Origin: Gemmatimonadota bacterium
GTDB taxonomy: Bacteria; JAAXHH01
Length of the DNA: 40,554 bases
Direction: 5' to 3'
NCBI GenBank assembly: GCA_026702745.1
Contig: JAPPBT010000056.1
Coordinates: 1 to 40,554, forward strand
In this document: piece by piece, positions 1-40,554 of the stretch
Position numbering within the stretch: the stretch's first letter is position 1
How the letters are laid out: every line of letters starts with the position of its first letter
Notes under the pieces: generated by a model
The model's database searches: none
Seen by the model: the letters and a program-made list of their open reading frames with translations, nothing else
Told to the model about the DNA's origin: nothing
Translations under genes and position numbers: made by a program

Positions 1-1640
1 ATGGGTAACAGGAAGGTCAGGATGACGAATCCACCCAGGATGAGCGCCACGTCGAGCCGGTGGTTCAGCACCCATCCGATCACCTGGGCGTAACGGTTTT
101 CAAGCGTTTCAAGCAGGCTGACCGTCGGCAGGCGCCCTTCCTTCAGGAGCCGGGAAGCCAGGAGCGGTATGAAGCTGAGCGACATCACCAGGGACGAGAT
201 CAGGGAAATGGTGATGACCAGGCCGAACTCCCGCATCTCCGTCTGCGCGTTTCCGCCTCCGATGAACAGCAGGGGCAGGAACACGATGGCCGTGGTCAAC
301 GTGGCGGCGCTGACGGCCACCGAAACTTCGCGGGCGCCCTGGATCGCCGCCTGCACGGGTTCCACGCCCATCCGCCGCAGCCGGACGATGTTCTCCAGCA
401 CCACCACGGCGTTGTCCACCAGCATGCCGATGCCGAGCATCAGTCCCATGAGCGAGATGAGGTTGAGCGACAGGATGCCGTACCCGGTATTCACGAAATA
501 CATGACCGTGAAGGTCACGAGGATGGACGCCGGGATGGACGCGGCGATGATAAAGGTCGTCCGGTACCTCCGCAGGAAGAAAAAGAGCACGCCCAGGGCG
601 AACAGGCCGCCCCACATGCCGGCGGTGCCGAGCGTTTTGAGCGAATTCAGGATCCAGGACGACTGCTCGAAAAAGATGAAGTAGGTCAGGCCGGGCCAGC
701 GCGGATCGTCGGTCAGGTCGCTTAAGGTCTCCTTCACGGCCGCCGTGACTTCCACCGTGTTGGCGTTCGACTCCTTGCTGATCACCATGCCCACGGCGTC
801 CTGGCCGTTCAGGCGGAACCGGCGGTATGACGTGGGCTTCCGGTATTCCACCCGGGCCACGTCGCTGAGCTTGAGGCCCCTTTCATTGATCGGGTAGGAC
901 TGGATGTCCTCCACGGTTTCCAAGGCGCCCGAAAGCCGGACGATATAGCGGAACCCGCCGTCTTCCACGTAGCCTCCGGGCGAGTCCATGTTGGCCTGGT
1001 CCATAGCGCGGATGAACTGTTCCACGTTCACCTTGTACGCCTTCAGCAGGTCCTCGTCCAGGTCGATGATCACCTGCCTGGACTGGGACCCCCACGCATC
1101 GATGCCGGCGATGCCGTCAATCCGTTCGATGCGGGGGATCAGCTGCTCGTCGACGACCTGGAACAGGGCGTCGCGGTCGCCGTGCCACGACAGGGAGAGA
1201 TACATGATGGGGATGTCCGTGCTGGAGAACTTCCGCACCCAGATCCGGTCGATCTCGTCCGGCAGCGCCGGCCGCACCCGTTCCACGCGGTCCCTCACCT
1301 CCACGTAAGCCAGCTTCATGTCATTGCCCGGTTCGAAGACGAGGTTGACGTTCACGCCGTTGGTACTCGAATTGGATTCCACGCGGCGCAGTCCGCGCAG
1401 GGTCTTCAGTTCCCCTTCCAGCGGACGGGCGATCAGCTGCACGTTGTCCTCCGGCGTGGAATTGGGATAGGGTACCCAGACGTTCATCCAGATCCCGTCT
1501 CTCGCCGGAACGAGCTCCATCGGCAGAAGCCGGAAAGAGACCGCCCCGAAGAGGATCGCGCTGACCAGGACCATGAACACGGTAACGGGTCTTCGGAAGG
1601 CGAAGGCGGTCCAGTTGTATGGGGAAAGGAATTTGAACAT
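1..1640 (-). CDS. RND efflux permease, HAE1/AcrB-like (3' part beyond window)
   Basis: This is the second inner-membrane permease of the efflux operon, a proton-driven RND pump subunit. The frame is open from an ATG at 1640 to the first base of the window, about 546 residues, so only the N-terminal half is visible. The protein starts MFKFLSPYNWTAF, followed by the first membrane helix and a large periplasmic loop. Helices 2-4 contain the motif GMLVDNAVVVLENI, in which the Asp corresponds to the AcrB proton-relay region. It lies 21 bp after the stop of the first permease and must be co-transcribed. Operons with two RND permeases and one adaptor are known (MdtABC-like), and heteromeric pumps are possible. 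The substrate cannot be read from sequence. Confidence 0.9.
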   Translation of the reverse strand, partial: MFKFLSPYNWTAFAFRRPVTVFMVLVSAILFGAVSFRLLPMELVPARDGIWMNVWVPYPNSTPEDNVQLIARPLEGELKTLRGLRRVESNSSTNGVNVNLVFEPGNDMKLAYVEVRDRVERVRPALPDEIDRIWVRKFSSTDIPIMYLSLSWHGDRDALFQVVDEQLIPRIERIDGIAGIDAWGSQSRQVIIDLDEDLLKAYKVNVEQFIRAMDQANMDSPGGYVEDGGFRYIVRLSGALETVEDIQSYPINERGLKLSDVARVEYRKPTSYRRFRLNGQDAVGMVISKESNANTVEVTAAVKETLSDLTDDPRWPGLTYFIFFEQSSWILNSLKTLGTAGMWGGLFALGVLFFFLRRYRTTFIIAASIPASILVTFTVMYFVNTGYGILSLNLISLMGLMLGIGMLVDNAVVVLENIVRLRRMGVEPVQAAIQGAREVSVAVSAATLTTAIVFLPLLFIGGGNAQTEMREFGLVITISLISSLVMSLSFIPLLASRLLKEGRLPTVSLLETLENRYAQVIGWVLNHRLDVALILGGFVILTFLLP

Positions 1641-1661
1641 ATCAGGCTCGTTGAATCCTGG

Positions 1662-4600
1662 TCATGATTGAACGGGACCCTCGGTGGCGGGACCCTCGGG
1701 GACAGGACCCTCCGTGACGGAACCTTCCGTGACGGGACCCTCCGCCGGAGCGCCATGTTGATCCCGGTCCACCAGCGAGTAGATCACGGGGATCACGATA
1801 AGGGTCAGAAAGGTCGAAGCGATCAGTCCCGCGATCACGGTAACGGCGAGGGGCGTGCGGATCTCGGCGCCTTCGCCCAGGCCCAGCGCGAGCGGAAGCA
1901 GTCCCAGGATCGTCGTGGCCGTAGTCATGAGTATGGGGCGAAGCCGGACCCGGCCCGCGGTGATGACCGCCTCGATCCGCTCGATGCCGCGGCGCCGCAG
2001 CTGGTTGGTATAGTCCACCAGCACGATGGCGTTGTTCACCACGATCCCGGCCAGCATGATGATGCCGATCAGGACGATCACGCTGATCGCGATATCCAGT
2101 AGATAAAGGGTAAGCAAGACACCCGAAAGGGCAAGCAGAAAGGAGATCATGATGATGAACGGATGGAGCAGCGACTCGAACTGAGAAGCCATGACCAGGT
2201 AGACCAGGAATACGGCCATGGCGATGGCCAGCAGCATGCTGCGCGAAGCGATGGTCATCTCCCGATACTGGCCGCCGATGTCGATGCTGAAGTCGTCGGG
2301 AAGGCGCATTCCGGACAGCCTCTGCTGCATGTCGCCGGCCACGCTTCCCAGGTCGATGCCGGTCAGATTCGCCGTCACCAGGGCCACGCGCTGCTGGTCG
2401 ATGCGCCGGATCTCGCTCGGGCCCTCGTCCAGCTGGACCCGGGCTACGGCCCCGAGTTGGATCGAACTGCCATTCTGCGTGCGGGAAGCAGGCGCCTCGA
2501 AGTTCGACCGGGATTCCGAATCTTCCCCTTCGTCGTTCCGGTCCATCCGCTCATTCTGCCCGGTGTTACTCCGTTCGCCCGCGTTTACGGCCATGGCTTT
2601 AAGTTGGGCGATCTGCCTGCGGTCTTCTTCCCTTGCCCGCACCAGGATGTCGATCTTGCGTTCTCCCGCTGAGAACCGGGTGGCCACGCTGCCGCGGACC
2701 TTGTTCCGGATCGCGTCCGCGGCCTGCCCGATGTCCACGCCGAGGGCCGCCATCCGGTCCCGATCGAATACGATCACGGCTTCGGGATAGCCCGCCTCCA
2801 TCAGGGACCGCACGTCCCTCAGGCCTTCCAGGTCGCCCAGGACGTCGACCACCTCGCCGCTGACGCCGCGGAGGTCCCTGAGGTTGTATCCCCGGACCTC
2901 GACCTCCAGCGGGGCCTTGAAGCTGAACAGCGCCGGCCGGACGAATTCGACCCGGGCGTCCGGTATTTCGGCCAGGCGTTGCCGCAGGCGGTCCATGACG
3001 GGATCGCTGCCCGTTGCCCGAATGGCATCCGCGTCGAGCATGACCCCGACGCGGGCGACGTTCTCGCGCTCTTCATCCATGAGCGATCCGCTGGACTCCA
3101 TGGCGCCCACCACGACGTAGACCTGCCTGATGTCCGCATCCTCCCGGATCATGGATTCGATCATCGTCGCGATTTCGTCCGTCTCCTCCAGCGGCGTGCC
3201 GGTGGGCAGGATGAGGTCCACCGCGAACTCGCCCTGCTCCATTTCCGGAATCAGCTCGGTACCGAGGCGGGGAATGAGTATCGTGGTCGTCCCGACGACC
3301 GCCGCGACCACGAGCAACGTGACAAAGCGCTGGTTGAGCGCCCGGGTGAGGAAGGACACGTAGGCCGACTGGAGGGCTTCGAGCCCCTTGTTGAATACGT
3401 AAAGGACCGGTTGAGCCACCTTGCCAAGTACCCAGAAAACCCCGCGCAGAAGAAACCACACGGGTAGGAGGGCCACGAGAAGCAGGTTCGGGACGATCGT
3501 AAACAGGATCTTGAACAGACTCCCGACCAGGAACCGGACGAGGCGGTAGATGGGCAGGATCAGCCGGGAGACGAAGACGATGGTCCAGCGAGGAATCGAC
3601 ACGGCCGCGCGCAGTCCCCGGTTCTTGGCAAGCTGAACATCCGGGTTCCGGTACTGTCGCACGCTTCCCCACAGCCAGTGGCCTGCCAGCAGGAGGATCC
3701 TCGCGACAAGGTATAAGGGGAAGACCAGGACCCAGCGCGCCGCACCCGGGGTCCGATCACCACCCCTTTGCCGGAAATGCTGCGCGATCTCGCCGAACCA
3801 GCGCAGCCCCGGGAAGGTGTTCACGAACCAGTTCGCCGTGTCCCGGACCAGCCTGGCGGCGAACCATCGGATCGCCCCGCCGCGCTCCTCCTTAGCCGTC
3901 CGCCTGAAATCTCCGAAGGCCGACTGTACCCAGAGGCCCCGCCCCGCCCTCTCGCCCAGGCTGCCTTCCCGCGAAGCCATCATGGGAATGAAGGTCAGGG
4001 CCACGGCCAGGGACGCCAGCAGGGCGAAGGTGACGGTCAGGGCCTGGTCGGTGAAGATCTGGCCGGCGATGCCTTCGATGAATACGATGGGAAAGAACAC
4101 GGCGATTGTGGTCAGGGTCGAAGCGGTCACCGCCATCCCCACTTCCGACGCGCCGCGGCGGGCGGCTTCCACCATGCTGTCGCCTTCCTCCCGGCAGCGG
4201 AAGATACTCTCCAGCACGACGATGGCGTTGTCCACCAGCATGCCGATGCCCAGGGCCAGGCCGCCGAGGGACATGATGTTGAGCGTGGTCTGGCTGAAGA
4301 ACATCAGGATGAAGGTGATCAGCACGGACACCGGGATGGCCACGCCGACGATGAGTGTGCTGCGGAGGTTGCGCAGGAAGAGGAAGAGGACGAGGATCGC
4401 CAGCACGCCGCCCCACTGGGCTGTCTTGATCACCTCGTCGATGGCGTTTTCGATGAAGCGGGACTGGTCCGATACGAGGTGCAGGGTTACGCCTTCGGGC
4501 AGCGTCGAAACGATGGTGTTCGCCTCGATGCCCATGACGGCGGCACCGGGTCCGTTTGATGATTCAGCAGTGGACGCGGCCGATTCTTCCGACTGCTCGG

Positions 4601-5594
4601 TTGCTTCGTCTTCCGCTCCATCGGCAACTACCGGTTCCGCATCCTCCGTTGGTTCCGCATCCCCCGTTGGTTCCGCATCCCCCGTCTCGACCTCGCCCAG
4701 CCGTTCCCGGACCGCCCGGGCGACCGTTACCGTGTTGGCGTCCGCTTCCTTGAACAGGGCGATCTCCACGCTCTCGCGGCCGTTGATCCGGGTAAGCGTC
4801 TTCCTTTCCTTGAAATGCCGCCGGACCGTGGCCACGTCGTGGAGGCGCACGGGTACCTCGCCCCGGCTGGAGATGATGATCTCGCCGATCTCCTCGACGG
4901 TCTGGAATTCGTTGACCGCCCGTACGATCAGCGCTTCGTCGCCTTCCTGGAGCTGCCCTCCGGCCTGGTTGATGTTCTCCGCGGCGAGACGCTGGTTGAT
5001 CTGGCCGAAGGTGAACCCCAGCCTGGTCAACTGCGCTTCGTTGATTTCCACCTGGATTTCTTCTACCAGCCCGCCCTTGATGCGGACCGAGGCGACGCCC
5101 GGCACCGTTTCAAGCTGGCGCCTGATCTCCCAGTCCGCCAGGTTCCGCAGCATGATCAGGTCTTCTCCGGACAACCCCAGTCGCATGATGGGATCGAGTT
5201 CCGGGTTGTACCGCAGGAGAATGGGACGCTCGGCGTCCTGGGGCAGGAATACGCGGTCCACCCGTTCCCGCACGTCCATGATGGCCAGGTTCATGTCCGT
5301 GTCCCAATCGAACTCGAGCACCACGTCGGAGACGCCCGCCCGGGAGATGGAACTGACTTCCACCAGGCCCGTAACGACCCCCACGTCCTCTTCAATCCGG
5401 CGGGATATGAGGTTTTCGATTTCCTGGGGAGCGGCGCCTTCGTACTCCGTGCGCACCGTGAGGGAAGGGTAGGAGATGTCCGGAAGGAGATTGACCGCCA
5501 GGCGCTGGAAGGACACGTATCCGAAGATCAGCGCAGCCAGTACCAGCATCGTGATGGTGACGGGCTTGCGAATGGCGAAATCAACGATGTTCAT
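1662..5594 (-). CDS. RND efflux permease, oversized (1310 aa), AcrB/HAE1 family
   Basis: Proton-driven RND transporter of the inner membrane. It begins MNIVDFAIRKPVTITMLV, the usual first helix, and carries the helix-4 motif GMLVDNAIVVLES near residues 451-463. The family normally has about 1020-1060 residues, and this one has 1310. The excess lies in three places: an acidic Ala/Glu/Asp/Ser-rich insertion at about 303-352 that includes a GDAEPT repeat, a block of roughly 190 residues at about 545-735 between helices 6 and 7 with several extra hydrophobic stretches, and a C-terminal tail of TEGPV-like repeats. The start is 5 bp after the adaptor stop. No Shine-Dalgarno precedes the ATG (the bases just before it read AACCTCC), so translation is probably coupled to the adaptor gene. 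Confidence 0.95.
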   Translation of the reverse strand: MNIVDFAIRKPVTITMLVLAALIFGYVSFQRLAVNLLPDISYPSLTVRTEYEGAAPQEIENLISRRIEEDVGVVTGLVEVSSISRAGVSDVVLEFDWDTDMNLAIMDVRERVDRVFLPQDAERPILLRYNPELDPIMRLGLSGEDLIMLRNLADWEIRRQLETVPGVASVRIKGGLVEEIQVEINEAQLTRLGFTFGQINQRLAAENINQAGGQLQEGDEALIVRAVNEFQTVEEIGEIIISSRGEVPVRLHDVATVRRHFKERKTLTRINGRESVEIALFKEADANTVTVARAVRERLGEVETGDAEPTGDAEPTEDAEPVVADGAEDEATEQSEESAASTAESSNGPGAAVMGIEANTIVSTLPEGVTLHLVSDQSRFIENAIDEVIKTAQWGGVLAILVLFLFLRNLRSTLIVGVAIPVSVLITFILMFFSQTTLNIMSLGGLALGIGMLVDNAIVVLESIFRCREEGDSMVEAARRGASEVGMAVTASTLTTIAVFFPIVFIEGIAGQIFTDQALTVTFALLASLAVALTFIPMMASREGSLGERAGRGLWVQSAFGDFRRTAKEERGGAIRWFAARLVRDTANWFVNTFPGLRWFGEIAQHFRQRGGDRTPGAARWVLVFPLYLVARILLLAGHWLWGSVRQYRNPDVQLAKNRGLRAAVSIPRWTIVFVSRLILPIYRLVRFLVGSLFKILFTIVPNLLLVALLPVWFLLRGVFWVLGKVAQPVLYVFNKGLEALQSAYVSFLTRALNQRFVTLLVVAAVVGTTTILIPRLGTELIPEMEQGEFAVDLILPTGTPLEETDEIATMIESMIREDADIRQVYVVVGAMESSGSLMDEERENVARVGVMLDADAIRATGSDPVMDRLRQRLAEIPDARVEFVRPALFSFKAPLEVEVRGYNLRDLRGVSGEVVDVLGDLEGLRDVRSLMEAGYPEAVIVFDRDRMAALGVDIGQAADAIRNKVRGSVATRFSAGERKIDILVRAREEDRRQIAQLKAMAVNAGERSNTGQNERMDRNDEGEDSESRSNFEAPASRTQNGSSIQLGAVARVQLDEGPSEIRRIDQQRVALVTANLTGIDLGSVAGDMQQRLSGMRLPDDFSIDIGGQYREMTIASRSMLLAIAMAVFLVYLVMASQFESLLHPFIIMISFLLALSGVLLTLYLLDIAISVIVLIGIIMLAGIVVNNAIVLVDYTNQLRRRGIERIEAVITAGRVRLRPILMTTATTILGLLPLALGLGEGAEIRTPLAVTVIAGLIASTFLTLIVIPVIYSLVDRDQHGAPAEGPVTEGSVTEGPVPEGPATEGPVQS
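1674..1748 (-). repeat. 15-bp tandem repeat, 5 copies, coding the permease C-terminal tail
   Basis: Five imperfect 15-bp units (plus-strand consensus GGGACCCTCCGTGAC) end 10 bp before the stop codon. The unit is a multiple of three and encodes five-residue repeats of the type TEGPV/PEGPA at the protein's C terminus, probably a disordered cytoplasmic tail. Confidence 0.9.
4633..4686 (-). repeat. 18-bp tandem repeat, 3 copies, within the RND permease
   Basis: Three near-identical 18-bp units (plus strand GGTTCCGCATCCCCCGTT) encode the hexapeptide repeat GDAEPT in the acidic insertion of the permease. The units differ by only one or two bases, which indicates recent expansion. Confidence 0.9.
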
Positions 5595-5599
5595 GGAGG

Positions 5600-6739
5600 T
5601 TATTCCGGCGCATCGGGAGCGACGATCTTAACCCGGGTGCTGTCTCTCATGCTGCGATGGCCGGCAATCACGACCAGATCGCCCGGGCTCAGCCCTTCCT
5701 GGATCTCGGTGAAATCCGCGTCCTGCAGGCCGAGGGTGAGGGCGACGCGGGTTGCGATGCTGTCCTTCACGGTGAAGACTTCATCGTCTTCCAGCAGGGC
5801 GATCTTGGGGATCAGCAGCACGCCTTCGTGCTGGTCTGAAAGGATTTTCACTTTGACGAACATGCCCGGCTTGAGCCGCCAGCCGGGGTCGACGATCCTG
5901 ATGGTGACCTTGAAGGTGCCGTTCTGAGGATTGATGATGGAGCTCACCCGGTGGATCGTGCCGTCGAACGTGCCGTCCGGCAGGGTCTCCGTTTCGAGGA
6001 TGACCTGCTGGCCCGGGGCTACGTGCGCCCACTCCATTTCGGGCAGATGGGTGTAGATCAGCAACGTGTTCAGATCGACCAGCGTGAAAAGCGCATCCCC
6101 CGGTCTGGCCATGTTGCCGACGTTCTGGTGGCGTTCCGTGATGGTGCCGCTGAAAGGCGCGCGGATAGTGGTCTTGTCGAAGGCGACCTTGGCGGACTCC
6201 CAGTCCGCCCGGGCCATGATCAGCTCACGCTCCTTCGCCTCGTGGTCCACCTCGCTGATGAGTTGTCCCTCCAGCATGGCCTCCGAACGATCGAATTCCT
6301 GCTTGCGGGCGTCCCGGATGGCTTCCGCGCGTGCCAGGTTTACCTCTTCTTCGTCGTTTTCCAGCATGGCGAGGACATCGCCCCGCTTCACGGAGTCGCC
6401 TTCTTCGACGCGCATCTCTTCGATCATGGCGGTCGTCCGCGGGTAGATCTGGGCATCGCGGTCGGCTTCCACCGTCGCGGTCGTCAGCACGATATCCGAA
6501 ATGGTACCCAGGGAAGCCTCGATCACGTTCACCGGGACCGGTGGCACCTCCGTGGTGTCGGCTTCGGCCTCGCCGTCCTTGCCGACGATCTTTTCCTCGT
6601 CGGCTTCGTCTTCGGCCGTATCCGAACTCGCGGCGCCGCACCCCGCCGCGATGAATGCCGCCAGGAAAGCGATGCACACCGCGGCAGTTGCTGCACGAGA
6701 AAGACGCATGATGAGAGGTAGAACGCCTGGACGACCCAT
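5600..6739 (-). CDS. RND efflux adaptor (membrane fusion protein), lipoprotein
   Basis: Periplasmic adaptor linking the RND permeases to an outer-membrane channel. A hydrophobic signal at about residues 16-33 ends in the lipobox AAGC, with the lipidated Cys at residue 34, followed by an acidic linker. Next come a lipoyl/biotinyl-like half (EEMRVEEGDSVKRGDVLAML), an alpha-helical hairpin, the second lipoyl half (IRAPFSGTITERHQNVG), and beta-barrel and membrane-proximal domains ending near residue 379. The start at 6739 is preceded by AAGGAG five bases upstream. An internal ATG at 6709 lacks such a site, so 6739 is preferred. It is the first gene of the operon. No TolC-like gene is visible in the window. 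Confidence 0.95.
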   Translation of the reverse strand: MGRPGVLPLIMRLSRAATAAVCIAFLAAFIAAGCGAASSDTAEDEADEEKIVGKDGEAEADTTEVPPVPVNVIEASLGTISDIVLTTATVEADRDAQIYPRTTAMIEEMRVEEGDSVKRGDVLAMLENDEEEVNLARAEAIRDARKQEFDRSEAMLEGQLISEVDHEAKERELIMARADWESAKVAFDKTTIRAPFSGTITERHQNVGNMARPGDALFTLVDLNTLLIYTHLPEMEWAHVAPGQQVILETETLPDGTFDGTIHRVSSIINPQNGTFKVTIRIVDPGWRLKPGMFVKVKILSDQHEGVLLIPKIALLEDDEVFTVKDSIATRVALTLGLQDADFTEIQEGLSPGDLVVIAGHRSMRDSTRVKIVAPDAPE

Positions 6740-6780
6740 GCCTGCTCCTTCAGAACAATACTAAATCTTTACTAACTATT

Positions 6781-6786
6781 ATTATA
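6781..6786 (-). promoter_or_regulatory. -10 element of the efflux operon promoter
   Basis: The minus strand reads a perfect TATAAT 41 bp upstream of the adaptor start. No good -35 hexamer lies 17 bp above it (TGAATA). Three 12-bp direct repeats cover the -35 and upstream region instead, which would fit an activator-dependent promoter. Confidence 0.5.
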
Positions 6787-6810
6787 CAACCGCAAAAGCG
6801 CGATATTCAC

Positions 6811-6846
6811 GTGAAGTTCGCGGTGAAGCTTACGGTGAAGTTCGCG
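6811..6846. repeat. 12-bp direct repeat, 3 copies, upstream of the efflux promoter
   Basis: Three consecutive 12-bp units: GTGAAGTTCGCG, GTGAAGCTTACG and GTGAAGTTCGCG. Relative to the TATAAT at 6781-6786 they span about -37 to -72, the usual position of a regulator site. Because neutral tandem repeats are common in this window, a regulatory role is inference. Confidence 0.7.
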
Positions 6847-6904
6847 CCTGTCTGCTCCATTAGACAGCGCGCGGGGGGCAATAGTTTCCTTTAAATGCAG
6901 TGTT

Positions 6905-7744
6905 TTACCCCGCCGCCGCCAGCAAACGCGCCATATTCCCGCCCAGGATGAGATCCATGTCCGCCTTCGCGATGAAGGTACAGTGGGTCCGCACGGCTTC
7001 GAGCGAGTGCCGGTACGTACTCGCCCGGGCGACGGGCGGATAGTTGGACGCCCAGCAGAGACGGTCGGCCCCGTAGTACTCGTAGAGCTTGCGTACGATC
7101 CACATGCAGTCCGAGTAGGGATATTCCCAGGCGGTCTCCGAGACGTATTGGAAACCGGACAGCTTGATATGGATGTTGGGCACGTCCGCCGACGCCAGGA
7201 CTTCGTTGAGCATAGGCCGGGGCAACGGTTCGCCCACCTTCACGCCGGCCATGTGGTGGCAGAGGAAGGGCGTGTCCGGAAACCGCCGCGCGAGCTTGCG
7301 CAGCGCGGGCATCCAGGCCGGCCCAAGGGCCAGGGAAGCGATCTGGTTGAGTTCGGCCGCCTTCTCGAAGAACGCGAGGCCTTCCCGCGACTCGAACCAG
7401 TCCGTATCGCCCTTCAGGTAGTGGGTGAACCCCTTCAACCGGTACTTTTCCACCGATTCAGCCAGCCGGTCGGCGCCGCCCGGCACGTGATAGGTTTCGG
7501 ACCAGGAACAGTCCACGTCGGCGAACTGGATGAACCGGTCGAGGTATTGGCGGACGCACTCTGCCCCGTAGTCGTTGTTGTTGGGGTTGTGTTCGATCCG
7601 GGCGCAGACCAGTACCGCCTGGTCCACCCCGGCCAGGTCCATTTCGTGAAGCAGCATCTCGGCCCGGCCCCGGTTTTCCGGATCCGGCACTTCCGGTTCG
7701 TAGGGCCAGTAATCCCATGCGTGGGCATGGCAATCGATGATCAT
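6905..7744 (-). CDS. Amidohydrolase family 2 metal-dependent hydrolase
   Basis: TIM-barrel hydrolase of the amidohydrolase-related family (COG2159/COG3618 type: lactonases, decarboxylases and related enzymes). The first-strand metal motif is MIIDCHAHAW at residues 1-10. A CHH follows at 162-164, and the eighth-strand motif is WASNYP at 231-236, where many relatives have GSDxP and others the SN-type variant seen here. The length of 279 residues is normal. The ATG is preceded by AAAGGA at a good distance. It lies 96 bp downstream of an EamA permease on the same strand and could be coexpressed with it. The substrate is unknown; a cytoplasmic lactone or carboxylate hydrolase is the most I would infer. 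Confidence 0.85.
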   Translation of the reverse strand: MIIDCHAHAWDYWPYEPEVPDPENRGRAEMLLHEMDLAGVDQAVLVCARIEHNPNNNDYGAECVRQYLDRFIQFADVDCSWSETYHVPGGADRLAESVEKYRLKGFTHYLKGDTDWFESREGLAFFEKAAELNQIASLALGPAWMPALRKLARRFPDTPFLCHHMAGVKVGEPLPRPMLNEVLASADVPNIHIKLSGFQYVSETAWEYPYSDCMWIVRKLYEYYGADRLCWASNYPPVARASTYRHSLEAVRTHCTFIAKADMDLILGGNMARLLAAAG

Positions 7745-7840
7745 TATTGGTATTCCTTTCTGAAGTTGTCTGAAGTTGCGGGTTGCCGGCCTGCGGTCGA
7801 CCAGGGCCAGGTTGTGCGGGCTATGCGGGCCGTACGGTCT

Positions 7841-8743
7841 TCAATACCGGTTGACCACCCAGAGTCCGGCCGCCAGCAGCACCAGGCCGCCCGTGAGGTA
7901 TGTGGTCACCTGGTCGCCGAGGATGAGCCAGCTCAGGAGGACGCCGAAGAGGGGCGTCGTGAAGAAGAAGGCGCTGATCTGGGTGGCGCTGTGCCGCTGC
8001 AGCAGCCGTATCCATACGAGAAAGCAGAAACCGGCCACGATGGCGCCCTGGTACAGGACCGCCGCCACGATGGCCGGGTTGATCGTGACGGGCAGGTGCC
8101 ATTCGGTCGACACCCAGAGGACGGTGAAGATGGGCAGCACGACCACCTGCTGCCAGAAGATGACCGATACGGGGGAGATGCGCCGGACCAGGACCTTGTT
8201 GAGCATGATCTGGATGGCCAGGCTGATGGAGCTGCAGAGGACCAGCACGTCGCCAAGCGGAGTCGACGGTCCTCCGGCTTCGTCGTATATGGTCAGCACC
8301 ATGCCGGCGCCGGCCAGGACCAGGCCGAGGTTCTTCATCAGCGTCAGGCGGTCTCCCGGGATGATGTAGTGGGAGATTGCGGCGACGACGAAGGGGTAGG
8401 TCTGCATGAACAGCACGGCGTGGCTTCCGGAGGTCTGTTCCGCGCCGATGTTCAGGAAGAGGATCTGCGCGGCCATGACGAGGGCGGGCACCGCGATGAT
8501 CAGGCGGTCGCCCCGCGCCACGTAGAGCGAGACGCCGGCCAGGCGCGTCCAGGCAAAGACGCACACGACCGCGACCCCGAAGCGCAGCACCGCCAGGAGA
8601 ATCGGCGGGATGCCCTGCAGGCCTACCTTGACCGATACGACCAGGCCGCCCCAGAGCGTGCACAGCATCAGCACGAGGAGGATGGACCTCGTCGTCAACG
8701 GCTGGTTTTCGTCGATGTGAGTCACCCCGGCCAGCCTTTTCAC
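7841..8743 (-). CDS. EamA/DMT superfamily permease
   Basis: Predicted ten-helix inner-membrane transporter of the drug/metabolite transporter superfamily, made of two EamA repeats. The first repeat begins at LLVLMLCTLWGGLVVSVKVG and the second around residues 155-160. The length of about 300 residues is typical. The longest frame starts at a GTG at 8743 with no Shine-Dalgarno. A GTG at 8725 (giving MTHIDENQPLTTRS) has AAGG nine bases upstream and leaves a normal short N terminus, so it may be the true start. Members export amino acids or other metabolites, and nothing here defines the substrate. Confidence 0.9.
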   Translation of the reverse strand: MKRLAGVTHIDENQPLTTRSILLVLMLCTLWGGLVVSVKVGLQGIPPILLAVLRFGVAVVCVFAWTRLAGVSLYVARGDRLIIAVPALVMAAQILFLNIGAEQTSGSHAVLFMQTYPFVVAAISHYIIPGDRLTLMKNLGLVLAGAGMVLTIYDEAGGPSTPLGDVLVLCSSISLAIQIMLNKVLVRRISPVSVIFWQQVVVLPIFTVLWVSTEWHLPVTINPAIVAAVLYQGAIVAGFCFLVWIRLLQRHSATQISAFFFTTPLFGVLLSWLILGDQVTTYLTGGLVLLAAGLWVVNRY

Positions 8744-8778
8744 GGGAGGTAGGAAGCGAGAGGAAACGGCAGGGCGAG

Positions 8779-8784
8779 ATTATA
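8779..8784 (-). promoter_or_regulatory. Candidate -10 element for the EamA permease gene
   Basis: TATAAT on the minus strand, 35-54 bp before the two possible starts. A weak TTGCTT lies 18 bp upstream at 8803-8808. It is supported mainly by being an AT-rich consensus match in GC-rich DNA. Confidence 0.4.
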
Positions 8785-8820
8785 CGACGCGGGAGCGCCT
8801 CGAAGCAACGTTAAAGTTCA

Positions 8821-8876
8821 GGCCCCGGCGTTCAGGCCCCGGCGTTCAGGCCCCGGCGTTCAGGCCCCGGCGTTCA
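8821..8876. repeat. 14-bp tandem repeat, 4 perfect copies, at the acr3 stop codon
   Basis: Four identical copies of GGCCCCGGCGTTCA, flanked by partial copies. On the minus strand the last unit supplies the TGA stop of the arsenite permease (8874-8876), so the array begins exactly at the gene end and extends into the intergenic region. The copies are perfect and 14 is not a multiple of three, so the array is recent and non-coding. Confidence 0.95.
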
Positions 8877-9950
8877 GGCCCGGCCGGGGGAGGCCGCGAC
8901 GGCTTTCCGGTCATACATGCGCCGGAACCTAAGGGCCACGTTGACCAGCGCGATCATGACCGGCACTTCGACGAGGGGGCCGATGACCGCCGCGAAGGCC
9001 ACGCCCGATTCGATGCCGAAGACGGCCACGGCCACGGCGATGGCCAGTTCGAAGTTGTTGCTCGCGGCGGTGAAGGAGAGCGTGGCATTCTTTGAATAGT
9101 CCGCGCCGATCTTCCGTCCCATCCAGAAGGTGATCAGGAACATGAGCACGAAATACACGAAGAGCGGAACGGCGATCCGTACCACGTCCAGGGGGATGGC
9201 CACGATCGTGTCGCCCTTCAGGCTGAACATGACCACGATGGTGAACAGCAGCGCCACCAGGGTGATGGGGCTGATGCGGGGGATGAATGTCGACTCGTAC
9301 CACGGCCGTCCCTTGAGCCGAAGCAGGACCAGGCGCGTCGCCATGCCGCCGAAGAAGGGGATGCCCAGGTAGATGAGCACGCTTTCCGCGATCTGCGCGA
9401 TCGTTACCGGTATGACGCTGCCTTCCAGTCCGAACCAGGGCGGAAGCACCGTGATGAAGACGTAGGCGTACACGCTGTAGAAGAAGACCTGGAACAGGCT
9501 GTTGAAGGCCACGAGGCCGGCGGCATACTCCGTGTTTCCCTTCGCCAGTTCGTTCCACACGATGACCATGGCGATGCACCGGGCCAGGCCGATGAGGATC
9601 AGGCCGGTCATGTACTCCGGATGCGCCGGCAGGAAAAGCGCCGCGAGCCCGAACATGAGGATGGGGCCGACGACCCAGTTCAGGAAGAGGGACGCACCGA
9701 GGATCCGCACGTTACGGAACACGTCCCACAGTTCCTCGTACTTCACCTTGGCCAGCGGGGGATACATCATCAGGATGAGCCCGATGGCGATGGGCAGGTT
9801 GGTTGTGCCCACCTGACCGAGCTGGATAAGGGCGGGCACCTCCGGCATCCATACGCCGAGCGCGACGCCAAGCCCCATGGCCAGGAAGATCCAAAGAGTC
9901 AGGTACCGGTCTCGAGCCGACAATTCACGCGTCGTTGTATCCATGGTCAC
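8874..9950 (-). CDS. acr3: Arsenite efflux permease, ACR3 family
   Basis: Ten-helix inner-membrane As(III) exporter of the ACR3 (bile/arsenite/riboflavin transporter) family. Family landmarks visible are the helix-4 segment [13 protein letters not shown] with the essential Cys at about residue 125, and the helix-9 segment [11 protein letters not shown] with its conserved Glu at about 301. The length of 358 residues is normal. The frame opens with a GTG at 9950, and an ATG two codons later (9944) is equally possible; neither has a clear ribosome site. It is the last gene of arsR-arsC-acr3, 69 bp after arsC, and removes the arsenite made by ArsC. The stop codon sits inside a 14-bp tandem repeat. 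Confidence 0.95.
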
Positions 9951-10019
9951 GCTCAGGTTGATTATGTGGATCTTCGCCCAGCCGCTTTGTCCGTCCTGTC
10001 ACACCGTCCGCCCGTCCGC

Positions 10020-10670
10020 TTAGTCCGCTTCGGACACCATCGCGAACATCCAGGCCATCTCCCGGCAGATCTCCCGGCATCTTTCGTCGTAGACCTCCGT
10101 CTCCCGGTCCGTGCCATCGGCGGACTTCGGGTCTTCATAGGGGACGAGCACGCGCTGGTCGGCGCTGGGTATCACTGGACAGTCGCGGTCCGCACTCGAA
10201 CAAGTCAGGACCGCGCAGAAACCGTCCTGCGGATTCGAGGGATCGAGGTAGGTCTTGGAGAACGCGCGCACAGAAGCCAGCCCGTTACCGGCGTAAACGG
10301 TGTAGACCGGGTTTTCTTCCAGCACGCCACGGTCAATCCAGAAACCCGCGCGAATCAGGGCCGCCAAGGTCCTGGGGTTGAAGGCAGTGGCCTCCGTCCC
10401 GCCTGAGAAGACGGACACCCCCGGCACGGCGAAGTAATCCGCCGCGGTCTGCGCCCAGATCTGCGCCATCTGGCTCCTACGGGAATTGTGGGTACAGATA
10501 AAAGTGAGCCGGGCAAGTTGGTCTTTTCTCACGCGTTGCGCGACGTACGTTGAAATGCTATCCAGCAATTTCCCGCGATCCAACGGTATGTGGTCGAATT
10601 CCGACAGGCGTGCCTTGAAATAGCGATTGAGCACCGGGTAGAACTCGGAATCGTGGCCGGCCGGATTCAT
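10020..10670 (-). CDS. arsC: Arsenate reductase, low-molecular-weight phosphatase fold, thioredoxin-type
   Basis: Reduces arsenate to arsenite in the cytoplasm. The phosphatase loop is CTHNSRR (Cys59 to Arg65, CX5R). Two further cysteines lie in TCSSADRDCP (157 and 164), with the same seven-residue spacing as the redox relay Cys82/Cys89 of the thioredoxin-coupled enzyme of S. aureus pI258. At 216 residues it is longer than the 130-140 of that family. The extra length is an N-terminal extension of about 50 residues, which I associate with Bacteroidetes-like ArsC. The ATG is preceded by GGAGGAGG and overlaps the arsR stop by 4 bp (ATGA), so the two genes are translationally coupled. Confidence 0.93.
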   Translation of the reverse strand: MNPAGHDSEFYPVLNRYFKARLSEFDHIPLDRGKLLDSISTYVAQRVRKDQLARLTFICTHNSRRSQMAQIWAQTAADYFAVPGVSVFSGGTEATAFNPRTLAALIRAGFWIDRGVLEENPVYTVYAGNGLASVRAFSKTYLDPSNPQDGFCAVLTCSSADRDCPVIPSADQRVLVPYEDPKSADGTDRETEVYDERCREICREMAWMFAMVSEAD

Positions 10671-11095
10671 CGCCCCTCCTCCGGAAACATAGGGTGACCG
10701 TGCAATGCCGGATCTTCACGTTCGTCTACCTGGAGCAGGGCCATGGAGGGCTGGGGTACGCAGATCTTGCCTTCGCTGGCCAGTCCGCGCAACCGGTCCA
10801 GGTCCGCCTGGACCCGCTCGTGGACCTGGCGGGCCGAGACGAGATAAACCGAGATGTATCTCAGGGCGATCGAAGAGTCTGTAGCCAGCGCGTAGTAGAT
10901 CCATACGCCATCGCGGCGATCCGTGAGCAGTCCGTACCGCTTCAGCACGGCCAGGTGCCGGGAGATCTTGCCCTGGGACATATCCAGGACCGCCATGATT
11001 TCGCACACGCAGAGTTCCCGCTCGGTCAGCAGGAACAGGATGCGAAGGCGCGTCGCGTCCGAACAGGCCTTGAATACGGCAACGTCCTTGTCCAT
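10667..11095 (-). CDS. arsR: ArsR-family metalloregulator
   Basis: Winged-helix repressor of the ArsR/SmtB family. An N-terminal helix is followed by the recognition helix-turn-helix at about 35-55 (DMSQGKISRHLAVLKRYGL) and the beta-hairpin wing with DGVWIYYAL. The metal-site motif ELCVCE has cysteines at 29 and 31, the arsenic(III)/cadmium site type of ArsR and CadC. Its 142 residues include a tail of about 40 beyond the usual wing. The ATG has GAGGT eight bases upstream. It leads the ars operon and should repress it through the inverted repeat at the promoter until As(III) binds. Confidence 0.95.
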   Translation of the reverse strand: MDKDVAVFKACSDATRLRILFLLTERELCVCEIMAVLDMSQGKISRHLAVLKRYGLLTDRRDGVWIYYALATDSSIALRYISVYLVSARQVHERVQADLDRLRGLASEGKICVPQPSMALLQVDEREDPALHGHPMFPEEGR

Positions 11096-11210
11096 AACCG
11101 AATACCTCTACCGGTCGGTACCCAAACGTGGGCCCCAAAGCGGCATCCTCCGCATTCTGGCTCCTGTTCCGTAGCCTCCGAACGGCGGCTCACGCACGAT
11201 GAATACGTCT

Positions 11211-11230
11211 ATATTCTGATAAACGAATAT
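11211..11230. promoter_or_regulatory. Putative ArsR operator
   Basis: Perfect inverted repeat: ATATTC at 11211-11216 and GAATAT at 11225-11230, separated by 8 bp. AT-rich inverted repeats of this size are typical ArsR/SmtB sites. It overlaps the -10 hexamer and the expected start point of the ars promoter, where a repressor would block initiation. Confidence 0.65.
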
Positions 11231-11253
11231 ACAGATATATTGTGACCTGTCAA
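11226..11253 (-). promoter_or_regulatory. ars operon promoter
   Basis: On the minus strand TTGACA (11248-11253) and TATATT (11226-11231) are separated by 16 bp, a near-consensus housekeeping promoter. The predicted transcript starts near 11219 and has about 124 bases before the arsR ATG. Confidence 0.75.
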
Positions 11254-11299
11254 CACGATTCGTTAACGCAAATGCATAGTCTGGTATCGCCGGTACCGG

Positions 11300-11328
11300 T
11301 GGACACCCGGCGGCGCGCGTAGTATATT
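11300..11328 (+). promoter_or_regulatory. Promoter of the sulfatase-nuclease pair
   Basis: TGGACA (11300-11305), a 17-bp spacer, then TATATT (11323-11328): five of six consensus bases in each hexamer at ideal spacing. The start point near 11335 leaves a leader of 23 or 47 bases, depending on which sulfatase start is used. Confidence 0.65.
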
Positions 11329-11357
11329 GTGGTATTCGTTCAACGCGACTGAACTCG

Positions 11358-12854
11358 ATGGGTGTTCGATACGAGAGGACCATGCCGCCTCCTCCCCACG
11401 TACTGCTCGTCTGTACCGATCACTGGCCAGGCAGGCTGTTCGGCCACGCGGGCCATCCGGTGATCCAGACGCCCACTCTGGACACGCTTGCCCGCAGCGG
11501 AGTGAGGTATACGCGAGCCTACAGCGAATGCCCGGTGTGCATTCCCGCCCGCAGGACACTCATGACCGGAACGACCACGGAAACGCACGGCGACCGGGTG
11601 TTCAGGGTCGACAATCCCATGCCGCCGGTTCCCACCGTAGCCCAGACCTTCCGGGACAACGGCTACCAGGCCTACGCCGTGGGCAAGCTGCATGTGTACC
11701 CACAGCGGGACCGGATCGGGTTCGACGACGTGATCCTGGCCGAAGAGGGCCGTCCGAATATCGGCGCCCTGGACGACTACGAGGCTTTTCTCGGCGAGAA
11801 TGGTTACGCCGGAGAAGGATTCACCCACGGCATGAGCAACAACGATTACGGCCAGCGCCCCTGGCATCTGCCCGAGGCCATGCACGTGACCAACTGGACT
11901 ACGCGCCAGATGGCCCGGATGATCCGGCGCCGCGATCCGACACGGCCGGGATTCTGGTACCTGTCCTACTGCCATCCCCACCCTCCGCTGACCCCGTTGC
12001 AGTGCTACCTGGACCTGTACCGCGACGAGGATCCGGGCGAACCGTACCACGGCGACTGGGCGGAGGACCCCGACGGCCTGCCCTATGCGCTGAAGGCGGT
12101 TCGGGGTAACAACTGCGGGATGAGCGACACCCAGATCGCATGGGCGAGAAGGGCCTTCTACTCGCTGTGTACCCACATCGACCACCAGTTGCGCGTGGTG
12201 ATCGGCACGTTGCGGGAGGAAGGCCTGATCGACAACACGATCGTGCTCTTCACGGCTGACCACGGGGACATGCTGGGCGATCACGGCCTGTGGGCGAAGC
12301 GCCTTTATTACGAACAGTCGGCCAACGTACCCATGATACTCGTGGGTCCGGCCGGCGACGACCGGGTCGGACACAACCGCACCGACGACCGGCTCGTGGG
12401 CTGGCAGGACGTTATGCCCACGCTGCTGGAGCTGTCGGGGATCGACGTCCCCGGCTCGGTCGAAGGCCGTTCCATGGCGGGTGTCGACAGGCGTGAATAC
12501 CTGTACGGCGAATGCGGCGAGAACGCCCAGGCCACGCGCATGATGCACGACGGCCGGCACAAGCTGATCTACTATCCGGTGGGCAACCGAACGCAGTTAT
12601 TCGACCTCGAGCAGGACCCGGAAGAACGCCGCGATCTGGTGGATTCGTCCGGTCATGCCGAAATCGTCGGCCGGTTGAAGGCACGGCTGGTGGACCAGCT
12701 GGCAGACCTGGACCCGGCGTGGATACAGAACGGAGAACTGACCGGCCTGCCGGACCGAGAATACACGCTGCCGCCCAACCGGGGCCTGTCGGGCCAACGG
12801 GGTTTGCACTGGCCGCCGCCGCCCACGGATCCGGGATCTTCATACGTACCCTGA
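11358..12854 (+). CDS. Sulfatase family hydrolase (arylsulfatase/phosphonate monoester hydrolase-like)
   Basis: Alkaline-phosphatase-fold sulfuric ester hydrolase. The metal-binding DH is at residues 21-22. The activation motif CIPAR at about 61-65 contains the Cys that is converted to formylglycine (CxPxR). A second metal motif, TADHGDMLGDHG, is near residue 300, and the C-terminal region has the usual ELYDLxxDPxE-like segment (QLFDLEQDPEERRDL). The 498 residues show no signal peptide, so it is probably cytoplasmic unless the start is wrong. The ATG at 11358 has no ribosome site. The ATG at 11382 has GAGAGGA close in front and may be the real start. It is followed after 21 bp by an exported nuclease. 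Confidence 0.93.
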   Translation: MGVRYERTMPPPPHVLLVCTDHWPGRLFGHAGHPVIQTPTLDTLARSGVRYTRAYSECPVCIPARRTLMTGTTTETHGDRVFRVDNPMPPVPTVAQTFRDNGYQAYAVGKLHVYPQRDRIGFDDVILAEEGRPNIGALDDYEAFLGENGYAGEGFTHGMSNNDYGQRPWHLPEAMHVTNWTTRQMARMIRRRDPTRPGFWYLSYCHPHPPLTPLQCYLDLYRDEDPGEPYHGDWAEDPDGLPYALKAVRGNNCGMSDTQIAWARRAFYSLCTHIDHQLRVVIGTLREEGLIDNTIVLFTADHGDMLGDHGLWAKRLYYEQSANVPMILVGPAGDDRVGHNRTDDRLVGWQDVMPTLLELSGIDVPGSVEGRSMAGVDRREYLYGECGENAQATRMMHDGRHKLIYYPVGNRTQLFDLEQDPEERRDLVDSSGHAEIVGRLKARLVDQLADLDPAWIQNGELTGLPDREYTLPPNRGLSGQRGLHWPPPPTDPGSSYVP

Positions 12855-12875
12855 ACACATAACGGAGAACCGCTC

Positions 12876-13670
12876 ATGCGAAATGCACGAATAGCCATCG
12901 CTTCGATCCTCCTGTTGTGCGGGTCCCTGCCGGCCGTAGCCTGGGGACCGAACGGCCACCGCATCGTAGGCCAGATTGCCGAGAACCATCTCACGGACGC
13001 GGCCCGCAAGGGCATTTCCGATCTCGTCGGCCGCGCTTCGCTGGCGCAGATCGGCACGTGGGCCGACGAGATCAAGTCCGATCCCGCCTGGGACCATGCC
13101 TCGCCGTGGCATTACGTCAACGCGGCGCCCGGCCAGTCGATTGAATCGGCGAAAAGAAGTCCGGACGGCGACGTGGTCGAGGCCATTCAGCGTTTCGAAC
13201 GGGTGTTGAGAGACCGCGGATCGAGCAGGAAGGAACGGGTGGAAGCGTTGAAATTCCTGGCGCACTTCGTGGCCGACGTCCACCAGCCACTGCACGTGGG
13301 CTATGCCAGCGACCGCGGCGGCAACGATATCCGGGTCCGGTGGTTCGGCGAAACCACGAACCTCCACAGGGTCTGGGACGAGCACCTCGTCGAGCACCAG
13401 CGGCTGAGCTTCACGGAATGGGTGCGGTTCTTCGGGCACGCCGAACCCGGCGAGGTCGAGGCGTGGCGTCGTTCGAACGTATATGACTGGGCGCGGGAAT
13501 CGCGGAGCATGCTGCCCTCCGTCTACGACTTCGGCGACTCCCGTTCCGAAAGAACCCCTTACCTGGGCTTTGACTATATCTTCAAGCATGCCGACGGGGT
13601 CAGACTCAGGTTATTGCAGGCCGGCATCCGCCTGAGCGGCATGTTGAACGACATATTCGCTTCACCCTGA
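12876..13670 (+). CDS. Exported S1/P1-type nuclease
   Basis: Zinc-dependent single-strand nuclease/3'-nucleotidase. A signal peptide (residues 1-22, ending PAVA) is predicted to leave Trp as the first mature residue, which the family needs because the N-terminal amine and Trp bind zinc. The other ligands can be followed: His28 (mature 6), Asp64 in WADE, His79 in PWHYVN, His130/Asp134/His140 in AHFVADVHQPLH, and His164/Asp168 in HRVWDEH. Its 264 residues are normal. The ATG is preceded by GGAGA. It acts in the periplasm or outside the cell and probably scavenges nucleotides or phosphate. It is cotranscribed with the sulfatase. Confidence 0.95.
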   Translation: MRNARIAIASILLLCGSLPAVAWGPNGHRIVGQIAENHLTDAARKGISDLVGRASLAQIGTWADEIKSDPAWDHASPWHYVNAAPGQSIESAKRSPDGDVVEAIQRFERVLRDRGSSRKERVEALKFLAHFVADVHQPLHVGYASDRGGNDIRVRWFGETTNLHRVWDEHLVEHQRLSFTEWVRFFGHAEPGEVEAWRRSNVYDWARESRSMLPSVYDFGDSRSERTPYLGFDYIFKHADGVRLRLLQAGIRLSGMLNDIFASP

Positions 13671-13679
13671 TCCCACTCG

Positions 13680-14540
13680 TCAACCCCCGAAGAGCATGAC
13701 CCCTCCCGCAACCAGCACCAGTCCGGTGATGGTGATCTGCAGGTAGCGCTCCGGGATCCGGCGGGACATCCGCACGCCCAGGGGCACGCCCACCAGCGAT
13801 CCGGCCGCCATGGTCACGGCAATGGCGAGATCCAGCTGGCTGCTGCCGGCATAGATGATCGAACTCGTGAAGGTCAGCGACAGCGCGATGAAGATCGAGG
13901 AGCCCACCGTGTCCACCGCGGTGAGGCGGAAGATGATGATCATCAACGGCACGATCAGGATGCCGCTGCCCACCGAGGTGGAAGCGATCAACCCGCCGAT
14001 GACGGCGCCCAGCGCCACCGCAAGGACGATCTTAGCGCCCGAGACCCGGGCGGAAACCCGCTGGTCCGCCTGGATCGCCTGGTCCGCCTGGCCCGCCTGG
14101 TCCGTTACGGCGCGGGAACCCGGCCGCATGAACATGTGCCAAAGGATCAGCAGGCCGGACAGAATAACCACCGCCGCGATGAACTGGCGAAGATTCGTCT
14201 GGAGTTCACGCCAGGCCGGGTCGACCGGGTCCATGCCGCCGGCATACCCCGTAATCCACAGTGCAACCGCCACGGAGACGGGCACCGCACCCGCCATGAA
14301 GTACGCAGAGGTGCGGAACCGTATGGTACCCTGCCTGAAATGGAAAAACACGGCTGGAAGCTTGCAGAGGCAGGAATAGAGATGGGCGGTGCCCACCGCT
14401 ACCGTTGACGGCAGGCCGAATCCCAGCGTCAGAACAGGCAGCAGGAGGACCCCGCCACCGATGCCGGTCATGCCGATGCAGGCGCCGATCAGTGCGCCGG
14501 ACACGAGTTGCACGACGGTTTTCAGGACTTCCAGGTCCAT
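13680..14540 (-). CDS. TauE/SafE family permease
   Basis: Inner-membrane transporter of the TauE/SafE (DUF81) family, members of which move sulfite, sulfoacetate or other organic anions. Two homologous halves each begin with a glycine-rich segment: GALIGACIGMTGIGGGVLLL near residues 15-34 and LGAVIGGLIASTSVGSGILI in the second half. The central cytoplasmic loop holds a Gln/Asp/Ala tripeptide repeat encoded by a 9-bp tandem repeat. The 286 residues are slightly more than usual because of that loop. It converges on the nuclease gene with 9 bp between the two stops. A sulfur role would fit the nearby sulfatase, but that is only a suggestion. Confidence 0.9.
   Translation of the reverse strand: MDLEVLKTVVQLVSGALIGACIGMTGIGGGVLLLPVLTLGFGLPSTVAVGTAHLYSCLCKLPAVFFHFRQGTIRFRTSAYFMAGAVPVSVAVALWITGYAGGMDPVDPAWRELQTNLRQFIAAVVILSGLLILWHMFMRPGSRAVTDQAGQADQAIQADQRVSARVSGAKIVLAVALGAVIGGLIASTSVGSGILIVPLMIIIFRLTAVDTVGSSIFIALSLTFTSSIIYAGSSQLDLAIAVTMAAGSLVGVPLGVRMSRRIPERYLQITITGLVLVAGGVMLFGG
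14062..14106 (-). repeat. 9-bp tandem repeat, 5 copies, within the TauE/SafE gene
   Basis: Five units close to TGGTCCGCC encode three-residue repeats (DQA, GQA, DQA, IQA, DQR) in the central cytoplasmic loop of the permease. The array is in frame and tolerated in a linker. Confidence 0.85.
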
Positions 14541-14578
14541 AGAAGGTCGAACTGCTCCCTTAGTGCGGGCGCATACCG

Positions 14579-14610
14579 CTCCCGGCTACCTGCACTCCCG
14601 GCTACCTGCG
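14579..14610. repeat. 16-bp direct repeat, 2 copies
   Basis: Two copies of CTCCCGGCTACCTGCA/G in the divergent region between the TauE/SafE start (14540) and the Nudix regulator start (14668). No function is evident. Confidence 0.85.
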
Positions 14611-14667
14611 CCTCCACCCATTTTTTTCTTGCCACACACCTGCAAACGATGCAAACATGACCTTGCG

Positions 14668-15327
14668 ATGATTCCGACCAAACCATACGCGGCCACGGAT
14701 CTCGGCATCTTCCGGTTTCTCGACGGCAAGTTGCTGGTCTACCTGGTCGAGTTGAAGATCGAACCCTTCGTGGGCCGCTATTCGCTGCCTGGGACCCTGG
14801 TGCTCGAGACAGAAGACCTGGAGGCGGCGGTGCGACGCGCCTACCGGGAGGCAACCGGCCAGTCGAGCGCCTACTTCGAGCAGGTCTACACCTTCTCCGC
14901 CATCGACCGGGACCCCAGGAGACGAACGATCTCGACGGCCTACATGGGGTTCCCCGACCGTCCGGGCGAGCCCTTTGAACCGGTAGACAAGTACGGCACG
15001 GGGGCGTGGTTCTACGTCAATGACACCCCATCGCTGGCGTACGATCACAATGAGATTCTGAAGGTTTGCACGGACAGGATCGCGGCCAAACTGAATTACA
15101 CGAACATCGCGCTGCTGCTGCTGCCCGGTGTATTCACGATGGCGGAACTGCAGTGCGTATATGAACAGGGGCTGGGTGAAAAGCTGGAATCGGAAAGTTT
15201 CAGCGACAAGGTCCTGTCACTGGGCATGATCGAAGCCACCGGCGGGGAACGCCCGGCAGAGAACCTCCCGCCGGTCCCCCTCTACCGCGCCGTGCACCGG
15301 GAACTGCAGGAAATCCCCTTCATCTGA
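14668..15327 (+). CDS. NrtR-like Nudix/winged-helix regulator
   Basis: Two-domain protein: a Nudix fold at about residues 8-145 and a C-terminal winged helix at about 153-219 (LLPGVFTMAELQCVYEQGLG followed by the wing and LYRAV), the layout of the NrtR family of Nudix-related transcription regulators. The Nudix box (about 42-64, PGTLV...AYREATG) lacks most of the acidic residues of the catalytic GX5EX7REUXEEXGU motif, so the domain probably senses an ADP-ribose-like ligand rather than hydrolysing it. The first in-frame ATG compatible with the fold is at 14668, and longer versions only add low-quality sequence. No NAD, pentose or arabinose gene is adjacent, so its target is unknown. Confidence 0.88.
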   Translation: MIPTKPYAATDLGIFRFLDGKLLVYLVELKIEPFVGRYSLPGTLVLETEDLEAAVRRAYREATGQSSAYFEQVYTFSAIDRDPRRRTISTAYMGFPDRPGEPFEPVDKYGTGAWFYVNDTPSLAYDHNEILKVCTDRIAAKLNYTNIALLLLPGVFTMAELQCVYEQGLGEKLESESFSDKVLSLGMIEATGGERPAENLPPVPLYRAVHRELQEIPFI

Positions 15328-15330
15328 AAC

Positions 15331-15362
15331 GCGGCTTCAACCTGGCGCGGCTTCAACCTGGC
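15331..15362. repeat. 16-bp tandem repeat, 2 copies plus a degenerate third
   Basis: Two identical copies of GCGGCTTCAACCTGGC begin 4 bp after the Nudix regulator stop, and a decayed third copy follows from 15363. It lies between two convergent stop codons (15327 and 15398). Confidence 0.9.
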
Positions 15363-15397
15363 GCGCTATCAATCCGGTGCCGCGTCGTCGTATCACA

Positions 15398-16318
15398 CTA
15401 CATCATGCGCTTGATGATCCGGTCGGACTGCTCGCCGGTGATCCCCAGTTCACGCGCGGCCATGGCACCGCCCTCGTCCAGCACCGGTTCGCGGTCGCCC
15501 AGCGTAAGCGCGTCCGTTTTCTGAAAAAACAGGCCGGTGTAGATTTCGTCTCCCCAGATCATGGCCTTCTCGCAGGCCGTCTTCCAGTCGCCGGGATCGT
15601 GGCCTTCGTCCTCCAGCTTCTTGACGCGCTGCTTGAAGAAGGGGTAGTCGTTGTCCTTGTTGAACGTGACGCAGGGGCTGAATACGTCGATCAGCGAAAA
15701 GCCCCGGTGGCGGACACCCTGTTCGATGAGTCCGGTCAGGTGGCGCGCGTCGCCGCTGAAGGCCCGGGCCACGAAGGTCGCGCCGTTCATGATGGCGGCC
15801 GTGATGGGATTGATCGGCGCTTCCACGCTCCCGAAAGGCGTGCTCTTGGTCTTCATGTCGATACTGCTGGTAGGCGAGATCTGCCCGGTGGTCAGACCGT
15901 AGATCTGGTTGTCCATGACGATGTAGGTCAGGTCGACGTTGCGCCGCGCCGTGTGCGTGAAGTGGTTCCCGCCGATCCCGTAGCCGTCGCCGTCGCCGCC
16001 CGTGACGAACACGGTGAGCTCGTGGTTCGCCATCTGCGCGCCCGTGGCCACGGCAAGGGCGCGTCCGTGCAGCGTATGCATGCCATAGGAGTTGAAGAAA
16101 CCCGGGAAATTCGAGGAGCAGCCGATCCCGCTGATCGTAAGGATCTCGTGGGGCCGGAGACCCAGGTTCACGCAGGCCCGCTGAAGGCTGCTCAGCACGC
16201 CGAAATCGCCGCATCCCGGGCACCAGTCCGGATCCACCTTGCCCTTGAAGTCCTTCGCTTTCAATGGCGCTGACGGTTTCGCTTCCACTTCCTCGCGTGG
16301 TAATGTTTCCACTGACAT
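15398..16318 (-). CDS. korB: 2-oxoacid:ferredoxin oxidoreductase, beta subunit (2-oxoglutarate type)
   Basis: Thiamine-diphosphate subunit of the two-subunit 2-oxoacid:ferredoxin oxidoreductase, most like 2-oxoglutarate synthase KorB. WCPGCG (Cys33, Cys36), GIGCSS (Cys67) and SPCVTFN (Cys216) supply the four ligands expected for one [4Fe-4S] cluster. GDGDGYGIGGNH at about 108-119 through MDNQIYGLTTGQ (Asn137) is the diphosphate/Mg site. The 306 residues match the family. The AGGAG of its ribosome site overlaps the korA stop 12 bp upstream, so the two subunits are cotranslated. The complex decarboxylates 2-oxoglutarate to succinyl-CoA and reduces ferredoxin, as an alternative to the NAD-linked dehydrogenase. 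Confidence 0.93.
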   Translation of the reverse strand: MSVETLPREEVEAKPSAPLKAKDFKGKVDPDWCPGCGDFGVLSSLQRACVNLGLRPHEILTISGIGCSSNFPGFFNSYGMHTLHGRALAVATGAQMANHELTVFVTGGDGDGYGIGGNHFTHTARRNVDLTYIVMDNQIYGLTTGQISPTSSIDMKTKSTPFGSVEAPINPITAAIMNGATFVARAFSGDARHLTGLIEQGVRHRGFSLIDVFSPCVTFNKDNDYPFFKQRVKKLEDEGHDPGDWKTACEKAMIWGDEIYTGLFFQKTDALTLGDREPVLDEGGAMAARELGITGEQSDRIIKRMM

Positions 16319-16330
16319 GTTGAAGACTCC

Positions 16331-18181
16331 TTAGACGATGACTTCTTGATAGGGCACGAAGATGTCCGTCGTTCCGGCCAGCAGCTCCCGGACGCCGTCC
16401 ACGATATGATGGGGCATGAACGGCTCGCCGTCGTACTTGCGGATGTGGCCGTCGGCCGTCAAACCGGTCTCGCTGCGCAGGTACCGGTGGAACTGGCCGG
16501 AATGATTGTTCTCCACGATCACGGTCTTTTGCGCCTTGTCGAAAACCTCCCGGATGGCGTCCGCGTGCAGGGGGACGATCCACTTGACCGGCAGGTGGTT
16601 TACGGCGACGCCGTCACGGTTCAGGATCTCCACCGCTTCCCTGATCACGCCGCGGGTCGAACCCCAGCCGATGAGCGTGATTTCGGCGTCTTCGACGCTT
16701 GCACCGGAGAGCGACGGCGGTTCGATACGCTGCGCGATATCTTTGAACTTACGGGCCCGCTTCTCCACCATCTTGCGCCGCTTGTGGGGATTGGTGAACT
16801 CGTCGCTGACCAGGACGCCGTCTTCATCGTGTTCGTCTGTGGCCACCACGTGGGCGTATCCCTCCACGCCCGGCAGCGCGCGGGGTGAAATCCCGCTTTC
16901 CGTGTTCTCGTACCGCAGGTAACCGTTGCTCGGCGCGCCGATCAGACCGTGCCCGTTGGAAAGTTGCGAGCCTGTCGGGATGTCGCTCGCGCCGTTGCTG
17001 GACTGGGTGATCAACTCGCCCCGGTCGATCTCCGGCTGCATGTCGATGGCATCCGGGTCGACGCTGAAGGTGCCTTCGGAGATCAGCAGATCCGAAATCA
17101 CGATGCCCGGGCACTGGAATTGATCCACCAGGTTGAACAGTTCGGGCAAGGTATGAAAGGCGTCCAGCGCATCGGTCGGCGCCACGATGAACCGCTCGAA
17201 ATCGCCCTGGCTCGCGCCGAGAATCTGCCAGAGATCGCCCTGCTCGGTCTTGGTCGGCACACCGGTGGATGGTCCGGCGCGCTGCACGTCGATGAATACG
17301 ACCGGGATTTCCATCATGGCCGCGCTGCCCACGGCCTCGGTCATCAGGGCGAAACCGCCCCCCGACGTGGCGCACATGGACCGGCAGCCCACGTGGGCGG
17401 CACCGATGGCCATGTTGGCCACGCCGATCTCGTCTTCAACCTGGCGCACCATGATGCCCAGTTCCCGCGCGTTCTGCGCCATCCAGTGGAGGACGCCCGT
17501 GGAGGGACTCATGGGATAGGCGCAGTAGAATTTGACCCCGGCCGACGCTCCGCCCATGGCCAGCGCGTCGTTCCCTGTCCATACCGCCAGCGGCCTGCCG
17601 CCGGAGGGCAGGGACTGCGAGAAGGGTTCGAAGTGCGCCGCGGCGTAGTCGTATCCCGCGCGGGCCACGCCCACGTTCTCGTCGACCACTTCCTGCCCCT
17701 TGCGCTTGAACTGCATGGTGATGATGTCTTCCAGGATCTGGAAGTCTACGTCGAGCAGGTAGAGAATCGTCCCGAGTGCCACAGTGTTCTGCACGAGCTT
17801 GTTGCGGTTGTTGTCGGTCAGTTCGTTGATGGGCAGCGGGCAGAGGTGCACGCCGTCTTCCGGAGTACCGGGCGTGATCGTGTCGCTGTTGTAGAGGACC
17901 CGCGTGCCGGGTCCCATGAGGCCCAGGTGGCGGTCCATCGTATCCTGGTTCAGGCAGACCAGCAGGTCGAGCTTGTCGCCGTGGTTGTGGACCGGTTGAT
18001 CGCTGATCCTCATCGTGAGGAAGATATGACCGCCCCGGATGATCGACTGGTAGGCATTGTAGGCGTTGAGATGCAGTCCGCGGCGGATGAAAATCCGGGC
18101 GAGCACGTTGCCCGGAGTGGCGATACCCTGGCCCGCGGCGCCGCCTATGGCAATGGCAAAGTCGAAATGGTCAGAACTCAT
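16331..18181 (-). CDS. korA: 2-oxoacid:ferredoxin oxidoreductase, alpha (gamma-alpha fused) subunit
   Basis: Partner of KorB. The N-terminal gamma domain (about 8-190) begins with AIAIGGAAGQGIATPG. The pyrimidine-binding alpha domain follows from about 215, with YPMSPST, EDEIGVANMAIGAA and the CoA/substrate signature RAGPSTGVPTKTEQGDL, and a C-terminal domain ends the protein. Its 616 residues match two-subunit KorA. The ATG at 18181 has AGGAG six bases upstream and directly starts the conserved domain. A longer version beginning at 18307 would pass through the promoter and is rejected. A strong promoter lies at 18275-18303. The 2-oxoglutarate specificity is inferred from resemblance to actinobacterial KorAB. 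Confidence 0.93.
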   Translation of the reverse strand: MSSDHFDFAIAIGGAAGQGIATPGNVLARIFIRRGLHLNAYNAYQSIIRGGHIFLTMRISDQPVHNHGDKLDLLVCLNQDTMDRHLGLMGPGTRVLYNSDTITPGTPEDGVHLCPLPINELTDNNRNKLVQNTVALGTILYLLDVDFQILEDIITMQFKRKGQEVVDENVGVARAGYDYAAAHFEPFSQSLPSGGRPLAVWTGNDALAMGGASAGVKFYCAYPMSPSTGVLHWMAQNARELGIMVRQVEDEIGVANMAIGAAHVGCRSMCATSGGGFALMTEAVGSAAMMEIPVVFIDVQRAGPSTGVPTKTEQGDLWQILGASQGDFERFIVAPTDALDAFHTLPELFNLVDQFQCPGIVISDLLISEGTFSVDPDAIDMQPEIDRGELITQSSNGASDIPTGSQLSNGHGLIGAPSNGYLRYENTESGISPRALPGVEGYAHVVATDEHDEDGVLVSDEFTNPHKRRKMVEKRARKFKDIAQRIEPPSLSGASVEDAEITLIGWGSTRGVIREAVEILNRDGVAVNHLPVKWIVPLHADAIREVFDKAQKTVIVENNHSGQFHRYLRSETGLTADGHIRKYDGEPFMPHHIVDGVRELLAGTTDIFVPYQEVIV

Positions 18182-18274
18182 CGGATACTCCTGTCTGTAC
18201 ATCACGGACAAGCTGATCTGCCGACGTGCGTACGCGTTTCTGTCATGGTAGTGCACAGCATAGTGGGAACCAAC

Positions 18275-18303
18275 AAAATACACAGTCCCCGGAGGGGTGT
18301 CAA
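18275..18303 (-). promoter_or_regulatory. korAB promoter with palindromic spacer
   Basis: TTGACA (18298-18303), exactly 17 bp, then TATTTT (18275-18280) on the minus strand. The spacer contains CCCCTCCGGGG, a 4-bp inverted repeat around 3 bp, which could be a repressor or activator site. The leader to the korA ATG is about 87 bases. Confidence 0.75.
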
Positions 18304-18518
18304 CCATTCTATTCTTTTGTGGACGGTGACGGCCGGTTCGGCTTTCGCGGGAGCAAGGTACAGCTTTTCAACCGGTGGTTTCAGGCTTGACGTCGCGCTG
18401 GCGAAGATGTAGATATATCTTGAGGGACAGGGAAACGGCTCGCGGTTGACATCGTGCTTCGAGTCGGCATTTGTTGACCGGTTTCCCGTTCTTCGCCTTT
18501 TTCTTTTTTTTTAACAGG

Positions 18519-18538
18519 CCCCCGGTTTCGGCCGGGGG
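18519..18538 (+). terminator. Strong GC hairpin, possible terminator
   Basis: CCCCCGG (18519-18525) pairs with CCGGGGG (18532-18538) around a TTTCGG loop. On the plus strand it is followed by TTTGTGCTTTG, a weak U-rich tail, and preceded by a run of nine T. No plus-strand gene lies upstream, so if it is a terminator it ends an unannotated transcript. Confidence 0.4.
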
Positions 18539-18562
18539 TTTGTGCTTTGATCCCTTCAGATC

Positions 18563-18601
18563 GGCGGCGGAACCTGTATCACTGGCGGCGGAACCTGTAT
18601 C
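18563..18601. repeat. Direct repeat with 21-bp period, 2 copies
   Basis: GGCGGCGGAACCTGTATC occurs at 18563-18580 and again at 18584-18601, separated by three bases. It lies just upstream of the dioxygenase promoter. Confidence 0.85.
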
Positions 18602-18624
18602 CATGGTGCCCCGGGGAAGACCGG

Positions 18625-18654
18625 TTGACGCTGTCGTAATAACAAGATAATAAT
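18625..18654 (+). promoter_or_regulatory. Candidate promoter of the PhyH-family gene
   Basis: TTGACG (18625-18630) is followed after 18 bp by AATAAT (18649-18654); GATAAT at 18646-18651 with a 15-bp spacer is the alternative. The leader would be about 40 bases. Confidence 0.5.
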
Positions 18655-18700
18655 AGGAATACGGATACGAATTCGAAGGCGAACAGCAGGGAGTAGCGGG

Positions 18701-19474
18701 ATGAACGGCGCCGATATCGTAAGCCGGTACGAAGAATACGGCTATGTCGTCCTGCCCGGGGTCATCGACGGCGGCCTGACCGCCGAGGCCCAGGGCCACG
18801 TCGAGTGGATGGGAACAAAGTACCCCGACGTCCGGCCGGAGCAGTACCATCACCACCTCATCGTGGACGATCCGTTCTGGATCCGCCTCTGCACCGACCC
18901 CCGGCTCATCGACGTCATCGAACCCTTCCTGGGTCCCGATATCGCGCTATTCGCGGCACATTACATCAGCAAGCCGCCCGGGGACGGGCAACCGGTGCTG
19001 TGGCACCAGGACGGGAACTACTGGCCGCTGGAGCCCATGGAAGTCATTACCATCTGGCTGGCCGTGGACGACTCGACCCCGGAGAACGGCTGCATGCGGG
19101 TCATCCCCGGCAGCCACCGGGACCAGAATCTGTACCGGCACCGTAGAACCGAAGGGGATAACGTATTGAGTTCGGAACTGGATGTGAAGGTGGATGAATC
19201 CGAGGCGGTCGATGTCGTCGTGCCGGCGGGCGGCGTATCCCTCCACGATCCCTACCTGATACACGGTTCGAAGGCCAACCGGTCCGACCGGCGCCGGTGT
19301 GGACTGACGCTCCGGTACATTCCCACGACCACGCGCATCAAGCGTGAGAACTTCCCTGCCTACCTGTGCCGGGGTAGGGCCGTGGACGGAATCAACCACT
19401 ATCCCCCGCTTCCCCGGTTCAGGCCCGGCGATCACTACCCGTTCAAAGGGTGCGACCGGCCGCCCTGGAACTGA
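18701..19474 (+). CDS. Phytanoyl-CoA dioxygenase (PhyH) family protein
   Basis: Non-haem Fe(II)/2-oxoglutarate-dependent dioxygenase. The double-stranded beta-helix core carries the iron triad HxD...H: His102 and Asp104 in WHQDGNYW, and His188 in LIHGS. The arginine-rich segment after it (SDRRRCGLTLRY) supplies the 2-oxoglutarate-binding Arg. The MRVIPGSH motif typical of the family is at about 132-139. The 257 residues are normal. The ATG is preceded by GGGAG. Bacterial PhyH proteins hydroxylate varied small molecules, so the substrate is unknown. It stands alone on the plus strand, convergent with the Mur ligase gene. Confidence 0.93.
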   Translation: MNGADIVSRYEEYGYVVLPGVIDGGLTAEAQGHVEWMGTKYPDVRPEQYHHHLIVDDPFWIRLCTDPRLIDVIEPFLGPDIALFAAHYISKPPGDGQPVLWHQDGNYWPLEPMEVITIWLAVDDSTPENGCMRVIPGSHRDQNLYRHRRTEGDNVLSSELDVKVDESEAVDVVVPAGGVSLHDPYLIHGSKANRSDRRRCGLTLRYIPTTTRIKRENFPAYLCRGRAVDGINHYPPLPRFRPGDHYPFKGCDRPPWN

Positions 19475-19534
19475 CGACCGCGCTCGCGCTTGCGGCCGAA
19501 CCCGCATTGAGGCCGCCCAGGAACTGACAGCCGC

Positions 19535-20893
19535 TCAGATGATCCCCATGTCCCGCAGTTCCCGTCTGACCGCGTACATGGCGCCTTCGGTCGCCAGGAC
19601 CCACAGGCGGTCACCCGGTGCGAGCCGCCGCATGATGTCGTGAAATACGTCGCTGACGTCCGCGGCGGTTGCCATGTCCTCCGCGTCCATCTGCTCGTCC
19701 ATCAGGGCCAGGTGCGCGCCGCCCGCTCCGGCCACGTGCACGGACCTCGTATGGTCCGCCATGCCCTCCAGGTCTTCGTCCACGATCCACGGCCCGTTGC
19801 GTCCGGTCCGTACGGCCTCGTCAAGCAGGAACAGGAAATGGCCCCGCCGCCGGTCCAGCCGGCAGGTCCTGAGCGCTTCGTGGAGCGAGGTCCTGTTCTT
19901 GATCGTCATCAGACGGGCTTCCCGGTCATGAATCACCACCCGCTCGTCCCGTCCTCCGGTGGACCTCACGGATTCGAGCCCCTTGCGTATCGTCACGGGA
20001 CTCAGGCCGAGGGATAACGCGGCCGCCGCGGCCGCCGCGGCGTTGTACACGTTGTGTAGCCCCGGCAGGTGGAGGCGCACGTCCAGGGGCCCCCGCGGCG
20101 TGATGATACGGAAGTTCGATTCATCCGGTCCCAGATCCACATCGATCGCGTAGACGGTAGGCAGCGGCCTTTCCCAGCCGCAGCCTTCACAGGCGTAGTC
20201 GCCCAGGTGGGCCAGGCTGGTGATCCGGTAGGAAAGGGGGGCGCCGCACCGGGGGCATGGCAACTCGGGGGTGGCTCCATCCGCCAGGTGCAGGCGTTCA
20301 TCCTCCACGCCGTAGTAGGTCAACCGAGGCGGCACGCCGCGCGTGAACCCGCCGCAGAGGACCGGATCGTCGGCATTGACGAGGATGTGCTGTCCGGCGG
20401 ACATGGTGCCGAACCAGTCGCACCATTTCCCGATCAGGGCAGCGCGGTCAACACCCTGGGTCGATTCGTCGTCGTAAAGGTTGTTCAGTACGAGCGTACC
20501 GGGGCTGCACACCCTGATCGCCCGGTCAAGCATGTCGGTCTCGAATCCGAACACGCCGTAGTCCGCATGAATCCTGCCGCGGTGATCGGTCGCCCGGACC
20601 AGGGTGGAGACCACTTCGTCGAGGGATGGGGCGATGTCTTCGGGATAGAGCGTCCGGGCTTCGGCCTGGCGCAGGATCGCGGCCAGGATCCGGCAGGTCG
20701 TGTGCTTGCCGTTCGTTCCGGTAACCCCGGCCACGCCTTGACTGAACTGGCGCACCAGGGACCGGACCAGGCCCGGCCAGAGGGCGGCGGTGAGGGTGCC
20801 GGGCGGGACGCGACCGCGGGAGAAATCAAACAACTCGGCCGCCCTCGCGACGGACTTGTCAATGGAAAGGGCGGCCGTTCTGAGCATACGCAT
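19535..20893 (-). CDS. MurT-like Mur ligase family protein
   Basis: Cytoplasmic ATP-dependent ligase of the Mur family with the architecture of MurT, the glutaminase-dependent lipid II amidotransferase subunit. The P-loop GVTGTNGKHTT is at about 56-66, with His where MurT usually has Thr. The central domain carries the inserted zinc ribbon CPRC...CEGC (Cys213, 216, 235, 238) found in MurT, and the C-terminal DUF1727 domain includes GRNGPWIVDEDLE. The 452 residues match MurT. Its usual partner GatD is not adjacent; a VOC protein lies upstream instead. The ATG has no Shine-Dalgarno (AACCTCCT just before it). MurT-like function is by architecture only. Confidence 0.82.
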   Translation of the reverse strand: MRMLRTAALSIDKSVARAAELFDFSRGRVPPGTLTAALWPGLVRSLVRQFSQGVAGVTGTNGKHTTCRILAAILRQAEARTLYPEDIAPSLDEVVSTLVRATDHRGRIHADYGVFGFETDMLDRAIRVCSPGTLVLNNLYDDESTQGVDRAALIGKWCDWFGTMSAGQHILVNADDPVLCGGFTRGVPPRLTYYGVEDERLHLADGATPELPCPRCGAPLSYRITSLAHLGDYACEGCGWERPLPTVYAIDVDLGPDESNFRIITPRGPLDVRLHLPGLHNVYNAAAAAAAALSLGLSPVTIRKGLESVRSTGGRDERVVIHDREARLMTIKNRTSLHEALRTCRLDRRRGHFLFLLDEAVRTGRNGPWIVDEDLEGMADHTRSVHVAGAGGAHLALMDEQMDAEDMATAADVSDVFHDIMRRLAPGDRLWVLATEGAMYAVRRELRDMGII

Positions 20894-20931
20894 AGGAGGT
20901 TGATCGAAACCGGGGAATCAACCCTTGTTGG

Positions 20932-21339
20932 TCAAATCTTCACACCACGCCACTCGTCCCGATCACCGGAGATATCGACGATGTTGCCGTCCGGATCGAT
21001 GGCCTTGAAAGCGATCTCCGGCGGGGTATCGGAGGAGATGGCGTCCCGGCCCTTCACGGTCTTCGGCGCTTCGGCACCCCAGTTCCGGACCCTGTGCCAG
21101 GCGGCGTGGAGGTCGTCCACCAGCACGCCGAAATGGATGTACTCCTCGCCTTCCTCGAGCACGGGACGCGACCGATCGTCATGAGGCAGCAGCGTGATAT
21201 TGGCGGTGCCGTCGCTGAGATCGACGGCCTCGCCGTTGCCCCGCCGGCCGATAAAGGTAAAGCCGATCACATCCTCGTAGAAACGTTGCGAGACCGACAC
21301 GTCTCGACACCGCAGTGCGAGGTGACGCAAATAGGCCAT
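20932..21339 (-). CDS. VOC superfamily (glyoxalase/dioxygenase-like) protein
   Basis: Single vicinal-oxygen-chelate domain of 135 residues built from two beta-alpha-beta-beta-beta units: YLRHLALRCRDVSVSQRFYEDVIGF at the start and HFGVLVDDLHAAWHRVRNWG in the second. It ends with the signature FKAIDPDGNIVDISG. Candidate metal ligands are the His in HLALR, His in HFGV and the late Glu/Asp positions. Members include glyoxalases, extradiol dioxygenases, epimerases and resistance proteins, and the specific activity cannot be assigned. GGAGGAAGG precedes the ATG. It sits 31 bp after the class V aminotransferase-fold gene and 38 bp before the Mur ligase, forming a three-gene run. Confidence 0.9.
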   Translation of the reverse strand: MAYLRHLALRCRDVSVSQRFYEDVIGFTFIGRRGNGEAVDLSDGTANITLLPHDDRSRPVLEEGEEYIHFGVLVDDLHAAWHRVRNWGAEAPKTVKGRDAISSDTPPEIAFKAIDPDGNIVDISGDRDEWRGVKI

Positions 21340-21370
21340 TATGCCTTCCTCCGGAACGGATCATTCAAGA

Positions 21371-22795
21371 TTACAGGCGTTTTTCCTTCGCGATTTCCTC
21401 GATGGCGCCGATGAACTGGTCGGTCTGCGCGTCGGTCACCATGATATGCATCGACGTCCGGTTGGCGTCCCAGTTGATCTCCTCGTGCGTGACGCTCCGG
21501 ATATAGATACGGTGGCGGTCCCACAGCATGTCGTTGAGATCACGCGTGCCCACGCCGCTGACCTTGAACGAGACGAGTGCCGCGCTCATGCGGGGATCGG
21601 GCGAACTGTATACGTCCACGCCGTCCATGTTGCGCAGGGCGTTGGCCACACGCGTGGCCTGGTAGCGGTTCCGGCTTTCGACGGCAGCCGGGCCGATCAT
21701 GTTGTGGAAATCCAGCGCAGCGTCGATGGCGACCCGGGCGGGAGCGTTGGAGGAACCCCGCAATTCGAACTTGGAGGCGCCCGCCAGGTACTCTTCGTAG
21801 AACACCTTGGCGAATCCCGTGGGTTCCTGCCCGTACATGGTCAGGCCGTTCACCGGCCCGGCGTAAAGGGTCGGCCACACCTGGTCCAGGATATCCTCTT
21901 TCACGTAGAAGAAGCCCGTGTACATGGACGCCATCATCCACTTGTGGCACGGCCCCGCGTACATGTCACAGCCCAGGTCGTGCATGTTCAGGTCGAGCAT
22001 GCCCGGAGGCTGCGCCCCGTCGACCAGGGTGATGATGCCCTTCGAACGGGCCATCTCGCAGATTTCCTTCACGGGGAGGACGAGCCCGTCGCCGTAGTTG
22101 ATGTGGCAGAAGCTGAGCATCTTCGTGCGCGGCGTGATGGCGGCCTCGAAGGCCTTGAGCAGCGCGTCGGGACTGTCGGGCGGGTGGTATTCGGGGGAAG
22201 AGAGGTCGATCATGACGGTCTTCGTCCCCTGGCGGACGGCCCGGAGGTTGATGGGCTGCACGCCGCTGGAATGATCGTGATTTGTCGTCACGATCTCGTC
22301 GCCCGGCTCCATGTCGATGCCGAAGGTGCCGAAGACCATGCCTTCGGTCGTGTTGTTGGTGAAGGCGACCTCGTTCGACTTGCAGCCGAGGTACTTCGCC
22401 ATCTTCTCCCGCATCTGTGCCCGGAAGTCGCTGTTGTAGACGTAGCTGGTGTAGCTCTTGTAATCCGAGTTCGCCCCTTCCAGCGCGGCGATCTGCGCCT
22501 GGTGCACCGGACCCGGGGACGGTCCGCGCGTCCCGGTGTTCATGAAGGAAACGCCGTCGCGGATGATGTACTGGTCGGCTACCCAGTTCCAATACGCCAC
22601 GTCGTCGGGTTCCGGGAGATGGTCTTCGGGCATCGGCGGCTTCGCCCGGGCCTTTCCGGTCATGGACAGGAGGGCCGTCCCGGCGGCGAGCCCGCCCGCG
22701 ATGCGGCCCATAAACCCCCTGCGGGACAATGCTTTCAGCTTTTCCGGATCTTCGTATTTCGGATCGAAGTTAAAACCGGACTCTTCCGTAATCAT
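21371..22795 (-). CDS. Tat-exported class V aminotransferase-fold PLP enzyme (isopenicillin N epimerase-like)
   Basis: PLP-dependent enzyme of the class V aminotransferase family (cysteine desulfurase/isopenicillin N epimerase branch). The N terminus is a twin-arginine signal: SRRGFM at residues 24-29, then a hydrophobic stretch GGLAAGTALLSM and a likely cleavage site after KARA near 51. The PLP lysine lies in AGPCHKWMMAS (about residue 285), preceded by DGAQPPGMLDL. The 474 residues fit. The ATG at 22795 has AGGAG seven bases upstream, and longer versions to 23038 are not supported. The protein would fold with PLP in the cytoplasm and act in the periplasm. The substrate is unknown. Confidence 0.9.
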   Translation of the reverse strand: MITEESGFNFDPKYEDPEKLKALSRRGFMGRIAGGLAAGTALLSMTGKARAKPPMPEDHLPEPDDVAYWNWVADQYIIRDGVSFMNTGTRGPSPGPVHQAQIAALEGANSDYKSYTSYVYNSDFRAQMREKMAKYLGCKSNEVAFTNNTTEGMVFGTFGIDMEPGDEIVTTNHDHSSGVQPINLRAVRQGTKTVMIDLSSPEYHPPDSPDALLKAFEAAITPRTKMLSFCHINYGDGLVLPVKEICEMARSKGIITLVDGAQPPGMLDLNMHDLGCDMYAGPCHKWMMASMYTGFFYVKEDILDQVWPTLYAGPVNGLTMYGQEPTGFAKVFYEEYLAGASKFELRGSSNAPARVAIDAALDFHNMIGPAAVESRNRYQATRVANALRNMDGVDVYSSPDPRMSAALVSFKVSGVGTRDLNDMLWDRHRIYIRSVTHEEINWDANRTSMHIMVTDAQTDQFIGAIEEIAKEKRL

Positions 22796-23163
22796 GGTGT
22801 ATCTCCTGATGGATACCACCGGCACGCTCCGGCGTAATATACGGTGCAAGCCACCGCGCCGGACCGGGCCAGGGGTCTGAAAAACCAGCGAATTGTGTCT
22901 GTAATCTGTAAATGGAGTATACATGGGACGCAAGGCGGTCTTCAAGTAAAAACTACATTTTGCGGGATTGCGGACTGTGTGGCCGATTTCTGGTTGCGGG
23001 GTGGATGAAACACCGCTTACTTGGTAGGGGTCTATCAAAAAGCTGTTTACCGCTTCTGACCGTTACCCGATCCGGAGAGCAATCGCATCCCGTACCAGTG
23101 TGGCAGCCGATTGAAAGGCGCTGGCCGCCGGTCTCCGCCGTGGCGTCACGAAAGGCAACCCGC
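22796..23163. other. 368-bp divergent intergenic region
   Basis: It separates the class V aminotransferase gene (minus) from the dehydratase gene (plus). A possible minus-strand -10 (TATATT) is at 22836-22841, 41 bp before the aminotransferase start. I see no good -35, no hairpin with a T-run and no convincing gene. The frame entering the dehydratase from 22912 has no ribosome site and no family similarity before 23164. Confidence 0.5.
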
Positions 23164-24291
23164 GTGAAAATCGAAGACATCGCCTCGTACTTCATCGGCG
23201 GCGGATACGTTATCCGCGTCCGGACCGACAGCGGGCTCACCGGGGTCGGACAGACGGCCTGCTGGGGATATCCCGAAGCCGTGCACCAGATCGTGGAGCG
23301 GTTCAAAGACTACCTGGTGGGGCAGGACCCGTTCCGCATCGAGCATCACTGGCAGTATCTCTACCGCATGTCGCCCTTCCGGGGAAGCGCCCTGTCCGGA
23401 GCTGTCAGCGCCGTCGATATCGCCCTTTGGGACATCAAGGGCAAGCATTTCGGGGTTCCGATCTGGGAACTGCTTGGGGGAAACTGCCGGGACCGGATCA
23501 GGCTGCACCTGCTGGGCGGCGGCGGCACCCCGGAAGCCATGCTCGAATCCGCCCGGAACGCGGCGTCGGAGGGTTTTACGGCGCTCAAGTTCGACCCCCT
23601 GCCGGGCGGCTACCAGGACATGGCCCTGGACCGGATGATCCGCACCGCCCGGGATCTCGTCGCGGCGGCCCGCGAAGGCGGCGGACCAGACATGGATCTC
23701 ATCGTGGAGGTCCACCGCAAGCTGACGCCGCTGACCGCCATGCCCCTGGCCAATGCGCTGACCGAATTCAACCTCTATTTCATCGAGGATCCCATCCAGA
23801 TCGACAGCATCATGGCCCAGGGCGAAATCGCCCGGCGGATCGGCATACCCGTCGGGAACGGGGAACGCCTGAACACCATCTGGGAATTCCAGGAGCTCCT
23901 GGCCCACGGAGGACCGCAGTACGTGCGGCCGGACGTGGCCCTCGCCGGCGGCCTGACCCACTGCAGGAAGATCGCGGCCATCGCCGAGGCCCACCATTGC
24001 GCCGTCGTGACGCACAATTTCCTGACGCCCCTCATCACCGCCGCTTCCGTACACCTGGATACCAGTATCCCCAATTTCGTGACCCAGGAGTACAGCATGG
24101 GCGACGAGTCGGAAGCCAGCAAACTGTACCGGACCAACATCCGCCGGGAAGGCGGCTACATCCCGATTCCCCGGGACCCGGGCCTGGGGGTCGAACTGGA
24201 CGACGAACGGCTGGAAGGCGCGGTTTTCACCCCGATGAATACCGCGAATACGCTGCTCAGGTCGGACGGCTCGGTAGCCAATTCGGTCTAG
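23164..24291 (+). CDS. Sugar-acid dehydratase, mandelate racemase/enolase superfamily (galactonate dehydratase-like)
   Basis: Enolase-superfamily enzyme that should dehydrate an aldonic acid to a 2-keto-3-deoxy acid. Metal ligands are visible as Glu182 (VEVHRK), Glu208 (FIEDP) and Glu234 (GNGER), with His184 and His284 (THNFLTP) as catalytic acid/base. From memory, E. coli D-galactonate dehydratase uses Asp183, Glu209, Glu235, His185 and His285, so every position matches with an offset of one. That supports the GTG start at 23164, which has AAAGG eight bases upstream. The 375 residues are normal. Glu replaces the usual first Asp. It leads a plus-strand module with a ThuA/Gfo-Idh fusion. The exact substrate is inference. 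Confidence 0.88.
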   Translation: MKIEDIASYFIGGGYVIRVRTDSGLTGVGQTACWGYPEAVHQIVERFKDYLVGQDPFRIEHHWQYLYRMSPFRGSALSGAVSAVDIALWDIKGKHFGVPIWELLGGNCRDRIRLHLLGGGGTPEAMLESARNAASEGFTALKFDPLPGGYQDMALDRMIRTARDLVAAAREGGGPDMDLIVEVHRKLTPLTAMPLANALTEFNLYFIEDPIQIDSIMAQGEIARRIGIPVGNGERLNTIWEFQELLAHGGPQYVRPDVALAGGLTHCRKIAAIAEAHHCAVVTHNFLTPLITAASVHLDTSIPNFVTQEYSMGDESEASKLYRTNIRREGGYIPIPRDPGLGVELDDERLEGAVFTPMNTANTLLRSDGSVANSV

Positions 24292-24300
24292 CGCCGCGCC

Positions 24301-24326
24301 GCGTGGCGACCGGTCGCCGCGCCACG
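24301..24326 (+). promoter_or_regulatory. Overlapping hairpins between dehydratase and DUF1189-like gene
   Basis: GGCGACCGGTCGCC (24305-24318) is a perfect 14-bp palindrome. Alternatively CGTGGCG (24302-24308) pairs with CGCCACG (24320-24326), so two mutually exclusive stems can form just upstream of the next ribosome site. There is no T-run, so it is not a standard terminator. Confidence 0.4.
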
Positions 24327-24342
24327 GAGGAAGGCCGGGAGG

Positions 24343-25143
24343 ATGAAAGGGCAAATGCGTCGATTCAGTTTGCTGCACCCGCTCTGGATGGCCTTCTACG
24401 ACGGGGCGATTTACGAGGATGCGGCCCGACACTGGCGAAACCGGACCTTTCTGTACCTCCTTTTGCTGCTGGCGTTGACCTGGATTCCTTTCACCCTCCA
24501 GATGCAGAACCAGGTGGATGAATGGGTCAGCCGGGAAGCGCCTTATTACATTGACCAGATGCCCGACCTCAGCCTGTCCGGTGGCGAACTGTCCTCGTCC
24601 TCCACCGAGCCGACGCTCCTGCGCGACCGGGACGGGACGGTGCTGGCCGTCATCGACCCCACCGGACGGTACGCCAGCCTGGACGACACCGAGGCGCCTG
24701 TGCTGGTAACGCGCACCCAGATCTTCATCCGGGGAGAGGGCGACCTTGTCGACGTTTCGTCTCTGCCGGACGGACCTCCGGAGACGCTGAGCCGGGAGGA
24801 CCTGTACGTGATCGCCGACTGGACCCGGTCCCTGGTCAATACGCTGCTCTTTCCTGTCCTGCTCGTGCTGTCCTACGCGTACCGGACCGTGCAGACGCTG
24901 CTGTACGCCTACGTGGCTTCCTTTTTCACAACGTCTGCCGGCGCGGCGCTGCCGTACCGCACGCTCCTGAACCTGGCCATCATCGCCATTACGCCGGCCG
25001 TCGTGCTGGACACCGTGCACATGCTCATGGAATCTCCGCTGCCGGACTGGTTCTGGTGGCCGGCATGCGTTCTGCTTTCCCTGGGCTATCTGCGCTTCGG
25101 CATCCGGGTCACGCTGGACGCCGAACGTCAGGCGGCAGCCTGA
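24343..25143 (+). CDS. DUF1189-like membrane protein
   Basis: Predicted multi-pass membrane protein of 266 residues resembling DUF1189. One N-terminal helix (about 37-50, TFLYLLLLLALTWIPF) is followed by an extracytoplasmic region of about 120 residues containing DRDGTVLAVIDPTGRY, then four C-terminal helices from about residue 165. The function of the family is not established, although some members sit in transport or maltodextrin-related clusters of Gram-positive bacteria. AGGAAGG lies upstream of the ATG at 24343, and an ATG at 24355 is also possible. It sits between the sugar-acid dehydratase and the ThuA/Gfo-Idh fusion on the same strand, so it may belong to that module. Confidence 0.75.
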   Translation: MKGQMRRFSLLHPLWMAFYDGAIYEDAARHWRNRTFLYLLLLLALTWIPFTLQMQNQVDEWVSREAPYYIDQMPDLSLSGGELSSSSTEPTLLRDRDGTVLAVIDPTGRYASLDDTEAPVLVTRTQIFIRGEGDLVDVSSLPDGPPETLSREDLYVIADWTRSLVNTLLFPVLLVLSYAYRTVQTLLYAYVASFFTTSAGAALPYRTLLNLAIIAITPAVVLDTVHMLMESPLPDWFWWPACVLLSLGYLRFGIRVTLDAERQAAA

Positions 25144-25188
25144 TTCCTGATGCGTTCGAGTCTTCCACCCGCCTGAGAAGGGACCGCC

Positions 25189-26853
25189 GTGAAACGCATA
25201 CTGCTCTTGATCAACGCGCACAGTCCGCCGTTCAGCCAGTTCGCTTCCATGTTCGAAGGGCTGGTGAACGGCGCTTCGCAGTTCACCCTGGACGTAACCG
25301 ACGACCGGAACGCGCTCTGCGACCCATCGGACTACGATGCCGTGGCGCTCTATATCGCGTCCGGAGCACTGACCCGGGACCAGGAAAAGGGGATCACCGG
25401 ATACGTACGGAACGGCGGCGGACTGCTGGCCGTGCACACCGCGAACGCGGGGCTGGCGCAGTACGCCGATTACATCGAGATGATCGGCACCGAGTTCATC
25501 GGCCACGATCCCCTGGGCGACTTCGACGTGGAAGTCGATCCGGCCTTCGACGACATCCTGCCGCGCATGAGCCGGAGTTTCCGCGTCCAGGACGAATGCT
25601 ACAACATGGACATCAAGACGGAGGCGCCGCTCAGGTGGTTCCAGCACGGCATATGGAAACTCGAACGCCAGCCGTTGGGCTACCTGCGGGATTACGGAAA
25701 GGGACGTGTGTTCTATACCGCCCTAGGCCACGACAACCGCACCTTCGTCCATCCCGACTTCCAGGACCAGTTGATCAAGGGGCTTCGTTACGTATGCGGG
25801 ATGACCGACGGATCGCCCGTCCGGATCGGACTGGTGGGCTACGGACCCCTGTTCGGCATGGGGAGGCACCACAGCGAGCAGATCGCCGCGACGCGGGGGT
25901 TCGAACTGGGGGCGGTCTGCGACCGGGACCCCGCTCGGCTGGAAGCGGCGCGGGAGGAGCAGGGCGAGGAGGTGCCCATGTTCGAGGATGCCGGGGAAAT
26001 GGCCGGAAGCGGGCTCATCGACCTGGCCATCGTTATCGTACCTCACGCCTACCACGCGCCCGTGGCGAAGCCGCTGCTTGAAGCGGGCCTGCACGTCATC
26101 ACGGAGAAACCCTTCACGGTCAAGGTTTCCGAGGCGGACGAGCTGATCGGACTGGCCCGGGACCGGGGCGTCATGATCTCGGTGTACCACAACCGTCACT
26201 GGGACCCGGACATCCTTTCGATGAAGGAGATCGTCGGCCGCGGCGACATCGGCGAGGTTTATTCGATCGAAAGCGCCTTGGTGGGATACGGCCTGCCGGG
26301 CCAGGCGTGGCGGTCCCATAAGCCGGTTTCCGGCGGGGCGATGTACGATTGGGGCGCCCACAATTTCGAGAAGATACTGCAGCTGGTGCCGAGGTACGAC
26401 GGACAGGGCAACCGGATCAACAAGCGCGCGACGCTCTACGGGAACTACATGAAGCGGGTCTGGCACAGCAGCACCAACGAGGACTACTGCCGGGCCTACG
26501 CACGTTTCGACGCGGGCGTCGAGGCGCAGTTCATGACCTCATCCATCCACGCGTCCCGCAGGCCCATGTGGACCGTCCAGGGTACCGCCGGATCGATCGT
26601 CATGGAAGGCGGGGACGGCGCGGGCACGGTCACCATGGCCTCGGCCGACGGCCGCCACCGCGTCGTCGAAGTCAAGCCGTACGACCGCGGCCATAACTGG
26701 CAAGGCTATTACAAGAACGTGGCCGATCACCTGCTCGCCGGCCTGCCCTTGGAGATAACCGGAGAATGGGCAAAGGGTCCGATCCAACTCATCGAGGGTT
26801 GTGAAACGGCCTCGAGAGAGAACCGGCTGGTGGAAGTGGAATTCGATTTCTGA
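25189..26853 (+). CDS. ThuA-Gfo/Idh/MocA fusion oxidoreductase
   Basis: Two-domain protein of 554 residues. Residues 1-205 are a ThuA-like (trehalose-utilisation, glutamine-amidotransferase-like fold) domain with GGGLLAVHTANAGL, IGTEFIGH and GKGRVFYTALGHDNRTF. From about 210 a Gfo/Idh/MocA NAD(P)-dependent oxidoreductase follows: Rossmann motif GLVGYGPLFGMG, the lysine motif ITEKPF, VYHNRHWDPD, and the C-terminal SGGAMYDWGAHNF with its conserved Asp and His. The two domains are usually separate neighbouring genes (compare thuA-thuB), so the fusion suggests consecutive steps in 3-keto-sugar metabolism. No signal peptide is seen. It follows the DUF1189-like gene by 45 bp. Confidence 0.92.
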   Translation: MKRILLLINAHSPPFSQFASMFEGLVNGASQFTLDVTDDRNALCDPSDYDAVALYIASGALTRDQEKGITGYVRNGGGLLAVHTANAGLAQYADYIEMIGTEFIGHDPLGDFDVEVDPAFDDILPRMSRSFRVQDECYNMDIKTEAPLRWFQHGIWKLERQPLGYLRDYGKGRVFYTALGHDNRTFVHPDFQDQLIKGLRYVCGMTDGSPVRIGLVGYGPLFGMGRHHSEQIAATRGFELGAVCDRDPARLEAAREEQGEEVPMFEDAGEMAGSGLIDLAIVIVPHAYHAPVAKPLLEAGLHVITEKPFTVKVSEADELIGLARDRGVMISVYHNRHWDPDILSMKEIVGRGDIGEVYSIESALVGYGLPGQAWRSHKPVSGGAMYDWGAHNFEKILQLVPRYDGQGNRINKRATLYGNYMKRVWHSSTNEDYCRAYARFDAGVEAQFMTSSIHASRRPMWTVQGTAGSIVMEGGDGAGTVTMASADGRHRVVEVKPYDRGHNWQGYYKNVADHLLAGLPLEITGEWAKGPIQLIEGCETASRENRLVEVEFDF

Positions 26854-26898
26854 TTGGCCGCGGACCCGGACCGCGGACCCGGAAGAGAGACGTCGGAT

Positions 26899-27138
26899 AT
26901 GACGACCAAAGAGAAACTCGAAGCGGGCTTCACCATCCTCGCCATCCTCGCGCTCTGGCCGGTTATCCTGGGCTGGGACAATCCGGCCTACCAGGTCGTT
27001 TTGGGCGTGATCCTGGTAGTGTTCATCGCGCTCGTCGCGCAGAAGTTCCGTCGCATTCGAGCCATCTACAACGCCACCCGGGTGGAAGCGAAGAAGCGGA
27101 AGCCGACTGCCGGGAACCGGGACGAACCCTTCGGCTGA
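26899..27138 (+). CDS. Small membrane protein of unknown function
   Basis: I do not recognise this 79-residue protein. It has two predicted helices, LEAGFTILAILALWPVILGW and VVLGVILVVFIALVAQ, the second ending in the basic segment KFRRIR, and a lysine/arginine-rich C terminus that should lie in the cytoplasm. The ATG at 26899 follows a GGAAGAGAG sequence; a version from 26854 adds only low-quality residues. It is 45 bp after the ThuA/Gfo-Idh fusion and could be the last gene of that module. Codon use and composition look like its neighbours, so I treat it as a real gene. Confidence 0.65.
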   Translation: MTTKEKLEAGFTILAILALWPVILGWDNPAYQVVLGVILVVFIALVAQKFRRIRAIYNATRVEAKKRKPTAGNRDEPFG

Positions 27139-27245
27139 TGTTCCGGCGCGTAATCTGCTGACGGGCCGCTGCGCTTCACAGGCAAGGCGTCTGTAACAGG
27201 CGGGATCCCGACGCAGGGCGGGCCGGGGTCATCCTTTTGTCGTAC

Positions 27246-28226
27246 TCAGGCGTATTTGCCGGGGAGATCCGGCGCCGAGACCTCGTCCAGGCGGACGCGG
27301 TCCTCCGGCTCGAGCGTCCATCCCACGGCCCCGAGGGATTCCTCGACCTGCTCGGGAAAATCCGGGCCGATGATGGGCGCTGTTACTTCTTCGTGGTCCA
27401 GGATCCAGGCCAACGCCACCTGGGCCGGCGTCTTCCCGTACTTTTCCCCCACTTCGATCAGCGTCTGCACGATGCCGTCCAGCTTGTCGGTCATGGCCTC
27501 GTCGAAGGGATACTTCGAGCGGCTCAGGCCCGGGCGGGGGTTCTTTCCCCAGGGGCTGTTTTCCGATGGCACGGCCCCGCGGCGGAACTGGCCGGTCAGC
27601 AGGCCGATGGCGAGCGGGCTGTAGCACATGAGCCCGAGCCCGTGGTCTCCGGCCATGGGCATGAGCTCGAGCTCGGTCTCCCACCGGGCCAGCAGGCTGT
27701 AGTTGTACTGCAGGCAAACGAAGGGTTCCAGGTTGCGCCGGTCGCTGGTCCAGAGGGCATCCACCACCTTGTACACCGGCCAGTTGCTGCAGCCGATGTA
27801 CCGTACCTTGCCCTGCCGGACGAGGTCGTCGAAGGTCGAAAGGGTCTCCTCGAGCGGCGTGACCGGGTCGAAGCTGTGGGCCAGGTAGAGGTCGATGTAG
27901 TCGGTCTGCAGCCGTTTCAGGCTTTTATCCACGCCCTGCATCAGGTTGAACCGCGACAAACCGGTGTAGTTGGGCCCCACGCCCGCCGTGCCGAAGATCT
28001 TGGTGCACAGCACGACCTGTTCGCGACGGCCCTTGAGCGCTTTTCCGATGATCTTCTCGGACCTTCCCTCCCCGTAAAACGCCGAGTCGATGAAGTTGCA
28101 TCCCAGGTCGAGGGCCGTCTCGATCACCCGGATGCCGGCGTGCTCGTCGATCTCGCCCCGGAAGGCCGTGCCGAGGCAGATCGGCGAGACCTGCAGGCCC
28201 GTCTTGCCCAGATAGCGGTATTCCAT
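27246..28226 (-). CDS. Aldo/keto reductase
   Basis: NADPH-dependent TIM-barrel oxidoreductase of 326 residues. The catalytic tetrad is visible: Asp47 (FIDSAFYG), Tyr51, Lys76 (VLCTKIFG) and His117 (YLAHSFD). The C-terminal cofactor region reads APIIGPDFPEQVEESL, where many relatives have IPG(A/T). It resembles the AKR11/YajO-like bacterial reductases that act on sugars and aldehydes. The ATG at 28226 has AGGAAG just upstream; an upstream version to 28259 lacks a ribosome site. It is the last gene of the minus-strand catabolic run, 161 bp after the isomerase and beyond a repeat array, so it may have its own promoter. Confidence 0.92.
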   Translation of the reverse strand: MEYRYLGKTGLQVSPICLGTAFRGEIDEHAGIRVIETALDLGCNFIDSAFYGEGRSEKIIGKALKGRREQVVLCTKIFGTAGVGPNYTGLSRFNLMQGVDKSLKRLQTDYIDLYLAHSFDPVTPLEETLSTFDDLVRQGKVRYIGCSNWPVYKVVDALWTSDRRNLEPFVCLQYNYSLLARWETELELMPMAGDHGLGLMCYSPLAIGLLTGQFRRGAVPSENSPWGKNPRPGLSRSKYPFDEAMTDKLDGIVQTLIEVGEKYGKTPAQVALAWILDHEEVTAPIIGPDFPEQVEESLGAVGWTLEPEDRVRLDEVSAPDLPGKYA

Positions 28227-28320
28227 GGTCTTCCTCACGGTGGAAGGTTCAGATGCCAACGCGGGGCGGTATCTCCAGAGCCCCGGACTTATCCCTGCAT
28301 TCGATCAATACGGTGCCGTT

Positions 28321-28404
28321 CACGGCCGGGGCACGCACGCTGCCGAATCGCACTCACGGCCGGGTCGCGCACGCTGCCGAATCGCACTCACGGCCGGGGC
28401 ACGC
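28321..28404. repeat. 34-bp tandem repeat, 2.5 copies, copying the end of the isomerase gene
   Basis: Two 34-bp units (28321-28354 and 28355-28388, two mismatches) are followed by a 16-bp partial copy that is the last codons and stop of the TIM-barrel isomerase gene (stop 28388-28390). On the minus strand the arrangement is gene end, then two duplicated copies each carrying the same terminal codons and TGA. Confidence 0.93.
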
Positions 28405-29230
28405 CAGCTTCGGCGAAGGCTTTCTCCAGGGTCCGGTAACACAGGGCGGCCGCTTCGAAGGGATCGTATCCCGGTTTCCTCTGCACCATGTTGCTGACCT
28501 CCGCGGTGATGGATCCCTGATAGCCGGCGGCGTGCATGGCCCGCAGGTAGGCCGTGAAATCGAAATCGCCCTCTCCCGGCACAAGAAACTCGAAATCGGG
28601 CACGCGGCCGCGCTGGTCCTTGACGTGGGTGTGCACCGCGTGGGGCGCCATGAGCCGGACCGCCTCCTCGATGGGCATGCCCAGGACGTCGAAGTGGCTG
28701 ATGTCGAAGTTGAGACCGAGGTAGGGCGAGTCCATGGTCTCTACGAGTCGGACCGATTTCTCCGCGGTGTCCAGGGCGCATCCCACGTGGGCTTCCATGC
28801 CGATCACCACGCCCTTGTCCGCGGCGTAATCCACCAGATTCCGGACACGATCCAGGATGAAGTCCAGCCTGGTTTCCCAGTCTTCCGGGGCGCCGCCCAG
28901 CACCGTGTCCAGGACCGGCGCACCGCGGCCATCGCTCCATTCCGCGCACAGGTCGACGGCCCGCTTCAGCAGGCGCATGTTCTCGCGATGTGCATCGGGG
29001 TCCTCTTCGAGGAGCGAGCGATGGGCGGCGACGGCGGGCATGGCCAGGCCGTATTCGGCACAGAGCGCCTTGATGCGCTGCCGCTCACCGGCGTCGAGTC
29101 CGTCCACGGCCGTCGTATAGTTCGGCAGGACCGTCAGTTCCACCGCGTCGAAACCCACGTCGTGCAGGAACGAGAGGGCCTGGTCCACGGGGACTTTGGG
29201 CATGCCCCAGGTCGTATAGCCTATTTGCAT
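28388..29230 (-). CDS. Sugar phosphate isomerase/epimerase-like TIM-barrel protein
   Basis: Xylose-isomerase-like TIM-barrel enzyme (AP endonuclease 2 superfamily) of 280 residues, typical of sugar or inosose isomerases/epimerases and dehydratases. Metal ligands can be traced: Glu146 (IGMEAHVG), Asp176 and His179 (NFDISHF), His202 (HTHVKD) and Glu244 (ITAEVS). The ATG at 29230 begins directly with the first strand (MQIGYTTWG). Longer forms to 29596 overlap the aldolase gene and are rejected. It follows the aldolase by 14 bp and, with the Gfo/Idh/MocA oxidoreductase, forms an apparent three-enzyme pathway. The substrate is unknown. The stop codon lies at the edge of a 34-bp tandem repeat. Confidence 0.9.
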   Translation of the reverse strand: MQIGYTTWGMPKVPVDQALSFLHDVGFDAVELTVLPNYTTAVDGLDAGERQRIKALCAEYGLAMPAVAAHRSLLEEDPDAHRENMRLLKRAVDLCAEWSDGRGAPVLDTVLGGAPEDWETRLDFILDRVRNLVDYAADKGVVIGMEAHVGCALDTAEKSVRLVETMDSPYLGLNFDISHFDVLGMPIEEAVRLMAPHAVHTHVKDQRGRVPDFEFLVPGEGDFDFTAYLRAMHAAGYQGSITAEVSNMVQRKPGYDPFEAAALCYRTLEKAFAEAGVPRP

Positions 29231-29244
29231 GTGGGTGATTCTGT

Positions 29245-30153
29245 CTATAGCATGCCGCCGTCCGTCAGAAAACCCTTGAGTTGCTCCATCTCCGCGTCCG
29301 AGAGATCGGGCAGGGGACTCCTGCGCCAGCGGCCGCAGATTCCGGCCAGTTCCAGGACGGCGTGCTGCGCCGCGTCGCCGCCCGCCGGAAAGGTGTTGTA
29401 CAGATAGTCGAAAAAAGGCATGTCGTAGCGCGTGATTACGTCCGCGGCCGCATCGAGGTCTCCGCGCTCGATGGCGGCCCAGTAGGCGTGGGCCACGTCC
29501 GGCTTGAACTTGATGAAGGTCGACATGTACCCGTCGCAGCCGTAAGGCAGCATGTCCATGTGGGTCTGCTTCTGGCCGCCGGCGAAGATCACCCACCTGT
29601 CGTGCGCCCTGGCGCAGGCGCCCCTGGCGAAATCGGGACCGAAGTCTTCCTTGAATCCCACGACGCCCGGCACTTCGTCCAGAAGGCGTTCGACCGTTTC
29701 CAGCGCGCCCCGGACCCCTACGCTCACCAGCCCGGCGCTCAGGATGAAGGCCGGCAGGGCCCTAGATACCGCATCGTAGTACGTCACGAGCCCGTCCACC
29801 GTCATCCCGCGGTCGGGAGGCGCCACGATCACCGCGTCCGCGCCACAGTCCCGGGCGTACTCCGCGAAGGCGGCGGTCTGCGGTGTGGACCAGAACCCCG
29901 CACTCGCGATGAACAGCGCCCGCCTGTTCACCACACCGGCGGTAAAGGCCGTCAACTCGGCGATTTCCGCTTCAGTGAGCACCGAGTAGAGACTGTCCCC
30001 GGGCGTGAACAGGACGGTTCCAGCCCCGGCTTCGATGCAGAAATCCACGAATCGGCGCAACCCGTCGTAATCGATGCCGTCATCTTCGAGAAAGGGGGTG
30101 TTGATCGAGGCGACGGGTCCGGCCAGGTGGTGCCGGAAGCGGTCCATGTCCAT
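29245..30153 (-). CDS. DapA/NAL-superfamily class I aldolase-like protein
   Basis: Member of the dihydrodipicolinate synthase/N-acetylneuraminate lyase superfamily, 302 residues. The Schiff-base lysine is Lys168 in VVGFKED. Two DapA features are missing: the GTTGE loop is GDSLYSVLTEAE here, and the YNxP segment with the catalytic Tyr is replaced by FILSAGLV. It is therefore unlikely to be lysine-biosynthetic DapA and is more likely a 2-keto-3-deoxy-sugar-acid aldolase or dehydratase relative. Its ATG abuts the stop of the Gfo/Idh/MocA gene with no gap, so translation is coupled. That context suggests sugar-acid degradation, which is inference. Confidence 0.88.
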   Translation of the reverse strand: MDMDRFRHHLAGPVASINTPFLEDDGIDYDGLRRFVDFCIEAGAGTVLFTPGDSLYSVLTEAEIAELTAFTAGVVNRRALFIASAGFWSTPQTAAFAEYARDCGADAVIVAPPDRGMTVDGLVTYYDAVSRALPAFILSAGLVSVGVRGALETVERLLDEVPGVVGFKEDFGPDFARGACARAHDRWVIFAGGQKQTHMDMLPYGCDGYMSTFIKFKPDVAHAYWAAIERGDLDAAADVITRYDMPFFDYLYNTFPAGGDAAQHAVLELAGICGRWRRSPLPDLSDAEMEQLKGFLTDGGML

Positions 30154-31254
30154 CTAGGCCCGCCCTTCTTCCGTCCAGGTGTCGAAGGGGTTGCCCGTTT
30201 CGGCAAAGGGGAAGGCCACCCGCGCGCCCGTGATGTGGGAACGGTGCGCTGCTATGGCCATTTCTATATGGCGGCGGGCTGTGCGCGCGTGACAGAGCTC
30301 GTATTCGGGTTTCCTGCCCTCGATGAGGTCCATCATGGACCGGGCCATGCGGTGGTGGGCGTTGATCCATTTCTGTCCGCCCGATACCCGCTCGTGGGCG
30401 AGCACTTCCCAGCGGTCGTCGTCGAAGGGCTGCGGGTTGGAGTGGGGATGGAAATAGATGTCCGGCCCGTCCTGCGTGGGGCCGGGCAGGACGAGCGTGC
30501 CCTTTGTCCCGTGAATGTCGATGCGATAGGGGTTCTCAATGCCGTCGCCCGCGAAGGATTCGAATTCCGCGTTGAAACCGTCGAACTGGTAATGGGCCCA
30601 CATGCCGTTTCCCGCGGAGGTGCCCATGCCGAACAGCCCTTCCTTCCGGTCCGACGGGCCGGCAGGACGGCCGTCCTGGGTGATGATCGCCTGGCACCAC
30701 GACGGTTCGCCGAAGAGCTGCCACAGGAAATCGAAGAAATGGGGGTAGAGATCGATGAACCATTGGTCTCCCCCGTTTTCGCCGCCGAAACCGTACATGC
30801 GGGCCCAGCGCGGTTCCCCGATCCCGCCCTCCCGGATCATGGGGATGGCCTGGCGCTGGATTTCCGGCCGTCCCCGCCAGGGGTGGCCCATGATCAGCAG
30901 GACGCCGGCCCGGTCGCAGGCCTCCACCATGGCGTCCACCTCGGCCGGGGTGCGCGCCAGGGGCTTCTCCGCGTACACGTGGACCCCCTGCTCGGTGGCG
31001 GCCAGCACCATGGCGAGATGGTTGCTCATCTCGTGGGTGGCCAGGACGACGATGTCCAACTGCTCCTGCGCCAGCATATCCGTATACCTGGCGTATCCCT
31101 TCGCCGCGCCCGTGCGTTGCAACGCCTCCTGCCTGCCTGCCTCGACCGGATCGGCCAGGGCGGCGATCTCGGCGCCCTCTACGCCCACGAATGCCTGGTC
31201 CAGGGAATGTCCGTAGTCTCCGCAACCGGTGTGCCCGATGATGCCGATTTTCAA
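30154..31254 (-). CDS. Gfo/Idh/MocA family NAD(P)-dependent oxidoreductase
   Basis: Cytoplasmic sugar or polyol dehydrogenase of 366 residues. The Rossmann fold opens with MKIGIIGHTGCGDYGHS. The family lysine motif AEKPLARTPAEVDAM follows at about 120-134. The substrate domain has LIMGHPWRGRP, and DLYPHFFDFLWQLFG with the conserved His. It differs clearly from the Gfo/Idh/MocA half of the fusion protein encoded at 25189-26853, so the two probably act on different substrates or opposite faces. It is the first gene of the tight three-gene unit oxidoreductase-aldolase-isomerase. Upstream lie a 9-bp repeat array and the c-di-AMP receptor gene. Confidence 0.93.
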   Translation of the reverse strand: MKIGIIGHTGCGDYGHSLDQAFVGVEGAEIAALADPVEAGRQEALQRTGAAKGYARYTDMLAQEQLDIVVLATHEMSNHLAMVLAATEQGVHVYAEKPLARTPAEVDAMVEACDRAGVLLIMGHPWRGRPEIQRQAIPMIREGGIGEPRWARMYGFGGENGGDQWFIDLYPHFFDFLWQLFGEPSWCQAIITQDGRPAGPSDRKEGLFGMGTSAGNGMWAHYQFDGFNAEFESFAGDGIENPYRIDIHGTKGTLVLPGPTQDGPDIYFHPHSNPQPFDDDRWEVLAHERVSGGQKWINAHHRMARSMMDLIEGRKPEYELCHARTARRHIEMAIAAHRSHITGARVAFPFAETGNPFDTWTEEGRA

Positions 31255-31277
31255 AGCCGTGCTCCTGTTCCGTCAAC

Positions 31278-31385
31278 CCGGACAGTCCAGATAGCCCGGA
31301 CAGCCCGGACAGCCCGGACAGCCCGGATAGCCCGGACAGTCCAGATAGCCCGGACAGCTCGGATAGCCCGGATAGCCCGGATAAC
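31278..31385. repeat. 9-bp tandem repeat, 12 copies
   Basis: Twelve 9-bp units of the form CCGGACAGC/CCGGATAGC, with higher-order order (the pair ending AGTCCAGATAGC appears twice). It fills most of the gap between the c-di-AMP receptor stop (31409) and the Gfo/Idh/MocA start (31254). On the plus strand it would read as ART/ARI tripeptides, but no plus-strand gene is supported. Confidence 0.95.
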
Positions 31386-31408
31386 CGGGAAATGGGAAGT
31401 ATTCGCGA

Positions 31409-31738
31409 TCAGACGACCACCATGCGTTCGGCCTGGATGATAAATACCTGCGCGCCGCCCACCATGGTCGTTACCGCCTCGCCCAGTCCGAGGGCGTCGA
31501 GATGGGTGCCGATCTGCGCGACGTCGATGGCTTCCTCCCGCGCGTGGCAGTGGTTCTGGATGAGTTCGAGTACGGGGGGCACGCGCTCGTCGTCCACCCC
31601 GATCAACAGGGTGACGTTGCCGGCGCGCAGGAATCCGCCCGTGCTGCCGATTTCGGTGAACCGGAAATCGTTGTCGATCAGTGCATCGGTAAGATGCCGG
31701 ATGTCCCTTTTGTTGACGATCGCGATGAGGAGTTTCAT
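31409..31738 (-). CDS. darA: DarA-type cyclic di-AMP receptor (PII-like, DUF970)
   Basis: Small cytoplasmic signal protein of 109 residues with the PII-like fold of DarA/PstA (YaaQ family), which bind cyclic di-AMP as trimers. The family signature TGGFLRAGN at about 33-41 and IGVDDERVPPVLELI at 46-60 are clear, as is the C-terminal VGGAQVFI strand. The ATG at 31738 has AGGAGG seven bases upstream and starts on the first strand (MKLLIAIV). It sits 28 bp after the class III aminotransferase gene and is cotranscribed with it. The partner regulated by DarA proteins is not known. No cyclase or phosphodiesterase gene is in the window. Confidence 0.9.
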   Translation of the reverse strand: MKLLIAIVNKRDIRHLTDALIDNDFRFTEIGSTGGFLRAGNVTLLIGVDDERVPPVLELIQNHCHAREEAIDVAQIGTHLDALGLGEAVTTMVGGAQVFIIQAERMVVV

Positions 31739-31766
31739 GGCGCGCCTCCTGGTCCCTGTGTCCGCT

Positions 31767-33113
31767 TCAGGCCGTAACCGATTCAATGGCCTCTCCGGTT
31801 ACGTTAACCATCCGGTCCAGCTCTTCGGCAGTTACGACGAAAGGGGGAGCGAAGTTGACACTGTCTCCCCGGCAACGGGTGTAGACACCGTTTTCGAGCA
31901 TCTTCTTCACGATGCGTCCGCCAATCTTCAACGCGGGATCGTAGGGTTTGCGGGATGCGGGGTCTTCCACCACCTCCACGGCAGCCATCAGCCCGATGCC
32001 GCGGATGTCGCCCACGTGCGGCAGCGTCCGCAGCGACCGCAGGCCCTCCATCAGCTTTTCGCCCATGATCCTGCAACGCTCGAAAAGGCCTTCGTGCTCC
32101 AGGAGATCGAGATTCGCCAGCCCGACGGCGCAGCAGGTCGGGTGCCCGGAGTAGGTGAAGGAGTGGTTCCACTTCCGGTCCGCGGGGGCGTTATGGATGC
32201 AGTCGTGTATCTCGTCCGAGATGATAATGCCTCCAAGCGGCAGATATCCACTGGTGATGCCCTTCGCGAAGGTGACGATGTCCGGTTCGACGTTCCAGTA
32301 AGACACGCCGAACCAGTGGCCGATGCGGCCGAACCCGGTGATCACTTCGTCGGCGATCAGGAGCACGTCGTACTTCGTGCAGATCTCCCGAATCCTCGGC
32401 CAGTAGTCCTCCGGCGGCACGATGACCCCTGCCGCGCCCTGGACCGGTTCTCCAATGAAGGCGGCTATGTTCTCGGGACCCTCCCGCAGGATCGCGTCCT
32501 CGAGCGCCCGGGCGCTCGCCTCGCCGCATCCCGTCCCGGGATCCTCCGACCTGTAGTGATAGGGATAGGGCGCGTCGATATGGACGTATCCGGGCAGGCT
32601 GGATCCGAAGTCCTCCCAGTAGGCCTCCAGGCCGGTGGCGTTCATGGCGCCGATGGTCACTCCGTGATAGGCATGTCTGCGAGATATGATCCTGGTCTTG
32701 TCCGGCCGCCCGGCCCGTTGCCAGAAATACCGCGCCGTCTTGATCGCGCTGTCGTTGGAAACGGCGCCGCCGGACGTGAAAAAGGTATGGTTCAGCGCAC
32801 CCGGCGCCAACTCCTTCAGGCGGCTGGCCAGTCGTATGGCCGGGATATTCGTCGCCCCCGCATAGCAGGAGAAGAACCCCAGTTCCTCGATCTGGTCCGC
32901 GGCGGCCGCCGCCAGCTCGCGCCGTCCGTGGCCGGCGTTGACGTTCCACAGGCTCGAGAGCCCGTCGATGTATCGGTTGCCCTCGATGTCGAAGAGCGTG
33001 GAGCCCTCGGCACGCACGCAGATCAGGGGCTCGTCATGATCGTCGCGGTGCTGCAGCGGATGGATCAGGTATGCGTCGTCCCTCAGCAGTTGTTCACGGT
33101 CGCCGTAGGTCAT
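31767..33113 (-). CDS. Class III (omega/aspartate-family) aminotransferase
   Basis: PLP-dependent fold-type I aminotransferase of 448 residues, of the group annotated as aspartate aminotransferase family or omega-amino acid--pyruvate transaminase. The PLP lysine is Lys284 in TFAKGITSGY, the cofactor-ring Asp is Asp255 in LLIADEVITGFGR, and the phosphate-binding SGGAVSNDSAIK is at about 114-125. The ATG at 33113 lies in front of the conserved start; a longer form to 33182 would cross the promoter region. An AT-rich promoter is at 33195-33223. It leads the minus-strand run with darA and the catabolic genes. It could supply amino-group removal from a beta-amino acid, polyamine or amino sugar. 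Confidence 0.92.
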   Translation of the reverse strand: MTYGDREQLLRDDAYLIHPLQHRDDHDEPLICVRAEGSTLFDIEGNRYIDGLSSLWNVNAGHGRRELAAAAADQIEELGFFSCYAGATNIPAIRLASRLKELAPGALNHTFFTSGGAVSNDSAIKTARYFWQRAGRPDKTRIISRRHAYHGVTIGAMNATGLEAYWEDFGSSLPGYVHIDAPYPYHYRSEDPGTGCGEASARALEDAILREGPENIAAFIGEPVQGAAGVIVPPEDYWPRIREICTKYDVLLIADEVITGFGRIGHWFGVSYWNVEPDIVTFAKGITSGYLPLGGIIISDEIHDCIHNAPADRKWNHSFTYSGHPTCCAVGLANLDLLEHEGLFERCRIMGEKLMEGLRSLRTLPHVGDIRGIGLMAAVEVVEDPASRKPYDPALKIGGRIVKKMLENGVYTRCRGDSVNFAPPFVVTAEELDRMVNVTGEAIESVTA

Positions 33114-33163
33114 CGCGTGGTACTTTCTCTGGTATGTGCGACGGGAAGTCGGTGAATGGGAAA

Positions 33164-33192
33164 TTGACAGGGTGCCGGGCACCGGTTATGGT
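33164..33192 (+). promoter_or_regulatory. Candidate promoter of the polysaccharide deacetylase gene
   Basis: TTGACA (33164-33169) and TATGGT (33187-33192) are 17 bp apart; a better-looking TATATT follows at 33192-33197 but at 22 bp. The spacer contains the palindrome at 33171-33183. Confidence 0.5.
33171..33183. promoter_or_regulatory. Palindromic operator candidate
   Basis: GGTGCC-G-GGCACC, a perfect 6-bp inverted repeat around one base. It lies inside the plus-strand promoter spacer and just beyond the predicted start point of the minus-strand promoter, so one regulator could control both divergent genes. Confidence 0.5.
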
Positions 33193-33194
33193 AT

Positions 33195-33223
33195 ATTATA
33201 CGGGGCGCAAGCCATACAATCAA
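33195..33223 (-). promoter_or_regulatory. Promoter of the class III aminotransferase gene
   Basis: On the minus strand TTGATT (33218-33223), 17 bp, then a perfect TATAAT (33195-33200). The leader to the ATG at 33113 is about 75 bases. Confidence 0.6.
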
Positions 33224-33244
33224 GGTGAATGAAAGGCGGATTTC

Positions 33245-34057
33245 ATGACCGGCAGGCACCCCCATCCCTGGCGGGAAGGATGCGAAGGCGCCGTCTCCCT
33301 GACCTTCGACGACGGTATGCCGTCCCAACTCGACCGGGCCGTCCCGATCCTGGCCGAAAACGGTCTTCACGGCACATTCTACGTCAACCCCAAGGGTCCG
33401 GACTGGCGCAGCCTCCTCGCACCGTGGAAGGCCGTGGCGGGCGCCGGACACGAGGTGGGCAACCATACGGTCAACCATCCCTGTTCCTGCGCGTTCAAGG
33501 AGACGCGGACCGACTGCCTGGAGATGATGACTCTCGACGACATGGAGTGGGAGATCGGCGAGGGCAGACGGCGCATCGCCGAAGCCATCCCGGGGCAGGT
33601 GGATTTCACCTTCTGCTATCCCTGCTACCATGCCCACGTGGGCGAGGGACCGGGACGCCGGAGTTACGTTCCGGTCGTAGCCCGCCACCATGTCGCCGGC
33701 CGGGGCAAGGGGGATTTCGCCAATCACCCCCTGACCGCCGACCTGCACTACCTCTACTCATTCCCCGTGGAGCGCCAGGCCCAGTCCGGGATGATCGGTC
33801 TGGTGGAGGAGGCCATAAACCGGGGACAGTGGGCCGTGTTGACCTTTCACGGAATCTCGGAAGGGCATCTGTCCGTGACCGAGGCCGATTTCAGCGGGCT
33901 GTGCGGCTATCTCCGGGCACACCGCGCCCGCATCTGGACCGCCCCGGTCGTCACCGTCGCCCGGGCGGTTCGCGACTGGCGGTCCGCCGCGGAAGGCGGC
34001 GAAGGTCCCGCGGCCGGTGCCGAAGCTCCCGCGGAAGGCACTGGGAACGAATCGTGA
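33245..34057 (+). CDS. Polysaccharide deacetylase (NodB-like) family protein
   Basis: Carbohydrate esterase family 4-type domain. The catalytic/metal Asp pair is in LTFDDGMPSQ (residues 19-28), and the metal histidines are His74 and His78 in GNHTVNHP. A third motif appears as CYPCYHAH. The late ligand His is likely in VLTFHGIS. The 270 residues show no signal peptide, so it is probably cytoplasmic and acts on a small glycan or N-acyl substrate. The last ~25 residues are a low-complexity Ala/Gly/Glu tail. AAGGCGG precedes the ATG. Its stop overlaps a GTG that could start miaA (GTGA). Confidence 0.9.
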   Translation: MTGRHPHPWREGCEGAVSLTFDDGMPSQLDRAVPILAENGLHGTFYVNPKGPDWRSLLAPWKAVAGAGHEVGNHTVNHPCSCAFKETRTDCLEMMTLDDMEWEIGEGRRRIAEAIPGQVDFTFCYPCYHAHVGEGPGRRSYVPVVARHHVAGRGKGDFANHPLTADLHYLYSFPVERQAQSGMIGLVEEAINRGQWAVLTFHGISEGHLSVTEADFSGLCGYLRAHRARIWTAPVVTVARAVRDWRSAAEGGEGPAAGAEAPAEGTGNES

Positions 34058-34068
34058 CCTCCCGACCG

Positions 34069-35019
34069 ATGAAATCAGGTGTTCCCGCCGCCCGCCCCAT
34101 ACCGGTTCTCGTGGGTCCCACCGGCGTGGGAAAGACTGCCGTAGGTATTGAGCTGGCCCGGCGCTTCGGCGCGGAGATCATCTCGGCGGATTCCCGCCAG
34201 ATCTACCGGTACATGGATATCGGCACGGCCAAACCCACCGCGGATGAACGGACCGCGGCCCCCCATCACCTCATCGACGTCGTCGATCCGGACGTGCGGT
34301 TCAGCGCCGGCGAATACGGCCGCCTGGCCCGGGAAGCGATCCATGAGCTTGCGGCCAGGGATGTGCCGGCTCTCGTAGTCGGCGGCGCGGGGCTCTACAT
34401 CAAGGCGCTTGACGGCGGACTGTTCGACGCGCCGGAGATCCCGCCGGCGGTCAGGCAACGGCTGGCGAACGAATACCGATCAGCGTCCACCGCCGCGCTC
34501 CATGGACGGTTGAGTGCAATCGATCCGCCTTCGGCCGCGCGTATCCACGCGAACGACCGGCAGCGTATCGAAAGGGCGCTGGAGGTCCACGACGCGACAG
34601 GCGCGACCCTGACTTCCTGGTTCGAAAGCCCTGAACCATCCCGATCCCAAGGGACGCGTCTGATAGGGATGCGTCGCGACCGCGCCGCACTCTATGGGCG
34701 TATCGACGCCAGGGTCGAGATAATGATCGAATCCGGCCTCGAATCGGAGGTCCGCGCCTTGTCGGACCGGGGGTATGGTCCCGAAGCCCACGCCATGTCG
34801 ACGTTCGGTTATGCGGAAATGTTGCGGTATACCGGGGGCGAACTGGAATTGGAAGATGCGGTTTCGGCCATTCAGCAGCGGTCCAGGCAGTATGCAAAGC
34901 GCCAGTTGACCTGGTTCAGGCAAACCGGGGACGTCGAATGGGTCACCGTGGAGGAAGGGGAAGATCCGGCCGACACCTGCGAGGAGATCATCCGGTCCTT
35001 CCCGGATCTTCTATTTTAG
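34069..35019 (+). CDS. miaA: tRNA dimethylallyltransferase
   Basis: Adds a dimethylallyl group to N6 of A37 in tRNAs that read UNN codons. Landmarks are the P-loop GPTGVGKT at 16-23, SADSRQIYRYMDIGTAKPT (the DMAPP/tRNA region) at 39-57, APHHLIDVVDPD, VVGGAGLYIKAL, and the RIHANDRQRIERALEV segment. The C-terminal region ends RQLTWFRQ. The 316 residues are normal. I use the ATG at 34069. A GTG at 34054 overlapping the deacetylase stop (GTGA) is an equally reasonable start and would be translationally coupled. The 3' end overlaps the convergent metalloprotease gene by 9 bp. Confidence 0.96.
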   Translation: MKSGVPAARPIPVLVGPTGVGKTAVGIELARRFGAEIISADSRQIYRYMDIGTAKPTADERTAAPHHLIDVVDPDVRFSAGEYGRLAREAIHELAARDVPALVVGGAGLYIKALDGGLFDAPEIPPAVRQRLANEYRSASTAALHGRLSAIDPPSAARIHANDRQRIERALEVHDATGATLTSWFESPEPSRSQGTRLIGMRRDRAALYGRIDARVEIMIESGLESEVRALSDRGYGPEAHAMSTFGYAEMLRYTGGELELEDAVSAIQQRSRQYAKRQLTWFRQTGDVEWVTVEEGEDPADTCEEIIRSFPDLLF

Positions 35020-36828
35020 AAACAGCAGCTTGCGCGTTACTTCGGAACGTTCTGCCGCCCCCCCGGTCGTCATCCGGCACAGATAGACCCCGCTGGCCAC
35101 CCCTCTTCCCCCATCGTCTTTGCCGTCCCACGTGGTGGTGAACGTGCCTTCAGCATGGATGCCGTCCACCAGCGTGCGGACCTTCCGACCCATGACATTG
35201 TACAGCGTGAGTTGAACCTCCCCCGGCAGGCCGACTTCGTACCTTACGGTGGCGGGACCGCTGCTCAGGTAGAAGGGATTCGGATACGTGGTGAGGGACG
35301 CGGCGATCGGCCGCCCAGTCTCGTCATCGCCCGTAAGACCGGGATCATAGGCTGCCGTGTAAGCGTATTCGAAGCCGTCTCCGGTGCGATCGAGAGAAGC
35401 CACCACGAGCATGACGGTCTCGTACCGCGTCCAGTCGGGAACCTCGATGGTTACGCCTCCCCGGGTTGCCGGGACCGTCATCACCGTGTCGACGTTGCCG
35501 CTGGCCGCCACGGAAACGCCCCACTCCCCGGTTATGCCCGTGAAATCGATGCGCAGCCCACCGTGAAGCGAGGGATCCGGGACAAAACGTATGTAGTTCG
35601 CGGCGAGGTGGTCCGGATACTGGAGGGCGGGAATCAGGGGACCGTCAAACCGGTACGTGTCCGATGGGTCCTGGCGATCGTGTTCGTGCAGACCATGCTG
35701 GCCACTCAGCTCGACCTGGGGCCAGGCGGCGCCTTCTTCATGGAACCGGTCCGCGTTGGCACGGTCCCCGGTGAAGACGTTCCACGTGGTGAATTCCTGG
35801 AAGGCGGATTTCAGATCGCTGCCGACACTGCGCAGTCCCCCGTCGATGGCGTCCAGCGCCCGGCTCGTTCCGGCCCGTTCCCAGATGTTGCGAATCAGGT
35901 CCCTGCCATGCCGCTTTTCAAGGTACAGCGGCCAGAGCACGCCCGCGTATTCATGCTCACCGTTCGCGGTATCGAGCGAAATCCATGGTTCCGTCAGGAA
36001 GCCGCTGAACGTAGGCAGGTAGGTCAGGTAATCGTCGACCTCGTCATAGACCTGCTCCTCCATCCACACGGCACTCTGTTCCAGCCAGAAAGCCTCTTCC
36101 CCCGCGTCGTAGCCGAACTGCACGGCGTGGAAGTACTCGTGGGCGACGGTGATCCGCAGCAGGTCCAGGGCCTTCTCCACCGTCCTCCGGGACTCGGCGT
36201 AATCGTTGTCCACGACGATGTACGAAGGAAGGGCCGCGCCGGTCGCGACCGCTTCCGGGCGGGTGTAGCCGCTGAACTGACTCGGGAGATCGGTAATATA
36301 TACGTCGTATAGCCCGTCCCCGCCATCGTCCGCATCCATCGCCACGTACCGATCGTGATGATCGTAGTCCACGGGCGGCGGACGGTAACCCAGTTCTTCC
36401 ACGATAACGCGGCGGGATTCATCCAGGAATACCGCGCAGTGCCGGACATATGCGGGAACGGTGCCGTCCGTTTCGTCTTCCAGTTCCGGCCAGCCCGCAC
36501 CGGGCCGGTCTTCCGTCGTGGTGACGTACCAGATCTTGAAGTGGCCACCGGGACTGACGTAGGATTCGGGCTCGGCGGTATAGGTATGACCGAGGTTGTT
36601 CGTGCGGTCCCCTTCGCCGGGTACGGTGGGCCGGCCCGGGCCGACCTGTTCGGGCCGGTGGGTCCTGGCGGCGAGTCCGCCCTCCGGAGGCTGGACGAAG
36701 GGATGGAGGTGCAGCGTGCCGCAAAGCGGCCTGGAAGGTTCCTGGGCTGATACGCCGGTGTGGGTGATCACGCCGGTGAGACAGGCCAGGATAAGACACT
36801 TGAAGAAAGCTATCGGCCTGGTGATCAG
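35011..36828 (-). CDS. Secreted MXAN_6640-like putative metalloprotease with C-terminal sorting-like domain; probable CTG start
   Basis: Putative exported zinc metalloprotease, 605 residues with the start chosen here. The zincin motif HEYFH (230-234) is followed by WLEQSAVWMEEQ, whose glutamates could give the third ligand. The last ~90 residues, YPNPFYLSSGPATVRYEV through GVYLCRM and a basic end, are the FlgD-like/T9SS-type C-terminal domain common in FCB bacteria. A GTG at 36771 gives a protein without a signal. Nineteen codons upstream in the same frame, a CTG at 36828 gives ITRPIAFFKCLILACLTG and a cleavage site near VSA-QE, a textbook signal peptide. That CTG overlaps the TlpA stop as CTGA, with GGAGG ten bases before it. 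The start codon is inference. Confidence 0.85.
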   Translation of the reverse strand: MITRPIAFFKCLILACLTGVITHTGVSAQEPSRPLCGTLHLHPFVQPPEGGLAARTHRPEQVGPGRPTVPGEGDRTNNLGHTYTAEPESYVSPGGHFKIWYVTTTEDRPGAGWPELEDETDGTVPAYVRHCAVFLDESRRVIVEELGYRPPPVDYDHHDRYVAMDADDGGDGLYDVYITDLPSQFSGYTRPEAVATGAALPSYIVVDNDYAESRRTVEKALDLLRITVAHEYFHAVQFGYDAGEEAFWLEQSAVWMEEQVYDEVDDYLTYLPTFSGFLTEPWISLDTANGEHEYAGVLWPLYLEKRHGRDLIRNIWERAGTSRALDAIDGGLRSVGSDLKSAFQEFTTWNVFTGDRANADRFHEEGAAWPQVELSGQHGLHEHDRQDPSDTYRFDGPLIPALQYPDHLAANYIRFVPDPSLHGGLRIDFTGITGEWGVSVAASGNVDTVMTVPATRGGVTIEVPDWTRYETVMLVVASLDRTGDGFEYAYTAAYDPGLTGDDETGRPIAASLTTYPNPFYLSSGPATVRYEVGLPGEVQLTLYNVMGRKVRTLVDGIHAEGTFTTTWDGKDDGGRGVASGVYLCRMTTGGAAERSEVTRKLLFLK

Positions 36829-37616
36829 CTTCCTGTTGCCTCCTCGCGCAGGTGTTTAGGTGGTATGGGGAAGCGCTCCGCGTAGTGGGACAGGTCCTTG
36901 CCCGCGATCAGGTCTTCCAGGATATCGTCGTGCTTGTCCCAGTGCTGATCGTTGGGATGGACGTCCAGCTTGATGCGTCCCTCGCTGTCGATCAGGTAGG
37001 TGACGGGAATGCCGTAACGCTGGTTGGTCTTGGCACGGAACTGGCGTTCCCAGTAGCCGCGGAAATCGAAAAGGGAGGTCTGGCTGTTCATATAGTACGC
37101 GATGACGTCCTCGTTCCGCGCCGCGATCCCGGCCATTTTATCCGGATCGTTCTTCTCCGATTCGTCGGAAGGACGAACCAGCCTGGACGCCTGAAGTCCT
37201 TGCTTGAAGGTTTCCAGCCCGGGGCCGAATCCTTCCTCGAATTCCGCGGGATCGAGCGGTTGCTCATCCTTGTAGAATTTGTTCACGCCGACGAAGAGAA
37301 AGTCTATCCGTCCCTCGTACTTTTTCGCGATGTTCATCAGGGGTTCCGCATCCCTGATGCAGGGCGGGCACCACCAGGCCCAGAAGTTCACGAACAGGGG
37401 CCGGCCCCTGAAGTCCTCCAGGGTTACCTTCGTGCCATCCATGGTATACACTTCGAAGTTCGGCGCCGTATGGCCGATCTCGGTGCCGATCGTCCCGGTG
37501 CTGACGACCGTGGCTTCCTCCTCGACGGACGTACCACTGCATGCGATTCCGATCATACCTGCAAGCAGGCCCGACATCAGGAGCGTTCGATTCATTTCTT
37601 TCCATATGCGCCGCAT
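36825..37616 (-). CDS. TlpA-like thioredoxin-fold lipoprotein
   Basis: Extracytoplasmic thiol-disulfide oxidoreductase of the TlpA/ResA/peroxiredoxin-like group. A hydrophobic signal ends in the lipobox GIAC with Cys26 lipidated. The thioredoxin domain starts at APNFEVYTMDGTKVTL, the active site is WWCPPC (Cys83, Cys86), and the cis-proline segment is GIPVTYLID. An insertion of about 80 residues lies between the active site and the cis-proline. The ATG at 37616 has GAGG six bases upstream; the ATG at 37595 or GTG at 37628 are alternatives. The stop overlaps the start of the secreted metalloprotease, so the two are coupled, and TlpA may help the partner's disulfides. Confidence 0.9.
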   Translation of the reverse strand: MRRIWKEMNRTLLMSGLLAGMIGIACSGTSVEEEATVVSTGTIGTEIGHTAPNFEVYTMDGTKVTLEDFRGRPLFVNFWAWWCPPCIRDAEPLMNIAKKYEGRIDFLFVGVNKFYKDEQPLDPAEFEEGFGPGLETFKQGLQASRLVRPSDESEKNDPDKMAGIAARNEDVIAYYMNSQTSLFDFRGYWERQFRAKTNQRYGIPVTYLIDSEGRIKLDVHPNDQHWDKHDDILEDLIAGKDLSHYAERFPIPPKHLREEATGS

Positions 37617-37727
37617 ACATCGCCTCACTTTGGGATAAAGTAAGCGGAAGCCAGTCTAGATTGCTGAAATGTCGATGGTTCCCCATTAACTTCGGTATGT
37701 TTACCGGAATTGTCAACAACTATTTTA

Positions 37728-37787
37728 GATGCCGCGAACGATGCCGAGAACGGTGTCGCGAACGGTGCCGAGACCAGTGTCGCGAAT
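37728..37787. repeat. 12-bp tandem repeat, 5 copies, next to the thiE/tenI stop
   Basis: Five imperfect 12-bp units (GATGCCGCGAAC to AGTGTCGCGAAT) end 2 bp from the stop codon of the thiE/tenI gene (37790). The array lies in the 173-bp gap before the TlpA gene. Alternate units are more alike, suggesting a 24-bp higher-order period. Confidence 0.9.
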
Positions 37788-37789
37788 GG

Positions 37790-38413
37790 TCACAGGCCGC
37801 CGAGGGCCTTTTCGAACCTTCTGACGGCCGCGGGTATGTCGGGTTGCGACAGCACCGCCGAGATCGCGGCGACGCCGTAGGCGCCCGCTTCCAGGCACGC
37901 CCGAGTGCGGCCGGGGGTCACGCCGCCCAGGGCAAAAACCGGTATCGTCACCGAGCCGGCCGCTTCCGCGAGCGCTCTCAGCCCCTGCGGCGGACCATAT
38001 CCTGCCTTCGACGGCGTATCATATACCGGTCCGAACGTGACGAAGTCGGCCCCTTCCGCTTCGGCGGCACGCGCGCTTTCCGTGCCGTGGGTCGATCTGC
38101 CGATCAGAATGCCGGCGGGGAGTGCTTCGCGGGCCTCGCGGACCGGTACGCCGGATTCCGGCAGGTGAACGCCCTGTGCTCCGCAGGCTTCGGCGACTTC
38201 CAGGTTGCCATTGACCATCAGCACGGGATGAAGCGATCCGAGTTCCGCCTGCACCTCCCTGGTCAACGCCAGCAGGTCCCGGGTATTCAGGTCTTTCTCC
38301 CTGATCTGGGCCGCGCGGACGCCCGCGCGGCAGGCCTGTCCCAACGCCGAGGCGAGCGATCGTCCGGCGCAGCGGGTACGATCACCGATCAGATAGAACC
38401 TGAAGTCAACCAT
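37790..38413 (-). CDS. thiE/tenI: ThiE/TenI family protein (thiazole tautomerase or thiamine phosphate synthase)
   Basis: TIM-barrel protein of 207 residues in the thiamine operon. QIREKD (36-41), GRSTH with His109, FGPVYDTPSKAGYGPP and PVFALGGV are common to ThiE and TenI. The two Mg-binding aspartates of ThiE are absent: the NDR/NDD position reads VNGN (67-70) and the GVHxGQED position reads GVHLPESG. Those sequences look like B. subtilis TenI (MNGR, LPSG), which aromatises the product of ThiG. The order thiO-thiS-thiG with tenI in the same unit also recalls the B. subtilis operon. I therefore favour TenI, though most annotation would say ThiE. It starts 8 bp after thiG with no Shine-Dalgarno. 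Confidence 0.85.
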   Translation of the reverse strand: MVDFRFYLIGDRTRCAGRSLASALGQACRAGVRAAQIREKDLNTRDLLALTREVQAELGSLHPVLMVNGNLEVAEACGAQGVHLPESGVPVREAREALPAGILIGRSTHGTESARAAEAEGADFVTFGPVYDTPSKAGYGPPQGLRALAEAAGSVTIPVFALGGVTPGRTRACLEAGAYGVAAISAVLSQPDIPAAVRRFEKALGGL

Positions 38414-38421
38414 GGAGGCTA

Positions 38422-39201
38422 TCAGGAGGACGAATGGATCACACCGCTCAGCGGACTGGAAGCGGACGCGTAGGCCTTCATGGGAATCCGTCCCGCTTCA
38501 AAGGCGAGTCGCCCGGCCTCGACCGCCTTGCGCATGGCGACGGCCATCTTAACCGGGTCCTGCGCTCCGGCCACGCCGGTATTCATCAGTATGCCGTCGC
38601 AGCCGAGTTCCATGGCGACGGACGCGTCTGAGGCCGTACCGACCCCTGCGTCGACGATGACCGGCACCTGGCTGTTCTCGACGATGATGGCGATGTTGTG
38701 CGGGTTGCGGATACCCAGGCCGGAACCGATGGGCGCGGCGAGGGGCATGACCGCGACGCATCCCGCCTCTTCGAGTTTCTTGCAGACGATGGGATCGTCG
38801 ATGGTATAGGGCATGACGTTGAATCCCCGGTCGACCAGGGTGCGCGCGGCTTCCAACGTGGCTTCGTTATCGGGGAACAGGGTCTTTTCGTCCCCGATGA
38901 CTTCAAGCTTTACCGTGTCGGTCCCCAGCGCCTCCCGCGCCAGTTCGCAGGTCAGCACGGCGTCGCTCGCCGTATAGCAGCCGGCCGTGTTGGGCAGCAG
39001 TTCGTAACGATCGCGGTCGATGTAGTCGAGCAGCGACTGCCCGGAGGGATCGTTGAGATCGATCCGGCGGATGGCCACCGTAACCATGCCCGTATCGCTC
39101 GCCTCGAAAGATTCCCGCATCAGTTCGAAATTCGCGTATTTCCCCGTACCGAGAATCAGTCGGGAATTTAACGTCAAACCGCCGATTTTCAGGGCGCTCA
39201 T
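38422..39201 (-). CDS. thiG: Thiazole synthase
   Basis: TIM-barrel enzyme that builds the thiazole phosphate of thiamine from 1-deoxyxylulose 5-phosphate, dehydroglycine and ThiS thiocarboxylate. The Schiff-base lysine is Lys98 in VKLEVIGD. Family signatures are RLILGTGKY at 14-22, [15 protein letters not shown], and [14 protein letters not shown] near the phosphate site. The 259 residues are normal. The ATG at 39201 has AGGAG upstream; a longer form to 39264 overlaps thiS and is rejected. It is 49 bp after thiS and 8 bp before thiE/tenI. Glycine oxidation by ThiO provides its imine substrate. Confidence 0.97.
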
Positions 39202-39250
39202 GTAGGTCTGCTCCTTTGCCTGTACGGTCCACGACCGCTGTGTATAATCG

Positions 39251-39451
39251 TCACCCGCCCGCAACCGCCCTGATCACCTCGACCACGTCATCGGCTGCGA
39301 GCATGGCCGTGCCGTGTTCCTTCCTCGGGACGACCGCTCCGTTGAGCGCCACGGCGGTCCCTTCGGAAGGCACGCCGAGTTCCTTCAGCAGGTCGGCGAT
39401 GCTCGTTGCTCCGGGCAGTTTCCTGGTCGCCCCGTTAACGGTCACATTCAT
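39251..39451 (-). CDS. thiS: Sulfur carrier protein ThiS
   Basis: Ubiquitin-fold sulfur carrier of 66 residues. It begins [14 protein letters not shown] and ends with the diagnostic Gly-Gly (IRAVAGG) that becomes the thiocarboxylate donating sulfur to ThiG. GGAGAG precedes the ATG, which lies 17 bp inside the end of thiO, so the two are coupled. The adenylating enzyme ThiF is not in the window and must be elsewhere or upstream of thiO. Confidence 0.95.
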
Positions 39452-40554
39452 CGTTCGTCTCTCCGGTTCGAGCGGGGTAAAACCGGTCGGGCAGAAAGGG
39501 CCGCATGATGGAAGGAATCCTGTCGTGCAGAATGGCCTCGGCGAGCAGGTCTCCGGTCAGTGGCGCCAGCAGTATGCCGTTCCGTCCATGCCCCGAGGCC
39601 GCGTACAGGCCCGATGTTCCCGTGGCCCCGAGCACGGGCCATCCGTCCCGCGCCACCGGTCGCAGCCCCGACCAGGTGGAATCCAGGGTCCAGGACTTCA
39701 GGCCGGGTGCGAGTTCAAGGGCGTCCCGGAACAGCTGCATGACGCCGCCCAGCGTGACCTCGTCCCGAAACCCGGCTTCTTCCACGGTAGCGCCGATGAT
39801 CAACCGCCCATCCGAACGGGGAACCAGGTATGCGCCGCTGGTATAGATCGCATGATGGAAAGGCGGCGCGGCGCCTGCCCGCAGCGCGAGGATCTGCCCG
39901 CGCACCGGCCGGACGGGGATTCTCCAGGCGGGCGCTATGCCGTCCAGGTAACGCGCCTGGCAACCCATGGCGTTCACCACTGTCTGAGTTTTCCAAATCC
40001 CTTCGGTCGTATCCACTCCGGCTACACGGTCGCCGTCCAGCAGGATCTTACGCGCGGTAACGCCTTCACGAATTACGCCGCCACCCTTCAGGACCGATTG
40101 CGCGAGCGCCGTAACGACGTCGCGGTTTTCGACCTGGTGGTCGTCCGGGTAGCGCAGCGCCATGCGGATTCCACTCGTCAGATTCGGCTCGAGACGCCGC
40201 GCCTCGCGTACGGTGAGCCGCTCTACGGGCACGCCGTCCCGGCAATGCCGTTCATACCGCGTTTCCAGCCGTGCCTGACCCCGGTCACTCAATGCCGGAT
40301 AGATCATCCCCGCCGTATTGTAGTCGATCGGGCATCCGGTTTCTACTCGGAGTGTTTCGATGAAACCGGCGTAGCGTTCCAGCCCGGCCCTGCACAGGTC
40401 GAAATAGGGATCGGGTTCATCGAATTCGCAGTGGGGCGCCAGCATGCCCGCGGCCGCCCAGGACGCCCCGCGGCCGGTCCGGTGCTTTTCCAATACCGTG
40501 ACCGTGCAGCCGGAGAGACACAGCCGTCTCGCAACGGCCAGACCGATGATCCCG
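39435..40554 (-). CDS. thiO: Glycine oxidase ThiO (N terminus beyond window)
   Basis: FAD-dependent amine oxidase of the DAO family that oxidises glycine to the imine used by ThiG. The frame is open to the last base of the window, about 373 codons. The first visible residues, GIIGLAVARRL, are the end of the GxGxxG dinucleotide motif, so only about ten residues are missing. Later motifs are GASWAAAGMLAPH, the substrate domain with PVRGQILALR, and the C-terminal FAD motif GLYAASGHGRNGILLAP. The start, promoter and any TPP riboswitch lie outside the window. Its 3' end overlaps thiS by 17 bp. Confidence 0.95.
   Translation of the reverse strand, partial: GIIGLAVARRLCLSGCTVTVLEKHRTGRGASWAAAGMLAPHCEFDEPDPYFDLCRAGLERYAGFIETLRVETGCPIDYNTAGMIYPALSDRGQARLETRYERHCRDGVPVERLTVREARRLEPNLTSGIRMALRYPDDHQVENRDVVTALAQSVLKGGGVIREGVTARKILLDGDRVAGVDTTEGIWKTQTVVNAMGCQARYLDGIAPAWRIPVRPVRGQILALRAGAAPPFHHAIYTSGAYLVPRSDGRLIIGATVEEAGFRDEVTLGGVMQLFRDALELAPGLKSWTLDSTWSGLRPVARDGWPVLGATGTSGLYAASGHGRNGILLAPLTGDLLAEAILHDRIPSIMRPFLPDRFYPARTGETNDECDR

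Follow-up and report, generated by a model that had tools for sequence, protein, structure and literature searches.

A probable CTG start codon at the stop codon of a TlpA-like gene in six related Gemmatimonadota genomes

Introduction

By the figures quoted from PMC11497404, CTG accounts for 0.024% of bacterial start codons and yields 0.86% of the output of AUG, and an extract of PMC5622118 gives two switches to CUG among 61,358 ancestral AUG starts. As for the overlap of adjacent genes, extracts of the literature describe NTGA as by far the commonest spacing (PMC12548453), write the 4-base overlap as (A|G|T)TGA (PMC3887535), and name ATGA and TGATG as overlaps (PMC6728339).

Here we analyze a stretch of 40,554 nucleotides from a Gemmatimonadota bacterium (contig JAPPBT010000056.1 of assembly GCA_026702745.1), hereafter the window, in which a metalloprotease gene lies directly behind a TlpA-like gene. 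The pair resembles the NTGA termination-reinitiation pairs, since both genes are on the same strand, the proposed start shares two bases with the TGA, and a Shine-Dalgarno (SD)-like motif is found inside the upstream gene, but it differs from the coupled pairs in that the protease start would be CTG and in that coupling would here be deduced from the sequence. Like the rare CTG starts in the extract of PMC5622118, the codon is a near-cognate start, but the protease would have switched by deletion of its start and not by point mutation, and the switch would be common to six species. The protein itself is similar to the MXAN_6640 family putative metalloprotease (NCBIfam NF045524), with a score above the cut-off (218.1 bits, cut-off 140) and an HExxH motif. 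The titles and abstract openings among the matches listed mention neither CTG starts within CTGA overlaps of this phylum nor an ATT start of SecD.

Results

Organization of the junction

The features of the locus are the following:

36825 to 37628, minus strand: upstream TlpA/ResA-like thioredoxin-fold gene, a lipoprotein as judged by eye, with an AhpC-TSA match
36856 to 36858, minus strand: TAA that bounds the protease frame on its upstream side; five of the six genomes with the junction have it at this position, and in G005 it is further upstream
36839 to 36845, minus strand: GAGGAGG, SD-like, coincident with two Glu codons of TlpA; duplex with the 16S tail of -11.6 kcal/mol in the window genome
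36826 to 36828, minus strand: CTG, proposed start codon of the protease, overlapping the TlpA stop (CTGA)
36823 to 36825, minus strand: ATC, codon 2 and alternative near-cognate start
36745 to 36828, minus strand: predicted signal peptide, codons 1-28, likely cut after VSA (by eye), matching the ATG-started signal peptides of five genus relatives
36769 to 36771, minus strand: GTG, default start in the preliminary description, found only in the window genome among the six
35011 to 36828, minus strand: metalloprotease coding sequence read from the CTG, 605 amino acids plus stop, MXAN_6640 family, with HExxH and matches to NF045524, DUF6055, and FlgD_ig
36127 to 36141, minus strand: HEYFH zinc-protease motif
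35056 to 35286, minus strand: C-terminal type IX secretion sorting-like domain (Por_Secre_tail, TIGR04183), overlapping FlgD_ig

The TlpA-like open reading frame ends as GGA AGC TGA, its stop occupying 36827-36825 of the minus strand, and the protease frame opens as CTG ATC ACC AGG within this stop, the two sharing the four bases CTGA. Upstream of the CTG there are nine sense codons in the protease frame and then the TAA at 36858-36856, and downstream no stop is found before the frame's own at 35011. Re-reading of the coordinates confirmed the layout given in the preliminary description, i.e., a CTG at 36828-36826 over the TlpA TGA, a frame open down to the GTG at 36771, a GGAGG (36843-36839) separated from the CTG by ten bases, and a stop as the next upstream codon of interest. 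The GTG at 36771-36769 is codon 20 of the protease and the first ATG, GTG, or TTG of its frame in the window.

Besides NF045524, the protease matches Pfam DUF6055 and FlgD_ig, each with 33.1 bits (cut-off 27). Its C-terminal domain scores 25.3 bits with TIGR04183, narrowly above the cut-off of 23 for a type IX sorting domain. C-terminal sorting domains of the type IX kind go with Sec export. The upstream gene matches AhpC-TSA with 49.1 bits (cut-off 26), and its matches to the NCBIfam TlpA and ResA models are under cut-off.

The codons between the CTG and the GTG complete the signal sequence MITRPIAFFKCLILACLTGVITHTGVSA|QEP, and the best 12-residue hydropathy window is 2.56 when the protein is read from the CTG vs. 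0.85 when it is read from the GTG. Hydropathy and homology agree on the signal-peptide regions, in which the cleavage site was placed by eye. Of the signal that a CTG start had been proposed to restore, the hydrophobic core and a likely cleavage site are seen; the n-region is weakly basic, with Arg4 followed by Lys10, and Arg4 is not universal, being replaced by Gly in two of the six CTG-type genomes. We infer that the protease product keeps the predicted Sec signal peptide and would be exported. The protease frame is -1 relative to TlpA, and a -1 frameshift ahead of the TGA could in principle yield a TlpA-protease fusion. We give this reading very little credit, since inspection of the zero-frame codons GGA AGC TGA did not find a slippery heptamer and the signal peptide of such a fusion would end up internal.

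Conservation of the CTG among related genomes

The search of the genus covered 12 genomes, all of which contain the protease; 11 of the matches reach the N-terminal region, and G006, with a contig that lacks the protease N terminus, was left out of the counts. All six genomes that share the junction carry CTG in the same overlap (G000, which is that of the window, G001, G009, G003, G005, and G002), and in none of them do the four bases contain ATG, GTG, or TTG. If the CTG is the start, it shares two bases with the upstream TGA on the same strand in 6/6. The occurrence of the CTG in six genomes makes a sequencing error turning ATG into CTG, which had been foreseen as an objection, very unlikely. 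On the protease tree the six fall together (support 60/68), as they do on the tree of protease plus TlpA (67/75), suggesting, with weak support, that they form a clade.

In the five CTG-type genomes other than that of the window, codon 20 is GCA or GCG, and thus the GTG at 36771 cannot be an inherited start; the homologues starting at this position that had been envisaged as a counter-case are not found among these five. Their signal region contains no ATG, GTG, or TTG. Counted from the CTG, the next canonical start is a GTG at a distance of 142 codons in G001, G003, and G002 and of 123 codons in G005; in G009 it is a TTG at 47 codons, beyond the signal peptide. No canonical start explains the conserved N terminus in five of the six genomes, and the sixth, that of the window, has its private GTG only. 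As this GTG is the sole canonical start of the region in the window genome, it might be taken as the start of a protein without signal peptide. Such a start is scarcely credible: the codon is absent from all five other CTG-type genomes, the signal peptide common to five ATG-started genus relatives would be cut, and the C-terminal sorting domain suggests that the protease is exported.

The protease is under purifying selection in the six genomes. Pairwise dN/dS ranges from 0.127 to 0.220 at dS of 0.190-0.308 (15 pairs), and the six comparisons with the ATG-started G007 give similar values (0.145-0.186). The frame is open in all six, with 602-605 codons counted from the CTG, and HExxH is intact in 11/11 genus homologues with an N terminus. 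Signal codons 2-29 are less constrained than the body of the protein (pooled pN/pS of 0.61), and they are hydrophobic and indel-free among the six. The loss of the ATG and the weak constraint on the signal region would also be expected if a deletion had silenced the gene and left the open frame as a remnant, but the six open frames, the dN/dS values, and the intact HExxH make this improbable.

Origin of the junction

In five relatives of the genus (G007, G010, G004, G008, and G011), an ATG precedes the hydrophobic stretch and cleavage site found in the six. In two more distant members of the family (G012 and G013), an ATG is followed by a distinct hydrophobic stretch. G010, G004, and G008 each have two or more in-frame ATGs at the protease N terminus, any of which may be the start used. 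Alignment of the N termini of the homologues, which had been recommended for finding an ATG or GTG at the same place, did reveal an ATG, but behind a spacer that is absent from the six.

The spacer was compared in four of the genus relatives, leaving out G011 (contig end) as well as G012 and G013 (no TlpA end matched). From the TlpA stop to a conserved Cys codon there are 177, 222, 224, and 229 bases in the four ATG-started relatives vs. 98 in each of the six, i.e., the stop is 79-131 bases further off in the former. The spacer of G007 is shorter than those of the other three, and six bases of the distance in G008 correspond to an insert in the mature part. In the alignment, the bases after the TlpA stop (GATCACC to CGAT) adjoin the signal-peptide TTCTTCAAG, spacer and ATG being absent in the six, with deletion breakpoints whose exact position is ambiguous. 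TlpA ends as AGC TGA in 10/10 genomes with this end read, and therefore the CTGA predates its service as a start; GAGGAG encodes Glu-Glu of TlpA in nine of these ten genomes. The TlpA TGA and the protease share a frame in G007 and G010, where no other in-frame stop interrupts the spacer.

These comparisons suggest that in the ancestor of the six species a spacer would have separated tlpA from a protease gene whose signal peptide began with ATG, and that a deletion would have taken the spacer and the ATG, so that the sequence for the hydrophobic portion of the signal was fused in frame with the nucleotides surrounding the TlpA stop. Deletion of the spacer and the old ATG is the most likely explanation of how the protease gene was left at the TlpA stop, and we infer, mainly from the shared junction, that it was one single event.

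Ribosome binding, coupling, and choice of the codon

The 16S 3' tail of G005 and G007 is GGATCACCTCCTTT. The GAGGAGG tract ahead of the overlap pairs with this tail at -11.6 to -12.5 kcal/mol in five of the six CTG genomes, and the altered tract of G003 is a weaker SD (-7.8 kcal/mol). At the ATG nearest the signal peptide the pairing is -1.7 in G007, G010, and G004, -3.8 in G008, and -6.5 in G011, and the other upstream ATGs of G010, G004, and G008 give -3.0 to -8.2. As these energies indicate, the deletion replaced a good codon, for the most part poorly served by its SD, with a poor codon that has a good SD and is placed at a stop codon. G003 has two 16S matches; the full-length one differs at the 3' end from G005 and G007, the partial one scores like the window genome's own, and one of the two may be a contaminant.

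The possibility that the GGAGG evolved for the protease was rejected, since it is TlpA coding sequence and is also found within TlpA in 4/4 ATG-started relatives with TlpA in view. The motif that had been advanced in support of the CTG is thus present, but it was inherited from TlpA and is weaker in G003. Because the GGAGG and the CTGA are older than the deletion, part of their conservation is due to TlpA.

Translation would begin with fMet at the CTG inside the CTGA, and the ribosomes would be those just finishing TlpA or those held by the GAGGAGG at its end. Reinitiation by the ribosome that terminates TlpA appears to be the likeliest route. The TlpA frame of G001 is interrupted by a stop 136 codons before its TGA, and simple coupling would therefore be blocked in this genome. 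The TlpA of G010 is split between frames, and the protease downstream stays open. Given the CTG output quoted above from PMC11497404, little protease is probably made unless coupling raises the yield.

A relaxed initiation machinery was also considered and set aside, as neither infC nor the initiator tRNA anticodon arm showed any sign of it in the 12 genus genomes. A match to infC over the cut-off was obtained in 12/12, split between contigs in two and with one stop inside the match in three. The sequence GGGCTCATAACCC, which we take to be the initiator tRNA anticodon arm motif, is present in 11 of the 12 (9/9 high-quality ones) and missing in G006, and a longer form of the motif occurs in 0/12, presumably because it fixes the next base pair. 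Folding of the mRNA at the start, predicted for nine of 11 genomes, did not differ clearly between CTG and ATG genomes, with values for the unpaired start codon of 0.19-0.47 in six CTG genomes and 0.06-0.59 in three ATG genomes.

Another near-cognate codon, ATC (36825-36823) or ATA (36813-36811), might be the start instead and would give a near-identical signal peptide. Both are conserved in 6/6, the ATC at codon 2 equaling the CTG in this respect, and the SecD-like and infC genes described below have ATT or ATC at their start positions. However, the GGAGG is 13 bases from the ATC and 25 from the ATA vs. 10 from the CTG, and a start at the ATA would lose Arg4 in the window. Although deserving more attention than frameshifting or a start at the GTG, this option is still unlikely, and the CTG itself, rather than the neighboring ATC, would be the codon used.

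Chance controls and survey of non-canonical starts

How often the geometry arises by chance was assessed on a 279-kb contig of G002, a sister species, from which 223 conserved genes were chosen. A C precedes 59 of the 119 TGA stops of these genes, and of the 22 conserved gene pairs in CTGA phase 10 read CTGA, eight of which have a canonical start within 20 codons. The CTGA geometry, which the preliminary description had likened to coupling overlaps, is there but lends weak support, half of the TGA stops following a C by chance, and we have rejected it as evidence for a CTG start. What is rare at this locus is the missing alternative start, not the overlap. Since the CTGA and the GGAGG are weak supports, the conclusion rests on the absence of another start.

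At least two homologues were available for 192 of the 223 genes in stretches of four other genomes. Genes with a first shared canonical start more than 25 codons inside the aligned region were flagged, a setting that misses near-cognate starts within 25 codons of a canonical one, and all 18 flagged genes were inspected by eye. The protease has the deepest first shared canonical start among the 192 groups (135 codons vs. 89 for the next). The flagged genes without a usable start are the protease, a SecD-like gene, and an arsC-like gene of G002; the remaining ones correspond to a usable start, a conserved non-coding frame, or misaligned homologues.

Other near-cognate start codons in the order

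In the SecD-like gene, which is outside the window, the start position is occupied by ATT or ATC in 14 of the 15 genomes of the order for which an N terminus was available, G013 not being among them. The gene matches Pfam SecDF_P1_head with 50.5 bits (cut-off 27) and NCBIfam secD with 138.2 bits, below the cut-off of 244.4. The codon, just before the first membrane helix, is split evenly among the 12 genomes of the genus, six showing ATT and the other six ATC; outside the genus, ATT is found in G012, which belongs to another genus, and in G014, from another family. An AAGGA- or GGAGG-type motif precedes each of these codons by 7-8 bases. In G015, an ATG occurs four codons further upstream. A start further upstream is ruled out by in-frame stops four codons before the ATT or ATC in G010 and G014. 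Against a near-cognate start, six of the 12 genus genomes have a GTG eight codons downstream of this position, and a TTG follows it by 15 codons in G012 and by 10 codons in G014; in the remaining six of the genus, the N-terminal codons read do not include a canonical start. Kept across two families, the near-cognate start of the SecD-like gene is possibly more notable than the CTG of the protease.

For infC, the likely start codon was read in three genomes (G010, G004, and G005) and is ATT in all of them. The residue at this position is Ile in 7/7 proteins read, with an in-frame Met ten codons downstream. The infC gene of Escherichia coli likewise starts with ATT. The arsC-like gene of G002 (contig C16, about 135103-135846) reads GCG GCG at the place of the GTG GTG start of G005; a candidate start is a CTG that follows an AAGGAG by eight bases, or the gene may be decaying (dN/dS of 0.44). 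The arsC-like homologue of the window has Met at the place matching the GCG GCG of G002.

It is tempting, but for the moment speculative, to propose that this lineage uses near-cognate starts on secretion-related genes (ATT or ATC of the SecD-like gene across two families, CTG of the protease) as stable, selected low-output or IF3-sensitive starts, with a strong SD or stop-codon coupling compensating for the codon.

Discussion

Taken together, the data favor, with fairly good confidence, that translation of the protease starts at the CTG after deletion of the ATG, that the product carries a Sec signal peptide, and that the GTG at 36771 is not the start.

The comparison of the locus before and after the deletion shows one route by which a CTG start can arise: a gene that has lost its original start to a deletion comes to lie at the stop codon of its neighbor, where an existing purine-rich tract can act as a ribosome-binding site. 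Gene finders that accept ATG, GTG, and TTG only would lose the signal peptide of this protease in all six species, and in four of them roughly the first fifth to quarter of the protein. The junction is, in addition, a natural test of the extent to which stop-codon coupling can rescue a very weak start.
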